A DNA stretch of 64,000 bases, from NCBI RefSeq assembly GCF_014644535.1, contig NZ_BMKW01000018.1, forward strand, positions 1 to 64,000. The letters run 5' to 3'. This document shows positions 1 through 64,000 of the stretch, in pieces (positions within the stretch are counted from its first letter, which is position 1; each line of letters starts with the position of its first letter). The notes beneath the pieces are model-generated. The model did not search any database, had not been told where the DNA came from, and was given only the letters and a program-made list of their open reading frames with translations. Source of the DNA: Neoroseomonas lacus. Its GTDB lineage: Bacteria > Pseudomonadota > Alphaproteobacteria > Acetobacterales > Acetobacteraceae. The translations under genes were made by a program, and so were the position numbers.

Positions 1-76
1 CATCGGTGGTCGAAAGCAGCCGACGCATCACGGCCGAGCCGATAAAGCCGAGGCCGCCTGTCAGAAGAAGGGTCAT
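1..76 (-). CDS. NAD-dependent sugar epimerase/dehydratase, N-terminus only (cut by window edge)
   Basis: The reverse strand opens with an ATG at 76 and encodes about 25 residues, including the Rossmann dinucleotide motif TGGLGFIGSA, before the window ends. This is the N-terminus of an extended short-chain dehydrogenase of the nucleotide-sugar type. RmlB (dTDP-glucose 4,6-dehydratase) commonly starts this way, but UDP-glucose epimerases do too, so the substrate is not determined. It follows the glycosyltransferase stop by 68 bp on the same strand and probably supplies a sugar nucleotide to the same glycan locus. Confidence 0.7.
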   Translation of the reverse strand, partial: MTLLLTGGLGFIGSAVMRRLLSTTD

Positions 77-144
77 GCTGGGTCGGCTCCGCTCGCCGGA
101 AATATCATTGTCATACCGAAGTTACGCAAGGAAGACGGCAGCAT

Positions 145-1056
145 CTAGACGGATCCCTGCCGGGCCGCCCGGCCACGCCAATGCCCGGGCAGTAGGGCGA
201 GGAAGCGCCAGGGCCACAGCGCATCCGCCGCGAGGCCGGCCCGCGCGGTGGCGAAGGCCGCCCCGATCGACCCCTGCCGGACCTGGACCAGGACGCGGTA
301 CCCCGTCGCCCAACCATACCAGCGCCGATAAGCCGGCCGCGCCGGCGATCCGGGGGGCAATTCCATCAGGCGCGTCCGCGCCGTGTCCAACAGGTGGCGC
401 GACAGCTTGTCCCGCAGGTCGCCGGCGGCGAAGGTCAGTGACCCGGCGTGGGAACGGTAGCGGATGACCGTTGCGCCGATGCTGGCGAGGCGCGGCCGCA
501 GCAGCACCAGGCGCAGCCAGAAATCCTTGTCGGCCGAGAGCGGGAAGCGGTCGTCGAACAGGCCGAGCCGATCGATCAGGGCGCGCCGGTAGAAAGCGGC
601 GTTCATGGTGGTGATGCCGCCGATCACATTGGCCTCGGACAACGCATTGGCGGTGCCGGACAGGCGCTTCTGCACCACCTCGCGTCCATCCTGCTCGGCG
701 AAGAATTCGGCGGCGCCGAGCACCATCTCGACCGAGGGGTCGGCGAAGGCCGTCTCCGCCGCGGCGAAGGCGCCGGGGGCGTAGAGGTCGTCGCTGTTCA
801 GCAGGCCGATGACCTCGCCGCGCGCCGCCCGTAATCCCTTGTTGATGGCGTCGTAGAGGTTGCGGTCGGTCTCGCGGATCACGGTCAGATGCGGGTAGCG
901 CGCCAGCACCTCGGCGGTGCCGTCAGTCGACCCGCCATCGATGATGATGTGTTCGACGGCAGGCTGGCCCTGCGCCAGCACGCTTTCGATCGCCGCGCCG
1001 ATCGTCGCCGCGCGGTTGAGGCAGGGGGTGACGATCGACAGGCGCGGGGCGGTCAT
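145..1056 (-). CDS. Family 2 glycosyltransferase
   Basis: A 303-residue GT-A fold glycosyltransferase. The N-terminus reads LSIVTPCLNRAATIGAAIES, the usual GT2 nucleotide-binding strand. It is followed by IDGGSTDGT near residue 50 and the metal-binding region LLNSDDLY near residue 90. It would transfer a sugar from a nucleotide donor at the cytoplasmic face of the membrane; acceptor and donor are unknown. The ATG at 1056 is chosen because it overlaps the stop of the upstream glycosyltransferase by 4 bp and opens directly into the GT2 motif. The frame runs further upstream, but that part is arginine-rich antisense-like sequence. It is cotranscribed with gmd and fcl, so a fucose-type glycan is its likely context. 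Confidence 0.9.
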   Translation of the reverse strand: MTAPRLSIVTPCLNRAATIGAAIESVLAQGQPAVEHIIIDGGSTDGTAEVLARYPHLTVIRETDRNLYDAINKGLRAARGEVIGLLNSDDLYAPGAFAAAETAFADPSVEMVLGAAEFFAEQDGREVVQKRLSGTANALSEANVIGGITTMNAAFYRRALIDRLGLFDDRFPLSADKDFWLRLVLLRPRLASIGATVIRYRSHAGSLTFAAGDLRDKLSRHLLDTARTRLMELPPGSPARPAYRRWYGWATGYRVLVQVRQGSIGAAFATARAGLAADALWPWRFLALLPGHWRGRAARQGSV

Positions 1057-2663
1057 CGGCCCAGCACGCCACGCAGGCGGCGCAGGGCCGCGCCGAAGAT
1101 CAGCGATTCCACCGCGCGGCCGAGCGCCGGGGAGAGCCGGTCGCAGGCGCCGATCAGGCCGATCGCCAGCCGTGCCGGGAGGGCGGCGCCGTGCTGCGTT
1201 TCGGCCGCCGCGGCGGCGTCGTCCAGCGCGGCGAGGACCTGCGCGCCGGCGCCGGCGCCGGCGACCTCGCCAACCATGCGGTACCAGGCGCGGCGCTGCG
1301 CCGGCCAATCCTCCGGCAGGTTGCGCCTGGCCAGGACGGCATCGACATCATGGATGACGATGCCCGCCGCCCGTGCCCGCAGCATCAGGGTGGCGAGCTG
1401 CTGGGCGGTTTGGGGCGGCGTCGCCTCCAGCCGGCGCAGCGCGCCGTCATGGATCAGCGTTGCTTCCGGCACGCCGAGGCCGCGCGGGCCCGTCGGGCCG
1501 ACATCGCCGGCGAGCAGCCGGGCCCAGGCGGCGTCGAAGGCGCCGATGCGATGCAGGGTCTCGCCGCCTTGCGCGTCGCGGGCGAGGTGGTGGCCGCGGA
1601 TGATCTGCGTCCCCGGCGGGGCTTCGGCGATGGCGCGGCGGATCGCCTCGTCGTCATGCCGGACGGCATCGGCGTCGTAGCGGTGCCAGCCTTCCGGCGC
1701 CGGGGCCGGGGCGGCGATGGCGGGGCCGCGGGCGGCAAGCTTCGCGGTCGGCGTGGTGATGAAGTCGAGAAGCGCGGGCAGGCCGGCCTGCCAGCGGGCG
1801 TGGCCACGCAGGATGGTTTCGCGCGCCTGGGCGCCGAGGTCGCGCGCCGCGGCGAAATCGAGCGGCTCGCGCCAGCCGGGGCCATACAGGAGGCCGTTGC
1901 GGCCATGGGAGAGGTATTCGTTCATTGTCGGCGCATCGCGGGCGACGACGCACAGGCCGCGCGCCATGGCTTCGAGGAAGGCCATGCCGATGCCCTCCAG
2001 CGGGCGCGGCGCGAAGAAGACATTGGCGCCGGTCAGCGCCGTCGCGAAGGTGCCGCCATCCGCCGACCAATCGCTGCGGACGAGTTGGCCGATATGCGCC
2101 GGCGCGGCGGCAGGGAAGGGCGCCTCGTGGCCCGGGTCGGGCGCGTCGTGAATGGCCAGGGAGGCGAAGGGCGTGCCCCGGGTCAGGGCGAAGGCCGATT
2201 CGGGCGGGATGTCGCGGCGGCGGTACCAAAGGAAGCCGCGCAGCGTGTCGAAATCCGTGACCGGTGCGACCGAGGCCGGGTCGGGGAAATACTGCACGTG
2301 GGTGTGGACGGGCGCGCGGCGCATCACCTCGCCGCGCAGCGCCCAGGAGAAGCACAGGATTTTCGCCGCGTTGAAGGACGGCTTCCAGGTGAAGGCGCCG
2401 CCGCGCCACATCGCGTCATACATCGGCGCGAAGGTGACGTTGGGGTGGCGGCCGGAGAGCAGCGCGAAGGCTTCGTGCAGCTGCCAGATCACGATGGCGT
2501 CGTATTGGGCTTCGTTGAAATCCGGCGCGGCGCGGCGCACGGCAGCGACATCGGCCTCGGCGAAGAAGGTATCGACGGTGGCGTGGCGTTCGAGCAGGTC
2601 GAGCAGGAAGCGGCTCGACCCGGTCTTGGCGTGATAGCCCAGGCCGAAGAAGGCAACGCGCAT
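1053..2663 (-). CDS. Glycosyltransferase, GT-B fold (family 4/1-like) with long C-terminal extension
   Basis: A 536-residue protein starting MRVAFFGLGYHAKTG. The first ~340 residues look like a GT-B glycosyltransferase. The donor-site segment is PLEGIGMAFLEAMARGLCVV, followed by a conserved glycine-rich stretch (GRNGLLYGP). The last ~180 residues (starting near APAPAPEGWHRYDADA) form a second region resembling bacterial proteins of glycan clusters, without a motif I can name. The ATG at 2663 is 23 bp downstream of the fcl stop, and the gene ends in a 4-bp overlap with the next glycosyltransferase. Role: sugar transfer during surface-glycan assembly; specificity unknown. Confidence 0.8.
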   Translation of the reverse strand: MRVAFFGLGYHAKTGSSRFLLDLLERHATVDTFFAEADVAAVRRAAPDFNEAQYDAIVIWQLHEAFALLSGRHPNVTFAPMYDAMWRGGAFTWKPSFNAAKILCFSWALRGEVMRRAPVHTHVQYFPDPASVAPVTDFDTLRGFLWYRRRDIPPESAFALTRGTPFASLAIHDAPDPGHEAPFPAAAPAHIGQLVRSDWSADGGTFATALTGANVFFAPRPLEGIGMAFLEAMARGLCVVARDAPTMNEYLSHGRNGLLYGPGWREPLDFAAARDLGAQARETILRGHARWQAGLPALLDFITTPTAKLAARGPAIAAPAPAPEGWHRYDADAVRHDDEAIRRAIAEAPPGTQIIRGHHLARDAQGGETLHRIGAFDAAWARLLAGDVGPTGPRGLGVPEATLIHDGALRRLEATPPQTAQQLATLMLRARAAGIVIHDVDAVLARRNLPEDWPAQRRAWYRMVGEVAGAGAGAQVLAALDDAAAAAETQHGAALPARLAIGLIGACDRLSPALGRAVESLIFGAALRRLRGVLGR

Positions 2664-2686
2664 ACTTAGTCTCCGCCGGGCCCCCG

Positions 2687-3661
2687 TCAGGTGCGCAGCG
2701 CGGGCTGCTCGAGGAACCAGCGATAGGTGGCCTCGAGCCCTTCGCGGAAGCCGATGCGTGCCTGCCAGCCGAGTGCCGCGATGCGCGAGACATCCATGCG
2801 CTTGAGCATGGTGCCGTCGGGCTTGGAGGTATCCCAGTCGATGCGGCCCTTGAAGCCGGTGACGCGGGCGATCTCGGTGGCCAATTCCTTGATGGTGATG
2901 TCCGAACCGGTGCCGATGTTCAGGTGGCCCTCGCCGGAATAGCTGCGCAGCAGGAAGCCGCAGGCCTCGGCGACGTCGTCGACATGCATGAATTCGCGGC
3001 GCGGCGCCCCACTGCCCCAGCAGGTGACGACCTCGGCACCCTCGCGCGCGGCGTTGTGGAAGCGTTGCATCAGGGCGGGGATGACGTGGCTGCGCTCGGG
3101 GTGGAAATAGTCCCCCGGCCCGTACAAGTTGCACGGCATGGCCGAGATGTAGTCGCGCCTGTACTGCCGGCGATAGGCCTGGCACAGCTTGATGCCGGCG
3201 ATCTTGGCGATGGCGTACCACTCGTTGGTCTTTTCGAGCGGGCCGGTCAGCAGGGCGTCCTCGTTGATCGGGTTCGCCGCCTCGCGCGGGTAGATGCAGG
3301 AGGAACCGAGGAACAAGGCGCGGTTCACATCATTGCGGTGGGCTGCCTCGATGAGGTTCGCCTCGATCATCAGGTTTTCGTAGAGGAATTCGGCCGGGTA
3401 GGTGTCGTTGGCGAGAATGCCGCCGACCTTGGCCGCGGCGACCACCATGGCATCGGGCTTGGCCTTCGCCATGAAGGCCTCGACCTCCGCCTGACGGCGC
3501 AGGTCGACCGTGGCGCGGTCGGAGGTGATGATCTCGGCACCCTGCTGCGCCAAGTGGCGGGCGCAGGCCGCGCCGACCATGCCGCGATGGCCCGCGACAT
3601 AGATGCGCGCGCCGCGCAGCGGGAAGATCTCGGCCGCCGGTGCGGGCTGGGTGTCAGGCAT
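2687..3661 (-). CDS. fcl: GDP-L-fucose synthase
   Basis: A 324-residue extended short-chain dehydrogenase that epimerises and reduces GDP-4-keto-6-deoxymannose to GDP-L-fucose with NADPH in the cytosol. Family marks are VAGHRGMVG near residue 22 (dinucleotide binding), GSSCIYP (catalytic serine region), the YxxxK motif in [13 protein letters not shown], and NLYGPGDYF. The length is normal for the family. It begins 8 bp inside the 3' end of gmd, whose product is its substrate source, so the two are surely cotranscribed. A short N-terminal extension ([14 protein letters not shown]) precedes the Rossmann fold; no alternative ATG fits better. Confidence 0.96.
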
Positions 3662-4712
3662 TGGTTGTCAGCTCGGCGATGTCGGCGGCGACCATTTCGG
3701 CGGCGAGTTCGGGCAGCTTGACGGTGTGCGACCAGCCAAGGACGCGCTTCGCCTTGGCTGGGTTGCCGATCAGCAGGTCGACCTCGGTCGGACGGAAATA
3801 GGCGGGGTCGACGCGCACCAGCTCGCGGCCGGTGGCCTTGCAGACGCCGACCTCGTTCACGCCGACGCCACGCCATTCGAGGGCGATGCCGGCCTCGGCG
3901 AAGGCCAGGTCGCAGAAATGGCGGACCGTGTAGGTCTCCCCGGTGGCGAGCACGTAGTCATCGGCGACGTCCTGCTGGAGCATGCGCCACATGCCCTCGA
4001 CGAAGTCGCGTGCATGGCCCCAGTCGCGCCGCGCATCGAGGTTGCCGAGCCACAGCGTTTCCTGCCTACCCGTGCTGATCGCCGCCACCGCGCGGGTGAT
4101 CTTGCGGGTGACGAAGGTCTCGCCGCGGCGCGGGCTTTCGTGGTTGAACAGCACGCCGTTCGAGGCATGCAGGCCGTAGGCCTCGCGGTAGTTCACCACG
4201 ATCCAGTAGCCATAGAGCTTGGCGGCGGCATAGGGGCTGCGCGGGTAGAAGGGCGTGGTTTCGTCCTGCGGGACGGCCTGGACCTTACCGTAGAGTTCGG
4301 AGGTGGACGCCTGGTAGAAGCGCGCGGTCTTCTCCATGCCGAGGATACGGATGGCCTCGAGCAGGCGCAGCGTGCCGAGAGCGTCGGAATTGGCGGTGTA
4401 TTCCGGCGTCTCGAAGGACACGGCGACGTGGCTCTGCGCGCCGAGATTGTAGATCTCGGTGGGCTGCACCTGGGACATCACGCGGATCAGGTTGGTGGCG
4501 TCGGTCAGGTCGCCGTAATGCAGCCGGAAGCTCGCGCCCGGCACGTGGCGGTCATGATACAGATGGTCGACGCGGCCGGTGTTGAAGGAGGAGGAACGGC
4601 GCTTGATGCCGTGCACCTCGTACCCCTTCTCGAGCAGCAGTTCCGCGAGGTAGGAGCCGTCCTGGCCGGTGATGCCAGTGACGAGGGCGACCTTGCGACG
4701 ATCCGACATCAT
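3654..4712 (-). CDS. gmd: GDP-mannose 4,6-dehydratase
   Basis: A 352-residue enzyme converting GDP-D-mannose to GDP-4-keto-6-deoxy-D-mannose, the first committed step to GDP-fucose, GDP-rhamnose or GDP-perosamine. The N-terminus carries [20 protein letters not shown], diagnostic of Gmd, followed by [10 protein letters not shown]. The active-site S/T is in ASTSELYG and the Tyr-Lys pair in [12 protein letters not shown]. Two adjacent ATGs open the gene (MMSDRR); the first is given. With fcl directly downstream and overlapping, the product is most likely GDP-L-fucose for the neighbouring glycosyltransferases. Confidence 0.97.
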
Positions 4713-4931
4713 CTTCCTTCCGTGGTCGGCAGGCCAGCCCAGCGCAGCGGGACAAGCCCAAAGGCGGGGTGTCTAGCAGCCGGGGGCGCCGTTCGGAAGG
4801 GCCGAGGGAGTGGCGGGCGGGCCCGGCGATGGTGGCGGTGGCCAGGCGCCTCCCAGCTGACCGCGGCGGCACTCGGCCGGGCCAATGGCGCTGCTCGGCC
4901 TCCATCGTGACCGACATGGCCTCGCGACGCG

Positions 4932-5879
4932 TCAGCCGCGCGGCCCTGGCCCGAGCAACCGGCGCTTCACGCCCCTGACGGCGCGCACAACCGATGCCGG
5001 CAGCACGGCGGCGACGCGCGCCTTCCACGGCAGGGCCGGCAACCGGGGCTGCCCGCCCGCCGCGCCGCCAGCCACCGCTTCGCGCAGCCCGGCGGCCTCG
5101 ATCCGCGCGGCGAGCCAGGCCTGCTGCAGCATTTCGATCCGCCGGCGGTCCCATTCCGGGCTGCGGTACAGTGGTGAGGCGTTCTGGATGGCGAAGACTT
5201 CCGGCTGGCCCTTGGCCAGGTCGGAGGAGGCGCCGCCAAGCGCGAAGCGGGCCACCACGGCATCGATCTGTCGAACCCTGATGGCCGGATCCGATAGGAC
5301 CTTGAGCCACCAATCGTAGTCGGCATGGCGGCGCCATTGCAGGTCGAACGGTCCGGTCCGGTCGAACACGGCGCGGCGCGCCAGTGTCGCCTGGTGGGGC
5401 AGGCAGCCGAGCACCATCTCCGCGGTCGCCTGGTCCGGCGGGGGCGGGACATGGCGATGCGTCACCGGCCCCATCTTTACCTCCAGCGAGCCGTAATAGA
5501 CATCGCCCTCGGGCTGCCGGGCGATTGCGCGCATCGCGTCGCGCAGCGCGTCGGGGCCGGTGAAGACGTCATCCGCATTGAGGAAGATGAGGAAGTCGCC
5601 GCTCGAGCGCGCCACACCCTTGTTCATGGCGTCGTAGAGGCCGCGGTCGGGTTCGCTGACCACCACGGCGAGGCCCGCCCGGTGCCGTTCGATGATCGCG
5701 GCGGTGTCGTCGGTCGAGGCGCCGTCGATCAGGACATGCTCGACCCGCGGCCAGGTCTGGGCGGCGACGCTAGCCAGGCAGGCCTCGAGCGTGGCCGCGG
5801 CATTGCGGCACACGGTGATGACGCTGACCAACGGAGTGTTGTCCGGCGTGGCTGCCGTCTTGTCGTGCTGCGTTGCCAT
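4932..5879 (-). CDS. Family 2 glycosyltransferase
   Basis: A 315-residue GT2 enzyme. SVITVCRNAAATLEACLAS lies near residue 20, followed by IDGASTDDT and FLNADDVF (DxD-type metal site). The C-terminal third (PALPWKARVAAVLPASVV) is basic and hydrophobic and may associate with the membrane. The ATG at 5879 is preceded by GAGGG at a good distance, which decides it over upstream in-frame Mets that would add a low-complexity leader. It lies about 220 bp upstream of gmd on the same strand and shares the NADDVF-type fold with the GT2 at 145-1056. Substrate unknown. Confidence 0.88.
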   Translation of the reverse strand: MATQHDKTAATPDNTPLVSVITVCRNAAATLEACLASVAAQTWPRVEHVLIDGASTDDTAAIIERHRAGLAVVVSEPDRGLYDAMNKGVARSSGDFLIFLNADDVFTGPDALRDAMRAIARQPEGDVYYGSLEVKMGPVTHRHVPPPPDQATAEMVLGCLPHQATLARRAVFDRTGPFDLQWRRHADYDWWLKVLSDPAIRVRQIDAVVARFALGGASSDLAKGQPEVFAIQNASPLYRSPEWDRRRIEMLQQAWLAARIEAAGLREAVAGGAAGGQPRLPALPWKARVAAVLPASVVRAVRGVKRRLLGPGPRG

Positions 5880-6271
5880 CAAACCCTCGGAATGCCGGCC
5901 GATGCCGCGAAAAGACGCGGTCCCGGTGCCGGTTTGAGAATGCGCCATGCCGTCAATGCCGACCTCCGGAACTGGCCCGCACACCTGCCGGGGCGGGGGC
6001 GGACCGGGGCCGCGGTTTTCAAGCGGGCTCTTAGACCCTCCGGGCGGCATGCCAAGACCAAAATTGGCCACGTGACTGAAGGCCAGACCGCCGCATCCGC
6101 GTCCCGCCATCCGAACAGGCGCGCATGCCATGATGTTCGGCCCGCCGAGCCGTCACCTGAGTTGACGCATAGGTCCCGCATGCCCTAGCTGCGCCGAGGG
6201 CTGGCACCCTCGCGCGCCCTTTCGGCGGGACCAAAGGCCGCGTCTGCAATCACCGGATGCCAGGATGTTTC
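5880..6271. other. Divergent intergenic region between two glycosyltransferase genes
   Basis: About 390 bp separate the divergent starts of the GT2 gene (minus) and the two-domain glycosyltransferase (plus). Its composition is somewhat less GC-skewed by codon position than the flanks, as expected of a control region. It probably carries promoters for both arms. I could not pick out a convincing -35/-10 pair or an operator by eye, and the open frames crossing it look like noise. Confidence 0.4.
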
Positions 6272-8638
6272 ATGCACCAAGCGACAATGGATAGCTCCGC
6301 GCCGGCATCGGCGGGCGACCGGGAGAGCCGCTGCGCGGAACTCCCCATCCATTTCTTCACCATCGTGCTCAATGGCGAACCATTCATCCGCTACCACGAG
6401 ACGATGCTCGCGAAGCTGCCGTTCCGCTGGCACTGGCATGTGGTCGAGGGCGTCGCGGCGCTGCGCCACGATACCGCCTGGTCCACCGCGACCGGCGGGC
6501 GCGTATCGGACGACATCCATCGCGAGGGCCGCAGCAATGACGGCACCAGCGAATACCTCGACGACCTGGCGCGCCGCTTTCCCGGCCAGGTGACCATCTA
6601 CCGCAAGCCGCCCGGCGAATTCTGGGATGGCAAGAAGGAGATGGTGAACGCGCCGCTGCCCAACATCGATGAGGAATGCCTGCTGTGGCAGGTGGACAAT
6701 GACGAGTTGTGGACAGTGGACCAGGTGGTGGAGATGCGCCGCCTGTTCATCGCGGCGCCGGAGCGTGGCGCCGCCTATTACTGGTGCTGGTATTTCGTCG
6801 GGCCCGGCCAACTGATCAGCACGCGCTACAACTATGCCCAGAATCCGAGCCATGAATGGTTGCGCACCTGGCGCTTCCGGCCCGGCGACCATTGGGCCGC
6901 GCATGAACCGCCCACCCTGGTGCGTCCGCGCGCCGAAGGCGGCGAGCCGGTCAACATCGCTACGCTCGCGCCCTTCACGCATGACGAGACGGAAGCCCAT
7001 GGCGCCGTCTTCCAGCACTTCGCCTATGTCACCGAGGCTCAGCTCGACTTCAAGGAGACCTATTACGGCTATGCCGGGGCGCGGGCGCGTTGGCACGCGC
7101 TGTTGGCGCAGAAGGGTTCGGGGTTCCTGGCCGACCATTTCGGCTGGGTGACCGACAGGACGATGTTCGACGATGCGACGGCGCATCGCGTCGAACCGAT
7201 GGCCGCGGTCGATGCCGCCGGCGTGTGGCATTTCGCCGAGCCGACCGGCGTGAAGGATCGCGGTCCGTTGCCGGCCAGCCCACGCATCGTCATTGACGGC
7301 ATCTATTGGCAGTACCTCGCTTCCGGCATTGGCCGCGTGTGGCAGAGCATCATCGAGGAATGGGTGCGGCAGGGCCTGGCCGATCACTTCGTCCTGCTCG
7401 ACCGAGCCGGTACGGCGCCGCGCATCGCCGGTGTGCATTATCGCACCATCGCGTCGCATGATTACGGGCGCTGCGGTGCCGACAGCCTCTATCTCGAGCG
7501 CATCTGCCGCGACCTCGGGGCGGATCTCTTCGTCTCGACCTATTATTCGACGCCCACCGCGACACCGTCCTTCTTCTTTGGCCACGACATGATCCCGGAG
7601 GCGACCGGCCTCGACCTGTCCGATGAGGGCTGGCAGGAAAAGGCCCGCGCCATCCGCCATGCCGCACGGCATCTCATGGTGTCGCGCCATTCGGCGCGCG
7701 ACCTGGCGCGTTTCCATGCAGCGGTGGCGGAGGAGGATGTGGCGATCGCCTACAACGGCTTGTCGCCGGCCTTCTCCCCGCCCACGCCGACGGAGTTGGA
7801 CGCGGCACGCCAGGCGCTCGGAATCGCCCGGCCCTATCTGCTGATGGTGGGCGACCGCAATGGCGCGGGCGGCTACAAGAACGGCATCCTCGCCTTCCGC
7901 GCCGCCGAGCTCGCCGCACAACGCGGCGAGGTCTTCGAGATGATCTGCGTCGGTGGCCTGGAGGATATCGAGCCGGACTATCGCGCCGCCGCGCCCTCGG
8001 TGCCGATGCGCCGGATCAAGGTGGACGATGCCGCGCTGCGGCTGCTGTATGGCGGCGCGCAGGCGCTGCTGTATCCCTCGCGCTACGAGGGCTTCGGCAT
8101 GCCGGTGCTGGAGGCCATGGCCTGTGGCTGCCCGGTGGTGACCTGCGCCAATTCCTCCCTCATCGAGGTGGGCGGCACCGCGGCGATCTTCGTCGACCCC
8201 GACAACGCGAAGGGCGCCGCGGATGCCATCCTGTCCCTGGCCGATCCTGCCGTCCGTGCCGCGCGCGTCGCCGCCGGCATCGCCCAGGCCGCTCGATTCA
8301 CCATCGCCGCGCAGGCGCGTGACACGTTGGCCGCCCTGCGCGCCACGATCGACGACCTGGCCGCCGGCCGGCGACCGATGCCGGGGAATGGCTGGCAGGA
8401 ATTCCGCCGCTACCAGGCCGGCATCCAGGATTGGCTGCAGCGGCGGCCGGATCTCGCCATCGAGGCATTGTCGAGTGTCGGCGCCGCACACAGCGCCCAT
8501 GCGGCACCGGCCATGCGCTCGGGCGAATTGCTGCGGGCTCTGGCCCAGATCGATGCCATGAAAAAGAGCCCGTTCTGGCGGCTGCGCGGGCTTGTGCTGA
8601 GGCTGTTGCGCGGCACCGGCATGGGCCATCGCGGCTGA
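6272..8638 (+). CDS. Two-domain glycosyltransferase (GT-A-like N-terminus, GT4-type C-terminus)
   Basis: A 788-residue protein. Residues ~20-330 resemble a GT2-like or glycan-modifying domain: it opens LPIHFFTIVLNGEPFIRYH, then has a region with QVDNDELWT (acidic DND, possible metal site) and many aromatic residues. Residues ~340-700 are a GT-B fold family 4 glycosyltransferase: IDGIYWQYLASGIGRVWQS resembles mannosyltransferases, with LLMVGDRNGAGGYKNG and the donor-binding YPSRYEGFGMPVLEAMACG. The ATG at 6272 is favoured over that at 6257 because CCAGGA sits at normal spacing before it. One chain may add two sugars in sequence. It is divergent from the gmd arm but belongs to the same locus. 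Confidence 0.85.
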   Translation: MHQATMDSSAPASAGDRESRCAELPIHFFTIVLNGEPFIRYHETMLAKLPFRWHWHVVEGVAALRHDTAWSTATGGRVSDDIHREGRSNDGTSEYLDDLARRFPGQVTIYRKPPGEFWDGKKEMVNAPLPNIDEECLLWQVDNDELWTVDQVVEMRRLFIAAPERGAAYYWCWYFVGPGQLISTRYNYAQNPSHEWLRTWRFRPGDHWAAHEPPTLVRPRAEGGEPVNIATLAPFTHDETEAHGAVFQHFAYVTEAQLDFKETYYGYAGARARWHALLAQKGSGFLADHFGWVTDRTMFDDATAHRVEPMAAVDAAGVWHFAEPTGVKDRGPLPASPRIVIDGIYWQYLASGIGRVWQSIIEEWVRQGLADHFVLLDRAGTAPRIAGVHYRTIASHDYGRCGADSLYLERICRDLGADLFVSTYYSTPTATPSFFFGHDMIPEATGLDLSDEGWQEKARAIRHAARHLMVSRHSARDLARFHAAVAEEDVAIAYNGLSPAFSPPTPTELDAARQALGIARPYLLMVGDRNGAGGYKNGILAFRAAELAAQRGEVFEMICVGGLEDIEPDYRAAAPSVPMRRIKVDDAALRLLYGGAQALLYPSRYEGFGMPVLEAMACGCPVVTCANSSLIEVGGTAAIFVDPDNAKGAADAILSLADPAVRAARVAAGIAQAARFTIAAQARDTLAALRATIDDLAAGRRPMPGNGWQEFRRYQAGIQDWLQRRPDLAIEALSSVGAAHSAHAAPAMRSGELLRALAQIDAMKKSPFWRLRGLVLRLLRGTGMGHRG

Positions 8639-8712
8639 ACGGCTGGTCGCGCGCATGCCAGCCCCGCGCCATGGCATCGATGCCCGGCGGCCGTGCCGGC
8701 GGGGGGGGAAGG

Positions 8713-9813
8713 ATGCGGTTGCTGCTTTGGTATTGGGGGCGCCGCGGCGGCGGGGCGCAACAGACCTTGGCCCTCGCCAGGGCCTTGGCGCGGCGCGACG
8801 ATGCCACGGTGGCGCTGTCGCTGTCGGCCCAATGCGAGTTGCTGTCGGAAATCCGCTCGACCGGCCTGGCGGTCGATGCCGTGCCGACCTATCGCTCGGC
8901 GGCCGGTTTCGCGGCCGGCTTCCTGCGCGTGCCCATGCTTGCCGGGCGGTTGCGCCGCCAGGCGCAGGCGTTCCGCGCCGATGCCGTGGTTTCGGTGATG
9001 ACGCATCTGTGGACGCCGCTGGTCGCGCCGGGGCTGCAGCGGGCCGGGCTGCGCTTCGTGCCGATGGTGCATGATGCCGAACCGCATCCGGGCGATCCGG
9101 GCCTGCTGTGGGAATGGCGGCTGACGCGGGAACTGGATGCGGCGGAATCCGCGATTGCCTTCTCCGACAGCGTGGCTGCGGGGATTAATCGGCGGCGGCC
9201 GGCGTTGCAGGTGCATCGGCTGTCGCTGGGGGCGCTGTTGACGCCGGGCGGGCCGGTCGCTGCGCCGGATCGAGCTGCGGATGCGCCTTACTTCGTCAAT
9301 CTGGGGCGCATGCGCGCTTATAAGGGGCTCGACCTACTGCGGGACGCCTGGCGGCTGTTCCAGCCACGTTTCCCCAAGGCTCGGCTCCTCGTGGCGGGGG
9401 AGGGTGACGCGGAGGCCCTGGCACCCGGCCTGACGGCCCTGCCCGGGGTCGAGGTGCGGTCGCGCTGGCTCGGCGAGGCGGATATGGCGCGGCTGGTCGC
9501 CGGGGCGGATGCCGTGATGCTGCCCTATCGCGAGGCGAGCCAGAGCGGGGTGGCGCCGCTCGCGCATGGTTTCGGGGTGCCGGTGGTGGCCACGCCGGTC
9601 GGCGGCCTGACCGAACAAGTGCGCGACGGGGTCGATGGCGTGCTGGCCCGCGCGGTGACCGCCGAGGCGCTGGCCGAGGCGATGGCCCAGCTCTGCGATC
9701 CGGGCCGCCGTGCCGCCCTGGCCGAAGGGGCGCGCGAGACGGGGCGGCGGCTCAATGACTGGGACGGGATGGCCGGTCAATTGCTCCAGGCGTTGGAACG
9801 CCCGGCGTCCTGA
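8713..9813 (+). CDS. Family 4 glycosyltransferase
   Basis: A 366-residue GT-B glycosyltransferase. The N-terminus MRLLLWYWGRRGGGAQQTLA is the acceptor-side strand with the GGAQ turn typical of GT4 enzymes. The C-terminal half has YFVNLGRMRAYKGLDLL, VAGEGDAEALAPG and the donor-site segment LPYREASQSGVAPLAHGFG, where the acidic pair is replaced by REAS as in many GT4 members. The ATG at 8713 is preceded by a G-rich GGGGAAGG ribosome site. It follows the large glycosyltransferase after 74 bp on the same strand and probably acts on the same glycan. Confidence 0.88.
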   Translation: MRLLLWYWGRRGGGAQQTLALARALARRDDATVALSLSAQCELLSEIRSTGLAVDAVPTYRSAAGFAAGFLRVPMLAGRLRRQAQAFRADAVVSVMTHLWTPLVAPGLQRAGLRFVPMVHDAEPHPGDPGLLWEWRLTRELDAAESAIAFSDSVAAGINRRRPALQVHRLSLGALLTPGGPVAAPDRAADAPYFVNLGRMRAYKGLDLLRDAWRLFQPRFPKARLLVAGEGDAEALAPGLTALPGVEVRSRWLGEADMARLVAGADAVMLPYREASQSGVAPLAHGFGVPVVATPVGGLTEQVRDGVDGVLARAVTAEALAEAMAQLCDPGRRAALAEGARETGRRLNDWDGMAGQLLQALERPAS

Positions 9814-9967
9814 ACCAGACACCGCACAGGTGGGACCGCCCGATCGGGCGACGATGCTCGCCAGGACAATGATCCGGCGAACCGCGACGGGCTGGCCTGG
9901 CGACGATGCCGGGCCGACTGGCCAGGGGCGTCGAGGGCGGCGCGACGGACCGGCGCCGGCCTGGATT

Positions 9968-10705
9968 CTACAGCCCCGCCTCGGCGAGAACTTGTTCGAC
10001 CGGCCCGTCCGCCAGGATCCGCCCGCCTTCCAGGCGAATCGCGCGGGTGCACCATTTCCGCACGACGCCCATATCGTGGGTGGCGATCATCAGGATCTCG
10101 GCACCTGTCACCAGGCGGGTCAGCCGTTCCTCGGCCTTCTTCATGAAATCCGCATCGCCGGCGAGGAACCATTCGTCCATCAGCAGGATGTCGGGCGTCA
10201 TCGCGGTGGCCATGGCGAAGGCGAGGCGGACATTCATGCCGGCGGAATAGCCGCGGATCGGCATGTCCAGGAAGTCGCCCAGCCCGGCGAAACCGGCGAC
10301 CTCCTCGGCCAGGGCGCGGCCCTGCGCCTCGGTCATGCCGCGGAACAGCGCGCGCAGGATGACGTTCTCGCGCCCGGTCAGCAGGGCGTCCATGCCGGCG
10401 GCGGGGTCGATCAGCGAACCGATCGCCCCTTCCACCCGCAGCCGGCCGGCGACCGGTTCGTAGACCCCGGCGATGGTGCGCAGCAGGGTGGTCTTGCCGG
10501 CGCCGTTGGGGCCAACCAAGGCGACGCGTTCGCCCCGGCCGATGGTGAAGGTCAGGTCGCGGAGGGCGGCGACGACGATGCGGTTGTCCTCGTCCTTCTT
10601 CAGCCGCAGGCCGGAGGAGGCGAGGATGCGCTGCTTCAGCGAGCGCGCATTGTGGTGATAGAGCGGGAACTCGATCGCAAGCTCCGCGGCTTCGATACCG
10701 GCCAT
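9968..10705 (-). CDS. Polysaccharide ABC exporter, ATP-binding subunit (KpsT/Wzt-like)
   Basis: A 245-residue ATPase of the polysaccharide-export subfamily. The Walker A motif is VGPNGAGKTTL near residue 60. The signature is the subfamily-specific GYSAGMNVRLAFA rather than LSGGQ, and Walker B is ILLMDEWFLAGD. The N-terminal ~40 residues (LYHHNARSLKQRIL) are also typical of KpsT/Wzt/TagH. It lacks the C-terminal carbohydrate-recognition domain of long Wzt proteins, which favours a KpsT-like role without an O-antigen cap check. It starts 5 bp after the permease stop. With that permease it would move undecaprenyl- or lipid-linked glycan across the inner membrane. Confidence 0.93.
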   Translation of the reverse strand: MAGIEAAELAIEFPLYHHNARSLKQRILASSGLRLKKDEDNRIVVAALRDLTFTIGRGERVALVGPNGAGKTTLLRTIAGVYEPVAGRLRVEGAIGSLIDPAAGMDALLTGRENVILRALFRGMTEAQGRALAEEVAGFAGLGDFLDMPIRGYSAGMNVRLAFAMATAMTPDILLMDEWFLAGDADFMKKAEERLTRLVTGAEILMIATHDMGVVRKWCTRAIRLEGGRILADGPVEQVLAEAGL

Positions 10706-10710
10706 GCTGA

Positions 10711-11544
10711 TCAGACCCAGAAGGCGATGCGTCCGCGGAACCGGACGAAGAAGGCCCAGGAGATCGCCGTCAGGATGGCGGTCCAGAAGAAGGCGGCGAT
10801 CCAGACCACGATGCCGCCGGTGGTGCCCATGATGGGCGCGCGGATCGCTTCCATGAGGGCGAAGACCGGGTTGATCGGCAGGTAGGGTTCCCACCAGCCG
10901 AGCATGTCGGGCTTCCAAATCACGGCCGAGACGAAGAAGGCCACCTGCATCAGCGAACCCACGATGGGCGGGATGTCGCGGAAGCGGGCGCAGATCATGC
11001 CGAGGAAGATGGAGGAGGCGAATCCGCACACCGCCATCAGCACGAAGCCCGGGATGGCGAGAAACGCCGTCCAGTGCGGCGCGACGCCGAAGATGTAGAA
11101 GATCACCGCGACGAGCGGCAGGTTGTGCGCTGCGATGATGGCATTGCGCATGACCACGCGCAGCGCGTGGACGGTGTAGGGCAGCGGCATCTGCCGGATC
11201 ACGCCTTCCGCCCCGGTCAGGCAGCCCGTGGCGTCCGTGATCGTCTGGTTGAGCGTGTTCCACACGATCAGGCTGACCGTCAGCCACGGCAGGTAGGCCG
11301 ACACGTCGATGCGGAACAGCTTGGCGTAGAGGAAGCCCATCGCGCCGAGCATGATCGCGGTGGACAGCGTCAGCCACAGTGGCCCGAGGATCGACCCGCG
11401 ATACCGGTGCGTAATGTCGCTGCGGGCTAGCGCCCAGGCGAGGCGCCAGCGGGCCAGGCCACCTTCCAGGTCCTCCAACGCAATTTCCCTGCGGCGCGGA
11501 TGGGCGGCGTCGAAGGCATGGACTGGGATGGTGGCATGCGACAT
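10711..11544 (-). CDS. Polysaccharide ABC exporter, permease subunit (KpsM/Wzm-like)
   Basis: A 277-residue ABC-2 type permease with about six membrane segments. The N-terminal cytoplasmic helix DITHRYRGSILGPLWLTLST is characteristic of KpsM/TagG/Wzm proteins. The hydrophobic stretches begin near residues 60, 115, 145, 185 and 245. It pairs with the ATPase just downstream, forming a two-subunit exporter for the glycan made by genes 1-9813. The exporter operon faces the glycosyltransferase at 8713-9813, convergent with it. An AGAAGG stretch upstream of the ATG at 11544 can serve as ribosome site. Confidence 0.93.
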   Translation of the reverse strand: MSHATIPVHAFDAAHPRRREIALEDLEGGLARWRLAWALARSDITHRYRGSILGPLWLTLSTAIMLGAMGFLYAKLFRIDVSAYLPWLTVSLIVWNTLNQTITDATGCLTGAEGVIRQMPLPYTVHALRVVMRNAIIAAHNLPLVAVIFYIFGVAPHWTAFLAIPGFVLMAVCGFASSIFLGMICARFRDIPPIVGSLMQVAFFVSAVIWKPDMLGWWEPYLPINPVFALMEAIRAPIMGTTGGIVVWIAAFFWTAILTAISWAFFVRFRGRIAFWV

Positions 11545-11625
11545 TTGCGCGGCCTTCTACACCGTGTCCCGCCGCGCAGGAAGGGCAGCCGGGCCGAAGG
11601 GGCGTGCCCTTTCGGCCGGTGCCGG

Positions 11626-12171
11626 TTACTTGCCGCCGCGCGCGTCGATCGGCCCGCCACCATAGGGCGCGCCATAGCCGGCATTGTAGCCGACCGGCCC
11701 GCCGGCCCCGGCGCGCGACAGCCGGACGCGGTCGGTCTGCGTCATGATCACCCGCTCGCCCACGGCGAGGTTGAGCTCGTTGGTCTGGATCACCGAGCGG
11801 GTCTGGCCATTGTCGTCGCGGATGATGAATTCCATGGCATTGCCGCTGGTGACGCCTTCCTCGATGGCGCCGCCAGCGAGGCCACCGGCCAGCGCGCCGA
11901 TCACCCCACCCACCGTGCGGGCGCGCCAGTCGCCGCCGATGGTGCTGCCGACCAGCCCGCCCGCGACGGCGCCCGCCCCGACGCCGACGCCCGAGCGGGT
12001 ACCCTGCACCGAAACCGGCCGCATGCCGACGATGGTGCCGGAAGAGACATAGCCCGAAGAGCCGAGCGCCCCGCGGCTCACCGACGAATTGCCTTCCGGT
12101 GCGCAGGCCCCGAGGCCGGCCCCGAGGGCGAGCAGGACGGCCAGCGGGGCGAGGCGGCGGAGTTCAAACAT
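11626..12171 (-). CDS. Glycine-zipper outer-membrane lipoprotein (SlyB/Pal-like 17 kDa antigen type)
   Basis: A 181-residue lipoprotein. The signal peptide ends in a lipobox with Cys23 (GLGAC). Residues ~60-110 hold a glycine-zipper repeat (GVGVGAGAVAGGLVGSTIGG, then GGVIGALAGGLAGGAIEEG) that forms a membrane-packing hairpin. A C-terminal beta-like domain follows (MEFIIRDDNGQTRSVIQTNE) and then a Gly/Tyr-rich tail. This layout matches SlyB and rickettsial 17 kDa antigens, which stabilise the outer membrane. The ATG at 12171 is preceded by GGAGA. It is divergent from the lytic transglycosylase gene; exact function unknown. Confidence 0.88.
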   Translation of the reverse strand: MFELRRLAPLAVLLALGAGLGACAPEGNSSVSRGALGSSGYVSSGTIVGMRPVSVQGTRSGVGVGAGAVAGGLVGSTIGGDWRARTVGGVIGALAGGLAGGAIEEGVTSGNAMEFIIRDDNGQTRSVIQTNELNLAVGERVIMTQTDRVRLSRAGAGGPVGYNAGYGAPYGGGPIDARGGK

Positions 12172-12478
12172 TCTACAACTCTCCAGGCTGTTGGCGGGCG
12201 GCACCGCCCCTATCATCACGCGAGTTGCCTCGCTCTGGCCACAGTAAGGTGATTGCGTCCAGCCCTGGGGCAGACGGCCAGGCTGGACACACCACATGCT
12301 GCGATGCGTCCACAATGCTTGACCGGGTGCCCGGCGCTGGCCTACGCAACGTTTCAGCGTATTGCACTTTGCACTCGAACGCCCGCGAGCGGGTGTGCCC
12401 GGAGGGGCCGGAGGGGGATTCCGGACCTTCACCACAACGGGCATGCCTCGTGATGCGGCGCTATGGAGACCAGGGGGA
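12172..12478. other. Divergent intergenic region (lipoprotein / lytic transglycosylase)
   Basis: A 307-bp gap between the divergently transcribed glycine-zipper lipoprotein and the SLT-SPOR lipoprotein. It should contain both promoters. Several short open frames cross it on both strands, but they lack ribosome sites and recognisable residues. I see no clear operator or RNA structure. Confidence 0.4.
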
Positions 12479-13825
12479 ATGACCGGACGCTTCAGGGACG
12501 GCACGAGAGCCGTCCTGGTCTGCGCGGTGCTATCGCTGCTCGCAGCCTGCGCCGAAACGGGGTCGCGCAGTGCGGCCAACAACGGGCCGTATTACAATCG
12601 TCCCGACAGCACGTCGCCGCCCGGCCCACCGGGCGACCCGTGGGGGCCATGGATTCGCGACGCATCGCGGCGCTTCGATGTGCCCGAGACCTGGATTCGC
12701 GAAGTCATGCGCCAGGAGAGCGGCGGGCGGTCCAACGCGACCAGCCCGGTCGGCGCCATGGGCCTGATGCAGGTGATGCCCGGCACCTACCGGGAATTGC
12801 AGGCGCGCTACAATCTCGGCCCCGACCCGTACCACCCGTATGACAGCATCCAGGCGGGTGCGGCCTATCTGCGGGAGATGTACGAGCTGTACGGCAGCCC
12901 AGCCTTCCTCGCGGCCTACAATGCCGGCCCGCGTCGCCTGGAGGATTACCTCTGGGGCGGTCGTGGCCTGCCGAATGAGACGCGCAACTATGTCGCCCGC
13001 ATCGGGCCGCGCATCCAAGGCACGCATCCGAGCCGCCGTGCGCCGGCCGAAGTCTATGCCGCTGCCGACATCGGCACGCACATCCCGGCCGGACCGCGCC
13101 CGATGACCAGCGGCACCGCCTTCGCCCTGCGTGAGCAGCGCCAGGCACCGGCCCCGGTCATGGTGGCCTCGGCCCCGCCGCCGCCGCCGACCGCCGCGCC
13201 GGTGCAGGTGGCGAGCCTCGCGCCCATGGCGCCGCCGCCACCGGCCCCCTCCTCCGCCCGGCCGGCCTACATGACCGGCGCCGAGAATCCGACCCTGACG
13301 CCGAGCGCCCGCGCCGCCCTGGCCGAGGCCGCGCGCCAGTCCGAGGTCGAGCGCAACCAGCCGCAGCAGGCCGAGGACCCGGCGCCGGCCTATACGCCGA
13401 CGGTTGTGGCCTCGGCCCTGGCCGCGCCGGAACGGCGCACGCCCGCCGCCTCGCCCTTCCGCGGCTTCGGCCTGGTGGGTTCTGCGCATGCCGGCACGCT
13501 GCCCGCCGCGCCGATGCCGGTGCCGCCGGTCCGCCAGGCGCTTGCCGTGCCGGTCCCCGCCGCGGCGCCGAGTGGTGGTGGCGGCAATGGCTGGGCCGTC
13601 CAGGTCGGCGCCTTCACCTCGGAGAACCTCGCGCGGTCCACCGCCAACCAGGCGCGCAACGTGGTCGCGTCGATGGGGTCGCGGACTTCGGTGACGCCGG
13701 TGCGTCAGGGGAGCTCGACCCTGTATCGGGCCCGGGTGACAGGGCTGAGCCGCTCCAGTGCCGAACAGGCCTGCTCGCGCCTGCGTGGCCGTGGCGATTG
13801 CACGGTGGTCGCGCCGGGCGCGTGA
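12479..13825 (+). CDS. Lipoprotein lytic transglycosylase with C-terminal SPOR domain
   Basis: A 448-residue predicted lipoprotein with lipobox Cys24 (LLAAC). Residues ~60-190 form an SLT (Slt70-like) lysozyme fold with the catalytic Glu80 in MRQESGG, then GLMQVMPGTY and FLAAYNAGP. The middle (~230-370) is a long Pro/Ala-rich linker. The C-terminus (~375-448) is a SPOR peptidoglycan-binding domain beginning WAVQVGAFTSENLARSTA. It would cleave glycan strands with formation of 1,6-anhydro-MurNAc at the outer-membrane periplasmic face. The SPOR domain suggests recruitment to denuded septal glycan. GGGGGA precedes the ATG at 12479. Confidence 0.93.
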   Translation: MTGRFRDGTRAVLVCAVLSLLAACAETGSRSAANNGPYYNRPDSTSPPGPPGDPWGPWIRDASRRFDVPETWIREVMRQESGGRSNATSPVGAMGLMQVMPGTYRELQARYNLGPDPYHPYDSIQAGAAYLREMYELYGSPAFLAAYNAGPRRLEDYLWGGRGLPNETRNYVARIGPRIQGTHPSRRAPAEVYAAADIGTHIPAGPRPMTSGTAFALREQRQAPAPVMVASAPPPPPTAAPVQVASLAPMAPPPPAPSSARPAYMTGAENPTLTPSARAALAEAARQSEVERNQPQQAEDPAPAYTPTVVASALAAPERRTPAASPFRGFGLVGSAHAGTLPAAPMPVPPVRQALAVPVPAAAPSGGGGNGWAVQVGAFTSENLARSTANQARNVVASMGSRTSVTPVRQGSSTLYRARVTGLSRSSAEQACSRLRGRGDCTVVAPGA

Positions 13826-13831
13826 GCTGAA

Positions 13832-13857
13832 CCGGGGCGCCCATCGGGGCGCCCCGG
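13832..13857 (+). terminator. Strong hairpin after the lytic transglycosylase gene
   Basis: A perfect 10-bp stem (CCGGGGCGCC at 13832-13841 pairing with 13848-13857) with a 6-nt loop, starting 7 bp after the stop codon. No long T-run follows (ATGTTTGCG), so it is only a candidate terminator or mRNA-stabilising hairpin. Confidence 0.55.
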
Positions 13858-13959
13858 ATGTTTGCGTCGCGATGATGAAGTTTCGCGCTGTCATGCCGCG
13901 GCGATAACCGCGCCCGGCACTTCCTGGCACATCGACCCTGCCAGTGCAGGAGAAGCGCG

Positions 13960-14202
13960 ATGGACGGGCTTGATATCGAGATCGAAGGTGACAGCGAGGC
14001 GGCGGTGGCGCTAGCCCTGCTGAAGATCGTGATGCGCGCGGAAGGCAAGGGTGAGGACGGCGCCGACGCCGACTGGATCCTGGCAACCTATCGGCGCTGC
14101 CTCGCTGCCGTGGTTGGTGCCTTCGAGTTCGACGAACAGGACCCCGAGGATTCCGACGAGGGCGAGGAAGACGAGGAAGCGGTGGGCGAAGCGGCCAACT
14201 GA
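13960..14202 (+). CDS. Small acidic protein of unknown function
   Basis: An 80-residue protein with a good AGGAGA ribosome site 8 bp before the ATG. It is strongly acidic: the last ~25 residues are nearly all Asp/Glu (DEQDPEDSDEGEEDEEA). The N-terminal half (residues ~10-50) looks like two amphipathic helices and contains one Cys. No signal peptide or membrane segment is seen. I do not recognise a family. High third-position GC supports that it is translated. It lies alone between a hairpin and the acyl-CoA synthetase gene. Confidence 0.6.
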   Translation: MDGLDIEIEGDSEAAVALALLKIVMRAEGKGEDGADADWILATYRRCLAAVVGAFEFDEQDPEDSDEGEEDEEAVGEAAN

Positions 14203-14336
14203 CCGGTCGGTCGGGACTGCGCCGCGCGGCGCATTCCCGACGCGGAGGTCTGCCCTGCTGCCGCGGCGTTGATGCCCCCTTGCTCGCGAGGGCCCGCGGC
14301 GGCACCCTCCGGCAATTGCCGGAGAGGAAAACGTCC

Positions 14337-16475
14337 ATGCCCGCCGAACGCGGTAACCCTGATATTGCGCCGCGCGGCACTGCGTTCGCTGCCCTCGATG
14401 CCATGATCCGTCCGCGTTCCGTCGCCGTCATCGGGGCATCGGACGACGCGACCCGGATTGGCGGGCGGCCGATCGCCTACATGATGGATCAGGGATTCGC
14501 CGGGACTATCCTGCCGGTGAATCCAAACCGACCGACCGTGCAAGGGCTGCCGGCCTTCGCCTCGGTCAATGCGCTGACCGCCGTGCCCGATGTCGCCATC
14601 GTCGCCGTGCCGGGCGAAGCGGCCGTACGGGCGGTCGCCGATCTCGGGGCCAAGGGCTGCCGCGCGGCCATCATCTTCACCGCCGGTTTCGCCGAGGTGG
14701 ATGAGGCGGGCGCGGCGATGCAGGAACGCCTGGTCGCGGCCGGGCGCCAGCACGGCATGCGCATCCTGGGGCCGAATTGCCTTGGCTTGTTCAACGCGGC
14801 GGTCGGCTTCTACCCGATGTTCTCGACATCCTTCGAGCAGGGCTGGCCGATCCGCGGCAATATCGGCATTGCCTCGCAATCGGGTGCCTATGGGACGCAT
14901 CTGTTCGCGACGTCGCGCGCGCGCGGGCTCGGCACGACGGTGTGTGTCACCACCGGCAATGAGGGCGACGTGTCGCTCGGCGAAGTGATCGGCTGGATGG
15001 CGCAAGCGCCGGAAGTCGAGGTGATTTGCGCCTATGCGGAGGGGATTCGCGAGAGCGAGCGGTTCATCGCCGCACTCGACCTGGCACGGCGCAACCGCAA
15101 GCCGGTGGTGATGATGAAGGTCGGGCGGTCGGAACTCGGCGGGCATGCGGCGAAGTCTCATACGGCGTCGATCGCCGGCGACGATGCGGTAACCGAGGCG
15201 GTGCTGCGCGAATTCGGCGTGGTGCGCGCGGGCACGACGGAACAGATGCTCGACATCGCCTATGCGGCGTCGCGGCGGATCTATCCGGCGAGGAACAGCC
15301 TCGGTGTCATCACCGTGAGCGGCGGGGCGGGGGTGTTGATCTCCGATGCCGCCGAGGCGATGGGCGTGCCGATGCCGGAAATGCCGGAAGCGGCGCAGGC
15401 GAAGCTGAAGGGGCTGATCTCCTTCTCGGCCCCGCGCAATCCGGTGGATTGCACCGCCCAGGCGGTGAACCAGACGGAGATGTTCGAGCATTTCCTCGAG
15501 ACCACGGCGGATGCCGGCGGCTATGCCTCGATGCTGGTGTTCCTGACCCAGACGGGCGGGTCCACCACCATGGCGCCGAAGCTGCGGCCGTATCTGAAGC
15601 AGGCGCGGGAGAAATTCCCCGATCGGCTGTGGGTGCTGTCGGTGATTGCTTCCGCCGACAAGGTGCGGGGGTATGAGGAAGACGGGTATCTCGTTTTCGA
15701 GGATCCGACGCGCGCGGTCGCGGCGATCGAGGCGATGGGGCGTTTCGGGGCGGCCTTCGCCGCGCCGCCGCCGGATGACATCGTGGTGCCGGAGGTGACG
15801 CTGCCGGCGACGACGCCGACCGAGGCGGAGGGCAAGCGCATCCTGGCCGCCGCCGGCGTCCCGGCGGTGCCGGAGAAGGCCTGCGCGTCGGTCGAGGAAG
15901 CCGTCGCGGCGGCCGAGTCCTTCGGCTTTCCGGTGGTGGCGAAAATCCTGTCGCCGGACATCCTGCATAAGAGCGAGATCGGCGGCGTGATCCTCGACCT
16001 CGCCTCGGCGGCGGCGGTGCGGGAGGCGCATGCGACGCTGCTGGCGCGCGCGGCCGAACGGGCGCCTGGCGCGCGCATCGAGGGCGTGCTGATCGCCCGG
16101 CAGATCAAGGGCGCGGTGGAGATGGCGCTCGGCGTCGCGAAGGACCCGGTGTTCGGGCCGGTGGCGATGGTCGGGCTCGGCGGCGTGTTCATCGAGATCT
16201 TGAAGGATGTGTCGTTCCGGCGCTGCCCGTTCGGCGATGTGGAAGCCGAGGCGATGATCCGCTCGTTGAAGGGCTTCCCGCTGCTCGATGGCGCGCGCGG
16301 GCGGCCGAAGGCGGATGTGGCGGCGCTGGCCTCGGCGCTGTCGGCGCTGTCGCGCTTCGCGGCGGGTGCCGGGGAGCGGCTTGCGTCGGTTGATGTGAAC
16401 CCGCTGCTGGTGCTGCCGGAAGGGCAGGGCGCCTTTGCCGCCGACGCGGTGATCGAGATCGAGGACACCCACTGA
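14337..16475 (+). CDS. ADP-forming acyl-CoA synthetase (acetate--CoA ligase family)
   Basis: A 712-residue single-chain NDP-forming acyl-CoA synthetase. Domains in order: CoA-binding Rossmann domain (SVAVIGASDD near residue 25), succinyl-CoA-ligase-like domain with the phospho-histidine motif SHTASIAGDD (His near 274), and a C-terminal ATP-grasp domain (residues ~490-700; KSEIGGVILDL, VAMVGLGGVFIEIL). It would form an acyl-CoA from a carboxylate plus ATP, giving ADP and phosphate. GAGAGGAAA precedes the ATG at 14337. Its last base pair region overlaps the MaoC start, and the operon context suggests activation of an organic acid for beta-oxidation-like breakdown. The acid is unknown. Confidence 0.92.
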   Translation: MPAERGNPDIAPRGTAFAALDAMIRPRSVAVIGASDDATRIGGRPIAYMMDQGFAGTILPVNPNRPTVQGLPAFASVNALTAVPDVAIVAVPGEAAVRAVADLGAKGCRAAIIFTAGFAEVDEAGAAMQERLVAAGRQHGMRILGPNCLGLFNAAVGFYPMFSTSFEQGWPIRGNIGIASQSGAYGTHLFATSRARGLGTTVCVTTGNEGDVSLGEVIGWMAQAPEVEVICAYAEGIRESERFIAALDLARRNRKPVVMMKVGRSELGGHAAKSHTASIAGDDAVTEAVLREFGVVRAGTTEQMLDIAYAASRRIYPARNSLGVITVSGGAGVLISDAAEAMGVPMPEMPEAAQAKLKGLISFSAPRNPVDCTAQAVNQTEMFEHFLETTADAGGYASMLVFLTQTGGSTTMAPKLRPYLKQAREKFPDRLWVLSVIASADKVRGYEEDGYLVFEDPTRAVAAIEAMGRFGAAFAAPPPDDIVVPEVTLPATTPTEAEGKRILAAAGVPAVPEKACASVEEAVAAAESFGFPVVAKILSPDILHKSEIGGVILDLASAAAVREAHATLLARAAERAPGARIEGVLIARQIKGAVEMALGVAKDPVFGPVAMVGLGGVFIEILKDVSFRRCPFGDVEAEAMIRSLKGFPLLDGARGRPKADVAALASALSALSRFAAGAGERLASVDVNPLLVLPEGQGAFAADAVIEIEDTH

Positions 16476-17341
16476 TGACCATCAATCACGACCATCTGCT
16501 GAACTACCCGATCCCGGAAATCCGCCAGACCATCCGTTGGCAGGATACGGCGCTGTACAATTTCTCGATCGGGCTCGGGCAGGACCCGATGGACCAGGCG
16601 CAACTCGACTTCCTGTACGAGCCGCGGCTGCGCGCGATGCCGTCCATGGCGGTGGTGCTGGGGTATCCGGGCTTCTGGATTCGCAACCCGGATACCGGCG
16701 TGGATTGGACGCAGGTGTTGCACGGCGAGCAGTCGATCATCCTGCACAAGCCGCTGCCGGCGGAAGGCGAGATCATCGGCCGCTCGCGCATCACCAGCAT
16801 CGTCGATCGCGGGCCGGGCAAGGGCGCGATGCTCTACAACGAACGTGTGGTGACGGATGCGAGGACGGGCGAGAAGCTCGCCACGCTGGAAGGCACCACC
16901 TTCGCGCGCGGCGATGGCGGCTTCGGCGGGCCGAGCGGGCCGATCAAGAAACCGCATGCGGAGCCGGATCGCGCGCCGGACCTGACGGTGGACCTGCCGA
17001 CGCGGCCGGAACAGGCAATCGTGTATCGGCTGAATGGCGACCACAATCCGCTGCATATCGACCCGGAGGTCGCCGCCAAGGCGGGGTTCAAGCAGCCGAT
17101 CCTGCATGGGTTGTGCACCTTCGGCGTGGTCTGCCACGCGCTGATGAAGTCGCTGTGCGGGTATGACCCGGCGCGGTTCGGGCGGATGGATCTGCGCTTC
17201 TCCTCGCCGGTGTATCCGGGCGAGACGATCCGCACGGAGATCTGGCACGAGGAAGGCGGGGCAGCCTTCCGCGCTCGCGTCATCGAGCGCGACAAGGTGG
17301 TGGTCAGCAACGGGCTGTTCCGCCACCCGGGCACTGCCTGA
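16475..17341 (+). CDS. MaoC-family enoyl-CoA hydratase (hydratase 2 type)
   Basis: A 288-residue double-hotdog protein. The C-terminal hotdog has the hydratase-2 signature YRLNGDHNPLHIDPEVA with the catalytic Asp/His pair, followed by ILHGLCTFG. The N-terminal hotdog (residues ~1-130) lacks these residues, as in eukaryotic-type hydratase 2. It adds water to a trans-2-enoyl-CoA with R-stereochemistry; mesaconyl- or itaconyl-type CoA esters are also possible for the family. The start overlaps the upstream stop by one base, and the next gene overlaps its own stop by one base, so translation is coupled. Confidence 0.9.
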   Translation: MTINHDHLLNYPIPEIRQTIRWQDTALYNFSIGLGQDPMDQAQLDFLYEPRLRAMPSMAVVLGYPGFWIRNPDTGVDWTQVLHGEQSIILHKPLPAEGEIIGRSRITSIVDRGPGKGAMLYNERVVTDARTGEKLATLEGTTFARGDGGFGGPSGPIKKPHAEPDRAPDLTVDLPTRPEQAIVYRLNGDHNPLHIDPEVAAKAGFKQPILHGLCTFGVVCHALMKSLCGYDPARFGRMDLRFSSPVYPGETIRTEIWHEEGGAAFRARVIERDKVVVSNGLFRHPGTA

Positions 17342-18183
17342 TGAGTGCCGCCTACGAAGCCTTCCGCGCGCTGCACCAGCGGCCGGGCGCCTTCATCATG
17401 CCCAATCCGTGGGACGGTGCCTCGGCGCTGCTGTTGAAGCGCGCGGGCTTCGAGGCGTTGGCGACCACGTCGCTCGGCATCGCCTTCGCGATGGGGCGGC
17501 CGGATGGCGCGGCGGAGATCAGCCGGGCGGAGGCGCTGGACAATGCGCGGCTCGTCATCCGGCTGACCGGGTTGCCGGTGAATGGTGACCTCGAGGACGG
17601 GTTCGGGCCGGCGCCGGAGGATTGCGTCGCGACCGTCGAGGCGGCGATCGAGGCCGGGCTTGCCGGGCTTGGCATCGAGGACACTACGGCGAATCCCGAC
17701 AAGCCGATCCATGACTTCGATGATGCCGTCGCGCGTATCCGGGCGGCGGCCAAGGCGGCGAAGGGCCGCATCCTGCTGACCGCGCGGACGGATAATTTCC
17801 TGCAGGGGCGGCCGGATCTGGATGACACGATTCGCCGTCTGACGGCCTTCGCCGAATGCGGGGCGGAGGCGCTGTACGCGCCGGGCCTGCCGGATATGGC
17901 GACGATCGAGGCGGTGGCGAAGGCGGTGGCGCCGGTACCGCTCAATGTGGTGTTCGGGCCGCGCGACGGGCCGGTGCCGTTGGCGCGGTTGGCGGCGGCG
18001 GGTGTGCGGCGTGTCAGCCTCGGCGGGGCGTTGTATCGTCACGCGATGGGCGCGCTGGTGCAGGCGGCCGAGCGATTGCAGGCGGGTGAGTTCGATTTCA
18101 TGGGCGGCGCGGTGACCAGCCGCGAGGTCACTGAACTGGTGACCGAGGCCCGCCATGGACAGGAAGGAATGCGGACGACGTGA
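17341..18183 (+). CDS. Isocitrate lyase/PEP mutase superfamily enzyme
   Basis: A 280-residue TIM-barrel protein of the PEP mutase/isocitrate lyase superfamily. Marks: MPNPWDGASALLLKRAGFEA near residue 20, VNGDLEDGFG (Mg-binding acidic cluster near residue 80), and TARTDNFL near residue 140. It lacks the KKCGH active-site cysteine loop of true isocitrate and methylisocitrate lyases, and is short. Family members cleave C-C bonds of 2-hydroxy diacids, decarboxylate oxaloacetate or work on phosphonopyruvate. In this operon a lyase step on a hydrated diacid is the likeliest use. Substrate not predictable. Confidence 0.85.
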   Translation: MSAAYEAFRALHQRPGAFIMPNPWDGASALLLKRAGFEALATTSLGIAFAMGRPDGAAEISRAEALDNARLVIRLTGLPVNGDLEDGFGPAPEDCVATVEAAIEAGLAGLGIEDTTANPDKPIHDFDDAVARIRAAAKAAKGRILLTARTDNFLQGRPDLDDTIRRLTAFAECGAEALYAPGLPDMATIEAVAKAVAPVPLNVVFGPRDGPVPLARLAAAGVRRVSLGGALYRHAMGALVQAAERLQAGEFDFMGGAVTSREVTELVTEARHGQEGMRTT

Positions 18184-18860
18184 TCAACAAGATCGTTCAA
18201 TCCATGGCCGATGCCATGGCGGGCATCAAGGACGGGTCGACCGTGCTGATCGGCGGCTTCGGTGCCGTCGGCCAGCCCGATGAGCTGATCGAGGCGCTGA
18301 TCGAGCAGGGCGCCAAGGACCTGGTCTGCGTGGCAAACAATGCCGGCAACGGGCGGGTCGGCCTGGCGAAGCTGATGGAGCTGGGGCGGGTGCGGAAGAT
18401 CATCTGTTCCTTCCCGCGGTCGGCTGGTTCCGTGGTGTTCGAGGAGTTGTATCGTGCCGGCAAGATCGAGCTGGAGATCGTGCCGCAGGGGACGATGGCC
18501 GAGCGCATGCGCGCCGCGGGTGCCGGCGTGCCGGCCTTCTTCACCGCGACCTCGGTCGGCACCATCCTCGCCCATGGCAAGGAGGAGCGGGAGTTCGGCG
18601 GCCGCAAGTACGTGATGGAGCACGCGCTGAAGGGCGATGTCGCGCTGGTCGAAGGTTGGGAGGGCGATCGCTGGGGCAACCTGACCTATCGGGCGAGCGG
18701 GCGGAACTTCAATCCGGTGATGGCGATGGCGGCGGATCTGACGATCGCGCAGGTGTCGCATCTCCGCGAATTGGGTGAGCTGGTGCCGGAGAATGTGCAT
18801 ACGCCGGGCATCTTCGTGAACCGCGTGATCCAGGTGGATCGCGGGCCGGACTGGGCATAG
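18180..18860 (+). CDS. 3-oxoacid CoA-transferase subunit A
   Basis: A 226-residue alpha subunit of a family I CoA-transferase (ScoA/PcaI type). VLIGGFGAVGQPDELIEAL near residue 25 is the CoA-binding GGFG motif; PQGTMAERMRAAGAGVPAFF is the conserved oxyanion-side loop. It works with the next gene product to move CoA from succinyl-CoA or an acyl-CoA to a 3-oxo acid or another carboxylate. The start is GTG, sharing 4 bp with the upstream stop (GTGA), so it is translationally coupled. Specificity cannot be read from sequence. Confidence 0.93.
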   Translation: MINKIVQSMADAMAGIKDGSTVLIGGFGAVGQPDELIEALIEQGAKDLVCVANNAGNGRVGLAKLMELGRVRKIICSFPRSAGSVVFEELYRAGKIELEIVPQGTMAERMRAAGAGVPAFFTATSVGTILAHGKEEREFGGRKYVMEHALKGDVALVEGWEGDRWGNLTYRASGRNFNPVMAMAADLTIAQVSHLRELGELVPENVHTPGIFVNRVIQVDRGPDWA

Positions 18861-18872
18861 GAGGAGCAGGAC

Positions 18873-19514
18873 ATGTCAGGTTTCGATCGCAAGGGCATGG
18901 CTGCGCGTCTGGCGCAGGACATTCCGGAGGGCTGGTACGTCAATCTCGGCATCGGCATCCCGACCATGGTCGGTGATTTCGTGCCGCTGGATCGCGAGGT
19001 GATCCTGCATTCCGAGAATGGGATTCTCGGCATGGGCCCGGCGCCGGCGAAGGACAAGATCGATCCGTGGTTGGTGAATGCCGGCAAGCAGGCGGTGACG
19101 CTGCGCCCGGGTGGGTCGTACTGCCATCACGCCGACAGTTTCGCGATGATCCGTGGCGGGCATCTCGACTTGTGCGTGCTTGGTGCGTTCGAGGTGGCGC
19201 AGAATGGCGACATCGCGAATTGGGCGACCAGCGAGAACGACACCGCGCCGGCCGTAGGTGGTGCGATGGATCTTGGTGCCGGGGCGAAGCGCCTGTGGGT
19301 GATCATGGAGCACACCACGAAGGATGGACGTCCGAAGCTGGTGGAGACGTGTGGTTACCCGCTGACGACGCCGGGTGCGGTGAAGCGCGTCTACACCAAT
19401 CTCGGTGTGTTCGAGATCGTGCCTGACAAGGGCTTCGTCGTCGTGGACCTGGCCCCCGGCGTGACGCTGGAGCAGGCCCAGGCCGCTTCCGGCGCCGTCT
19501 TGCATACGCAGTGA
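18873..19514 (+). CDS. 3-oxoacid CoA-transferase subunit B
   Basis: A 213-residue beta subunit carrying the catalytic glutamate (Glu48) in HSENGILGMGP, which forms the glutamyl-CoA thioester. Further conserved segments are NLGIGIPTMV near residue 24 and GGSYCHHADSFAMIRGGHLD. AGGAGGAGCAGGAC precedes the ATG, an unusually strong ribosome site. It forms a heterotetramer with subunit A encoded 12 bp upstream. A PcaJ, ScoB or dicarboxylate-specific function are all possible. Confidence 0.94.
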   Translation: MSGFDRKGMAARLAQDIPEGWYVNLGIGIPTMVGDFVPLDREVILHSENGILGMGPAPAKDKIDPWLVNAGKQAVTLRPGGSYCHHADSFAMIRGGHLDLCVLGAFEVAQNGDIANWATSENDTAPAVGGAMDLGAGAKRLWVIMEHTTKDGRPKLVETCGYPLTTPGAVKRVYTNLGVFEIVPDKGFVVVDLAPGVTLEQAQAASGAVLHTQ

Positions 19515-19565
19515 TGTGCCGCGCCTCGCCATCGGCGAGGCGCCCAGACAGAAGAAGGAGGGGGA

Positions 19566-19587
19566 TCGGGGGAGTTCGCTCCCCCGA
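19566..19587. repeat. Intergenic hairpin with TTCG loop
   Basis: A perfect 9-bp stem (TCGGGGGAG / CTCCCCCGA) closed by a TTCG tetraloop, in the 91-bp gap before the acyl-CoA dehydrogenase. Just upstream lies AGAAGAAGGAGGGGG. Read on the other strand, the stem followed by a CCCCCTCCTTCTTCT tail closely matches the element at 30126-30165, so this is a recurring element in opposite orientation. It may stabilise mRNA or attenuate within the operon. Confidence 0.6.
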
Positions 19588-19605
19588 CCTTATCTTGAGG
19601 GAACG

Positions 19606-20676
19606 ATGAGCCAAGCATTGGACGACCGATCCGAATCCATTCGCATGATCCGCGACAGCGCGGGTGCGGTGGCCCCGCCTGGCGGTGAAACCAAGCGCGT
19701 GCGTGCGCTGCGCTTCGTGGCGCCGGGTTTCTCGCGCGATGTCTTCGCCGAGATGGGCGCGCTCGGCTGGATTGGCCTGGCGGTGGCGGAAGACGCAGGT
19801 GGGGCGGGGCTTGGCCTGTCCGAGGCCGTGGCGCTGACCGAGGAGATGGGGGCCGGCCTCGCGCCTGAGCCGTTGATCCCGGCGATGCTCTCGGCGCGCC
19901 TGCTGGCGGCGGCGGATGACAAGGCGCTGCTCGCGCCGCTGCTGGAAGGCGCGCAGGTCGTGCTGACGGCGTGGCAGGAGAAGGCGGACAGCATCGCGGT
20001 GCCGGGCACGGGGGATGCGCCGCGGGTGTTCATCCCGATGGCGGCGGGGGCGGATGCGTTCGTGCTGCCGGTGCGGGAGGGCAATCGCATCGCGCTGGTG
20101 TCCTTGCCGGCGGCGGGTGCGGATGTCGTGCTGGAGAAGACGATGGATGGCGGCAGCGTCGGCACGCTGCGGGCCGACCTCGCGCGCGCTTCGCGCGTTG
20201 CCGATGACATCGGTGCGGTGCTGGAGCAGGCGATCGACGAGGCCGCGCTGGCGACCGCGGGCCACATGCTGGGGTTGATGGAGAAGGCGTTCGAGCTGAC
20301 GCTGAGTTACCTCAAGACGCGCCAGCAATTCGGGCGGATCATCGGGACCTTCCAGGCGCTGCAGCATCGCGCGGCAGATCTGAAGATCCATATCGCGCTG
20401 ACGCGGGCGGCGGTGGAGAGCGCGGCGGCGGTGCTCGATTCCGGCGCGAGCGGGGCAGTGCGGCAGGCGGCGGTGTCCAAGGCCAAGGCACGCGCGGCGG
20501 AAAGCGGGTTGTTGGTGCTGCGCCAATGCATCCAGCTGCATGGCGGCATCGGCTACACCGACGAATACGATGTCGGGCTGTATCTGCGGCGCGGGATGGT
20601 GATCGCGAACCAGTATGGCTCGGCGACGCTGCATCGGCGGCGCTTCATGGCGCTGGCGCCGGAGGATGTGGAATGA
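19606..20676 (+). CDS. Acyl-CoA dehydrogenase family protein (small partner)
   Basis: A 356-residue FAD-dependent acyl-CoA dehydrogenase fold: N-terminal helical domain (LGWIGLAVAEDAGGAGLGLSE near residue 50), a divergent middle beta domain and a C-terminal four-helix domain (YLKTRQQFGRIIGTFQALQH, then CIQLHGGIGYTDEYDVGLY). At the usual catalytic base position the chain reads through without an obvious ES(D) glutamate motif. With the neighbouring full-length enzyme it may form a heteromer, as PimC/PimD-like and steroid-degrading pairs do. The ATG at 19606 follows GAGGGAACG; an earlier in-frame ATG would run through the hairpin and is rejected. Confidence 0.88.
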   Translation: MSQALDDRSESIRMIRDSAGAVAPPGGETKRVRALRFVAPGFSRDVFAEMGALGWIGLAVAEDAGGAGLGLSEAVALTEEMGAGLAPEPLIPAMLSARLLAAADDKALLAPLLEGAQVVLTAWQEKADSIAVPGTGDAPRVFIPMAAGADAFVLPVREGNRIALVSLPAAGADVVLEKTMDGGSVGTLRADLARASRVADDIGAVLEQAIDEAALATAGHMLGLMEKAFELTLSYLKTRQQFGRIIGTFQALQHRAADLKIHIALTRAAVESAAAVLDSGASGAVRQAAVSKAKARAAESGLLVLRQCIQLHGGIGYTDEYDVGLYLRRGMVIANQYGSATLHRRRFMALAPEDVE

Positions 20677-21440
20677 GCGAGGCCGCCCGCGTCGATGAGG
20701 CGATGGACGGCAACGTCCTGGTCCTCACCATCAATTATCCGCAGCGCAAGAACGCGATCGCGCCAGCCGTGCGGGCCGCGCTGGAGCATGCGATCGAGCG
20801 CGCGCATCTGGACAAGGCGGTGCGCGCCATCGTCATCACCGGCGCGGGCGGCACTTTCTGCGCGGGTGGCGACATCTCCAGCATGGATGTCGGCGATGCG
20901 CTGGCGGGGCGGGACCGCATGCGGCGGACGCATCGGCTCGTGCGGCTGATGGCCAAGGGGGCGAAGCCGCTGGTCGCCGCCGTCGAAGGCTGGGCGGCGG
21001 GGGCGGGCATGGCCGTTGCGTGCGCCTGCGACACCATCGTCGCCGCGGAAGATGCGCGCTTCGTCGCCGGCTTCGGCAAGATCGGGCTGATGGCCGATAT
21101 GGGGCTGCCGTATTTCCTGCCACGGCGCGTCAGCGTCGGGCGGGCGCGGCGCATCCTGTTCTACCATGAGGTGACGGGGGCGATCGAAGGCGAGCGCATC
21201 GGGCTGGTGGATTTCCTCGCCCAGCCGGGCAAGGCGCTGGAGGTGGCGCTGGAAAAGGCGCATGCCCTCGCCGCCGAGGCCGCCGGGCCGATCGAGCTGA
21301 CGAAGAAGATCCTGGCCGAGGGCCTCGACGAGGCGCTGGCCGATGAGCAGACCTTCCAGGGTCTGCTGTTCACCACATCCGACTTCCAGGAAGGCCGCGC
21401 GGCGTTCCTCGAGAAGCGCCGCCCGAAGTTTGGAGGCTGA
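20673..21440 (+). CDS. Enoyl-CoA hydratase/isomerase family protein
   Basis: A 255-residue crotonase fold. The oxyanion-hole segment is FCAGGDISSMDVGD near residue 70, and the second hole is GWAAGAGMAVACACD near residue 108. The usual hydratase Glu144-type residue region reads FGKIGLMADMG, where one of the two catalytic acids appears substituted by Met/Ala. It may therefore be an isomerase, hydrolase or lyase of the superfamily rather than a standard hydratase. The 4-bp ATGA overlap with the upstream gene shows coupling. It acts on a cytosolic CoA thioester of the same pathway. Confidence 0.88.
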   Translation: MSEAARVDEAMDGNVLVLTINYPQRKNAIAPAVRAALEHAIERAHLDKAVRAIVITGAGGTFCAGGDISSMDVGDALAGRDRMRRTHRLVRLMAKGAKPLVAAVEGWAAGAGMAVACACDTIVAAEDARFVAGFGKIGLMADMGLPYFLPRRVSVGRARRILFYHEVTGAIEGERIGLVDFLAQPGKALEVALEKAHALAAEAAGPIELTKKILAEGLDEALADEQTFQGLLFTTSDFQEGRAAFLEKRRPKFGG

Positions 21441-21444
21441 GACG

Positions 21445-22614
21445 ATGGTCACCATCGCGCCCAAGGAAACCCAGGACCTCAACCAGATGGAGGACGAGGC
21501 GTTCCGCGCCCATGTCCGGTCCTGGATCGAGGCCAATTGTCCCGCCGAGTTGCGCAACCCGCCCAAGCGCCTGCATTGGGAAGAGAACAAGCCCTGGTAC
21601 TTCAAGCTGGCCGAGAAGGGCTGGCTGTGCCCGGGCTGGCCGCGCCAGTTCGGCGGGCTGGGCCTGGCGCCGGCCAAGCAGATCATCTTCACCGAGGAGG
21701 TGGAGCGCTTCGGCTGCGCGCGCACCAATGACCACGGCATCGTCATGGTCGGCCCGCTGCTGATCAACCACGGCACGCCGGAACAACAGCTGGAATTCCT
21801 GCCGAAGATCCTCAATGGCGAGCATGTGTGGTGCCAGGGGTATTCGGAACCGAATGCCGGGTCGGACCTCGCCGCGCTGCGCACGGAAGCGGTGCTCGAT
21901 GGCGACGAGTATGTCGTCAACGGGCAGAAGATCTGGACCACGCTGGCGTCGGACGCCAACTGGTGCTTCCTGCTGGTGCGCACGGACAAGAACGCGAAGA
22001 AGCAGGAGGGCATCTCGTTCCTGCTGGTGGACATGGCGACGCCGGGGATCACGGTGAAGCCGATCATCAACCTCGAATACCATGACGAATTCTGCGAGGT
22101 GTTCTTCGACAATGTCCGCGTGCCGGCGAAGAACCTGGTGGGAACGCCGAACCGCGGCTGGGACATGGCGAAGGCGCTGCTGTCCTTCGAGCGCATCTAT
22201 CTCGGCTCGCCGCGCCTGTCGGCCTACGCCTTCACGCGGCTGCGGCAGCTCGCCGAGCGCATGGGGGTGTGGGAGGACGCGGCGTTCCAGGACACCTATG
22301 GTCGGCTGCGGCTGGATCTTGAGGATCTGAAGTCGCTGTATGGCACCTTCGTCGACAAGCTACGGCGCGGCGAGACGCTCGGCGCCGATGTGTCGATGCT
22401 GAAGGTGTTCCAGACCGAGCTGTTCCAGCGCGTGACGGATACGATGCTGGAGATCGCCGGGGAGAATGCCGGGCTGCTGGAGCCGATGGAAGGCAACCGC
22501 AATCTCAACCCGACGGGGCTGTACATCCAGGCGCGGCCGGCCACCATCTATGGCGGGTCGAACGAGATCCAACGCAACATCCTCTCGAAGAACGTGCTCG
22601 GCCTGCCCGGCTGA
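21445..22614 (+). CDS. Acyl-CoA dehydrogenase family protein (large partner)
   Basis: A 389-residue FAD acyl-CoA dehydrogenase. WCQGYSEPNAGSDLAALRT near residue 130 is the FAD-binding ACAD signature, and IWTTLASDANWCFLLVRTD is the second. The C-terminal segment ARPATIYGGSNEIQRNIL is the canonical ACAD end. Start ATG at 21445 lies 4 bp after the hydratase stop, with GAGGCTGAGACG before it. It dehydrogenates an acyl-CoA at the alpha-beta bond and passes electrons to ETF. Probably paired with the small ACAD three genes earlier. Confidence 0.94.
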   Translation: MVTIAPKETQDLNQMEDEAFRAHVRSWIEANCPAELRNPPKRLHWEENKPWYFKLAEKGWLCPGWPRQFGGLGLAPAKQIIFTEEVERFGCARTNDHGIVMVGPLLINHGTPEQQLEFLPKILNGEHVWCQGYSEPNAGSDLAALRTEAVLDGDEYVVNGQKIWTTLASDANWCFLLVRTDKNAKKQEGISFLLVDMATPGITVKPIINLEYHDEFCEVFFDNVRVPAKNLVGTPNRGWDMAKALLSFERIYLGSPRLSAYAFTRLRQLAERMGVWEDAAFQDTYGRLRLDLEDLKSLYGTFVDKLRRGETLGADVSMLKVFQTELFQRVTDTMLEIAGENAGLLEPMEGNRNLNPTGLYIQARPATIYGGSNEIQRNILSKNVLGLPG

Positions 22615-22674
22615 CCACGCAGACGTCACCGGCCGGCGATTGACAGCGCCGGCCGGCGGGCGTGGGTTGGGGGC

Positions 22675-24531
22675 ATGCGCCTCCCGTTCGAGACCATCAT
22701 CGACCCGGTCGCGGCCCCCGGCACGCGCGCCAGCCGCCTGCTCGGCACCGAGGTGCCGGAAGGCCCGCCGCCCTCGGGCCTACTTGCCTTCTACTGGTAC
22801 TTCATCCGGCAGGCGAAGGCGCTGTTCGCGCTGCTGTTCCTGTTCGGCATGCTGGTCGCGATCCTCGATGCGCTGATCCCGATCTTCATCGGCACCGTCA
22901 TCAGCCTGATGACGGCGCATGGGCCGGAGCGGCTGTTCGCCGAGGCTTGGCCGCAACTGCTCGGCATGGCGGCGGTGCTGGTGGTGGGCCGGCCACTCGC
23001 CATCACCACGCAGAACCTGATCGCGCAGCAGGGCATCAGCGCGAACTTCACGTCGATGATCCGCTGGCAGGGGCATTTCCATGTGGTCCGCCAGGGCTGG
23101 GCCTTCTTCCAGGAGGATTTCGCCGGCCGCATCGCGAACCGCGTGATGCAGGCCGCACCGGCCTTGCGCGAAAGCGTCGTGCAGGGCGTGAACGCGGTCT
23201 GGTACATCATTGTCTATGGCAGCACGGCGCTGATCTGGTTGACCCAGGCGGATGTGCGGCTGGCCCTGCCGGTGCTGGTCTGGTTCATCGTCTACATCGC
23301 CCTGCTGCGCTTCCTGGTGCCACGGCTGCGGGACAGGTCGAAGGCGGCTTCGGCGGAACGCTCGCTGCTGACCGGGCGGATCGTCGACAGCTACACCAAC
23401 ATTCTGACGGTGAAGCTGTTTGCACGGGCGGAGGAGGAGGACAGCTTCATCCGCGACGGCATCACCCGACTGACCGAGGCGTTCCGGCGGCAGATGCGGC
23501 TGATCACGCTGAATGGGCTGTTGCTGTCGAGCCTTAATGCGCTCCTGCTGACCTCGCTCGGCGCCATGTCCATCTGGCTATGGCAGGCGGGCGAGATTGG
23601 CGTCGGCACCGTCGCCGCCACGCTGCCGATGGGCTGGCAGATCGCGAACATCTCCGGCTGGGTCGCCTTCAACGTCACCGGCATTTTCGAGAATGTCGGC
23701 GTGGTGCAGGAAGCCACCGGCAGCATCGCCGTGCCACCCACTGCACCCGACCCGGTGGGGGCGACGCCGCTGGTCGTCACGCGCGGCGCGATCCGCTTCG
23801 AGGATGTGCATTTCGGCTACGGGCAGGAACGCGGCGTGCTGAACGGCTTCGACCTGACGATCGCGCCGGGCGAACGCGTCGGCCTGGTCGGCCATTCCGG
23901 CGCGGGCAAGACGACGGCGATGAACCTGCTGCTGCGCTTCTTCACGCCCGAGGCCGGACGCATCCTGATCGACGGGCAGGATATCGAGACGGTGACGCAG
24001 GAATCGCTGCGTGGCGCGGTGGGTGTCGTCACGCAGGACACCGCGCTGCTGCATCGCTCGATCCGCGACAATATCCGCTATGGCAGGCCTTCGGCGACGC
24101 AGGCGGAGATCATCGCCGCCGCGCGCCGATCCGCCGCGGACGGGTTCATCGAGCAACTCGCCGATTGGCGCGGCCGCACCGGGTATGAGGCGCATGTCGG
24201 CGAACGCGGCGTGAAGCTGTCGGGTGGGCAGCGCCAACGCATCGCCATTGCCCGCGTGCTGCTGAAGGACGCGCCGATCCTGGTGCTGGACGAAGCGACT
24301 TCCGCGCTGGATTCCGAGGTGGAAGCCGTCATCCAGGAACAGCTGGTCGGGCTGATGGAGGGCAAGACGGTGATCGCCATCGCGCATCGCCTCTCAACGC
24401 TTGCCAGCATGGACCGTCTGGTGGTGCTGGAACATGGGCGCGTGGTGGAACAGGGCAGCCATGCCCAGCTCCTCGACCGCGGCGGCACCTATGCGGCGCT
24501 GTGGAAGCGGCAATCGGGCGGCTTCCTCTGA
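22675..24531 (+). CDS. ABC exporter, fused permease/ATPase (type IV, MsbA/heavy-metal exporter-like)
   Basis: A 618-residue half-transporter. Residues ~40-340 contain about six transmembrane helices; residues ~365-610 are the ATPase with Walker A GHSGAGKTT (near 405), Q-loop VVTQDTALLHRSIRDNIRYG, signature LSGGQRQRIA (near 515), Walker B ILVLDEATSALD and switch His in AIAHRLSTL. It would work as a homodimer exporting a hydrophobic compound; the cargo is unknown. The ATG at 22675 lies 60 bp after the catabolic operon, so it may be cotranscribed, but no functional link is evident. Confidence 0.93.
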   Translation: MRLPFETIIDPVAAPGTRASRLLGTEVPEGPPPSGLLAFYWYFIRQAKALFALLFLFGMLVAILDALIPIFIGTVISLMTAHGPERLFAEAWPQLLGMAAVLVVGRPLAITTQNLIAQQGISANFTSMIRWQGHFHVVRQGWAFFQEDFAGRIANRVMQAAPALRESVVQGVNAVWYIIVYGSTALIWLTQADVRLALPVLVWFIVYIALLRFLVPRLRDRSKAASAERSLLTGRIVDSYTNILTVKLFARAEEEDSFIRDGITRLTEAFRRQMRLITLNGLLLSSLNALLLTSLGAMSIWLWQAGEIGVGTVAATLPMGWQIANISGWVAFNVTGIFENVGVVQEATGSIAVPPTAPDPVGATPLVVTRGAIRFEDVHFGYGQERGVLNGFDLTIAPGERVGLVGHSGAGKTTAMNLLLRFFTPEAGRILIDGQDIETVTQESLRGAVGVVTQDTALLHRSIRDNIRYGRPSATQAEIIAAARRSAADGFIEQLADWRGRTGYEAHVGERGVKLSGGQRQRIAIARVLLKDAPILVLDEATSALDSEVEAVIQEQLVGLMEGKTVIAIAHRLSTLASMDRLVVLEHGRVVEQGSHAQLLDRGGTYAALWKRQSGGFL

Positions 24532-24618
24532 CGCGGCATGGCCCGCGCGCACCAGCGCGACGTTGACCGCGCGGGCAAGGCGGGAAACCATCGGCCATCC
24601 TTGCAGCGGACATCATTC

Positions 24619-26013
24619 ATGACCGATCTCTGGCGTCTTCCGGCCACCGACCTTGCCCATCGCGTTCGCAGCCGGCGGGTCTCCGCCACCGAGGTCGCGC
24701 GCGACGCGCTGGCCCGGCTCGACGCGGTGAATCCGGCGATCAACGCGGTGATCGAGCACCGGCCGGAGGATGTGCTGGCCCAGGCCGCGGCGATCGACGC
24801 GACCATCGGGCGCGGCGAGGACCCCGGCCCGCTCGCCGGCGTGCCCACCACCATCAAGGTGAATGCCGACCAGGCGGGCTATGCCACCACCAATGGGCTG
24901 CGCTTGCAGAAGGATCTGCTGGCCAAGGCGGACAACCCCGTCGTTGCCAATCTGCGCCGCGCGGGCGCGGTGCTGCTCGGGCGCACCAATACGCCGGCCT
25001 TCTCGCTGCGTTGGTTCACGCGCAATTCGCTGCACGGGCATACGAAGAACCCGCGCGATGCGTCGATCACGCCGGGCGGTTCCTCGGGTGGCGCGGCGGC
25101 GGCGGTCGCGGCGGGGATCGGCGCGATCGGCCATGGCACGGATATCGGCGGGTCGATCCGCTACCCGGCCTATGCCTGCGGCGTGCATGGGCTGCGCCCG
25201 ACGCTGGGGCGAATCCCGGCCTGGAACCCGACCGGCGCCGAGCGGCATATCGGCGGGCAGCTGATGGCCGTGTCAGGCCCCATCGCGCGGACCATCGCCG
25301 ATCTGCGCGTTGCCTTCGCCGCCATGGCCGCGCGCGACATCCGTGACCCCTGGTGGGTCGGCGCACCGCTGGAGGCGCCGCCGGTACCCAAGCGCGCCGC
25401 GCTCTGCCTGAACCCGGAAGGTATGGCGGTGCAGCCGGCGGTGACGGCGGCGCTGCGCGACGCGGCGAGCCGCCTCGAAGCCGCCGGCTGGACCATCGAG
25501 GAGACCGATACGCCGCCGCTGCGCGAACCCGCCGCCTTGCAGGCGATGCTGTGGCTCGCGGAATCGCGTCGGGGCCTGAACACCGCGCTGCATCGTGAAG
25601 CCGACCCGGATGCGAGCTTCGTCTTCGCGCAGATGGAGGCGCTGTGCCCGCAGCCAGACCTCAACGGCTTCATGGACGCCTTGCAGAAGCGTTCGTTCTT
25701 CGTGCGGCAGTGGATGGAATTCTTCGAGCGCTTCCCCGTCGCCATCACGCCGGTCTCGGGCGAACTTCCCTTCCGCGATCAGGAGGATGTCGAAAGTCCC
25801 GAAGCCTTCCGCCGCATCATGGAAGCCCAGCTGACCCAGGTCGGGCTGCCACTGATGGGACTGCCCGGGCTGGTGGTCACGACCGGGCTGGTCGGCACCG
25901 TGCCGGTCGGCGTGCAACTGCTCGCCGGGCGGTATCGGGAGGACGTGCTGTTGCGGGCGGGCGCGGTCATCGAGGCGGGCGGCGTGCCGGCATCGCCGGT
26001 CGATCCGGCTTAG
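24619..26013 (+). CDS. Amidase signature family enzyme
   Basis: A 464-residue amidase of the Ser-cisSer-Lys class. Lys near residue 80 (TTIKVNADQ), the glycine/serine-rich signature TPGGSSGGAAAAVAAG near residue 155, and the nucleophile segment GHGTDIGGSIRYPA are all present. It hydrolyses a C-N bond of an amide in the cytosol; no signal peptide. The ATG at 24619 opens at the normal amidase N-terminus (MTDLWRLPATDLA). It lies 87 bp after the ABC exporter. The natural substrate is unknown. Confidence 0.92.
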   Translation: MTDLWRLPATDLAHRVRSRRVSATEVARDALARLDAVNPAINAVIEHRPEDVLAQAAAIDATIGRGEDPGPLAGVPTTIKVNADQAGYATTNGLRLQKDLLAKADNPVVANLRRAGAVLLGRTNTPAFSLRWFTRNSLHGHTKNPRDASITPGGSSGGAAAAVAAGIGAIGHGTDIGGSIRYPAYACGVHGLRPTLGRIPAWNPTGAERHIGGQLMAVSGPIARTIADLRVAFAAMAARDIRDPWWVGAPLEAPPVPKRAALCLNPEGMAVQPAVTAALRDAASRLEAAGWTIEETDTPPLREPAALQAMLWLAESRRGLNTALHREADPDASFVFAQMEALCPQPDLNGFMDALQKRSFFVRQWMEFFERFPVAITPVSGELPFRDQEDVESPEAFRRIMEAQLTQVGLPLMGLPGLVVTTGLVGTVPVGVQLLAGRYREDVLLRAGAVIEAGGVPASPVDPA

Positions 26014-26150
26014 CGGTCAGCCGCGCCATCGTGCCGGGTCGGGCCGGCTGCCGGGGCGAGGGGCGCGGCGGCGGTCGGCACGCAGCCGCCATGAACGCTG
26101 AACCATTCGACAATGGTCTTCGCCCCGCCCCGGCGCGCGGGAGGCGGCTG

Positions 26151-26924
26151 TCAGTCGCGCCGTACCGGCGGCACGCTGCCGCCGCCCGGTCCCGGCCCGC
26201 CCCACTGCCCGGGCTGCGGCGGCGGCTGGCCATAGCCAGGCGGCGGCTGCCCATAGCCCGGCGGTGGCGCACCCGGATTCTGCGGCGGCGGATAGCCTTG
26301 CGGCGGCCCGCCCTGCCAGCCCGGCTGCGGCGGCGGCTGCCATTGCGGCTGCTGCGGCTGCTGCCATTGGCCGGGCTGCTGCCATTGCTGCGGTGGTCCC
26401 TGTTGCTGCCACTGCCCGGGTTGCTGCCATTGCTGTTGGCCCATCCCGCCTAGCGGGTCCGGCCCGAAGCGGTTCGGTCCCACGGTGCCGCGCAGGAAGC
26501 CTGTTTCCACCAGCAGCCAGATGCCATAGGCCAGCATGACGATGCCGCCGACCATGATCGGCATGCCGATGGCGGCGGCACTGCTGGGGTTCGTCAGCGC
26601 CATCATCACGGCGACCGCGCCGAAGATCGCCGACAACAGGTAGAAGCCGCCGATCCACCAGCCGGACCGGTCGCGGTCATGCAGCCGCTTGATCGTGCCG
26701 GCGAGCGAGGGCCAGATCGAGAGCAGCGAGACCAGCGAACTGATCGGCGAGAATTGCGCGGCATCTCCGGGCGTCACGTCCTCGCCCCGATACGCGGCCA
26801 GCCCGAGCGCGGCATCGAGCACCCCCGCGACGATGCTCGCGATGAGCAGCGGCACGATGTAGCCGAGCCAGAAGACCTTCCGTCCGATCCGTCCCCGGAA
26901 GCTGAACCACTGTCCGATTGTCAT
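26151..26924 (-). CDS. DUF805 membrane protein with Q/W/P/G-rich C-terminal tail
   Basis: A 257-residue protein. Residues ~1-145 are a DUF805 domain with about four membrane helices; WFSFRGRIGRKVFWLG at the N-terminus and IKRLHDRDRSGWW near residue 80 are its hallmarks. The last ~105 residues are a low-complexity tail of Gln, Trp, Pro, Gly and Tyr, including WQQPGQW and PPGYGQ repeats, ending in a basic VRRD. The function of DUF805 proteins is unknown; such tails often mediate weak self-association or envelope contacts. Convergent with the amidase. Confidence 0.88.
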   Translation of the reverse strand: MTIGQWFSFRGRIGRKVFWLGYIVPLLIASIVAGVLDAALGLAAYRGEDVTPGDAAQFSPISSLVSLLSIWPSLAGTIKRLHDRDRSGWWIGGFYLLSAIFGAVAVMMALTNPSSAAAIGMPIMVGGIVMLAYGIWLLVETGFLRGTVGPNRFGPDPLGGMGQQQWQQPGQWQQQGPPQQWQQPGQWQQPQQPQWQPPPQPGWQGGPPQGYPPPQNPGAPPPGYGQPPPGYGQPPPQPGQWGGPGPGGGSVPPVRRD

Positions 26925-27085
26925 GTCCGCGACCCTTCCCGGCGAAGCCCTTCACAGCACCATGCCGGTACACCACGGCGCAAGCCCGAGCCATCTTGCC
27001 CGCGTAACTTTCGTTGCATACGGTCACGGAATTGATGATCGGGCGGGCCCGTCGGCGCGTCCCACGAACCGGGGATTGTTCCGTG

Positions 27086-27481
27086 ATGCTTCGCCGCCTG
27101 CTGCCTGCCGTCGTCGCCCTGATCGGTGCTGCCATCGTTTCGGCCTGCGCACCTCAGACCGTCTATGTGCCGCAACCCGTTGCCGTCGCGCCGCCGCCGA
27201 TCGGCCAAGCCTGTGACAGCCGCTTCCAGGTGGTCAACCAATCCTCCCGCACGGTGCTGACGCTGCAATACAGCCATTCCAGCCTGGCGAATTGGGGCGT
27301 GGACCAGCTTGGCCAGAACGTGCTGCCGCCGGGGCGCGTGTGGAATGCCCGCGCGTCCAACGCCGGCAACTATGACTTCCGCATCACCTGGGCCGGTGGC
27401 GGGGCCGCCGAACTGCGCCAGGTCAACATCTGTCTGGCCAGCCAGATCATCGTGACGAACCGGGGGCTCATCGCCCGCTGA
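27086..27481 (+). CDS. Small lipoprotein of unknown function
   Basis: A 131-residue predicted lipoprotein. The signal peptide MLRRLLPAVVALIGAAIVSA ends in Cys21 (VSAC). The mature part has a Pro/Val-rich stretch (VYVPQPVAVAPPP) and then a small beta-rich domain with two further Cys. FQVVNQSSRTVLTLQYSHS and YDFRITWAGG resemble periplasmic domains seen in Acetobacteraceae hypothetical proteins; I cannot name a family. No strong ribosome site is visible. A hairpin follows 66 bp after the stop. Confidence 0.7.
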   Translation: MLRRLLPAVVALIGAAIVSACAPQTVYVPQPVAVAPPPIGQACDSRFQVVNQSSRTVLTLQYSHSSLANWGVDQLGQNVLPPGRVWNARASNAGNYDFRITWAGGGAAELRQVNICLASQIIVTNRGLIAR

Positions 27482-27547
27482 ATGGCCGGCCGGGGAAGCG
27501 CCGCGGGGCGCATTTCCCTCCGCCATGCCGTCGCGTCAGTGTTCTGC

Positions 27548-27584
27548 CCCCCTCGTTCGCAGCGCTGTGCTGCGAATGAGGGGG
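27548..27584 (+). terminator. Long GC-rich hairpin downstream of the lipoprotein gene
   Basis: A 15-bp stem with a single G-U pair (CCCCCTCGTTCGCAG at 27548-27562 with 27570-27584) and a 7-nt loop. No T-run follows. It could terminate or protect the lipoprotein mRNA. Confidence 0.5.
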
Positions 27585-27733
27585 ATCAGCAGGCCACTGA
27601 AAGCAAGGGCTAGTGGCGCGACGATGGAACTCGCCACGCAGCGGCGAGCTTCAGATTCGGGACACTTGACCGGCTTCCGTTCGCTCCGGCACGCGAAACC
27701 CGCTCTACCCGACTGTTTTTGCGAGCATCTTCA

Positions 27734-27761
27734 CCCGATCAGGTGATTTCACCTGATCGGG
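27734..27761. promoter_or_regulatory. 28-bp perfect palindrome before the thiazoline-hydrolase-like gene
   Basis: CCCGATCAGGTGA, two central T, then its exact reverse complement. It lies 46 bp before the ATG at 27808, in a stretch less GC-rich than the surroundings. As DNA it looks like a dimeric repressor site (core ATCAGGTGA); as RNA its two-base loop would be strained, which favours an operator over a terminator. Which regulator binds is unknown. Confidence 0.6.
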
Positions 27762-27807
27762 ATCTGCTCTAGCCTCCCCGTCGTCATCGACATCGGGGAG
27801 TTTTCGC

Positions 27808-28281
27808 ATGGCCGAGGAACGACTGGGCATCCTGGAGCAGCGCCGCATTGAGGCCGCCTTCGCCCGCGGCATCTATGACGAGATGAAGGCCGAGCTGGGC
27901 GAGGCGCGGGCCAAGGCGATCCTCACCAACGCCGTGGTCAAGCTGACGAAGTCCACCGCGGCCGAGATGGCGAAGGAAGGCCCCGGTGGGGCGCCCTCGC
28001 TCGACCATTTCATCGCGCTGCAACCGCTCTGGACGAAGGGTGATGCGCTGAAGATCGAAACCCTGCGCCAGGACTCAAGGCATTACGACTTCAACGTCGT
28101 GCGCTGCCGCTACGCCGAGATGTACCGCGAGATGGGCATCGCCGAACTCGGCGCCGTGCTGTCGTGCAATCGCGACGGCGCCTTCTGCGAGGGCTACGAC
28201 CCGAAGCTGAAGCTCGAACGGACTCAGACCATCATGGGCGGGGCGACGCATTGCGACTTCCGCTATCGCATGGAGGAATAG
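27808..28281 (+). CDS. L-2-amino-thiazoline-4-carboxylate hydrolase-like protein
   Basis: A 157-residue protein resembling the ATC hydrolase family (AtcB-like, involved in L-cysteine formation from aminothiazoline carboxylate) found widely as orphan genes. Supporting segments: NVVRCRYAEMYREMGIAELG near residue 95, LSCNRDGAFCEGYDPKLKLERT and a C-terminal MGGATHCDFRYRM. Four cysteines are present, two bracketing the RDGAF segment. GGGGAG precedes the ATG. It is translated just ahead of a methyltransferase. The true substrate of this branch is uncertain. Confidence 0.78.
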   Translation: MAEERLGILEQRRIEAAFARGIYDEMKAELGEARAKAILTNAVVKLTKSTAAEMAKEGPGGAPSLDHFIALQPLWTKGDALKIETLRQDSRHYDFNVVRCRYAEMYREMGIAELGAVLSCNRDGAFCEGYDPKLKLERTQTIMGGATHCDFRYRMEE

Positions 28282-28285
28282 GCGC

Positions 28286-29083
28286 GTGGTGGCCTATGTC
28301 GCGACCAGCGCGGAGGCCTATGAACGCAGCATGGGGCGATGGAGCGCGCGCCTCGCGGAGGCGATGCTCGATGTTCTCGCGCTGCCGGCCGGCGCCGCGG
28401 TGCTCGATGCCGGCTGCGGCACCGGCGCGCTCTCGGCCGCCATCAGTCGGCGAGATGGCGCGGCGCGCATCACGGGCGTCGATCTCAGCGAGGCCTTCCT
28501 GGCCTCGGCGCGGGCGCGGGTGCCTGCTGGCCGCTTCATGGTTGGGGATGTCACGCGGCTCGACCTGCCGGACGACGCCTTCGATGCGGCATTGTCGCTG
28601 CTGGTGCTGCAATTCGTGCCCGACCGTGCGGCGGCGGTGGCGGAACTCGCGCGGGTGGTGAAGCCCGGCGGCCTCGTTGCCGCGGCGATGTGGGACTTCA
28701 CCGGCGGCTTCGCCTTCCTGCGCGCCTTCGTCGACACCGTCGCCGCCACGGAGCCGGAGGGCGAGGCATTTCGCGCGCGATACTGGTCGGACCCGATCGG
28801 CACGCCGGGCCGGCTGTCGGCGTTGTTGCGCGATGCCGGACTGCGCGAGGTGGCGGAACGCGACGTCGTCATCCGCCAGGATTTCGCGGATTTCGCCGAT
28901 TGGTGGGGACCCTGGGCGCAGGGCGGGCAGGGTATCGCCGGCGCCTTCGTCGCCACCCTGCCGCCGGACCGCCTGCCACGCATCGAGGCGCTGTGCCGCC
29001 GCGCCTATTGCGCCGGCGCAGCGGATGGGCCGCGCTCCTTCGTCGCGGTGGCGCGGCTGGCGACCGGCCGACGTCAGGCGTGA
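28286..29083 (+). CDS. Class I SAM-dependent methyltransferase
   Basis: A 265-residue methyltransferase. Motif I is VLDAGCGTGALSAAI near residue 40, with the acidic motif II in ITGVDLSEAF, then ARVVKPGGLVAAAMWDF (motif III). The C-terminal ~90 residues likely form the acceptor cap. Start GTG at 28286 lies 4 bp after the ATC-hydrolase-like gene, with GGAGGAAT overlapping that gene's stop. The methyl acceptor is unknown; UbiE-like small molecule methylation is typical for this fold. Confidence 0.88.
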   Translation: MVAYVATSAEAYERSMGRWSARLAEAMLDVLALPAGAAVLDAGCGTGALSAAISRRDGAARITGVDLSEAFLASARARVPAGRFMVGDVTRLDLPDDAFDAALSLLVLQFVPDRAAAVAELARVVKPGGLVAAAMWDFTGGFAFLRAFVDTVAATEPEGEAFRARYWSDPIGTPGRLSALLRDAGLREVAERDVVIRQDFADFADWWGPWAQGGQGIAGAFVATLPPDRLPRIEALCRRAYCAGAADGPRSFVAVARLATGRRQA

Positions 29084-29133
29084 CGGGGCGTGGCGTCTGG
29101 GCGATAAGGCCTCCAGAACTTGGAGGAAGCACC

Positions 29134-30114
29134 ATGATCCGCCTGACGCGCCGCGCCGCACTGAGCCTGCCGCTGGCCATCCCTGCCGTCGCCCATGCCC
29201 AGGAATGGCGGCCCGGCCAGCAATCCCGCATCGTGGTGCCCGCAGCACCCGGCGGCACCACGGACATCATGGCCCGCCTGCTCGGCCAGTATCTGCAGGG
29301 CCGCTGGGGCACGCCGGTGGTGGTGGAAAATCGCTCCGGCGCCGGCGGCACGATCGGGACGGTCGAGGTGGTGCGCAGCGCGGCCGACGGCCGCACCATG
29401 TTGATGGGCAATATCGGCCCGCAGGCCATCGCCTATTCCCTGTTCCGCAACCTGCAGTACCGGCCCGATAGCCTTACAGCCGTCGCCAACGTGATCCGCG
29501 GGCCGAATGTGCTGGTGCTGCATCCTTCCGTCCCGGCCCGCACGGTGCCGGAATTCATCGCCTGGCTGAAGAGCCAGGGCGGGCGCGTCGCCTACGGAAC
29601 CTCGGGCATGGGGCAGTCGCCGCATCTGTCCGGAGTGTGGTTCAACCAGCTCGCCGGCACCCAGGCGGAGGCGGTGCATTTCCGCGGCGCCGGGCCGCTG
29701 CTGATCGACCTGCTCGCCGGCAATGTGCAGTTCGCCTTCGACAACCTCACCAGTTCGATGGACCACATCCGCGGTGGCCGGCTGCGCGCGCTCGGCGTCA
29801 CCACGGCCGAGCGCAGCCCGGAACTGCCCGATCTGCCCGCCATCCGCGAGACGGCGCCCGAACTCGCCCCCTATGACGTCGCCACGTGGTTCGGGCTGTT
29901 CATGGCGGCCGGCGTGCCGGCCGAGGTCGTGCGTAGCGTGAATGGTGAGATTCAGACGCTGCTTGCCCTGCCCGAGACGCGGGCGCGCTTCGCCCAGATG
30001 GGTGGCGTGCCGGCGCCCGGCACGCCGGAGGATTTCGCGACCTTCGTGCGCAACGAGATCGAGAAGTGGCGCGGCGTGATCCAGCGCGAAGGGTTGCAGA
30101 TGGACGCCACCTGA
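29134..30114 (+). CDS. Bug/TctC-type periplasmic solute receptor
   Basis: A 326-residue tripartite tricarboxylate transporter receptor (Bug family). An arginine-containing signal peptide (MIRLTRRAALSLPLAIPAVA) ends at AHAQ; the mature part begins with RIVVPAAPGGTTDIMARLLG, the Bug ligand-loop hallmark. GPQAIAYSLFRNL and a YGTSGMGQSPHLSG stretch follow. It would bind a carboxylate in the periplasm. TGGAGGAAGC before the ATG. The next gene is a close paralogue. No TctA/TctB permease is in the window, so it is an orphan receptor here. Confidence 0.93.
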   Translation: MIRLTRRAALSLPLAIPAVAHAQEWRPGQQSRIVVPAAPGGTTDIMARLLGQYLQGRWGTPVVVENRSGAGGTIGTVEVVRSAADGRTMLMGNIGPQAIAYSLFRNLQYRPDSLTAVANVIRGPNVLVLHPSVPARTVPEFIAWLKSQGGRVAYGTSGMGQSPHLSGVWFNQLAGTQAEAVHFRGAGPLLIDLLAGNVQFAFDNLTSSMDHIRGGRLRALGVTTAERSPELPDLPAIRETAPELAPYDVATWFGLFMAAGVPAEVVRSVNGEIQTLLALPETRARFAQMGGVPAPGTPEDFATFVRNEIEKWRGVIQREGLQMDAT

Positions 30115-30125
30115 TCGGAGTAAGG

Positions 30126-30147
30126 CCGGGGGAGGGAACTCCCCCGG
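30126..30147 (+). terminator. Hairpin with pyrimidine tail after the first Bug gene
   Basis: A perfect 9-bp stem CCGGGGGAG / CTCCCCCGG with GGAA loop, followed by ACCCCCTTCTTCTTTT. The T-rich tail makes it the most terminator-like of the intergenic hairpins. It resembles the element at 19566-19587 inverted. Confidence 0.65.
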
Positions 30148-30274
30148 ACCCCCTTCTTCTTTTGGCTGTCACCAGGGCTTTCCGGCGCGGTGGCGGCGCC
30201 CATCCGGCGTTGGGCTTTCCGTCTTGTTCTGGGTGCGTCATGCTCCTCCCAGCAAATAAAAGGGAGGAAACACG

Positions 30275-31258
30275 ATGATCGCGACCAATCGCCGCGCGGT
30301 ACTCGCCGCGCCGTTTGTCGCCCTGCCGGCGCTGGCCCGCGCGCAAGCCTGGCGTCCACCAGGCCAGACCCGCATCGTCGTCCCCGCCGCCGCGGGGGGC
30401 ACCACCGACATCATGGCGCGGCTCATCGCGCAGTTCCTGCAGGCGCGCTGGGGCACGCCAGTGGTGGTCGACAACCGCGCCGGCGCCGGTGGCACGATCG
30501 GCACGCTGGAAGTGGTGCGCGCGCGCCCCGACGGCACGACGCTGCTGCTGGGCAATATCGGGCCGCAGGCGATCGGCTATTCGCTGTTCCGCAACCTGCC
30601 CTATCGCGCCGACCAGCTCGCACCGATCGCCGGGACCATTCGCGGGCCGAATGTGCTGGTGGTGCATCCCTCCGTACAGGCCAATTCGGTCGCCGAACTG
30701 GCGGCGCTGCTGCGGGCGCGGCCGGGCGAGATCCCCTATGCCTCGACCGGCGTGGGGCAGTCGACGCATCTCTCACCCGTGTGGATGCTGCAACTGATGA
30801 ACGCGCAGGCGATCCATGTGCCGTTCCGCGGCTCCGCGCCGGCGCAGGTCGAGATCCTGGCGGGCAATGTCACCTTCCTGATCGACAACCTCACCGGCAT
30901 CATCAGCCATATCCAGTCCGGCGGCGTGCGGGCGCTGGCGGTGACCAGCGCCGAACGCCATCCCCTGCTGCCCGATGTGCCCGCGATGCGCGAGACGATG
31001 CCGGAACTGGCGAGCTACGACGTCAATACCTGGTTCGGCCTTTTCGGCCCCGCGGCGATGCCACCCGAGGCGGTGATGACGCTGAATGCCGAGGTGATGG
31101 CGTTGCTCGCACTGCCCGAGACGGAGCGGCGATTCCACGAGCTTGGCGGGGTGCCGATGATCGGGACCCCGGAGCAATTCGCCGCCTTCGTGCGCAGCGA
31201 GACGACGAAATGGGCAGAGGTCATCCACAAGGAAGGACTGCAACTCGACGCCGGCTGA
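30275..31258 (+). CDS. Bug/TctC-type periplasmic solute receptor (paralogue of the preceding)
   Basis: A 327-residue Bug receptor with signal peptide MIATNRRAVLAAPFVALPAL. RIVVPAAAGGTTDIMARLIA and GPQAIGYSLFRNLPYR match the upstream paralogue nearly residue for residue, so the pair arose by tandem duplication. Differences concentrate in the ligand-facing middle. GGGAGGAAACACG precedes the ATG. It sits downstream of a terminator-like hairpin and so may have its own promoter in the 160-bp gap. Ligand unknown. Confidence 0.93.
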   Translation: MIATNRRAVLAAPFVALPALARAQAWRPPGQTRIVVPAAAGGTTDIMARLIAQFLQARWGTPVVVDNRAGAGGTIGTLEVVRARPDGTTLLLGNIGPQAIGYSLFRNLPYRADQLAPIAGTIRGPNVLVVHPSVQANSVAELAALLRARPGEIPYASTGVGQSTHLSPVWMLQLMNAQAIHVPFRGSAPAQVEILAGNVTFLIDNLTGIISHIQSGGVRALAVTSAERHPLLPDVPAMRETMPELASYDVNTWFGLFGPAAMPPEAVMTLNAEVMALLALPETERRFHELGGVPMIGTPEQFAAFVRSETTKWAEVIHKEGLQLDAG

Positions 31259-31322
31259 ATGGCGTTGACGCCGGGGCCGGCGCACCGCAGCCTCACGCGC
31301 CTGAGCCCCGGAGGACCACACC

Positions 31323-32894
31323 ATGCACCTGACCCGTGCCGCGGCGGTCGCCGCGCTGCTTGCCCTGGCCACGCCGGCCGGGGCGAAGAGCCTGTCCTGG
31401 TCCTTCTCGGCGGATATCCTGACGCTCGATCCGCATTCATCGAACAACACCTTCACCAATGCCTTCCTCGACAACGTCTATGAGACGCTGGTGCGCCACA
31501 ATCAGCGGCTGGAACTGGAACCGGCCCTGGCGACGCGGTGGGAGGTGGTCTCGCCGACGGTCTGGCGCTTCCAACTGCGCGACGGCGTGCGATTCCAGGG
31601 CGGCGAGACCTTCGGCGCCGAGGATGTGGTGTTCTCCTGGCAGCGGCTGAACACGCCGGGTGCGCTCGCGCGCGGCGTGCTGTCCATCATCAAGGAGATC
31701 CGCGCCACCGGCCCGCTGACGGTCGAGATCGAGACGGAGCGGCCCTTCCCGATCCTGCTCAACGCGCTGACCCAGATGCACATCATGGATGCCGGCTGGG
31801 CGGCGGCGAACAACGCGGCGGCGGCGACCAATTTGCAGGCGCGCGAGGAGACCGGCGCCTCCCGCGCCGCCAACGGCACCGGGCCGTTCCGCATCATCAG
31901 CCGGCAGATCGACGGGCCGACCGTGCTGGCGCCCTATGCCGGCTGGTGGGACACGCCGCAGCACAACCTGACCGAAGTGACTTTCCAGCCGATCCGCAGC
32001 GCGCCGACGCGCACCGCGGCCCTGCTCGGCGGCCAAGTGGATGCGCTGGTGGAACTGCCGCTGCAGGACATTCCGCGCATCGAGGCGAACGCGAACCTCA
32101 AGGTCGTGCAGGGGCCGGAGCTGCGCACCATCTATCTCGGCTTCGACCATTTCCGCGATGAGCTGGTCTATTCCGACGTGCGCGGGCGCAACCCGCTGCG
32201 CGATGTCCGCGTGCGTCAGGCGATCTACCAGGCAATTGATGTCGAGACGCTGCGGCGGTCGGTCATGCGCGGCAATGCGTGGATTGCCGGCACCATGGCG
32301 AGCCCCTTCCTCAACGGCGCGCCGACCGACATCAACACGCGCACCTTCCCCTACGACCCCGATGCGGCGAAGCGGCTGCTGGCGGAGGCCGGGTATCCGG
32401 ATGGCTTCTCGCTCGGCCTCGCCTGCCCGAATGACCGCTACGTCTATGACGAGCGGCTGTGCATCGCGATCTCAGGCATGCTGGGGCGCGTGGGCATTCG
32501 CATCATTCCGCAATTCGAGACGGTGGCGCTGTGGTCGCGGCGGATCAATGCGAGCGACGTGTCGATGTTCATGGTCGGCCATGCCGGGCTGCCGCTCGCC
32601 GATGTGTATTCCACCCTGTCGGAGGTGCTGCGCACGCGCACGCCGAATGCGGCGGGGCTGAATGTCGGGCGCTGGTCGAATGCGGCATTCGACGCGCTGG
32701 TCGACCGCATCGCCGAGACGGGCGACGAGACGCAGCGCCGCGCCCTGATCCGCGAGGCGCTGCTGATCGAAAAGCGCGAGGTCGCCCATGTGCCGCTGCA
32801 CCAGCAGCCGGTGGTGTGGGCGTCGCGGCGGAACATCGACCTGGCGCAGTCACCGGACAACCGGCTGCGCCTTCGCTATGTGCAGGTGAACTGA
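31323..32894 (+). CDS. ABC transporter substrate-binding protein, family 5 (peptide/opine type)
   Basis: A 523-residue periplasmic binding protein of the DppA/OppA family. The signal peptide ends near ATPAGA. The N-terminal lobe has SWSFSADILTLDPHSSNN and ALATRWEVVSPTVWRFQLRDGVRFQGGE, and the fold continues with MASPFLNGAP near residue 325 and WSRRINASDVSMFMVGHAG. It would capture a peptide or other small amide for an ABC importer; no permease genes adjoin. GGAGG precedes the ATG. The downstream amidohydrolase starts at the very next base after its stop, hinting that the ligand may be hydrolysed by that enzyme. Confidence 0.93.
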   Translation: MHLTRAAAVAALLALATPAGAKSLSWSFSADILTLDPHSSNNTFTNAFLDNVYETLVRHNQRLELEPALATRWEVVSPTVWRFQLRDGVRFQGGETFGAEDVVFSWQRLNTPGALARGVLSIIKEIRATGPLTVEIETERPFPILLNALTQMHIMDAGWAAANNAAAATNLQAREETGASRAANGTGPFRIISRQIDGPTVLAPYAGWWDTPQHNLTEVTFQPIRSAPTRTAALLGGQVDALVELPLQDIPRIEANANLKVVQGPELRTIYLGFDHFRDELVYSDVRGRNPLRDVRVRQAIYQAIDVETLRRSVMRGNAWIAGTMASPFLNGAPTDINTRTFPYDPDAAKRLLAEAGYPDGFSLGLACPNDRYVYDERLCIAISGMLGRVGIRIIPQFETVALWSRRINASDVSMFMVGHAGLPLADVYSTLSEVLRTRTPNAAGLNVGRWSNAAFDALVDRIAETGDETQRRALIREALLIEKREVAHVPLHQQPVVWASRRNIDLAQSPDNRLRLRYVQVN

Positions 32895-34313
32895 ATGGCT
32901 GATCTCATCGTCTCCGGCGGCACCGTCATCACCATGGATGGCGGCCGCCGGGTGATCCCGGACGGCGCCGTTGCGGTGACCGGCGCGACCATCGCCGCCG
33001 TCGGCCCGCGTGCCGAGGTGGAAGCGGCGCATGCCGCGAGCCGCCGCATCGATGCGCGCGGCAAGGCAATCCTGCCCGGGCTGATCGACGGCCATGCGCA
33101 CGCGGGCCATGGTCTGGTGAAGACGATGGGCAGCGGCGATTCCGCGGCCTGGTCCGAAGCCTGCCGCGTCATCTACACGCTGGCCTCGCCGCCCTCCTTC
33201 TGGCGCGCGGAGGCGGCGCTGGCGGGGCTCGAATTGCTCAAGTTCGGTGTCACCACCTCGGTGATGCTGCTCGGCGGCGGCGATTCCATCGGCCGCGTCG
33301 ACGACCCGGCGCATGGCGACGCGCATGTGGACGGCATCAATGCCATCGGCATCCGCCGCGTGATGGTGCTGGGGCCGACGCGGCCGCCGTTTCCGCGACC
33401 CTATCGCGGCGCCGATGGGTCAGTGCGCGATGTCTCCTTCGAGCAGCAGGCCGAGACGATCGGCACGCTGGTCGAGCGTCACCACAACAAGGGCCGCATC
33501 ACCTGCGCGACGCTGATGCCGGTCTATCGCGAGGAGACGCACGACGCCGCGAAGGTGCGCAAGATCGAGGCGCAGGGCCGCGTCATCCGTGACATCGGCA
33601 GCAAGGCGGGCGCGTGGTTCCACCAGGATGGCCACCGCGGCGGGTCGATCGAGATGGCCGACCGCATGTTCGGCCTGCTCGGCCCCGATGCCTGGCTGTC
33701 GCATTGCACCGACCTGACCGAGGCGGATATCGCCACGCTGGTGCGCACCGGCACGTCGGTGGTGCACAACCCCTCCGCTATCGCGGCGGTGCGCGGCTTC
33801 TGCCCGGTGATCGAAATGCTGGACCGCGGCGTGACGGTGATGATCGGGTCGGACGGCACCGCGCCGGACCGGTCCACGGACATGTTCCGCCACATGTTCC
33901 AGGCGATGCGCTACCATCAGCGCGCCGCGCGGGACGAGGCGCTGCTGCCGCCGGGAAAGGCGCTGGAGATGGTGACCATCGACGCCGCGAAGGGCCTCGG
34001 CATGGCGGACCGCATCGGCAGCCTGGAGGTCGGCAAGCAGGCCGACATCATCACCGTGGAACTGATGGCGCCACATATGCTGCCGGCGAACATGCCGGTG
34101 CATCGCGTGGTGTATTTCGCCTCGGGCGGCGATGTGCGCGACGTGGTGGTGGGCGGCGAGATCCTGATGCGCGATCGCGTCGCCCCACATGTGGACGAGG
34201 CCGCGATTGCCGAGGCGGCGAATGCCGAGACGGCGCGGATGCTCGCCCAATCCGGCATGGCCGGCATGATCGTGGAAGACCCTGGCTGGGGGCTGACGCG
34301 GCGTCGCGGGTGA
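32895..34313 (+). CDS. Amidohydrolase of the cytosine deaminase/TrzN-AtzA type
   Basis: A 472-residue metal-dependent amidohydrolase. The HxH metal motif is in PGLIDGHAHAGHG near residue 60; further ligands are His in GAWFHQDGHRG near 240, His in LSHCTDLT near 275 and Asp in MIGSDGTAPDRSTDMF near 320. The C-terminus (GSLEVGKQADIITVEL) is the usual beta-sandwich. It may deaminate or hydrolyse a ring or side-chain nitrogen. The ATG abuts the solute-binding protein stop. The surrounding receptors suggest a scavenged nitrogenous compound; the substrate is unknown. Confidence 0.92.
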   Translation: MADLIVSGGTVITMDGGRRVIPDGAVAVTGATIAAVGPRAEVEAAHAASRRIDARGKAILPGLIDGHAHAGHGLVKTMGSGDSAAWSEACRVIYTLASPPSFWRAEAALAGLELLKFGVTTSVMLLGGGDSIGRVDDPAHGDAHVDGINAIGIRRVMVLGPTRPPFPRPYRGADGSVRDVSFEQQAETIGTLVERHHNKGRITCATLMPVYREETHDAAKVRKIEAQGRVIRDIGSKAGAWFHQDGHRGGSIEMADRMFGLLGPDAWLSHCTDLTEADIATLVRTGTSVVHNPSAIAAVRGFCPVIEMLDRGVTVMIGSDGTAPDRSTDMFRHMFQAMRYHQRAARDEALLPPGKALEMVTIDAAKGLGMADRIGSLEVGKQADIITVELMAPHMLPANMPVHRVVYFASGGDVRDVVVGGEILMRDRVAPHVDEAAIAEAANAETARMLAQSGMAGMIVEDPGWGLTRRRG

Positions 34314-34434
34314 GGTCGCGCTTGATGACGGGCGGCTGAGGCCGCGCTCGACGTTGGGCGGCTGACGCGATGCCCACCGTTGATGCGCGGCCCGGTTCGG
34401 GCCACGCTGCGCGGGTCCTGGGAGGACCCAGCGT

Positions 34435-35406
34435 ATGATCCAACGACGTCATCTCATCGCGGCGGCTGCCGCCTGCGTCGCGACGCCTGCCCTCGCGCAG
34501 CCAGCCTGGCCGACGCGGCCGGTGCGCCTCATCCTGCCGGATACGCCCGGCAGCGGCAACGATACCACGGCCCGGCTGTTCTCGCCGCTGCTGGAAGGTG
34601 CGCTGGGCCAGCCCTTCGTGGTGGAGAACCGCGGCGGCGCCGGCGGGCGCATCGGGGTGGAGGCCGGCTTCCGCGCCCCGCCGGACGGCTATTCCTTCCT
34701 GCTCGGCAATGCCGGGTCGAACGGCATCAATGCCGCGATCTATCGCGACCTGCCCTATGACCTGACCAATGCCTTCGAGCCGATATCGCTGCTGGTGGTC
34801 GGGCCCAATGCGCTGATCGTCAACACGCGCGTGCTGCCGGTGGCGAATGTCGCGGAGCTGATCGCCACGATCCGTGCGCGACCCGGTGCGTTGAACTACG
34901 CCTCGGCCGGCGTCGGGTCCTCGGCGCATATGAACATGGAGCTGTTCAAGAACCAGGCGGGGCTGGACATCGTCCACGTTCCGTACCGCGGATCCCCGGC
35001 CCTGGTGCAGGCGGTGATCGCCGGCGAGGCGCCGCTCGCCTTCGGCAACCTGGTGAATGTCATGCCGCAGGTGCGCAGCGGCGAAGTGAAGCTGCTGGCG
35101 ATCACCTCGATGTCGCGCCTGCCCGACCTGCCCGACACGCCCACCATCCATGAAAGCGGCCTGCCGAATTTCGAGACGGTGGCGTGGAACGGGCTGCTCG
35201 CGCCAAAGGGCACGCCAGCGCCGATCCGCGACAGGCTGCTCGCCGAACTGGTGAAGCTGCGCGGCAATGAGACGCTGCGCGACCGCATCCGCCTGCTGGG
35301 CGGCGATCTCGTCGTCTCGACGCCCGAGGCCTTCCAGCAGCGCATCGAGCACGATATCGCGCAGTGGACGCGCCTCGCCGCCGCCGCCAACATCACGGCG
35401 CAATAG
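34435..35406 (+). CDS. Bug/TctC-type periplasmic solute receptor
   Basis: A 323-residue Bug receptor. The signal peptide MIQRRHLIAAAAACVATPALAQ is followed by RLILPDTPGSGNDTTARLFS, a variant of the ligand loop with serine and asparagine in place of the GGTTD of its paralogues. LNYASAGVGSSAHMNMELFK follows. The altered loop suggests a different ligand. GGGAGG precedes the ATG. It is placed between the amidohydrolase and the enolase-superfamily gene, so uptake and catabolism of one compound is plausible. Confidence 0.92.
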   Translation: MIQRRHLIAAAAACVATPALAQPAWPTRPVRLILPDTPGSGNDTTARLFSPLLEGALGQPFVVENRGGAGGRIGVEAGFRAPPDGYSFLLGNAGSNGINAAIYRDLPYDLTNAFEPISLLVVGPNALIVNTRVLPVANVAELIATIRARPGALNYASAGVGSSAHMNMELFKNQAGLDIVHVPYRGSPALVQAVIAGEAPLAFGNLVNVMPQVRSGEVKLLAITSMSRLPDLPDTPTIHESGLPNFETVAWNGLLAPKGTPAPIRDRLLAELVKLRGNETLRDRIRLLGGDLVVSTPEAFQQRIEHDIAQWTRLAAAANITAQ

Positions 35407-35407
35407 G

Positions 35408-36559
35408 ATGAGGATCGCCGCACTCGACTATCTCGGCGTCAACGTCACGCCGAAGACGAACTGGTCCTTCCTCCTGGTGCGCACCGATGACGGACGCAGT
35501 GGCATCGGCGAATGCACGTTGTCGAATCAGGAACCGCTGCTCGCCGCGGAGGCAGCCCGGCTCGCAGCGAATGTGGTTGGTGAGGACGCCGCCCATCGCA
35601 ACCGCATCGCGCGGCTGATCCCGCATGCGCCGGGCGGGCTCGTCGCCCATGCCGTGCTCTCGGCCTTCGAGCAGGCGTTGTGGGACCTCGCCGGGCAGGC
35701 GGCGGGGCAGCCGATCCACGCCATGCTGGGCGGTGCGCTGCGCGCATCCGTGCCGCTCTATGCCAACATCAATCGCGGAGCGAATCCGCGCACGCCGGAA
35801 GGTTTCGCGGCCGCCGCGACGCGCGCGGTGGCGGAGGGCTTCCGCGCCGTGAAGCTCGCACCCTTCGAGCCGCTGGTGTGGGAAGACGCGGCGGATGCAT
35901 CCCAGCGCGCGGCGTATGAGCAGGGTCTCGCACGGATCGCCGCGGTGCGCGCGGCGGTCGGGCGCGAGGTCGACATCATGGTCGATGCGCATTGGCGCTT
36001 CTCGCCCGGCGGCGCGGCGCGGCTGGTGCAGGATGTCGCGCCGTTCGGCCTGTTCTGGTTGGAATGTCCGGTCAGCGAAGCTAACCATCCGGCGATCCGC
36101 CGCCTGCGCTCCATGGCCAATGATCGCGGCATGCGACTGGCGGGTGCCGAAACGCTGGCCGGCCTCGGCGCCTATCGTGCGTTGATCGAGGCGGGCTGCT
36201 ACGACGTGCTGATGCCAGACATCAAATATGCCGGCGGGCACGAGGAGATCCGGCGCATCGCCGCCCTCGCCCAGACCGCCGGCGTCGAGATCGCGCCGCA
36301 CAATCCGACCGGGCCGATCTGCCACGCGCATTCGGTGCATCTGTGCGCCACCATCCCGAACCTGCTGCCGCTCGAAGTGCAGTTCGGCGAGACGGATCGC
36401 TTCTTCACTCTCGTCAGCGGCCACGATCTGCGATTTGCGCATGGTGCGGCGACGCTGGCCGATACGTCCGGCCTCGGCAGCATGATCGACCATGCCGGGG
36501 CGCGGCTGACGCCGTGGCAGCCGATGCCGAAACCCTGGCTCGATCCACGGCTGGGCTGA
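35408..36559 (+). CDS. Mandelate racemase/muconate lactonizing enzyme family (enolase superfamily)
   Basis: A 383-residue TIM-barrel enzyme. The N-terminal capping domain ends near residue 125 (HAMLGGALRASVPLYANIN). A Lys in FRAVKLAPFEP near 155 and the acidic metal ligands in DIMVDAHWRFSPGGA, FWLECPVSEAN and LAGAETLAG give the D-E-E metal triad, with a basic His in EIAPHNPTGP near 300. The pattern matches galactonate dehydratase or related acid-sugar dehydratases. It starts one base after the receptor stop and ends overlapping the transporter by one base. Substrate unknown; probably an acid sugar or hydroxy acid. Confidence 0.9.
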   Translation: MRIAALDYLGVNVTPKTNWSFLLVRTDDGRSGIGECTLSNQEPLLAAEAARLAANVVGEDAAHRNRIARLIPHAPGGLVAHAVLSAFEQALWDLAGQAAGQPIHAMLGGALRASVPLYANINRGANPRTPEGFAAAATRAVAEGFRAVKLAPFEPLVWEDAADASQRAAYEQGLARIAAVRAAVGREVDIMVDAHWRFSPGGAARLVQDVAPFGLFWLECPVSEANHPAIRRLRSMANDRGMRLAGAETLAGLGAYRALIEAGCYDVLMPDIKYAGGHEEIRRIAALAQTAGVEIAPHNPTGPICHAHSVHLCATIPNLLPLEVQFGETDRFFTLVSGHDLRFAHGAATLADTSGLGSMIDHAGARLTPWQPMPKPWLDPRLG

Positions 36560-37464
36560 TGCCGATCTGGGTTGTCGCCACACTCCTGGCCGGTCTGTTC
36601 CAGACCTGGCGGACAGCGTTGCAGCAGAAGCTGCGCGGCCAGCTTTCCGTCAATGCCGCCGCCGTCGTGCGCTACCTATACGGCGTGCCGGTGGGGATGC
36701 TGTTCGTCACGCTGTATCTGGCGCTGATCGGCGGCAGCCTGTCGTCGCCGAGCTGGACCTACCTGCTGTACTGCGTGCTCGGCGGCTTCGGGCAGATCAT
36801 CGGCACCAACCTGCTGATCATGTCCTTCGGGCATCGCGGCTTCGCCGTCGGCACCGCCTATTCCAAGACCGAGGCGGTGCAGGCGGCGTTCATCGCGCTG
36901 ATCTTCCTGGGCGAGTCCTTCCATGCGCTGGCCTGGCTCGGCATCGCGGTGTCGGTGGGCGGGACACTGTATCTGTCCATGGCTGGGCGGGTCGCCTCGC
37001 TGCGCGATGTGCTGGCGGCGACGGTGCAGCCGGCTGCCTTGCTCGGGCTCGGCGCGGGCCTCGCCTTCGCGCTCTGCGCGCTCGCCATCCGCGCGGCGAC
37101 GCAGTCGCTGGATGGAACCGACCCGACGCTGCGCGCACTGGAGACGCTCGTCGTCATCAACATGATGCAGACGCTGATGCAGGGGAGCTGGCTGGTGGCG
37201 ACGGAGCGTTCCTCGATCCCGGCGCTGTTCCGGACCTGGCGGTCGTCCTCGCAGGTGGGCGTGCTGTCGGCCTGCGGGTCGGCCTGTTGGTTCACCGGCT
37301 TCGCCTATGCGCCCGTCGCGCTGGTGCGCGCGGTCGGACAGATCGAGATCCTGTTCACCCTGCTGTTCAGCCGCTTCTTCCTGCATGAGCGGATGAAGCG
37401 CAGCGACATCATCGGCGCGTTGACGGTGGTGGCGGGGGTGGTGCTGGTGCTGCTGGGGCGTTGA
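36559..37464 (+). CDS. EamA/DMT-superfamily transporter
   Basis: A 301-residue integral membrane protein with about ten helices in two EamA repeats (residues ~1-140 and ~155-300). Helix-end motifs include TWRTALQQKLRG near residue 15, AYSKTEAVQAAFIALIFLGE near 95 and GQIEILFTLLFSRFFLHE near 265. It is probably an exporter of a metabolite. Its ATG overlaps the upstream stop by one base, which places it in the same operon as the enolase-superfamily gene. Cargo unknown. Confidence 0.88.
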   Translation: MPIWVVATLLAGLFQTWRTALQQKLRGQLSVNAAAVVRYLYGVPVGMLFVTLYLALIGGSLSSPSWTYLLYCVLGGFGQIIGTNLLIMSFGHRGFAVGTAYSKTEAVQAAFIALIFLGESFHALAWLGIAVSVGGTLYLSMAGRVASLRDVLAATVQPAALLGLGAGLAFALCALAIRAATQSLDGTDPTLRALETLVVINMMQTLMQGSWLVATERSSIPALFRTWRSSSQVGVLSACGSACWFTGFAYAPVALVRAVGQIEILFTLLFSRFFLHERMKRSDIIGALTVVAGVVLVLLGR

Positions 37465-37635
37465 CATGGGGTTCTCGCCCCGTGCGGGGCTTCATGGACG
37501 GTGCTTCGCAACGTCCATCGATGCGGCGTTCGGCAGCCGCAACGCTCTGCCAGGTATCGCGACATGTCGGCCCGCGTGAATCGAAGCGTTCGGCCGTTGG
37601 CATGAGGCAAGGCGATCGGGCGCGCGCGGCGCCGT

Positions 37636-38856
37636 TCAGCGTCGCCGGGCGATCGGGATGAGAGGCAGCACCAGCGCGGCGTTCACCACCGCTGCGCCGA
37701 ACAGCACCAGCAGCGTCCCGGACGGCCCCAGCCTGTACAGCAGCCAGGTCCCGAGCAGCGGCGCCACAGCCGTGGCCAGCAGCGTCGGCAGTGCGAGACG
37801 ACCCATCAGGATCGCGTAGCCCTCACGCCCGAACATCGCCAGCGGCACGGTCCCGCGCGCGATGGAGCGGATGCCGCTGCCCATGCCGTAGAGGATGATG
37901 CCAGCGGCCGCGACATCGCTGACACCCACCATGACCAGGATGCCAACCACCACCAGGACGGTGGACGCCACCAGGCTCCAGATCGGATGCGTCCGGCGGC
38001 CGAACACCATCTCCAGGATGCGTCCGCCGACCTGGCTGGGACCGATCAGCGCGCCGAGGCCGACGGCGGCGGCCAGCGTCAGACCCTGCGCCTGCAGCAG
38101 AGTGGGCAACTGCACGGCGATGACGGTCATTGTCGCATAGGCCAGGGTGAAGCCCGCCGCGAGGAGCAGGAATGGCAGGCGTTGATCCGCGCGCAGGCTG
38201 CCGGCGGCTGGCGCGCCCACGGTCTTCGGGACAAGTGCACTCGGCACCTCGCGCGGCAGGCCGAACAGATACAGCGGCAGCACCACGGCGGCATGAATCG
38301 CGGCATAGGCCAGGCAGGTGCCGCGCCAGCCCAGGGTCTCGGCAAGCACGGCCGTGAGCGGCCAACAGACGGTGCTGGCGAAGCCGCCGAACAGCGTGAC
38401 CTGGGTGATGGCCGGCCGGGCTTCCTCCCCATACAGCCGCCCCAGCGTCGAGAAGGCCGGGTCGTACAACCCCGCGCCCATGCCGGCACCGATCACGACC
38501 CAGCAGGCGACGAAGACTGGCAGTGTAGGGGCCAAGCCAAGGCCGATCAGGCCGATGCACAGCAGGATCGCGCTGGCGGCCAGCACGGGCCGGCCGCCAC
38601 GACGCTCAATAATATGGCCGATGCGGGGCGAGACGAGACCGGAGACCAGCAGGCCGACGGACAGCGCCCCGAATACCCAGGCGAGCGACCACCCGGTATC
38701 GGCCGCAATCGGGCCGGCCAGGAGCGACAGGAGGTAGTAGGACGATCCCCAGGCCAGGATCTGGGCGACGCCGATCGCCGACACGACCGTCCATCGCGGA
38801 CGCGGCGTGGCGGCTTCGGCCGCGCACTCTCGCCCAAGGCTGCGGGCGAGGCTCAC
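37636..38856 (-). CDS. MFS transporter, likely metalloid/anion exporter in the ars island
   Basis: A 406-residue 12-helix major facilitator. AIGVAQILAWGSSYYLLSLL opens helix 1; the loop 2-3 region reads SPRIGHIIERRGGRPVL. The start is GTG at 38856, overlapping the stop of the upstream oxidoreductase by 4 bp (GTGA), so the two are coupled. The frame stays open upstream, but that is the antisense-like reading of the other gene. Its coupling to a flavin oxidoreductase and its placement beside arsR/arsP-type genes suggest arsenite or organoarsenical efflux (ArsK- or ArsJ-like); this is inference, as MFS sequence alone does not show the cargo. Confidence 0.82.
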   Translation of the reverse strand: MSLARSLGRECAAEAATPRPRWTVVSAIGVAQILAWGSSYYLLSLLAGPIAADTGWSLAWVFGALSVGLLVSGLVSPRIGHIIERRGGRPVLAASAILLCIGLIGLGLAPTLPVFVACWVVIGAGMGAGLYDPAFSTLGRLYGEEARPAITQVTLFGGFASTVCWPLTAVLAETLGWRGTCLAYAAIHAAVVLPLYLFGLPREVPSALVPKTVGAPAAGSLRADQRLPFLLLAAGFTLAYATMTVIAVQLPTLLQAQGLTLAAAVGLGALIGPSQVGGRILEMVFGRRTHPIWSLVASTVLVVVGILVMVGVSDVAAAGIILYGMGSGIRSIARGTVPLAMFGREGYAILMGRLALPTLLATAVAPLLGTWLLYRLGPSGTLLVLFGAAVVNAALVLPLIPIARRR

Positions 38857-40250
38857 TCGGCGGGCTCTGCCGCGACGCGGGCCTGGTTCGCCCTGGACCC
38901 GCAGCACGGCGCATCGGCCGCGAGTTCCGGCTTCGGCGCGCAGCACGCGCCTTGCGGTGTCGCGGGCGTGCAGCAGGCGGCCGCCGCGGCAGGCGAGCGG
39001 TCGGTCGAGCAAACGCCGGTCTCCGGCAGCACCAGTTCAACCCGGCGGGCGGCCGCGACATCGCCCGCCAGGAAGGCGGCGATCGAGCGGACCTGCTCAT
39101 GGCCGGTCGCCAGCAGGAAGGTGGGCGCGCGGCCGTAGCTCTTCATGCCCGCGATATAGAAGCCCGTTTCCGGGTGGCGCAGTTCGGCTTCGCCATGCGG
39201 CCGGACCGTCCCGCAGGAATGCAGGTTGGGGTCGATCAGCGGCGCCAGTGCGGGTGTTGCCTCCACCGCGGGGTCAAGGCCAAGGCGGATTTCGCGCAGG
39301 AAGGAGAGGTCCGGCCGGAAGCCTGTCGCGACGATCATGCGATCGGCCTGCGCGGTCGTCACGCGACCGTCCTGCCGACCGGCGACGATGAGCGCGCCGT
39401 CCGCCGTCGTAATGCGATCGATCAGGAAGGGGGCAAGCGCGGTCACCGACCCGTCCTCGACGAGCGCCTGCGCTCGCGCGCCGAGTTCGCCGCGCTGCGT
39501 CAGCCCGTCGCGCGCACCGCCCCCGAAATTGACCGCGCCGAGTGGGCGGCGGAAGGCCCACAGGATCCGCGTGCCGGGTGCACTCCTTGCCAAGGCGACG
39601 AGGTCGAGCACCGCATTCATCGCCGAATGTCCGGCGCCGACGACGAGCGTCGCGCGGCCGGCATAGGCACTGCGATCAGCGCCGAGTACGTCGGGGATGC
39701 CGTAGGCGATGCGGTCGGCCTGGGCGATTTCGCCTGGCGCCGGCATGCCGTGGCTGCCCGCCGGGTTCGGTGCGTGCCAAGTGCCCGAACAGTCGATGAC
39801 GGCGCGCGCCTCGATCGCCTGGATGCCGCAGCAGGTCTCGACATGCAGGACGAACGGGGCGGCGTCGCGCCCATCGCCGTCGTGCAGGCGGCCGAAATCA
39901 CGGCGCGCGACGCCGACCACGCGCGCGCCGGTGCGGATACGCCCGCGCAGGGCGGCCGTGGCGGCGAGCGGCGCAAGGTAGCGATCCAGGATGTCGCCGC
40001 CGGTCGGATAGGCATCAGGGTCGGGCGCGACCCAGCCTTCGGCTGCGAGCAAGGTGCGCGCGGCGGCATCCGTGTTGAAGGCCCAGGGCGAGAACATGCG
40101 CACATGCCGCCAGGCGCGGACCGCGTGGCCGACCTCGGCACCGGCCTCCAGCACCAGCGGCTCTACCGCGCGCGCGAGCAATTGCGCGGCGGCGGCGAGG
40201 CCGACCGGGCCGGCACCAATGACCGCAACGGGGAGAGGGGATTGGGTCAT
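38853..40250 (-). CDS. FAD-dependent oxidoreductase with Cys-Cys-rich C-terminal tail (ArsO-like)
   Basis: A 465-residue flavoprotein monooxygenase-like protein. FAD dinucleotide fold AVIGAGPVGLAAAAQLLA near residue 10, a second NAD(P) fold LVVGAGHSAMNAVLDLV near 205, and ATGFRPDLSFLREI near 330. After residue ~405 comes an added tail with Cys414 and Cys pairs at 426-427, 436-437 and 449-450. ArsO-type enzymes occur in ars operons, and vicinal cysteines bind trivalent arsenic, so redox chemistry on a metalloid is a plausible role. The ATG at 40250 has AGGAAA just upstream. Confidence 0.85.
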   Translation of the reverse strand: MTQSPLPVAVIGAGPVGLAAAAQLLARAVEPLVLEAGAEVGHAVRAWRHVRMFSPWAFNTDAAARTLLAAEGWVAPDPDAYPTGGDILDRYLAPLAATAALRGRIRTGARVVGVARRDFGRLHDGDGRDAAPFVLHVETCCGIQAIEARAVIDCSGTWHAPNPAGSHGMPAPGEIAQADRIAYGIPDVLGADRSAYAGRATLVVGAGHSAMNAVLDLVALARSAPGTRILWAFRRPLGAVNFGGGARDGLTQRGELGARAQALVEDGSVTALAPFLIDRITTADGALIVAGRQDGRVTTAQADRMIVATGFRPDLSFLREIRLGLDPAVEATPALAPLIDPNLHSCGTVRPHGEAELRHPETGFYIAGMKSYGRAPTFLLATGHEQVRSIAAFLAGDVAAARRVELVLPETGVCSTDRSPAAAAACCTPATPQGACCAPKPELAADAPCCGSRANQARVAAEPAE

Positions 40251-40261
40251 CGCTTTCCTCA

Positions 40262-40282
40262 TTGATGCATAGATGATTGATG
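40262..40282. promoter_or_regulatory. Candidate PadR-type site between padR and the oxidoreductase gene
   Basis: TTGATG at 40262-40267 and again at 40277-40282, with ATGCAT nearby, in an AT-rich patch just upstream of the oxidoreductase ATG. The same TTGATG and ATGCAT words occur in the palindrome at 40747-40769, so one regulator may bind both. Confidence 0.4.
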
Positions 40283-40315
40283 TATATGCGCGCGGAAAAA
40301 TGGGCCGGTCTTGCC

Positions 40316-40732
40316 TCAGCACTTCGTCTTGCAGGCGCCGGCGCGGTCGGCCGCCGCGAAGGCGCGGCCGGTGTCCTGCAGGGCGGCGGTCGCATCCATC
40401 CAGGCATCGAGCGCCACGCGGAACGCGCTGCGGCCCGCATCGGTGAGTTCATAGACGCGGCGTTGGCGCCCCTGAACGACCTCCTCGGTCACGGTCAGGA
40501 ATCCGCCAGCCTCGAACTCCCGCAGCACCGGATAGATGGTGCCCTCCGTGGGCGAGCAGCAGCCGCCGGTTACCCGATCGACCGCGCGCGCCACGTCGTA
40601 GCCGTGCATCGGCCCCTCATGCAGGACACGCAGGATGAAGAACTTCGACAGGCCCATCTTGATCGTGCCCGCCCAATAGTCGCGGGAGGCGAAGTCAACA
40701 CGGGGTACGGGAACGGAGCGGAGGGGCTTCAT
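40316..40732 (-). CDS. PadR-family regulator with vicinal cysteines
   Basis: A 138-residue PadR protein: winged helix at residues ~25-100 (GLSKFFILRVLHEGPMHGYDVARA, then EGTIYPVLREFEAGGFL) and a C-terminal dimer helix. In the recognition region it has Cys58-Cys59 (TGGCCSPTEG), and the last residues are CKTKC (134, 138). Such cysteines could sense soft metals or trivalent arsenic by thiol binding; this is inference. A TTG codon lies 9 bp upstream in frame, but the ATG at 40732 is used. It heads the left arm of the island. Confidence 0.85.
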   Translation of the reverse strand: MKPLRSVPVPRVDFASRDYWAGTIKMGLSKFFILRVLHEGPMHGYDVARAVDRVTGGCCSPTEGTIYPVLREFEAGGFLTVTEEVVQGRQRRVYELTDAGRSAFRVALDAWMDATAALQDTGRAFAAADRAGACKTKC

Positions 40733-40746
40733 ACCTTCCAAATATA

Positions 40747-40769
40747 CCTTGATGGTCGATGCATCAAGG
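40747..40769. promoter_or_regulatory. Inverted repeat at the padR promoter
   Basis: CCTTGATG and its exact reverse complement CATCAAGG flank a 7-bp spacer (GTCGATG). It lies 15 bp upstream of the padR ATG, within the likely promoter. PadR regulators bind dyads of this sort, so autorepression is plausible. Confidence 0.6.
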
Positions 40770-41031
40770 GGAATATCCTATGATGCGATAGCGTTTGATC
40801 CAAAGGGTCCCAGGCTTGTCGGGCCGTCAAGGCCCGGTCCCATGAACCCCCCCCCCGGCCGCGATCGGCGCGGGTATCCTGGTTTCCGCCCCGGCCGCGG
40901 ATCATTTCCATGGCGTCGTCGGAGCGCGAACTGGGCAGGCGGCGATCCTGCGAGGCCTGCCGCATCGACGCCCGGATTGACAGGCGCAGCTCATAAATGC
41001 GTATATGCGGATGAACGGATGCGCCGCCGCC

Positions 41032-41328
41032 ATGAACGATGCCGTCGAACTCCTCGCCGCCCTGGCCGACCCGACCCGCCTTGCCGCATTGCGGCTGCTG
41101 CGTGACTCGCACGAGCACTGCGTCTGCGAACTGATGGAACGGCTCGGCGCCAGCCAGTCGCGCATGTCCCGCCACATGGCGACGCTGCGCCATGCCGGCC
41201 TCGTGGTGGATCGTCGCGACGCGCAATGGGTGCGCTACCGGCTGAACCCCAAGCTGGCGCCCGAGGCGCGGCGCCTGCTTGATGCCGCCCTCGACCTACG
41301 CGCCGCCCCAGAAAGGAACGCCGCATGA
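41032..41328 (+). CDS. ArsR/SmtB-family metalloid-sensing repressor
   Basis: A 98-residue ArsR protein. ALADPTRLAALRLL opens the winged helix; the metalloid-binding pair Cys30 and Cys32 is in EHCVCELMERLGASQSRMSR, the classic CVC motif. It would release DNA when trivalent arsenic or antimony binds. ATGs at 41005 and 41011 are also in frame, but 41032 matches the usual ArsR N-terminus. ATGCG repeats just before it (40998-41009) may belong to the operator. Its stop overlaps the permease start. Confidence 0.92.
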   Translation: MNDAVELLAALADPTRLAALRLLRDSHEHCVCELMERLGASQSRMSRHMATLRHAGLVVDRRDAQWVRYRLNPKLAPEARRLLDAALDLRAAPERNAA

Positions 41329-42368
41329 GCGCAACCACCGAACGCGCCCCCTCGACGCTGCCCTGGGTCGCGGGCATGGCGGCCGGGATCGCAGCCTGGG
41401 CCGGCCTGTACAGCTTGCTCGTCCCCTTCTCGAACTGGCTCGTGTCGTTGCTGCCGGTCGATCGGCAATCGCAATTGGGCGAGGCCATCGCATTCTTCTT
41501 CTATGACGTGCCGAAGATGCTGCTGCTGCTCACGCTCGTGGTCTTCGCCATGGGCGTGGTGCGCAGCTTCTTCTCGCCCGAACGCACCCGAGCGATGCTT
41601 GCCGGCAAGCACGAGGGAATCGGCAACGCGATGGCCGCCTCGCTCGGCATCGTCACGCCCTTCTGTTCCTGCTCGGCGGTGCCGTTGTTCATCGGCTTCG
41701 TCTCGGCGGGCGTGCCCCTCGGCGTCACCTTCTCCTTTCTGATCGCCGCACCCATGGTGAACGAGGTGGCGCTCGGCCTGCTCTTCGTTCTGCTGGGCTG
41801 GCAGGTCGCGCTGACCTATCTCGCCTTCGGCCTTGCCATCGCCATCGTCGCCGGCTGGGTGATCGGGAAGCTGAAGCTGGAGGGCTGGCTCGAGCCCTGG
41901 GTGCTGAAGATCCACGCCGGCGCCGTGGACCTGCCCGAGGCGACCACCACCTGGCCTGACCGCATCCGTGCCGGGCTGGACGCGGTGCGAGAGATCGTCG
42001 GCCGCGTCTGGTACTGGATCATCGCCGGCATCGCCGCCGGCGCCCTCATCCATGGCTACGCGCCGGAGGAGTTGCTCGCCTCCATCATGGGCAAGGACGC
42101 CTGGTGGTCGGTGCCCGCGGCCGTGCTCATCGGCATCCCGATGTATTCGAACGCCGCCGGCATCATTCCGGTGGTCGAGGCGCTGCTCGGCAAGGGTGCG
42201 GCGCTCGGCACCGTGCTGGCCTTCATGATGAGCGTGATCGCGCTGTCGCTGCCGGAGATGATCATCCTGCGCAAGGTGCTGTCGGTGAAGCTTATCGCGG
42301 TGTTCGTGGCCGTGGTCGGCAGCGGCATCCTCGCCGTGGGCTTCCTGTTCAACCTGCTGTTCGCCTGA
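41325..42368 (+). CDS. ArsP-type organoarsenical/metal permease
   Basis: A 347-residue permease of the PF03773 family with about eight membrane helices in two halves. The hallmark TPFCSCSAVPLFIGF (Cys114, Cys116) sits in one half, and GIPMYSNAAGIIP in the other. ArsP proteins expel trivalent methyl- or aromatic arsenicals; related members have been called Cu/Zn or sulfite permeases. The ATG overlaps the arsR stop by 4 bp, so the two form an operon. Arsenical efflux is the best guess given the partners. Confidence 0.9.
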   Translation: MSATTERAPSTLPWVAGMAAGIAAWAGLYSLLVPFSNWLVSLLPVDRQSQLGEAIAFFFYDVPKMLLLLTLVVFAMGVVRSFFSPERTRAMLAGKHEGIGNAMAASLGIVTPFCSCSAVPLFIGFVSAGVPLGVTFSFLIAAPMVNEVALGLLFVLLGWQVALTYLAFGLAIAIVAGWVIGKLKLEGWLEPWVLKIHAGAVDLPEATTTWPDRIRAGLDAVREIVGRVWYWIIAGIAAGALIHGYAPEELLASIMGKDAWWSVPAAVLIGIPMYSNAAGIIPVVEALLGKGAALGTVLAFMMSVIALSLPEMIILRKVLSVKLIAVFVAVVGSGILAVGFLFNLLFA

Positions 42369-42380
42369 GGAGGGCGTGTG

Positions 42381-42614
42381 ATGAAGGACGTGAAGGTGCT
42401 CGGGCCGGGCTGCGCCAGGTGCAAGGCGACCACCGAGGTGATCGCCGCGGTGGTGAAGGACACCGGCGCCGCGGTGACGCTCGGCAAGGTCGAGGACATG
42501 CGCGAGATCGTGGGCTACGGCGTGATGTCCACCCCCGCCGTGGTGGTGGACGGCAAGGTGGTGCATGCCGGCTCCGTGCCGGGCCGTGCGATGGTCGAGG
42601 GCTGGCTGAAATGA
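42381..42614 (+). CDS. Thioredoxin-like small redox-active disulfide protein
   Basis: A 77-residue thioredoxin-fold protein with the redox motif Cys11-Ala-Arg-Cys14 (GPGCARC) and a cis-Pro loop VMSTPAVVVDGKV near residue 50. Such proteins are commonly encoded beside ArsP-type permeases. It may deliver electrons or the metalloid to the permease or the rhodanese. AGGAGG precedes the ATG at 42381; a GTG three bases earlier is the alternative. The stop overlaps the next start. Confidence 0.9.
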   Translation: MKDVKVLGPGCARCKATTEVIAAVVKDTGAAVTLGKVEDMREIVGYGVMSTPAVVVDGKVVHAGSVPGRAMVEGWLK

Positions 42615-43069
42615 GTGCACCCGCGAGAAAGGACCTCCCCGAGGCCCGCGAGGTCTGCCCGACGACCTCCCGCCGCCTGTTGGCCGAAGGCGCATTGCTG
42701 GTCGATGTGCGGGAAGCGGCGGAGGTGAACCAACGCGCTTTCGCGGGGTGCGAGCAGCTGCGCATTCCGCTCAGCGAGTTCGAACATCGCTGGGCCGAGA
42801 TCCCGCGCGACCGGGACGTGATTCTCGCCTGCGCGGTCGGGCAGCGGAGCCTGAAGGCCACCTATTACCTGATGTACCAGGGCTATGACCGGGTGATGAA
42901 CATGCAGCACGGGCTGCAACGCTGGGCCGCGCGCGGCTTCCCCGTGACCGGCGATGCCGTGGGCGCGCCGATGGCGGCGGACGGCTGTTGCGGCGGCGCC
43001 GAGCCAGCCACCGAGGCGTCGGCCTGCTGTGATACCGCGAAGGCGCCCGCCTCGGGCTGCTGTTGCTGA
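42611..43069 (+). CDS. Rhodanese-domain protein with Cys-rich tail
   Basis: A 152-residue protein. Residues ~15-115 form a rhodanese domain with catalytic Cys74 in LACAVGQRS. The tail after residue 120 carries Cys pairs at 126-127 and 139-140 and a terminal Cys150-151-152. Rhodaneses move sulfane sulfur; the added thiols look suited to binding a soft metalloid. It is the last gene of the arsR arm and overlaps the upstream gene by 4 bp. The tail is similar in kind to that of the divergent oxidoreductase. Confidence 0.9.
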   Translation: MSAPARKDLPEAREVCPTTSRRLLAEGALLVDVREAAEVNQRAFAGCEQLRIPLSEFEHRWAEIPRDRDVILACAVGQRSLKATYYLMYQGYDRVMNMQHGLQRWAARGFPVTGDAVGAPMAADGCCGGAEPATEASACCDTAKAPASGCCC

Positions 43070-43426
43070 CGATCTCGCCGCGGCGCCGTCGAGAGCGTCC
43101 GAGACCGATCCGCCCGAGGGCATGATCCGGCTCGACCTCGCGGCGGCGCTGCCGGATGCGCCCCATGGGCGCTGGGCGCTGGGCGATCAGCGCGATCTGG
43201 AAGAAGCGGAATTGCAACGCGAACAGCCGCTGGCAGATCAACCCGTGCTTCCGCCGGCCCTGCATCCCGATCTGGCGGATGTCCATGCCAACCGGGGGCA
43301 CCGTGCTGCCGACCGCGGTCGATGGAGGCGGTACCCTTCCAACCTCGACCCCTCATATCAACGGCCGGATAATTCGGCCGCCGGTATCCGCTTCGTCACT
43401 CCCTCGGACGCGTCGTGCCGCCGGAA
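43070..43426. other. Intergenic stretch without a convincing gene
   Basis: About 357 bp between convergent genes (rhodanese, plus; NIPSNAP protein, minus). Short open frames exist on both strands, including one reading MIRLDLAAALPDAPHGRWAL and an overlapping reverse one, but none has a ribosome site or a recognised domain. It may be a decayed gene remnant. Confidence 0.35.
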
Positions 43427-43753
43427 TTACTTGCCCAGCGCCGCGAAGAACGGCGCCGGCTTCACGATGCGGTTCTCCATCTTCACCAGCATCCCGCGCT
43501 TGGCGACCTCAGCGAGATAATCCGCCCAGGCGGGGTCTGCCGCCATCGCCGCGCGGCGCCGCTCGCGATCCGCCTGGTCCTCATAGCCCCACATGTGGAC
43601 GACGGTGTTCAACGACCCTTCGATCGTCGTGTACCAGCCGACGCAGTTGCCGAGGTGCTTCTGCTGCAGCGGCCAGCCCATCTTTTCGTAGAGCTCGACG
43701 AACTCCGCCACGCGGTTGGGCAGGCAGGTGTAGATGCGCAGGTCGACGATCAT
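43427..43753 (-). CDS. NIPSNAP-family protein
   Basis: A 108-residue ferredoxin-like alpha/beta barrel of the NIPSNAP family. IVDLRIYTCLPNRVAEFVELYE at the start and VHMWGYEDQADRERRRAAM in the middle are typical. Family members act as small dimeric enzymes or binding proteins of uncertain role, often near catabolic or transport genes. GGAGAA lies at good spacing before the ATG at 43753. It lies upstream on the same strand of no close partner in this direction. Confidence 0.85.
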   Translation of the reverse strand: MIVDLRIYTCLPNRVAEFVELYEKMGWPLQQKHLGNCVGWYTTIEGSLNTVVHMWGYEDQADRERRRAAMAADPAWADYLAEVAKRGMLVKMENRIVKPAPFFAALGK

Positions 43754-43886
43754 GGTCGGCTTCTCCTTCAAGGCGCGCCAGCATGTCCTGCCGGGCGCGA
43801 TCGGGGAAGCGCTTCGCCGGCCGTCGTGAACGGCGGCAGCGCCGCCGCTGGACCTCGACCGGATCCAGCGGCGAGTGGATCGGGGT

Positions 43887-45509
43887 CTAGCGGACCTCGA
43901 CCGTCGTCAGGTCCTGGAACCAGGACTGGGCGGAGGTGAAGCCCGTCACCCGGCGGCTCATCGCCCGCGGGTTCAGGTCATGCACGATCCACATCCACGG
44001 CGCGCTGTCGACCAAGCGCTCATGGGCCGTGCGGGTCAGTTGCAGGATGCGCGCCGGGTCGGTCGCGGTCTCGAGCGCGGCGACCGCGGCGTCGAACTGA
44101 TCATCGCGCCAATGGCCGGAATTCGACCCGCGCGGGGAGAAGTTCGACGACAGGAACCAGCGAGCCATCTGCGACGGATCCGACGAGACCAGCGACACAT
44201 TCGTCGCATCCGCGCCGAGCCATTGCGGCTGGTCGGGGGCGACGCGCTGTGAGCCGAGCAGCGTGTTCCACTCGACCACCTCGAAGGCGACGTCGACGCC
44301 GCAATTCTCCTTCAGCGACTGCTGCATGAACTCGTTCATCGGCAGCGGCAGCATCTGGCCCGACCCGGAGGGCGAGATGGCGATCTTGAGCTGCAACGGG
44401 CGCTGCGCGTTGTAGCCGGCCTCCGCCAGCAGCGCGCGGCCACGCGCAGGGTCGAGCCGGTATTGGTTCTGCGGCGCCCCGAAGCGGGGATCGCTCGGCC
44501 TGAAGAAGCCGACCGAAGGCTCGGCGGTGCCACTCAGCAGGGCCACCATGCCGTCACGATCGAAGCAGTAATTCAGCCCCTGGCGCACGCGGATATCGGC
44601 GACCGGGCTGTTGGCGCGGCCCGCCGCGAAGACCCATGGCCAGACATGTGGGTAGGAATTGGTCACCACGTTGAAGCCCGCCTGGCGCAGCGAGGCGATG
44701 GCATCGGGCGGCGGCACTTCGATCCAATCCACTTGGCCCGAGCGCAGCGCGGCGAGGCGTGTCGTCGCCTCGGGCATCGGCAGCAGCACCACGCGGTCGA
44801 GGCGCGGTCGGCGCGATTCCTGCCAGTATTCGGCGTTGCGGCCGAGCTCGGCCGATTGCCGCGGTACGAAGCGCGTCAGCCGGAACGGCCCGGTGCCCGC
44901 CGGCGGCAGCGCCGCGACGCGCGGCCATTCCCGCCCGCCCTGTTCGAAGGAATTGGGCGAGGTCATCAGGACCAGCGTCATCAGATACGGCCAGTAGGAG
45001 ACCGGCCGCGTCGTCTCGATCTCGACGGTGAACTCGTCGATCTTGCGATACGACGCCAGCACCGGGATGCGACCGCGGGTGATGGCGCTGCCGGTCGGGT
45101 CGAATTGCGGGCTGTCGTTGCGGAAGAAGCGGTCGAAGTTCCAGACCACGGCATCGGCGTTGAAGGCGGTGCCGTCATGGAACTTCACGCCCTGGCGCAG
45201 CCGGAAGCGCCACAGCTTCGGGTTCGCCGTGTCCTGCTCCCAGCTTTCGGCGAGGCCGTCACGGATGTCGGCCGGCACGTCGGCGCGCGAGAGGTCCCAT
45301 TGCACCAACGGCTCGAAGATCGGGTAGCCGAGGAAGCGCATCCCTTCATAGCCGTTGTTCGGCATGCCCGAGGTGGTGGGCACATCGGCCGCCGTCATGG
45401 CGATGCGCAAGGTGCGCGGCTGCTGCGCGACGGCGGCACCTGCCCCGATCGCGAGCAGCGCGGCGGCGGCAACGGCACCGCGCGCCAGGCGTGAAGTCAT
45501 GGTCATCAT
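43887..45509 (-). CDS. ABC transporter substrate-binding protein, family 5
   Basis: A 540-residue periplasmic binding protein with a signal peptide ending near AVAQ. SWEQDTANPKLWRFRLRQGVKFHDGT near residue 105 is a family hallmark. It closely resembles the protein at 50771-52396: both have PPPDAI.SLRQAGFN, SGSGQM and a shared C-terminus AQSWFQDLT. It therefore binds a related ligand. The start is read at 45509 because GGGAGAG sits right before; three ATGs lie together. No importer permease genes are adjacent. Confidence 0.93.
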   Translation of the reverse strand: MMTMTSRLARGAVAAAALLAIGAGAAVAQQPRTLRIAMTAADVPTTSGMPNNGYEGMRFLGYPIFEPLVQWDLSRADVPADIRDGLAESWEQDTANPKLWRFRLRQGVKFHDGTAFNADAVVWNFDRFFRNDSPQFDPTGSAITRGRIPVLASYRKIDEFTVEIETTRPVSYWPYLMTLVLMTSPNSFEQGGREWPRVAALPPAGTGPFRLTRFVPRQSAELGRNAEYWQESRRPRLDRVVLLPMPEATTRLAALRSGQVDWIEVPPPDAIASLRQAGFNVVTNSYPHVWPWVFAAGRANSPVADIRVRQGLNYCFDRDGMVALLSGTAEPSVGFFRPSDPRFGAPQNQYRLDPARGRALLAEAGYNAQRPLQLKIAISPSGSGQMLPLPMNEFMQQSLKENCGVDVAFEVVEWNTLLGSQRVAPDQPQWLGADATNVSLVSSDPSQMARWFLSSNFSPRGSNSGHWRDDQFDAAVAALETATDPARILQLTRTAHERLVDSAPWMWIVHDLNPRAMSRRVTGFTSAQSWFQDLTTVEVR

Positions 45510-45586
45510 GCTCTCCCTTAGAGTCGCCACGCGTGGCGATGATCGAGGGAAATTGTGTGCAAGTATCGGGCCGCCGCCCGCCATCG

Positions 45587-46558
45587 CTACTCCGGGCGGA
45601 TGTTCTGTTCGCGGATCAGCTGGCCCCACATCACCGTCTCCTCGGCCAGGGTTCGGCGCAGGGCATCCGCATCGCCCGGCGTCAGCGCGACGCCCTGTTC
45701 CGCCATGCGGGCGACCAGCGTGGCGTCCGTCGTCGCCTCGCGCAGCGCGGCGCCGGCGCGCGCGACGATGGGCGCGGGCAGGCTGGCGGGGCCGAACAGC
45801 CCCTGCCAGAACACGCCGTCGAAGCCGGGCAGGGTATCGGCGACCGGCGGCAGGTCCGGCAGCACCTGCATGCGTTCCTTGGACGAGACGGCGAGGCCCC
45901 GCGTCGCGCCGTCGCGCATCGGCGGCAGCGCTTCCTGGGCCGCGCTGAACATCGCCTGGATGCGGTTGGTGCGCAGGTCGATCAGCGCCGGCGCCCCACC
46001 GCGATAGGGCACATGCACCACGTCGATCCCCGCCCGCGCGCGGAACAGCTCAAGGCACAAATGGTTCACTGCGCCGGTGCCCGAGGAGCCGAAATTCAGC
46101 TTGCCCGGATTGGCCTTCGCATAGGCGATCAGCTCCGCCGTGCTGCGCACCGGCAGGGAGGCGTGGACATGCAGCACGAAGGCGGTGCGGAACACCGTGC
46201 CGATCGGCGTCAGCTCCGTCTGCGGGTCGCGCGGCGTCAGGCTGGGTTGCAGCGCCGGGTTGATGGCGAGCGTCGACGTCCCCATCAGCAGCGTGTAGCC
46301 GTCCGGGCGCGCCTGCGCGGCGGCGGTGTTGGCGACGGCCGTCGCCGCCCCCGGCCGGTTCTCCAGCACCACGCTCTGGCCGAGCGCGCGGCCCATGCGT
46401 TCGCTGACGGCACGGGCGGCGAAGTCGGTGACGCCTCCGGGCGGGTAGCCGAGCAGCACGGAGACGCTGCGCTCCGGCCAACTGCCCTGCGCGGCGGCGC
46501 CACGGGCAAGGGCAGGCAAGGCGAGCGGGGCGGCGAGCAGGGCGCGGCGCGTTGTCAT
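45587..46558 (-). CDS. Bug/TctC-type periplasmic solute receptor
   Basis: A 323-residue Bug receptor. Signal peptide MTTRRALLAAPLALPALARG; mature start SVSVLLGYPPGGVTDFAARA, a variant of the Bug ligand loop. Further family marks are LLMGTSTLAINPALQP and LNFGSSGTGAVNHLCLELFR. GGAGGATATCGCC precedes the ATG. It is upstream of the family-5 binding protein on the same strand, so the two may be cotranscribed. It is divergent from phnC across a 145-bp gap. Ligand unknown. Confidence 0.92.
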   Translation of the reverse strand: MTTRRALLAAPLALPALARGAAAQGSWPERSVSVLLGYPPGGVTDFAARAVSERMGRALGQSVVLENRPGAATAVANTAAAQARPDGYTLLMGTSTLAINPALQPSLTPRDPQTELTPIGTVFRTAFVLHVHASLPVRSTAELIAYAKANPGKLNFGSSGTGAVNHLCLELFRARAGIDVVHVPYRGGAPALIDLRTNRIQAMFSAAQEALPPMRDGATRGLAVSSKERMQVLPDLPPVADTLPGFDGVFWQGLFGPASLPAPIVARAGAALREATTDATLVARMAEQGVALTPGDADALRRTLAEETVMWGQLIREQNIRPE

Positions 46559-46632
46559 GGCGATATCCTCCGATTCGTTGCCGTCACAGTGCCGTGTGGC
46601 CAGCCAGGCCTCAACCCGCCGGCGCAACGCGT

Positions 46633-46650
46633 CCGTCATGTAACCGTCAT
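46633..46650 (+). promoter_or_regulatory. Pho box upstream of phnC
   Basis: CCGTCATGTAACCGTCAT: two identical 7-bp CCGTCAT repeats separated by 4 bp, giving the 11-bp period of PhoB binding sites (consensus CTGTCAT-N4-CTGTCAT). It lies 54 bp upstream of the phnC ATG. PhoB~P would activate the operon under phosphate starvation. Confidence 0.85.
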
Positions 46651-46703
46651 CGCCGAGTCACGGGCTGCTGCTACTGCGCCGCAGCACGAGGATGACCGGC
46701 GCA

Positions 46704-47504
46704 ATGCTCGAGATCGAAGGCCTGACACGACGCTTCGGCGCCAAGACAGCGGTGGATGCCGTCAGCCTCTCCGTGCCCGCCGGCCAGATGGTCGGCGTGA
46801 TCGGCCGCTCCGGCGCCGGCAAATCCACCATGCTGCGCATGCTCAACCGTCTGACCGATCCGACGGAAGGGCGCATCGTCTTCGACGGCACCGACGTCAC
46901 CGCCCTGCGCGGCCGCGCGCTGCGCGACTGGCGCATGCGCTGCGCGATGGTGTTCCAGCAATTCAACCTGGTGCAGCGGCTCGACGTGCTGACCAATGTG
47001 TTGGTCGGCCGGCTCAACCGCCGCCCGATGCTGTCCTCCCTGCTGCGCATGTTCACCGCGGAGGAGCGCGCGATGGCGCTCGCCGCGCTCGACCGGTTTG
47101 ATCTGGCCGAGACGGCGCTGCAACGCGCCGACACGCTCTCGGGCGGACAGCAGCAGCGCGTCGCGATTGCCCGCGCGCTGTTGCAGGAACCGAGCATCAT
47201 CCTGGCGGACGAGCCGATCGCCAGCCTCGACCCGCGCAATTCGCGCATCGTCATGGAGGCGCTGCGCGGCGTGAACCGCGAGGGCATCACCGTCCTGGTG
47301 AACCTGCACGACCTCGCCACCGCGCGCGACTATTGCGACCGCATCGTCGCGCTCAATGCCGGACGGCTCGTCTTCGACGGGCCGCCGGACGACCTCACGG
47401 CCATCCGCATCCGCGAGATCTATGGCGTGAGCGAGGAAGAATTCGCCGCCCAGGCCGCCGAGGCGGTTGGTGCGACGCCTCGCCTCGCCGCCGCCGTCGC
47501 CTGA
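46704..47504 (+). CDS. phnC: Phosphonate ABC transporter ATP-binding protein
   Basis: A 266-residue ATPase. Walker [12 protein letters not shown] (near residue 35), Q-loop [19 protein letters not shown], signature [15 protein letters not shown] (near 145) and Walker [18 protein letters not shown] after the Q-loop and LNRR are PhnC-like. It powers import of phosphonate or phosphate ester with the PhnE pair. ATG at 46704 has GAGG 12 bp upstream; an earlier ATG at 46692 is also in frame. The first gene of the Pho-box operon. Confidence 0.95.
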
Positions 47505-47526
47505 CCCCATCCGCAGGAGAGACCCC

Positions 47527-48528
47527 ATGATCACCCGTCGTAGCCTTGCCGGCCTTGCCGCCGGCGCCATGCTGGCGCCCGGCCTCGCCGCCGCCCAGAC
47601 GCAGCCCGTGATGCGCCGCACGCTCGATGCCGGCACCACCTTCCCGGCCGCGGGCAAGCGCCCCTGGGCCGAGCAGGTGCCGCAGCTGCGCGTCGGCCTG
47701 CTGGGTGGCGAGAACGAGTCCGATCGCCTGGGCCGCTTCGGCGCCTATCGCGACCTGCTGGAGGCGACCTTCGGCGTGCCGACCCGCCTGTTCCCGGCGA
47801 CCGACTACGCCGGCGTGCTGCAGGCCTTCTCGGCCGGCCAGATCGAGATGGCGAGCCTCGGCGCCTCCGGCTATGCCGGCGCCTGGCTCGACACCAATGG
47901 CGGCGTCGAGCCACTGGTGGTGCCGGAGGAGAATGACGGTTCGATCTCCTACGTCTCGGTCCTGGTGGTGCGCGCCGATTCCGGCATCACCACCCTGGAG
48001 CAGATGCGCGGCAAGTCGCTCGCCTGGGCCGACCCGAACTCGACCTCGGGCTACCTGATCCCGCGCTTCGCGCTGCGCCGCGCGGGCATCGGCGTCGAGA
48101 ACGGCCAGTACTTCTCGCGCACCGGCTTCGCCGGCGGGCATGAGCAGGGCGTCGTCGCCGTGCTGCAGAAGCAGTATGACGGCGCAGTGACCTGGGCTTC
48201 GGGCCAGGGCGAGGTGTCGCAGGGCTACAGCCGCGGCAATCTGCGCGCGATGGTCGACAAGGGCATGCTCAACATGGCCGACCTGCGCATCATCTGGACC
48301 TCGGACCCGATCCCGAACGGCCCGCTGACCGCGCGCAGCGCTCTGCCGGCCGCCTTCAAGGAAGACATGAAGCTGTTCCACCTGGCGCTGCCGAAGGCGC
48401 ATCCGGACATCTACCAGCAGGTCGAGCGCGGCGCCGGCACCGGCTACCGCGAAGTGACGCACCAGACCTTCGACATCATCGTCGAGCTGCGTCGCGAGGA
48501 AGCCGCCGCCCGCCGCCGGCGTTCGTGA
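47527..48528 (+). CDS. phnD: Phosphonate/phosphate-ester binding protein
   Basis: A 333-residue periplasmic binding protein. Signal peptide with RR near its start ends around AAAQ. LRVGLLGGENESDRLGRFGAYRDLLE near residue 55 is the PhnD hallmark, followed by YAGVLQAFSAGQIEMASLGASGYA, and ADPNSTSGYLIPRFALR in the hinge region. GGAGAGACCCC precedes the ATG. It would deliver phosphonates such as 2-aminoethylphosphonate, or phosphite-like anions; the ligand is not fixed by sequence. Confidence 0.95.
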   Translation: MITRRSLAGLAAGAMLAPGLAAAQTQPVMRRTLDAGTTFPAAGKRPWAEQVPQLRVGLLGGENESDRLGRFGAYRDLLEATFGVPTRLFPATDYAGVLQAFSAGQIEMASLGASGYAGAWLDTNGGVEPLVVPEENDGSISYVSVLVVRADSGITTLEQMRGKSLAWADPNSTSGYLIPRFALRRAGIGVENGQYFSRTGFAGGHEQGVVAVLQKQYDGAVTWASGQGEVSQGYSRGNLRAMVDKGMLNMADLRIIWTSDPIPNGPLTARSALPAAFKEDMKLFHLALPKAHPDIYQQVERGAGTGYREVTHQTFDIIVELRREEAAARRRRS

Positions 48529-49427
48529 GCGCAGCCTACGCCACCGGCCTCCCCGCGGTGATCCGCGGGGAGGAAGCCTACCAGGCGGCACGACGCCAGA
48601 AGCGCATCCAGGCGCTGCTGGGTTGCGCCGTGCTGTTCGCCTGCCTGCTCGCCGCCGCCTGGGTCAGCGAGGCCTATCCGGCGACGCTCTGGGCCGGCCT
48701 GCCGCGCATCGGCGAGTATTTCGTCCGCATCACGCCCGACCTGCGTTGGGCGACACTGTTTGCGGGGTCGGAGACGGAAGGTTCGATCGCCTTCTGGATG
48801 TACCGCCTGCCCGAATGGTCGCTGCTGATCCTCGAGACCGCCAACATGGCCGCCGTCGCGACGCTGATGGGTTCGGCAGTCGCGCTGCTGCTGGCCTTCC
48901 CGGCGGCGCGCAACATCACGCCATCGCCGCTCGCCTTTCATCTCGCGCGCCGCACGCTCGAAGCGATGCGGACGATCCCCGAGATCGTCTATGCGCTGAT
49001 CTTCGTCTGGGCCTTCGGCATCGGGCCGCTCGCCGGCATCCTGGCGATCGCGCTGCATTCGGCTGGCGCCAATGGCAAGCTCTTCGCCGAGGCGATCGAG
49101 AATGCCGACCTCAAGGCCTGGGAGGGCGTGCAGAGCGCCGGCGGCTCCTGGATGCATGGCTGCCGCTATGCGGTGCTGCCGCAGGTGCTGCCCAACATCA
49201 TCTCCTACCTGCTGCTGCGCTTCGAGGTGAACATCCGCTCCGCCAGCGTGATCGGCTTCGTCGGTGCCGGCGGCGTCGGCGAGGAGCTCTACAAAGTGAT
49301 TTCCTTCAACTACTACGAGGAGATCAGCGCCATCGTGGTGCTCGTCATCATCACCGTCTCCATGGTGGACCTGCTGTCGGAACGCCTGCGCCACGCGGCC
49401 ATCGGGCGGCTGGAGGGTACGCGATGA
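48525..49427 (+). CDS. phnE: Phosphonate ABC transporter permease, first copy
   Basis: A 300-residue permease with about six membrane helices. The BPD inner-membrane domain includes EAMRTIPEIVYALIFVWAFGIGPLAGILAIAL near residue 145 and GANGKLFAEAIENADLKAWEGVQSAG, the EAA loop. GTG start at 48525 overlaps the phnD stop by 4 bp. A second PhnE copy follows immediately, as often in alphaproteobacteria, to make a heterodimeric channel. Confidence 0.95.
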   Translation: MSAAYATGLPAVIRGEEAYQAARRQKRIQALLGCAVLFACLLAAAWVSEAYPATLWAGLPRIGEYFVRITPDLRWATLFAGSETEGSIAFWMYRLPEWSLLILETANMAAVATLMGSAVALLLAFPAARNITPSPLAFHLARRTLEAMRTIPEIVYALIFVWAFGIGPLAGILAIALHSAGANGKLFAEAIENADLKAWEGVQSAGGSWMHGCRYAVLPQVLPNIISYLLLRFEVNIRSASVIGFVGAGGVGEELYKVISFNYYEEISAIVVLVIITVSMVDLLSERLRHAAIGRLEGTR

Positions 49428-50260
49428 TGCCGCACGCCAATGTCGCGCTGTGGCGCGAACGCATGCCTTCCGCCTTCGGCGACAGCCTCGCGCGGCGCCT
49501 GCTACGCGGTCTCGGCTGGGCGGTGTTCATCACCTGGTTCATCGGCTCGCTGTGGTGGTTCGGCTTCACGCCGCAGCGACTGTGGAACGGGCTGTCGGGG
49601 CTGTTCACCATCGTGCGGCTGATGGTGCCGCCCTCGCCGGGCGAGCAATGGGTCGAGATCCTGAAAGGCATGGCGGAGAGCGTCGCCATGGCCTTCCTCG
49701 GCACCTTCATGTCGGCGATGGTGGCGATACCGCTCGGCTTCCTCGGCGCGCGCAATGTTGTCAGCAACGTGCTGCTGCGCTTCTCGGTGCGCCGCGTGCT
49801 CGATGGGTTTCGTGGCGTCGATCAACTGATCTGGGCGCTGGCCTATGTGCGCGCGGTGGGGCTCGGGCCGCTGGCCGGCGTGCTCGCGATCTTCACCGCG
49901 GATGTCGCCGTGCTCGGCAAGCTCTATGCCGAGGCCATCGAGAATGCCGAGAAGAAGCAGGCCGAAGGCGTCATCGCCGCCGGCGGCGGTCGGCTGTCTG
50001 CCATCCGCTTCGGCATCCTGCCGCAGGTCGCCCCGGTGATGCTGGCGCAGGCGTTGTATTTCTTCGAGAGCAACACGCGCTCGGCGACCATCCTCGGCGT
50101 CGTTGGCGCCGGGGGCATCGGGTTGCAGATCGTCGAGCGCATCCGCGTCCGTCATTGGGACGAGGTGGCTTTCATCATCCTGCTGATGATCGCGACAGTG
50201 GCGGCGATCGACTTCATCTCCGGTCGCATTCGGCGCCGTCTGATCGGGTTGCGCCACTGA
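49424..50260 (+). CDS. phnE: Phosphonate ABC transporter permease, second copy
   Basis: A 278-residue permease paralogous to the preceding gene. About six membrane helices; FRGVDQLIWALAYVRAVGLGPLAGVLAIF and the EAA-loop region LGKLYAEAIENAEKKQAEGVIAAGG resemble the first copy. Start ATG at 49424 overlaps the upstream stop by 4 bp. With PhnC and PhnD it completes the importer. No C-P lyase (phnGHIJKLM) genes follow, so cleavage of the imported compound must occur elsewhere. Confidence 0.95.
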   Translation: MMPHANVALWRERMPSAFGDSLARRLLRGLGWAVFITWFIGSLWWFGFTPQRLWNGLSGLFTIVRLMVPPSPGEQWVEILKGMAESVAMAFLGTFMSAMVAIPLGFLGARNVVSNVLLRFSVRRVLDGFRGVDQLIWALAYVRAVGLGPLAGVLAIFTADVAVLGKLYAEAIENAEKKQAEGVIAAGGGRLSAIRFGILPQVAPVMLAQALYFFESNTRSATILGVVGAGGIGLQIVERIRVRHWDEVAFIILLMIATVAAIDFISGRIRRRLIGLRH

Positions 50261-50321
50261 CGGTTGCCGCCGGTGCCGCCCTGGCGGCATCCTTCGCGCC
50301 GATAGCAAGCGGAGGATGTGC

Positions 50322-50717
50322 ATGAAGAAGGGCTACAAGGCCTTGCTCGCCGAGGCCGAGGCCGTGGTCGAGACGATGCCGGCCGAGCAGGCACTGTCCC
50401 TTCACGGCGATGATGGCGTGCTCTTCGTCGATCTGCGCGACCCGCGCGAGATCCAGCGCGAGGGGCGCATCCCCGGTGCCTTCTCCTGTCCGCGCGGAAT
50501 GCTGGAGTTCTGGATCGATCCGGAAAGCCCCTACGCCAAGCCGGTCTTCGCCGAGGACAAGCGGTTTCTGTTCTACTGCGCGAGCGGCTGGCGATCGGCG
50601 CTGGCGGCGCGAACGGCGCAGGAGATGGGGCTGGAGAAGGTCGCGCATGTCGGGGGCGGGTTCACCGCCTGGCGGAATGCCGGCGGCGCGGTGGAGATGC
50701 CCGAACCGCGGAAGTGA
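50322..50717 (+). CDS. Rhodanese-like protein
   Basis: A 131-residue single rhodanese domain. GVLFVDLRDPREIQREGRIPGAF near residue 35 is CH2A-type, and the active-site loop has Cys in FYCASGWRSALAA near residue 85. GGAGG sits 6 bp before the ATG at 50322. It follows the phn genes by 61 bp on the same strand, so it may be read through from the Pho promoter. Its link to phosphonate use is unclear. Probably a cytosolic sulfurtransferase. Confidence 0.9.
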   Translation: MKKGYKALLAEAEAVVETMPAEQALSLHGDDGVLFVDLRDPREIQREGRIPGAFSCPRGMLEFWIDPESPYAKPVFAEDKRFLFYCASGWRSALAARTAQEMGLEKVAHVGGGFTAWRNAGGAVEMPEPRK

Positions 50718-50739
50718 GGTTGGGGATTACGGGCGGCAT

Positions 50740-50762
50740 GGAGAGGGGCTCTGCCCCTCTCC
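50740..50762. terminator. Bidirectional hairpin between converging genes
   Basis: A perfect 10-bp stem (GGAGAGGGGC / GCCCCTCTCC) with a 3-nt loop between the rhodanese (plus) and the binding-protein gene (minus). No T-run on either side. One of several GGAGAGGGGC-type hairpins in the window. Confidence 0.55.
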
Positions 50763-50770
50763 GGGAGCCA

Positions 50771-52396
50771 TCAGCTCAGCGAGATCGGCGTCAGATCCTG
50801 GAACCAGGACTGCGCCTGCACGAACCCATGCACCTTGCTGCTCATCGCGCGCGGATTCATGTCGTGTGCGACGAACAGGAACAGCGCGTCGTCCAGCACC
50901 TTGTCATGGAGTTCCTTCACCAGCGCGTCCTGCGCGGTAATGTCGAAGGTCTCGTAGATGCGGGTGATCAGCGCATCATAGGCCGGGTCGTTGAAGAAGC
51001 CCCAGTTGTTCGCGACCGGCGGTGCGAGGTCCGACTTCACCAGGCGGACGATCGCCGTATAGGGGTCGAGCGCCGTGTAGGACACGTTGATCGCGTCACA
51101 GCCGCGCGCGGATGCCGCGCCGGCCCCCTCGCGCCAGGTGCCGAGCAGCGAGTTCCAGTCGAACACCTCGAAGGTGACCTCGATGCCGACTTCCTTGAGC
51201 TGCTGCTGCAGCGCTTCGTTCATCGCCAGCACCTGCATCTGGCCGGAGCCGGAGGAGGAGATGGCGACCTTGGTGCGCAGCGGTGTGCGCGGCGTGATGC
51301 CGGCTTCTGTCAGCAGCCGTTTGGCCGCGGCCTGGTCATAGGTCAGGCGCGGGCTGCGCACCGGGTTCCACGGGCCGCCCACGGGCACGAGTCCGCCACC
51401 TTCCGCCATGGTGCCGCCCAGCATTTCCTTCATGCCGGCACGGTCGATGGCGAGGTTCGCGCCGCGGCGCACCCGCACGTCATTCCAGGGGGAGCCTTCC
51501 TTCCTGTTGAAGTGCCAGGTCCAGTTATGGCCGTACTGGTTCATCACGATGTTGAAGCCGGCCTGGCGCAGCGACGGGATGGCGTCGGGCGGCGGTGCCT
51601 CGATGAAATCGACCTGGTTCGAGCGCAGCGCGGCGACGCGGGTATTGGCCTCGGGCAGCGGCAGCAGGGTGACGCGCGCGACCTTCGGCACGCGTGGGGC
51701 ATCCCAATAGTCGGCGTTGCGGGTGAGGATGGCGCGTTCGCGGATGTTGAAGGATTCCAGCTTGAAGGGGCCGGTGCCGACCGGCTGCTGGAGGAACTTG
51801 TCGTTGTCGCGCCCGGCGGCTTCCCAGGCGGCGCGGTGGGTGATGCCGGTCCAGGTCGCGCCGTAGGGGACCAAGCTGTCGACCGTGCGGGTCTCGACGA
51901 TGAAGGTGTTGGGGCCTTCGGCGTACCAGTTCACCAGGGTCGGCATGCGGCCGCGCACCTGGGCGGAGCCGCGCGGGTCGAATTCCGGCGCGTCGTTCTT
52001 GAAAGCCCGGTTGTAGGAGAAGACGACGTCCTCGGCGGTGAGGATCTTGCCGTCATGGAACTTCACGCCTTCGCGGATGGTGAAGATCCAGCGCTTCGGG
52101 TTGGCTGGGTCGACGCGCCAGGCGGTGGCGAGGCCCGGGCGCAACGGGGCCGGCCGATCGGAGATCGACAGATCCCAGGTCACCAGATGGTCGTAGATGG
52201 TGATGCCCATGAAGCGGTGCCCCTCGGCGCCCTGGTCGGGCATGCCATTGGGCAGCGGGACGGCGGAGGCGGTCATGCCGACCCGCAGGTTGCCGCTTGG
52301 GGTCTGCGCCTGGGCGAGGTCGTAGGGCAATACGGCGGCCAAGCCGAGGGCCGCGCCGCCGCCAAAGAGATGCCGGCGGCTGAGTGAGGAATGCAT
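50771..52396 (-). CDS. ABC transporter substrate-binding protein, family 5 (paralogue of 43887-45509)
   Basis: A 541-residue periplasmic binding protein; signal peptide with RR ends near LAQAQ. FTIREGVKFHDGKILTAEDV near residue 105 is the family motif. It shares PPPDAIPSLRQAGFN, SGSGQM and the C-terminal AQSWFQDLT with its paralogue across the phn operon. GGAGA precedes the ATG. The XRE regulator lies upstream on the same strand. It probably binds a dipeptide or opine-like compound; permease genes are absent here. Confidence 0.93.
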   Translation of the reverse strand: MHSSLSRRHLFGGGAALGLAAVLPYDLAQAQTPSGNLRVGMTASAVPLPNGMPDQGAEGHRFMGITIYDHLVTWDLSISDRPAPLRPGLATAWRVDPANPKRWIFTIREGVKFHDGKILTAEDVVFSYNRAFKNDAPEFDPRGSAQVRGRMPTLVNWYAEGPNTFIVETRTVDSLVPYGATWTGITHRAAWEAAGRDNDKFLQQPVGTGPFKLESFNIRERAILTRNADYWDAPRVPKVARVTLLPLPEANTRVAALRSNQVDFIEAPPPDAIPSLRQAGFNIVMNQYGHNWTWHFNRKEGSPWNDVRVRRGANLAIDRAGMKEMLGGTMAEGGGLVPVGGPWNPVRSPRLTYDQAAAKRLLTEAGITPRTPLRTKVAISSSGSGQMQVLAMNEALQQQLKEVGIEVTFEVFDWNSLLGTWREGAGAASARGCDAINVSYTALDPYTAIVRLVKSDLAPPVANNWGFFNDPAYDALITRIYETFDITAQDALVKELHDKVLDDALFLFVAHDMNPRAMSSKVHGFVQAQSWFQDLTPISLS

Positions 52397-52535
52397 CAAG
52401 GTCTCCGCTGCAAACAGGTTGCTGCGGCGCACCCTAGACAGGGCTGATGATGTTGTGGGCAGTCAGGCGTTAAAAGGCGCCTGGATATGCGAAGATTCTG
52501 CGATCTGCACCAAATTTGTGCGGATCGTGCTGCCG

Positions 52536-52976
52536 TCAGTCTTCGCGGTCGCGCTGATGGGACTGGGACTGCGCGGCCAGCGCGCGGGCCATCTGGCTCA
52601 GCGCTTCCTGGTGCTTGTCGTTGTCGATCAGGGCGAAATTGCGGGCCAGTTCGAGGAACATGCGCTGGCGGGACGAGACGGGCTGCGCCTCGGTTCCGGG
52701 CTGCAGCCCTTCGAAGAAGTAGGAAACCGGCACGTTGAGCACCTGGGCGATCTCGAACAGGCGCCCAGCGGAGATCCTGTTCAGGCCGCGCTCGTACTTG
52801 TGCGCCTGCTGGTACGTCACCCCGATCATCTTCGCGAGCTGCTGCTGAGACAGCCCGAGCATCGTCCGTCGCTCACGAATTCGTGCGCCAACGTGATGAT
52901 CGACGATGCCCGCGCGCTGCGTCGAGGCATCGTCGATGCCAATTTCGATTTCGGCTGAGGGGGAAGGGTTCGTCAT
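52536..52976 (-). CDS. XRE-family transcriptional regulator
   Basis: A 146-residue regulator with an HTH at residues ~30-90: ARIRERRTMLGLSQQQLAKM, then YQQAHKYERGLNRISAGRLF. This is the usual lambda-repressor-type fold, and VPVSYFFEGLQPG closes the domain. The N-terminal ~30 residues are acidic and the C-terminus (RMFLELARNFALIDNDKHQE) may be a dimer or effector region. ATG at 52976 is used; a GTG lies 9 bp upstream. It precedes the binding-protein gene on the same strand, so it may control it. Its effector is unknown. Confidence 0.87.
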   Translation of the reverse strand: MTNPSPSAEIEIGIDDASTQRAGIVDHHVGARIRERRTMLGLSQQQLAKMIGVTYQQAHKYERGLNRISAGRLFEIAQVLNVPVSYFFEGLQPGTEAQPVSSRQRMFLELARNFALIDNDKHQEALSQMARALAAQSQSHQRDRED

Positions 52977-53067
52977 CTTGGCCACATTAATACTTTAGCG
53001 CGAAACTGGCGTGGCAGCAAGGTAACTTATCTACCTACAGGCGCATCGCGCTGTCGTGATGCGAACC

Positions 53068-53664
53068 TCACCCGCCCGGCTTGGGGCCCTTCAGGCTCGC
53101 GAGTTCGCGACGAAGTGCCTCGACTTCCGCCTTCAGCGTATCGACCTCGGCGGGGGTTTCCTCGCGCCGGCCGAAGGGGACGAACAGGCTCATGGCGCGT
53201 TCCATCATCGCCATGTTCTGCTTGCCCAGTTCATCGATGTTCGGAAAGGGCATGAAGCCGCCGATGGAATGCTCCATGGTGCGGCGCATCTGGTCCTGCT
53301 GCCGCCCGAAGGATGCCATGGCGAATTCAAGGTAGCGCGGCACCAGCCCCTGCAGGTTGTCGCCATAATAGCCAATGAGCTGTCGCAGGAAGGCGGTCGG
53401 CAGCAAGTTCTGCCCGCCCTTGCTTTCTTCCTCGACGATGATCTGGGTGAGCACCGAGCGGGTGATGTCATCGCCCGATTTCGCGTCATAGACCACGAAG
53501 TCGCGCCCGTTGCGCACCATCTTGGCCAGGTCGTCGAGCGTGACGTAGGTCGAAGCCTCGGTGTTGTAGAGCCGCCGATTGGCATACTTCTTCACCACGA
53601 CGGGCGGGGCCGCCGTGTCGCTCGCTTGCGCGCTGCCCGAGGCTGCACTACCGGACATGGACAT
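53068..53664 (-). CDS. phaR: Polyhydroxyalkanoate synthesis repressor PhaR
   Basis: A 198-residue PhaR. The N-terminal DNA- and PHB-binding domain reads VVKKYANRRLYNTEASTYVT near residue 25, the family signature, followed by the PHB accumulation regulatory domain around residues 70-130 (LTQIIVEEESKGGQNLLP). The C-terminus has a coiled coil (EVDTLKAEVEALRRELASLK). PhaR represses phasin and synthesis genes and lets go when PHB is made. Divergent from the PHA synthase locus. Confidence 0.95.
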   Translation of the reverse strand: MSMSGSAASGSAQASDTAAPPVVVKKYANRRLYNTEASTYVTLDDLAKMVRNGRDFVVYDAKSGDDITRSVLTQIIVEEESKGGQNLLPTAFLRQLIGYYGDNLQGLVPRYLEFAMASFGRQQDQMRRTMEHSIGGFMPFPNIDELGKQNMAMMERAMSLFVPFGRREETPAEVDTLKAEVEALRRELASLKGPKPGG

Positions 53665-53800
53665 CCCGCCTCACTCTATTGCTTCGTTCAGGCGCGAGCC
53701 TAGCACGCGGATTGCGGTGCAGCGAAAGCAGCAAATTCCGTGCGTTCCTTCTCCGCCCCGGTGCGGCTATGGTCCGCCGCGCGAGGAAGACCACCACCCC

Positions 53801-54199
53801 ATGGAACCCCCTGAGGATATCGACGGCCTCGCGGAGGACTGGATCGCCCTGTGGCAAAGCGAGATTGCCGGACTGGCGGCCGATCCGGAACTGGCCGAGC
53901 AATGGGCCGCCTGGGCAGCGCTCGGGGCGGCATGGATGCGCGCGGCCGCCGCCATGGCGCCGCGCCACCGGCCGGACGGCATCCATGACCGGCCCGTTGC
54001 GCCGCCGTGGACCGCGCCCGCTGCCGCTGCATCTGAGCCTCGCGGGCATGCGCGCCATGGCGGCGGCGACCAACCTGCCGACGATGCCATGGCCAAACGC
54101 CTGGCCGAACTCGAACGCCGCCTGGCCGATCTCGAAGGCGGGACGCCAGGAAAAGGACCGGATCCTCGGCGCCCTCGCGGCAAGCGGCCACCCGCCTGA
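53801..54199 (+). CDS. Small Trp/Ala-rich protein with C-terminal coiled coil (PhaE- or phasin-like candidate)
   Basis: A 132-residue protein: an N-terminal segment rich in Trp and Ala (LAEDWIALWQSEIAGLAADP), a Pro/Ala linker, and a predicted coiled coil near residues 97-115 (AKRLAELERRLADLEGG) before a basic Pro/Arg tail. The DWIALWQ start recalls PhaE-type partners of class III PHA synthase, but I cannot name the family. Its last ~215 bp overlap the next gene in another frame. Weak ribosome site. Divergent from phaR, across a 136-bp gap. Confidence 0.6.
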   Translation: MEPPEDIDGLAEDWIALWQSEIAGLAADPELAEQWAAWAALGAAWMRAAAAMAPRHRPDGIHDRPVAPPWTAPAAAASEPRGHARHGGGDQPADDAMAKRLAELERRLADLEGGTPGKGPDPRRPRGKRPPA

Positions 54200-55220
54200 G
54201 GCCTTCTCGGCCGCTGTGCTGATGCGCCTCGCCCGGGCCGACCGGGCGATGATTGCCGGCCTCGCCGCCTATCGCCGCCACCCCTGGACGCGCGAGATGG
54301 CCGACCCCCCGGCGATCTGGAGCGAGGGCGGGTCCCGCCTGCTCGATTTCGGCGGGGACGGGCCGGCGGTGCTGTTCGTGCCCTCCCTGGTCAATCGCGC
54401 CTATGTGCTGGATCTCACGCCGGAGCGGTCGTTGATGCGCTGGCTGCCAGGGCAGGGGTTCCGCATTCTGTTGCTCGACTGGGGCTGGCCGGGCGAGGCG
54501 GAGCGGCTCTTTACTCTGACCGACTATGTTGCCGGGCGGCTCGAACGCGCGCTGATGGCGGCGCCGGGGCCGGTGGTGCTGGCGGGCTATTGCATGGGCG
54601 GGCTGCTGGCACTCGCCGCCGCGCTGCGTCGGCCGGATCGGGTGCGGGCGCTGGCGTTGCTGGCCACGCCCTGGGACTTCCATGCCGGGCCGGACGGGCC
54701 GCGCCGGGCGAGGACCGCCGCGGGGCTGGTGCCGGGGCTCGAGGTGCTGATGGAACCCACCGGCGCGTTGCCGGTCGATGCCATCCAGTCGCTGTTCGCC
54801 ATGCTCGACCCCTTTGGTATCGCGCAGAAATTCCGCGCCTTTGCCCGGCTCACCCCGGAGAGCGAGCGCGCCGCGCTGTTCGTCGCGCTGGAGGATTGGC
54901 TCAATGACGGCGTGCCGCTGCCGGCCCCGGTGGCGCGGCAATGCATGGCCGGCTGGTATGGGCGCAATGAGCCGGGCCGGCTGGCCTGGCGCATCGCCGG
55001 CCAAGTAATCGACCCCGCCGCCTGGGAGGGGCCGGCCTTCGCCGGCATCCCAGAACGCGACCGCATCGTGCCGCCGGCTTCGGCCATGGCGGCCGCGGCG
55101 CGGTTGCGGCAGGGCAGCGTGCACATCGCCGCGGGCGGGCATATCGGCATGGTCGCCGGCGCCGGCGCGGAGCGGGCGCTGTGGCAGCCGTTCGCCGCCT
55201 GGCTGGGCGGCCTGCCGTGA
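53985..55220 (+). CDS. Class III-like PHA synthase PhaC (alpha/beta hydrolase)
   Basis: A 411-residue alpha/beta hydrolase. The nucleophile elbow is AGYCMGG with Cys203 in place of Ser, the mark of PHA synthases. Asp359 (PERDRIVPP) and His386 (AGGHIGM) complete the triad. SLVNRAYVLDLTPERSLMRW and LLDWGWP resemble class III PhaC; length is far below class I (~600). It joins 3-hydroxyacyl-CoA units into PHA granules. The start ATG at 53985 lies inside the small upstream gene; codon use supports the frame from about 54145 onward most clearly, and GTG 54216 or ATG 54222 are later alternatives. Confidence 0.8.
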   Translation: MTGPLRRRGPRPLPLHLSLAGMRAMAAATNLPTMPWPNAWPNSNAAWPISKAGRQEKDRILGALAASGHPPEAFSAAVLMRLARADRAMIAGLAAYRRHPWTREMADPPAIWSEGGSRLLDFGGDGPAVLFVPSLVNRAYVLDLTPERSLMRWLPGQGFRILLLDWGWPGEAERLFTLTDYVAGRLERALMAAPGPVVLAGYCMGGLLALAAALRRPDRVRALALLATPWDFHAGPDGPRRARTAAGLVPGLEVLMEPTGALPVDAIQSLFAMLDPFGIAQKFRAFARLTPESERAALFVALEDWLNDGVPLPAPVARQCMAGWYGRNEPGRLAWRIAGQVIDPAAWEGPAFAGIPERDRIVPPASAMAAAARLRQGSVHIAAGGHIGMVAGAGAERALWQPFAAWLGGLP

Positions 55221-55339
55221 CGCGGCGGCGGGCAGGGCGCGGTTGCCGGCGGGCGGCGATGCGGCGCCGCGACGCCGCTTGAAGCACCGCGCGCCGAGGA
55301 GCATCTTCGCGGCAACGCCCCAAGGGAGATTATCCAGTC

Positions 55340-56512
55340 ATGACTGAAATCGTCATCGCCTCGGCCGCCCGCACGCCGGTCGGTTCCTTCAATGGGGCCT
55401 TCGCCTCGCTGCCCGCCCATGTCCTCGGCACCGCCGCGATCAAGGCGGCGATGGAACGCGCCGGGATCGAGGGCGGCGATGTGGACGAGGTGATCCTCGG
55501 CCAGATCCTCGCCGCCGGCTCGGGCCAGAACCCGGCCCGCCAGGCCTCCGTCAACGCCGGCATCCCGGTCGAGCACACGGCCTTCGGGATCAATCAGCTG
55601 TGCGGGTCGGGGCTCCGCGCGGTTGCGCTGGCCGCGCAGCAGATCGCCTCGGGCGACGCGAAGATCATGATCGCCGGCGGGCAGGAGAGCATGACCCAGG
55701 CGCCGCACGCCCAGCAGCTGCGCGGCGGGCAGAAGATGGGCGACCTCGCGCTGATCGACACCATGCTGCGCGACGGGCTGATGGACGCCTTCCACGGCTA
55801 TCACATGGGCAACACCGCCGAGAACGTGGCGCAGAAGTTCCAGATCACCCGCGACCAGCAGGACGAATTCGCCTTCAACAGCCAGCGCAAGGCCGGCGAG
55901 GCGATGAAGTCCGGCCGCTTCAAGGACGAGATCACGCCCATCACCATCAAGGGCCGCAAGGGCGATGTGGTGGTCTCGGATGATGAGTATCCGAAGCCCG
56001 ACACCTCCATGGAAATCCTCGCCAAGCTGCGCGCCGCCTTCTCGAAGGACGGTACGGTGACGGCGGGCAATGCCTCGGGCATCAATGACGGCGCCGCCGC
56101 GCTGGTGGTGATGTCCGCCGCCGAGGCCGCGAAGCGCGGCATCACGCCGATGGCGCGCATCGTCTCCTGGGCGACCGCGGGCGTTGACCCGTCGATCATG
56201 GGGACCGGGCCGATCCCGGCCTCGCGCAAGGCGCTGGCCAAGGCGGGCTGGAAGCATGAGGACCTCGACCTCATCGAGGCGAATGAGGCCTTCGCGGCGC
56301 AGGCGCTGGCGGTGAACAAGGACCTCGGCTGGGATACGTCGAAGGTCAATGTGAATGGCGGGGCGATCGCGCTCGGCCACCCGATCGGTGCCTCGGGCGC
56401 GCGCGTGCTGACCACCCTGCTGTTCGAGATGCAGAAGCGCGACGCCAAGAAGGGCCTCGCGACGCTGTGCATCGGCGGCGGCATGGGCGTTGCGATGTGC
56501 GTTGAGCGGTGA
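55340..56512 (+). CDS. phaA: Acetyl-CoA C-acetyltransferase (thiolase)
   Basis: A 390-residue thiolase. Nucleophile Cys88 is in [10 protein letters not shown], His347 in [12 protein letters not shown] and Cys377 in LCIGGGMGV, so the whole catalytic set is present. It condenses two acetyl-CoA into acetoacetyl-CoA, the first step of PHB synthesis, or works in beta-oxidation. AAGGGAGA precedes the ATG. It follows the PHA synthase by 119 bp on the same strand. No PhaB reductase is in the window, so the second step comes from elsewhere. Confidence 0.94.
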
Positions 56513-56517
56513 GGCGA

Positions 56518-56543
56518 TGCGGGAGGGCTTTGCCCCTCCCGCA
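56518..56543 (+). terminator. Hairpin after the thiolase gene
   Basis: A perfect 10-bp stem (TGCGGGAGGG / CCCTCCCGCA) with a 6-nt CTTTGC loop, starting 5 bp after the thiolase stop. No T-run. An AT-rich patch (56577-56612) follows. Confidence 0.55.
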
Positions 56544-56798
56544 CCTACCGGCCAAGGGCCAAGCCTTTGGAAACAGGAACTTTAAGATTTTAGACTTTTC
56601 GAATTTTAAGCCACCCGCGCGCTATGGGCGCGCATCTGCTCGGATTCTATAGAACAGAGCAGGAACATCACTTGAGTTCCAGCGCGAATTCCTGGCCTTG
56701 CCTCATGCGTGAGATGGGGATGCAAGGCGGGTCCTCGATATTGACGGTGTGGATGCGGGCCGACCGCCTCTGTTGCGCCAGGGAAGGGGCGGATCCTG

Positions 56799-57311
56799 AT
56801 GTTCGTGATTTTCGCGGGCCTGCCGGGTGCGGGCAAGAGCACCATTGCGCAGCAACTGGCTCGTGAGGTTGGCGCGGTCTATCTGCGCATCGATTCGATC
56901 GAGCAGGCCATTCGGGCCTCCGGCATGATGGCGCCCGGTGCCGAGATGGGCCCTGCCGGGTATCTGGCGGCCTATCGGGTCGCGGCTGACAATCTCGGCC
57001 TTGGCCGCATTGTCATCGCGGATTCGGTCAATCCCATCCGCATCACGCGCGATGATTACAGGGCTATCGCGGAACGGGCAGGCGTCGGCTTTCTCGAGGT
57101 GGAGGTCATCTGTTCAGACAGGGCGGAACACCGGCGCCGGGTTGAAAGCAGGGCGTCCAGTGTCGAGGGGCTGACGCTGCCGAATTGGCGGCAGGTTGAA
57201 GCGCGTCGCTATGATGCCTGGGACCGCGAGCATCTGGTGCTTGATACCGCGCTGCTTTCCCCTGCCGAGAGCGTCGCGCGGATTGTCGCGGCCATGCGCG
57301 ACATCGCGTAA
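56799..57311 (+). CDS. P-loop AAA-type kinase-like protein
   Basis: A 170-residue P-loop NTPase with Walker A FAGLPGAGKST at residue ~5 and a helical lid; RDDYRAIAERAGVGFLEVEVI follows. The layout matches small AAA_33-type kinases of the zeta-toxin/polynucleotide-kinase kind, with unknown substrate. No strong ribosome site is clear, though AAGGGGCGGATCCTG lies just ahead. It is less GC-rich than its neighbours, and the gap upstream is AT-rich, which may indicate recent acquisition. Confidence 0.82.
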   Translation: MFVIFAGLPGAGKSTIAQQLAREVGAVYLRIDSIEQAIRASGMMAPGAEMGPAGYLAAYRVAADNLGLGRIVIADSVNPIRITRDDYRAIAERAGVGFLEVEVICSDRAEHRRRVESRASSVEGLTLPNWRQVEARRYDAWDREHLVLDTALLSPAESVARIVAAMRDIA

Positions 57312-57375
57312 CAGCCTTTCAGAAGGCCGCGCCTTGGGTGGGCTTCCTGGCGCGTTCCGCCCGGCCGGCCCGGTA

Positions 57376-57446
57376 CAGGCATTGGTGCCTGGAGGCCCTT
57401 ATGCCGACGATCCCCTTGGAAAGAATGGAGGGGCGCCGCCCCTCCA
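57376..57446. repeat. Intergenic repeat unit, copy 1 (30-mer plus hairpin)
   Basis: A 30-bp sequence at 57376-57405 (CAGGCATTGGTGCCTGGAGG and on) followed by a 9-bp-stem hairpin (TGGAGGGGC / GCCCCTCCA) at 57426-57446. The 30-mer matches copy 2 at 25 of 30 positions by my count. Confidence 0.6.
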
Positions 57447-57565
57447 AACCACCCCGCCAAAGTGCAATGCACTTTGGAATGCCGTCTATCGGCGCGAGGC
57501 GCCGTTGTGAGTCTGGGTGCCCGGATATGCTTTTGTGCCCGAAGCGCGGTTGGTGGGCCCGGCGC

Positions 57566-57638
57566 CAGGTATTGGTGTCCAGAGGCCCTTAGGCCTTTGG
57601 TGGGGTGAGGTTCGGAGAGGGGCGACGCCCCTCTCCGA
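57566..57638. repeat. Intergenic repeat unit, copy 2 (30-mer plus hairpin)
   Basis: The 30-mer at 57566-57595, 190 bp after copy 1, then a perfect 12-bp-stem hairpin (TCGGAGAGGGGC / GCCCCTCTCCGA, 3-nt loop) at 57612-57638, just beyond the MATE stop codon. The hairpin could terminate the MATE transcript. Confidence 0.6.
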
Positions 57639-57645
57639 GGCGCCA

Positions 57646-58989
57646 TCACCGCCGCCCCCAAACCCCCGGCCGCACCGCCAGCGCGCAGATCGCGCCATAG
57701 GCCGTGATGCCGAGCGCCACCGCCAGGAACTGCCCTGGCAGCCCGTAACCCAGCAGGTCCGACAGCACCCACCCGCCACCGACCGCGAGAGCGATACGCG
57801 ACAGCCCCGCGGCGACCGGGAAGGCCATGCGGCCCGCCCCCATGGCGGCGAAGTAGAACGCCATGCCGATGCCGAAGCCAGGCATGGCCCAGGCGATGAT
57901 GGACAGGGCCTCGGTGGCGATGGCGCGCACCGCCGGGTCGGTGGTGAAGGCGGCGGCGGTGGCGGCGGGAAAGATCGCGACCGGGATGGCGATGGCGCCG
58001 GTCACGACCAGGGCGAGACCGCCGCCGGTCCAGGCGATGCGGCGGGCTTCGGGCCAGTCCCCGGCGCCTACCGCACGGCCGACGAGGGCGGTGAGGGCGG
58101 AGCCGACGCCGAAGGCGAGCGGGATCATCAGGAATTCCATGCGCGCCGAGATGCCGTAGCCGGCCACCGCCGCCGCGCCGTGGCCGGCGATGCGGGCGGT
58201 GACCAGGATGGTGGCGAGGTTGGCGATGGTCGCCATGACGCAGGCGACCAAGCCGACGGCGAGGATGCGGTGGAAGAACACCTTGCGCAGGGGCGTGCGC
58301 AGGGAGGGGGTGAAGCCGGCGCCGCCGGACATCACCACGACGGCCATGATCAGCGCGGCGCCGGTCATGGCGAGGGCAAAGGCGAGGCCGGCGCCGGCGA
58401 GGCCCATCCCGGCCGGTTCCATCAGCGCCCAGGCAAGGGGCGGATAGACGATCCACGCGCCGATGATGCCGCGGGCCGCGAGCGCGTGCCGGCCGCCGCC
58501 GCGCAGGATGGAGGCGAAGGTGTTGGCCAGCCAGGTCGGCAATGCGCCGGCGCCGAACAGCCAGGCGGAATAGGCGGCGGCGGCCTCGGCGGTGTCGTGG
58601 CCGCCGATCAGGCCGAGCAGGCTGTGCGGGAAGAGGGCGAGCGGGATGGCGAAGAGCGCCGCGCCGCCGCAGGCGATGACCAGGGCGTGGGTGGCCAGCG
58701 CGGCGGCTTCGTCGCGTTTGTTGGCGCCGAGGGCGCGGGCGATGGCCGAGACCACGCCGCCGCCCATCGCACCCGCCGTCATCTGGCCGAGCAGCAGGGC
58801 GAAGGGCAGCACCAGCGCCCAGCCGGCCAGGGCCAGCGTGCCCTGGCGCGCGGCGAGCCACGGTTCGACGAGCAGCGCGGCGACTTGCGTCGCAGCGAGC
58901 AGGGTGGTGGGGGCGGCGAGGGCGAAGATGCGGCGCAGCCGGTCCCGCGTGGTGGGTGGCGGGGGCTCGAAGCCGGCGGCGTCATTCAT
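57646..58989 (-). CDS. MATE-family efflux transporter
   Basis: A 447-residue transporter with about twelve helices in two homologous halves. LAAPTTLLAATQVAALLVEP opens helix 1; GANKRDEAAALATHALVIA near residue 90 and VGRAVGAGDWPEARRIAWTG near 300 are the paired loop motifs of MATE proteins. It would expel cationic drugs or metabolites by H+ or Na+ exchange. The ATG lies 8 bp inside the HxlR gene, so the two form an operon and HxlR likely controls it. Confidence 0.92.
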   Translation of the reverse strand: MNDAAGFEPPPPTTRDRLRRIFALAAPTTLLAATQVAALLVEPWLAARQGTLALAGWALVLPFALLLGQMTAGAMGGGVVSAIARALGANKRDEAAALATHALVIACGGAALFAIPLALFPHSLLGLIGGHDTAEAAAAYSAWLFGAGALPTWLANTFASILRGGGRHALAARGIIGAWIVYPPLAWALMEPAGMGLAGAGLAFALAMTGAALIMAVVVMSGGAGFTPSLRTPLRKVFFHRILAVGLVACVMATIANLATILVTARIAGHGAAAVAGYGISARMEFLMIPLAFGVGSALTALVGRAVGAGDWPEARRIAWTGGGLALVVTGAIAIPVAIFPAATAAAFTTDPAVRAIATEALSIIAWAMPGFGIGMAFYFAAMGAGRMAFPVAAGLSRIALAVGGGWVLSDLLGYGLPGQFLAVALGITAYGAICALAVRPGVWGRR

Positions 58990-59500
58990 GGGGGGTTGTC
59001 TCGATGGGGGTGCCGAAGGGGCGCTCGGTGGGGGTGCCGAAGCGGCGGCGGGTGGCGTTGTTGGCGCCCGGGCCGGGCAGGATGCGGACGTCGTCCGGGC
59101 CGATCGGCGTGCCGTCGGCGCGGCGAGGGGTGGGGGCGCGGACCGGCTCGCCGGTGACGATGTCGACCATCAGGGTGGGCGGGCCCTCGGGGCCGGAGAA
59201 ATGCCGCGCACCCCAGTCGCGGATGGCGAGATAGAGGGTGAAGGCATCGCGGCCGCGGTCAGTTAGGCGGTAGGCGTGGCGGCCGCCTTCGGGGACGCGC
59301 TCGAGCAGGCCGTGGCCGGTCAGGTGGCCCAGGCGCGTCGAGAGGATGTTGGGGGCAATGCCGAGATTGGCGGCGAAGGCGTCGAAGCGGGTGGTGCCGG
59401 TGAAGGCCTCCCGCAGGATCAGCATGGTCCAGCGTTCGCCGAGCACGGCCATGGCGCGGGCGACGGGGCATCGCATGGCGCCGAAATCGGTGGGTCGCAT
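58982..59500 (-). CDS. HxlR-family regulator
   Basis: A 172-residue HxlR winged-helix protein. CPVARAMAVLGERWTMLILR near residue 10 is the family signature (Cys, then GERW), and TRFDAFAANLGIAPNILSTR holds the recognition helix. The C-terminus (~110-172) is an extension with a TERPFGTPIE-like repeat. HxlR members sense reactive or aromatic compounds, often through that N-terminal Cys. ATG at 59500 is used, because the frame further upstream runs into the operator. Heads the HxlR-MATE operon. Confidence 0.9.
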   Translation of the reverse strand: MRPTDFGAMRCPVARAMAVLGERWTMLILREAFTGTTRFDAFAANLGIAPNILSTRLGHLTGHGLLERVPEGGRHAYRLTDRGRDAFTLYLAIRDWGARHFSGPEGPPTLMVDIVTGEPVRAPTPRRADGTPIGPDDVRILPGPGANNATRRRFGTPTERPFGTPIETTPHE

Positions 59501-59535
59501 GGGGGTGTCCGGTGGTGGTGGCGTATCGGAGGGCA

Positions 59536-59574
59536 AAAACTTGCAGATTGCAACCCTTGCAAGTTGCAAGTTTT
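59536..59574. promoter_or_regulatory. Nested inverted repeats upstream of the HxlR gene
   Basis: AAAACTTGCA at 59536-59545 pairs exactly with TGCAAGTTTT at 59565-59574, and inside lie further TTGCAA-type words. It is far richer in A and T than its surroundings and sits 36-74 bp before the HxlR ATG, as an autoregulatory operator would. Confidence 0.75.
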
Positions 59575-59709
59575 AATTTGGGACAATCACGCTGCCGTGC
59601 CCGGCTTGTCCACAGGAAATTGCGTGCTCGGTGCATCGCAGAACTTGTATGTCGACCACGGTTCGCCCTACCGTATCTTGTGTCTAGGGGATGTAGGGGG
59701 ACGCTTGCG

Positions 59710-60192
59710 ATGGATTGGACCGCGGAAGCGATCGAGCGCCTGAAGGCGTTGTGGGCCGAGGGGCATTCGACGGCCGAGATCGGACGCCGAATGGGCATCT
59801 CGAAGAATGCGGTGGTGGGCAAGGCGCACCGGCTGAACTTGCCGGCGCGTCCAAGCCCGATCCGCCGCGATGCGGTGCCGCGCCCGGCGCCGGTGCCGCG
59901 GGCGCCGCGGCCGATGCCCGTCGCGCGCCAGCTGCCGCCGCCGATGCTGCGGGCGGCGCCGGTTGCGGTGGCGCCGGTGGTGGCCGCCGTGCCGGCAGCC
60001 CCGGTGGTGCGGGCCTTTCCGGCGGCGCGGCCCCGCTTCGGGTCGCGCAGCTGCTGCTGGCCGATCGGCGAGCCGGGGACCAGTGGCTTCAGCTTTTGCG
60101 GCGGCGAGCCGATGGCTGGCAAGCCCTATTGCACCGAGCATGCGGCGCTTGCCTATGTGAAGCCGCGGGATCGTCGCGAAGACGCGGCGTAG
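59710..60192 (+). CDS. gcrA: GcrA cell-cycle regulator
   Basis: A 160-residue GcrA. The N-terminal helix-turn-helix reads DWTAEAIERLKALWAEGHST, then AEIGRRMGISKNAVVGKAHR, the family signature. A Pro/Ala-rich linker (residues ~50-110) leads to the sigma-70-binding C-terminus with CCWPIGEPG, SFCGGEPM and PYCTEHAALAYV. In alphaproteobacteria GcrA, with CcrM methylation at GANTC sites, turns on cell-cycle genes by binding RNA polymerase sigma-70. Start ATG at 59710; a terminator follows at 60303. Confidence 0.97.
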   Translation: MDWTAEAIERLKALWAEGHSTAEIGRRMGISKNAVVGKAHRLNLPARPSPIRRDAVPRPAPVPRAPRPMPVARQLPPPMLRAAPVAVAPVVAAVPAAPVVRAFPAARPRFGSRSCCWPIGEPGTSGFSFCGGEPMAGKPYCTEHAALAYVKPRDRREDAA

Positions 60193-60203
60193 TTTTTTCG
60201 GCT

Positions 60204-60480
60204 CTCAGACGGCGGGCGGGCCGCATTCGCGGCCCTGGCCTTCGCGCTGAGTAGGGTGTGCCGGCGGCGATTGGTGGTCGCGCCCGGTCGCGCTTTGCGC
60301 TCACGGCCCGAGGCATGCGCCTCGGGCCGTCTTTTGTTGGATCCTCAGACGCCGCGTGCCGCGCATTCGCGCGGCGTGGCTTCGCGCGGGGAGGGTGCGT
60401 TGGCGGCGGCCGGTGGGTCGCGCGCGGCCGCGCATTGCCCGAGGCATGCGCCTCGGGTGGGGGATGGGTGGTGCCGTGCG
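60204..60480. repeat. Imperfect tandem duplication (about 140 bp) after gcrA
   Basis: The CTCAGAC start at 60204 recurs at 60344, and both units run on with GC-GCATTCGCGG-like and CGTTGGCGGCGG-like words and end in the hairpin CCGAGGC-ATGC-GCCTCGG (60303-60330 and 60438-60457). Spacing of the two starts is 140 bp. The second copy is more decayed and ends without a T-rich tail. Confidence 0.6.
60303..60338 (+). terminator. Rho-independent terminator downstream of gcrA
   Basis: A perfect 12-bp stem (ACGGCCCGAGGC / GCCTCGGGCCGT) with ATGC tetraloop, followed by CTTTTGTT. This is the most classical terminator in the window, 111 bp after the gcrA stop. Confidence 0.8.
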
Positions 60481-60550
60481 TCACGCGCGCTGCGGATGCG
60501 CGTCACGGTGACTTCCGTCCTCGCTGCATTGCGGCAATGCTGGGCGCAAC

Positions 60551-61420
60551 ATGCAATCACGCCTGGCCGGGGTGGCGCTGCAACTCGCGGCGCTGGCGAC
60601 CTTCGTCATGATGGATACGCTCACCAAACTCCTGACCGCGGGATTCCCTGTGGCGCAGGTGATGTGGGCGCGGTTCCTGTTCGGCTTCATCACCGTGGCC
60701 ATCGCCCTGCGGCTGGCTACCGGTCACTTCCCCTGGCGCAGCCGCGCCCCCGGCTGGCAGACATTGCGCAGCCTCACCTTGGCCGGCTGCAACCTGCTGT
60801 TCACCAATGCGCTCGTATACATCCCACTGGCGGATGCCACGGCGGTCGGCTTTGCCTCGCCGCTGTTCACGATCACCCTGGCGGCGATCGTCCTGAAGGA
60901 GAGTGTCGGATGGCGGCGATGGGCCGGGGTCGGGATCGGACTGCTGGGCGTCGTCGTGTTACTGCGCCCATCCTTCCTGTTCGGCACCGCGCCGGTGCAT
61001 TGGGCCATGGTGCTGCCGCTCGGCACCGCCGCGCTGTTCGCCGTCTATCAGATCCTGACACGGCGGCTGGCCGGGCTCGACGACCCGCGCACCACCATTT
61101 TCCACACCAGCCTGGCGGCCTCCTTCGTGATGTCGGCGACCACGCCCTTTGCCTGGGCCTGGCCTTCGGTCGAGGGGTGGGGGGCGTTGGCGTTGCTCGG
61201 CATCCTGGGTGGCGCGGGGCACGGGTTGCTGGTGATGGCCTTCGCCCGCGCGCCGGCCAGCCTGCTCGCGCCTATGTCCTATACCCAGATCATCTGGGCG
61301 GTGATCGCCGGCGCCCTGGTTTTCGGGGACGTGCCGGACCTGCTCACCCTGCTTGGCATGGCGATCGTGGCGGTGGGCGGGATCCTGGTGGCGCTGCCCG
61401 ACCGGCGGCGCGGCGGCTGA
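60551..61420 (+). CDS. EamA/DMT-superfamily transporter
   Basis: A 289-residue membrane protein with about ten helices in two EamA repeats; ALQLAALATFVMMDTLTKLL opens helix 1, and IPLADATAVGFASPLFTITL is the typical loop-helix motif near residue 95. It most likely exports a small metabolite. ATG at 60551 lies in a poor ribosome-site context. The second half has MSYTQIIWAVIAGALVFGD. No relation to flanking genes is evident. Confidence 0.9.
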   Translation: MQSRLAGVALQLAALATFVMMDTLTKLLTAGFPVAQVMWARFLFGFITVAIALRLATGHFPWRSRAPGWQTLRSLTLAGCNLLFTNALVYIPLADATAVGFASPLFTITLAAIVLKESVGWRRWAGVGIGLLGVVVLLRPSFLFGTAPVHWAMVLPLGTAALFAVYQILTRRLAGLDDPRTTIFHTSLAASFVMSATTPFAWAWPSVEGWGALALLGILGGAGHGLLVMAFARAPASLLAPMSYTQIIWAVIAGALVFGDVPDLLTLLGMAIVAVGGILVALPDRRRGG

Positions 61421-61646
61421 CCGACGGGGCGGCATCCTGCCCCGCCGAGTCGGCGGGGATGGCGCGGCAGTCCTGTGTTCGCAGCATGACTGCAGCCCGC
61501 ATTGGGATGGGTCGAATCAGGCGAAGCTTGCACCGTGGGCCCCGCTGGTTTAGCGAAGCAGCGCATCGCTTGCATGGTTTCGGCGGACCGCGGGCCCGTC
61601 GGGACGGTGCGGCACCGGCGCTCGGAGCGCGGGCGTGAGGGGATCG

Positions 61647-62351
61647 ATGGCGGACATCGGATTGGCCAAAGGGGCCGGAGAACGCGGCCACGCGCGCGCG
61701 GCGCTTGATGCTGCCAGCGTACGGGACGCCTATCGCCGCTGGGCGGGCTTCTACGACACGGTGTTTGGCGGGGTGTCCGGGTTCGGTCGCCGGCGCGCGG
61801 TGGCGGCGGTGAACCGCCTGTCGGGCGCGCGTGTGCTGGAAGTCGGCGTCGGCACCGGGCTTGCCTTGCCGCTGTACCGGCGGGACCTGCAGGTCGTCGG
61901 CATCGATCTGTCGCGCGAGATGCTGCAGAAGGCGCAGGAACGGGTGGCGGCCGAAGGGCTGGCCAATGTCCGTGGCCTGGTCGAGATGGATGCCGAGCGC
62001 ATGGCCTTCGGGGACGGCGCCTTTGACATCGCGGTAGCGATGTTCACCGCCTCGGTCGTGCCGGATGCGAAGAAGCTGTTCGCCGAGATGTCGCGCGTGG
62101 TGCGGCCGGGCGGGCATCTGCTGTTCGTCAATCATTTCGCCGCCGAGGGCGGGCCGCGCTGGTGGGTCGAGCGCGCCATGGCGCCGCTCGCGCGCCGACT
62201 CGGCTGGCATCCGGACTTTGCGCTGTGCGAATTGTTCGAACCCTCGACGACGATGGTCGAGAGCATCGAGCCCTGCCCGCCGGCCGGCATCTTCACGCTG
62301 GTGCAGATGCGCAATCCGGCGGCGCTGCCGCAGGCCCTCGCGGCGGAGTGA
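61647..62351 (+). CDS. Class I methyltransferase, PmtA-like (phosphatidylethanolamine N-methyltransferase)
   Basis: A 234-residue SAM methyltransferase. VRDAYRRWAGFYDTVFGGVS near residue 30 resembles PmtA proteins. Motif I is VLEVGVGTGLALPLY near 65, and VVRPGGHLLFVNHF near 155 is motif III. PmtA makes phosphatidylcholine from phosphatidylethanolamine in alphaproteobacteria. GAGGGG precedes the ATG at 61647. A UbiE-type role is the alternative. Confidence 0.85.
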   Translation: MADIGLAKGAGERGHARAALDAASVRDAYRRWAGFYDTVFGGVSGFGRRRAVAAVNRLSGARVLEVGVGTGLALPLYRRDLQVVGIDLSREMLQKAQERVAAEGLANVRGLVEMDAERMAFGDGAFDIAVAMFTASVVPDAKKLFAEMSRVVRPGGHLLFVNHFAAEGGPRWWVERAMAPLARRLGWHPDFALCELFEPSTTMVESIEPCPPAGIFTLVQMRNPAALPQALAAE

Positions 62352-62696
62352 GGCGGCGCCGTAGGTGGTGTCCGGCCTCGTCCTGACGGCCGGTGTGACA
62401 GCATCGCGTGACCATGCTCCCGCCGCGCGGGCTGAACGCGTGGACGTGCCGCCGATGGCGATGATTCAAGACAATGTTCCGCTTGCGCAGGATTGCGTCT
62501 CCGGGAGGCGTGATCACTTGTGCGGTGCGGGGTGCCGCGACTATGGTCCGCCCGCGGCGCCGGGTCTCGGGACCGGTGGCGCACGTGTCGCTGTTGTCCG
62601 TCTTTCGGCTGGCGAGAGTGAGGCGTAGGAATTCTTGGGGTTGCGCGGCAACGCGCACGGGCAAAGCTGATGCGGCGACGCGCACGGGGAATGGTG
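62352..62696. other. Intergenic region before the cytochrome oxidase operon
   Basis: About 345 bp between the PmtA-like gene and coxB. It must hold the coxB promoter. I do not see a clear -35/-10 pair, hairpin or conserved operator; open frames through it look like noise. An AT-richer patch lies around 62460-62480. Confidence 0.4.

Positions 62697-64000
<1,304 letters not shown>

Follow-up and report, generated by a model that had tools for sequence, protein, structure and literature searches.

The metalloid-resistance island in the 64,000-nucleotide stretch of Neoroseomonas lacus DNA analysed here (the window) is composed of two arsenic-resistance operons, A and B, arranged head to head, and the terminal cysteines of three of its products, the flavoprotein OXR, the rhodanese RHO and the regulator PadR, are probably flexible hooks for trivalent arsenic. 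Operon A encodes ArsR, an ArsP_1 permease, an ArsE-like thioredoxin and RHO, and operon B encodes PadR, the FMO-like OXR and an MFS pump. A sequence-only reading had proposed a metalloid-resistance island with thiol tails on its enzymes, and family matches together with the conserved Cys tails support it. The features are as follows.

37636..38856, minus strand: MFS transporter (Pfam MFS_1), with a 4-base overlap with the OXR stop
38853..40250, minus strand: OXR, a 465-residue FMO/Pyr_redox_3-type FAD/NAD(P) flavoprotein (Pfam Pyr_redox_3, 54 bits)
38856..39008, minus strand: OXR C-terminal tail, residues 415-465, with Cys pairs 426-427, 436-437 and 449-450 (pLDDT <50)
39009..39011, minus strand: codon of OXR C414, in ETGVC, matched in 77/77 OXR frames
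39213..39215, minus strand: codon of OXR C346, in the HSCGTVRPHG loop, matched in 77/77 OXR frames
40262..40287, plus strand: predicted PadR operator upstream of OXR (15/18 specified bases)
40316..40732, minus strand: PadR regulator with C58-C59 and a C-terminal CKTKC (Pfam PadR, 71.8 bits)
40742..40767, minus strand: predicted PadR operator upstream of padR (18/18 specified bases)
41005..41328, plus strand: ArsR/SmtB regulator with a CVC motif and an alternative start at 41032 (NCBIfam HTH_metalloreg, 93 bits, cut-off 55)
41325..42368, plus strand: ArsP_1 permease (PF03773, 227.4 bits, above the gathering score of 32.3)
42381..42614, plus strand: small thioredoxin-like protein with CARC (TIGR00412 'MTH895/ArsE family', 93.8 bits, cut-off 62)
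42611..43069, plus strand: RHO, a single-domain rhodanese with active loop C74-AVGQRS (Pfam Rhodanese, 40.2 bits against 22.2)
42956..43066, plus strand: RHO C-terminal tail, residues 116-152, with CC, CC and CCC-COOH

The explanation that we infer for the two operons, and favour as a whole by a little over even chances, would have a thiol-armed OXR oxidising the metalloid, PadR repressing, the MFS pump exporting and the RHO arm serving the ArsP_1 permease. In operon B, PadR would sense trivalent metalloid through its thiols and, from a shared operator, repress both padR and the OXR-MFS pair. OXR, as a FAD/NAD(P)H flavin monooxygenase, would oxidise a substrate such as As(III), Sb(III) or methyl-As(III) to a pentavalent product, and either this substrate or the product would leave the cell through the MFS protein. 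The OXR tail would act as a vicinal-thiol arm catching As(III), Sb(III) or MAs(III), and the arm and the invariant C346 and C414 would bring the metalloid to the flavin, as the MerA Cys pair does with Hg(II). In operon A, the RHO thiol arm would have evolved separately from that of OXR, and RHO and the ArsE-like thioredoxin would serve the permease, in the simplest case by scavenging trivalent arsenicals or donating them.

Gene identity and gene order can be read directly from the DNA. The CVC motif expected of ArsR is present as HCVC, the ArsP-type permease is confirmed by Pfam ArsP_1 (227 bits), and the cysteine positions claimed for the three tailed proteins are exact: from the ATG at 40250 (minus strand), OXR has Cys at 140, 141, 154, 346, 414, 426-427, 436-437 and 449-450; from the ATG at 42611 (plus strand), the 152-residue RHO has Cys at 16, 47, 74, 126-127, 139-140 and 150-152; and the 138-residue PadR has C58-C59, C134 and C138 and ends in CKTKC. 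The top NCBIfam match of the MFS protein is ArsK (NF033733), but its 238 bits stay below the cut-off of 400; the permease likewise stays below the cut-off for SaoE (NF040736; 120.4 bits, cut-off 325). PadR scores well above the PF03551 gathering score of 27, and 25/25 distinct PadR orthologues keep GCCSP and have one or more Cys within their final 14 residues; by its sequence it looks like a metalloid sensor. The operator-like repeats on either side of padR fit a consensus that was itself derived from the window site at 40742..40767 and close relatives.

The tails do not look like an accident of composition. Random placement of the same number of cysteines put three or more CC runs into the final 45 residues of OXR in 0/200,000 draws and into the final 30 of RHO in 4/200,000. 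Among the genes called by a crude GC3-based script, which recovered OXR but neither RHO nor the thioredoxin gene, 0/46 elsewhere in the window and 0/40 in seven control loci have CC within their final 60 residues. Chance is ruled out by the random placements and these gene-caller controls. Greedy gene calling, whose counts include some duplicate loci and spurious frames, found two or more CC runs within the final 60 residues of 70/91 OXR, 5/8 RHO and 22/1538 other ORFs, and several of these 22 look ArsR-like or ArsD-like by eye.

Conservation of the OXR cysteines was assessed in 77 closed frames (51 of them in A2) from 80 named loci, the best 80 of at least 589, leaving out L133, L134 and L138. 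C346 and C414 are matched in 100% and C426/C427 in 96%, followed by C437 (87%), C436 (82%), C450 (69%) and C449 (12%), with 22% of non-Cys tail positions and 58% of body positions matched; this conservation reflects shared descent too. A tail CC is present in 74/77 of these frames, in 30/32 full-length OXR of relatives and in 12/12 OXR read from a phylum-wide sample with identities as low as 45%. Against a needed arm, some natural OXR lack CC: those of L099 and of the single contig L037/L098, which share 83-85% identity with the OXR of the window, that of L059, and that of L152, whose sequence has a stretch of N. Tail length varies; a tail has about 50 residues and usually between one and four CC runs. 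A Cys pair was also seen in the OXR of Arthrobacter.

That the tails had been added for this neighbourhood is not supported, given the 96% conservation of C426/C427. Among the best 80 loci, an arsenic gene or ArsR/PadR gene flanks OXR in 72, an arsenic-specific gene in 48 and ArsR/PadR in 69. At the remaining eight loci neither was detected, with weak detection given mostly proteobacterial references and some short contigs, and 7/7 readable frames there have a CC run. Thus, the OXR tail, as read from sequence, appears to go with the family and not with the neighbourhood, even where an arsenic neighbour is undetected. On plasmids, 126 records matched OXR, and of the 40 listed 10 were examined, two of them unannotated; arsenic-specific genes occur in 5/8 annotated regions, and the other three have only PadR/ArsR, with chromate/nickel genes, copper genes or no metal gene, respectively.

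Could the tails be passive, metallothionein-like sinks, whose CC repeats buffer the metalloid (or Hg, Cd or Zn) and protect the enzyme without delivery to the active site? We regard this as rather unlikely, though several observations fit it. The OXR tails are rich in A/G/C/S/P, low in model confidence and variable in their number of Cys pairs; chromate, nickel or copper genes stand among some OXR plasmid neighbours; and OXR, RHO and ArsI, whose active sites are unrelated, all bear CC tails. In ArsI the tail is present in 15/17 loci (18 places over the cut-off, 17 examined as loci), and in one of them it is 81% identical to the OXR tail at the DNA level. Under a pure sink, however, the cysteines should be free to shift; instead, C414 and 426-427 hardly vary, and it is the third pair that drifts. 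In the genome of the window, ArsI was not found and ArsM had no match over the cut-off (best 62 bits against 263), and a methylation cycle in this genome is rejected on these two grounds; an ACR3 gene is present on another contig.

The delivery reading of the arm is compatible with the OXR AlphaFold model (mean pLDDT 85, pTM 0.83), in which the core is confident and residues 411-465 are not; with pLDDT below 50, the tail is read as disorder. Weighing against that reading, the C346 loop is of moderate confidence (pLDDT block 63). OXR shows FMO-like profile similarity to solved proteins, flavin monooxygenases and YpdA being among its PDB matches. High-molecular-weight thioredoxin reductases have a C-terminal redox arm, and it is conceivable, if improbable, that the OXR tail is one too, the flavin reducing Cys pairs that in turn reduce an arsenical, ArsC or thioredoxin. 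In favour of this, the Cys-pair arm of OXR sits at the C terminus of an enzyme that uses FAD and NAD(P)H, some OXR loci have trxB or arsC next to the gene, its best PDB profile match (7a76, E 3.5e-20) is named thioredoxin reductase, and it has TRX_reduct and YpdA similarity. Nevertheless, only C346 and C414 are conserved among its body cysteines, which leaves OXR without a conserved redox-active disulfide near the N terminus, and the next PDB matches are monooxygenases (8z12-8z17, 4usr, 4c5o and 4a9w, E 8e-14 to 3e-11). The absence of that disulfide also rules out a MerA/thioredoxin-reductase homologue of the same chemistry, although the flexible C-terminal Cys pair of MerA-type enzymes is there. 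OXR is not ArsO either: both are FAD/NAD(P)H enzymes of ars operons, but OXR scores 41.8 bits against ArsO (NF040505), over residues 8-223 only, with a cut-off of 425, and plasmid pSSFR1 carries ArsO and the OXR-MFS pair separately. ArsV and ArsW are reportedly a flavin monooxygenase and a transporter in ars operons, and OXR may be the published ArsV.

The RHO tail is present in 10/10 distinct RHO orthologues, each adjoining permease and thioredoxin genes; neither a CC tail nor, in flanks of up to 1.5 kb, an ArsP_1 or thioredoxin match was seen for 27 distant rhodaneses. The RHO loci read number 33 (5 orthologues, 27 distant and L093 without a match); about 100 RHO places yielded 30 loci, and 8 of 14 plasmid records with a RHO match were examined. 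A counter-example is operon A of Cereibacter sphaeroides, where RHO is shortened and tail-less. RHO combines the rhodanese domain with a catalytic Cys in a CxxGxR loop, and CxxGxRS is found in nine aligned sequences, two of these chosen by motif. A six-residue CxxGxR loop typically marks sulfurtransferases and not Cdc25/Acr2-type arsenate reductases, and by this rule of loop length an Acr2-type arsenate reductase is rejected.

Operons A and B mostly travel apart. Across 146 relatives, the ArsP_1 gene lies in the flank of only 2/33 full-length OXR places, and in relative G003 RHO and OXR are on separate contigs. On this rare co-occurrence, one joint pathway of A and B is rejected and transfer between OXR and RHO is unlikely as a conserved role; the suggestion that a metalloid passes between the two tailed enzymes is thus not supported. 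A relay in which RHO puts sulfur on arsenic and the tails pass thioarsenicals among OXR, RHO and the exporter has in its favour the sulfurtransferase-type loop of RHO, but is very unlikely given how rarely the operons occur together.

Known systems offer partial parallels to the favoured picture of thiol arms that capture a metalloid. The flavoprotein MerA is described as handing Hg(II) to the active site by a flexible C-terminal Cys-Cys (PMC10587081). OXR is like it in having such a pair and a place in a resistance operon, but differs in its resemblance to monooxygenases, in its tail of about 50 residues with mostly one to four CC runs, and in having no redox disulfide that is conserved. The three-Cys segment of AfArsR is reported to be disordered as a free peptide and ordered upon As(III) binding (PMC11212059); it shares with the OXR tail a short disordered Cys segment, but is a sensing site of a regulator and not an enzyme tail. 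ArsD has vicinal Cys pairs at its C terminus (PMC4562236), but is a small chaperone/repressor without an enzyme domain. In the SAO system, SaoC is a Cys-Cys-COOH (seleno)protein in an organometal-resistance operon (PMC13188914); the terminal Cys-Cys is shared and the window permease resembles SaoE (120 bits), with no other SAO family among the NCBIfam matches of the island. Open-licence PMC literature, among the top matches listed and at the level of titles and the start of abstracts, gave no such tails on these enzymes and no PadR arsenic sensor, which is weak evidence of absence.

It is possible, though the odds lean against it, that CC arms recur on unrelated arsenic folds (OXR, RHO and ArsI, also ArsD and ArsR) as an accessory that can be exchanged, has moved between genes at least once and lets these proteins capture and present trivalent metalloid in a shared manner, accompanied by a PadR sensor that bears a Cys pair and C-terminal Cys and stands in place of ArsR. 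If the proposed mechanism is true, a multi-phylum flavoprotein family would feed As or Sb to its flavin via a disordered Cys arm and two invariant body cysteines, much as MerA does, but in another class of enzyme. Unrelated folds among the arsenic enzymes would then have arrived at one type of arm by convergence, with an occasional swap, and the regulator families known to sense trivalent metalloids would gain PadR.

The contig that holds the 64-kb window is 82 kb long, and its genome is 6.4 Mb in size and 97% complete. The metalloid-resistance island spans 37636 to 43069 of the window and comprises two operons on opposite strands:

38856-37636, minus, MFS gene (operon B)
40250-38853, minus, OXR, FMO-like flavoprotein (operon B)
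40262-40287, operator-like site, inverted, upstream of OXR, 15 of 18 specified bases
40732-40316, minus, padR (operon B)
40742-40767, operator-like site upstream of padR, all 18 specified bases
41005 or 41032 to 41328, plus, arsR (operon A)
41325-42368, plus, ArsP_1 permease (operon A)
42381-42614, plus, thioredoxin-like gene, "MTH895/ArsE family" (operon A)
42611-43069, plus, RHO, single-domain rhodanese (operon A)

The surrounding genes are unremarkable (an MR/MLE enolase-type enzyme, an EamA transporter, NIPSNAP, SBP_bac_5 and TctC), and the GC content of the island does not depart from its surroundings.

The Cys positions listed in the sequence-only reading were all correct on recounting. 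In random placements of each protein's Cys, three runs of adjacent Cys (CC runs) fell in the tail in none of 200,000 draws for OXR and in 4 of 200,000 for RHO. With a crude gene caller, which missed RHO, no CC was found in the last 60 residues of 46 other window genes or of 40 genes from seven control loci. The interpretation built on them is partly supported: metalloid-resistance enzymes here do carry thiol tails; hand-over between OXR and RHO, and thioarsenicals, are unsupported.

The OXR tail is widely retained. Full-length OXR occurs at 33 places in 146 relatives, window included, and at least one CC run is present in 30 of the 32 outside the window. An even draw across the phylum gave OXR at 45% identity or more in 14 of 299 genomes, window included, with a CC tail in 12 of 12 read; the thirteenth non-window OXR, from genome G129, was read with the relatives. 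The 80 named loci that were the best of at least 589 from a genome scan include, by record title, Proteobacteria, Chloroflexi, Actinobacteria, Firmicutes and a Gemmatimonadetes MAG; the closest match among them is from an Acetobacteraceae MAG (89%), followed by Neoroseomonas and Roseomonas (80-83%). These 80 loci yielded 77 closed frames, 74 of them with a CC run (0 runs in 3 frames, 1 in 9, 2 in 46, 3 in 17 and 4 in 2). Scored over the 77 frames against the window sequence, C346 and C414 are 100% conserved, C426 and C427 96%, C436 82%, C437 87%, C449 12% and C450 69%, as against 22% for non-Cys tail positions and 58% for the body. Thus, the tail changes fast save for most of its Cys, and C426-C427, C346 and C414 are fixed as firmly as catalytic residues. 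AlphaFold predicts the core confidently (pTM 0.83) and the C346 loop with moderate confidence (block mean pLDDT 63); residues 411-465 fall under pLDDT 50 and are read as probably disordered.

Several tail variants were seen. OXR at loci L037 and L098 (one and the same contig) and at L099, 83-85% identical to the window, has a different tail, CC-less yet Cys-bearing. Six others (L032, L033, L034, L053, L054 and L057) have an additional N-terminal start, M(T/S)SCCS, and so a Cys pair at both ends. A distinct tail type, CCGGPA-x-ACC-x-D-x-AK-x-GCGC, occurs in L111, L118, L193 and others; GCGC is present in 37 of the 77 frames from the best 80 of at least 589 loci, by eye mostly Hyphomicrobiales. 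A frame at L064 (7893-8525, minus) retains just the C-terminal portion of OXR, Cys tail included, behind unrelated-looking residues, and may be a gene remnant.

As to what OXR is, Pfam assigns it to Pyr_redox_3, and its best PDB profile match is 7a76, named a thioredoxin reductase, followed by flavin monooxygenases and YpdA-type reductases. Identity with ArsO is rejected; Streptomyces plasmid pSSFR1 carries both. ArsV/ArsW pairs a flavin monooxygenase with a transporter, and OXR-MFS resembles that pairing; OXR may be ArsV, in which case its novelty would be lower. In the examined flanks of the best 80 of at least 589 loci, 48 have an arsenic-specific gene, 69 an ArsR or PadR gene, 72 one or the other, and 47 an MFS gene. 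Five of eight annotated plasmid regions with OXR carry arsenic genes (arsC, acr3, arsH, arsN1, arsDA, arsO), and three have ArsR or PadR only, with chromate/nickel, copper or no metal genes. At the 8 of these 80 named loci where no arsenic, ArsR or PadR gene was detected, a CC run is present in 7 of 7 readable tails, which suggests that the tail goes with the protein family, though detection there was weak (mostly proteobacterial references, some short contigs).

A PadR match was found at 29 of 127 OXR loci examined; the 25 distinct PadR proteins all retain GCCSP (C58-C59) as well as one or more Cys within the final 14 residues. The operator-like site, TTGATGCAT-N7-CAAGGTATA (18 specified bases), was equalled at neither window position by any of 300 shuffles. 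At 12 of 18 or better it lies upstream of padR in 24 of 26 loci and of OXR in 20 of 26, window included. The window and close relatives supplied the consensus, many of the loci are closely related, and some weaker sites score within reach of shuffles (up to 27 of 300). Because ArsR precedes the OXR operon in other species, PadR is best read as a putative substitute metalloid sensor.

RHO has few close orthologues: they occur in 2 of 146 relatives and in 4 of 398 genomes from across the phylum, both counts including the host, and plasmid matches came from 14 records (8 read). Ten distinct orthologues were read: the window, genomes G003, G524 (tail read separately, absent from the alignment), G362 and G404, NT-26, Cereibacter azotoformans, Rhodobacter capsulatus, Comamonas and Citrobacter; NT-25 scored equal to NT-26. 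Each of the ten tails contains one or more CC, and each gene adjoins permease and thioredoxin genes; several are also near acr3, arsC, arsJ or arsDA. None of 27 distant rhodaneses has a CC tail, or an ArsP_1 or thioredoxin match within flanks of up to 1.5 kb, and a distant Thermomicrobium plasmid rhodanese lacks the CC tail. Since the orthologues form one group, the RHO tail counts as one evolutionary event. Counting against the association, Cereibacter sphaeroides (L190, 5992-6309) has a shortened, tail-less RHO in the same operon A gene order.

Cys pairs also mark other arsenic proteins. Of 17 ArsI (NF041414) loci above the cut-off in relatives, 15 have a CC beyond the lyase domain; at L231 it stands before a fused ArsC-like stretch. 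In genome G052, the tail of the ArsI lyase (L065, 6903-7403, minus) agrees with the window OXR tail at 74 of 91 aligned DNA positions (81%), which suggests that a tail moved between these unrelated genes. By eye, this lyase adjoins ArsR, two ArsC, ACR3 and ArsH-like genes. ArsR proteins replacing PadR ahead of OXR contain DCCKGRPE(V/I)C segments, and a Comamonas ArsD ends in GGCCSGSRCC. In published work, ArsD has C-terminal Cys pairs (PMC4562236), an AfArsR segment becomes ordered on As(III) binding (PMC11212059), a MerA Cys pair has a delivering role (PMC10587081), and SAO-system selenoproteins end in Cys-Cys-COOH (PMC13188914).

The host genome has an ACR3 gene elsewhere, no ArsM over cut-off and no ArsI; hence methylated arsenic, if it is a substrate, would come from outside the host. 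The operons, the conserved Cys, the low-confidence OXR tail and the operator-like repeats are seen directly in the sequence or the model. In the mechanism proposed from them, the thiol arms would bind a trivalent metalloid, which C346, C414 and the OXR arm may present to the flavin, with the MFS protein as the putative exit route of the product, and the RHO arm and thioredoxin may serve the ArsP_1 permease.
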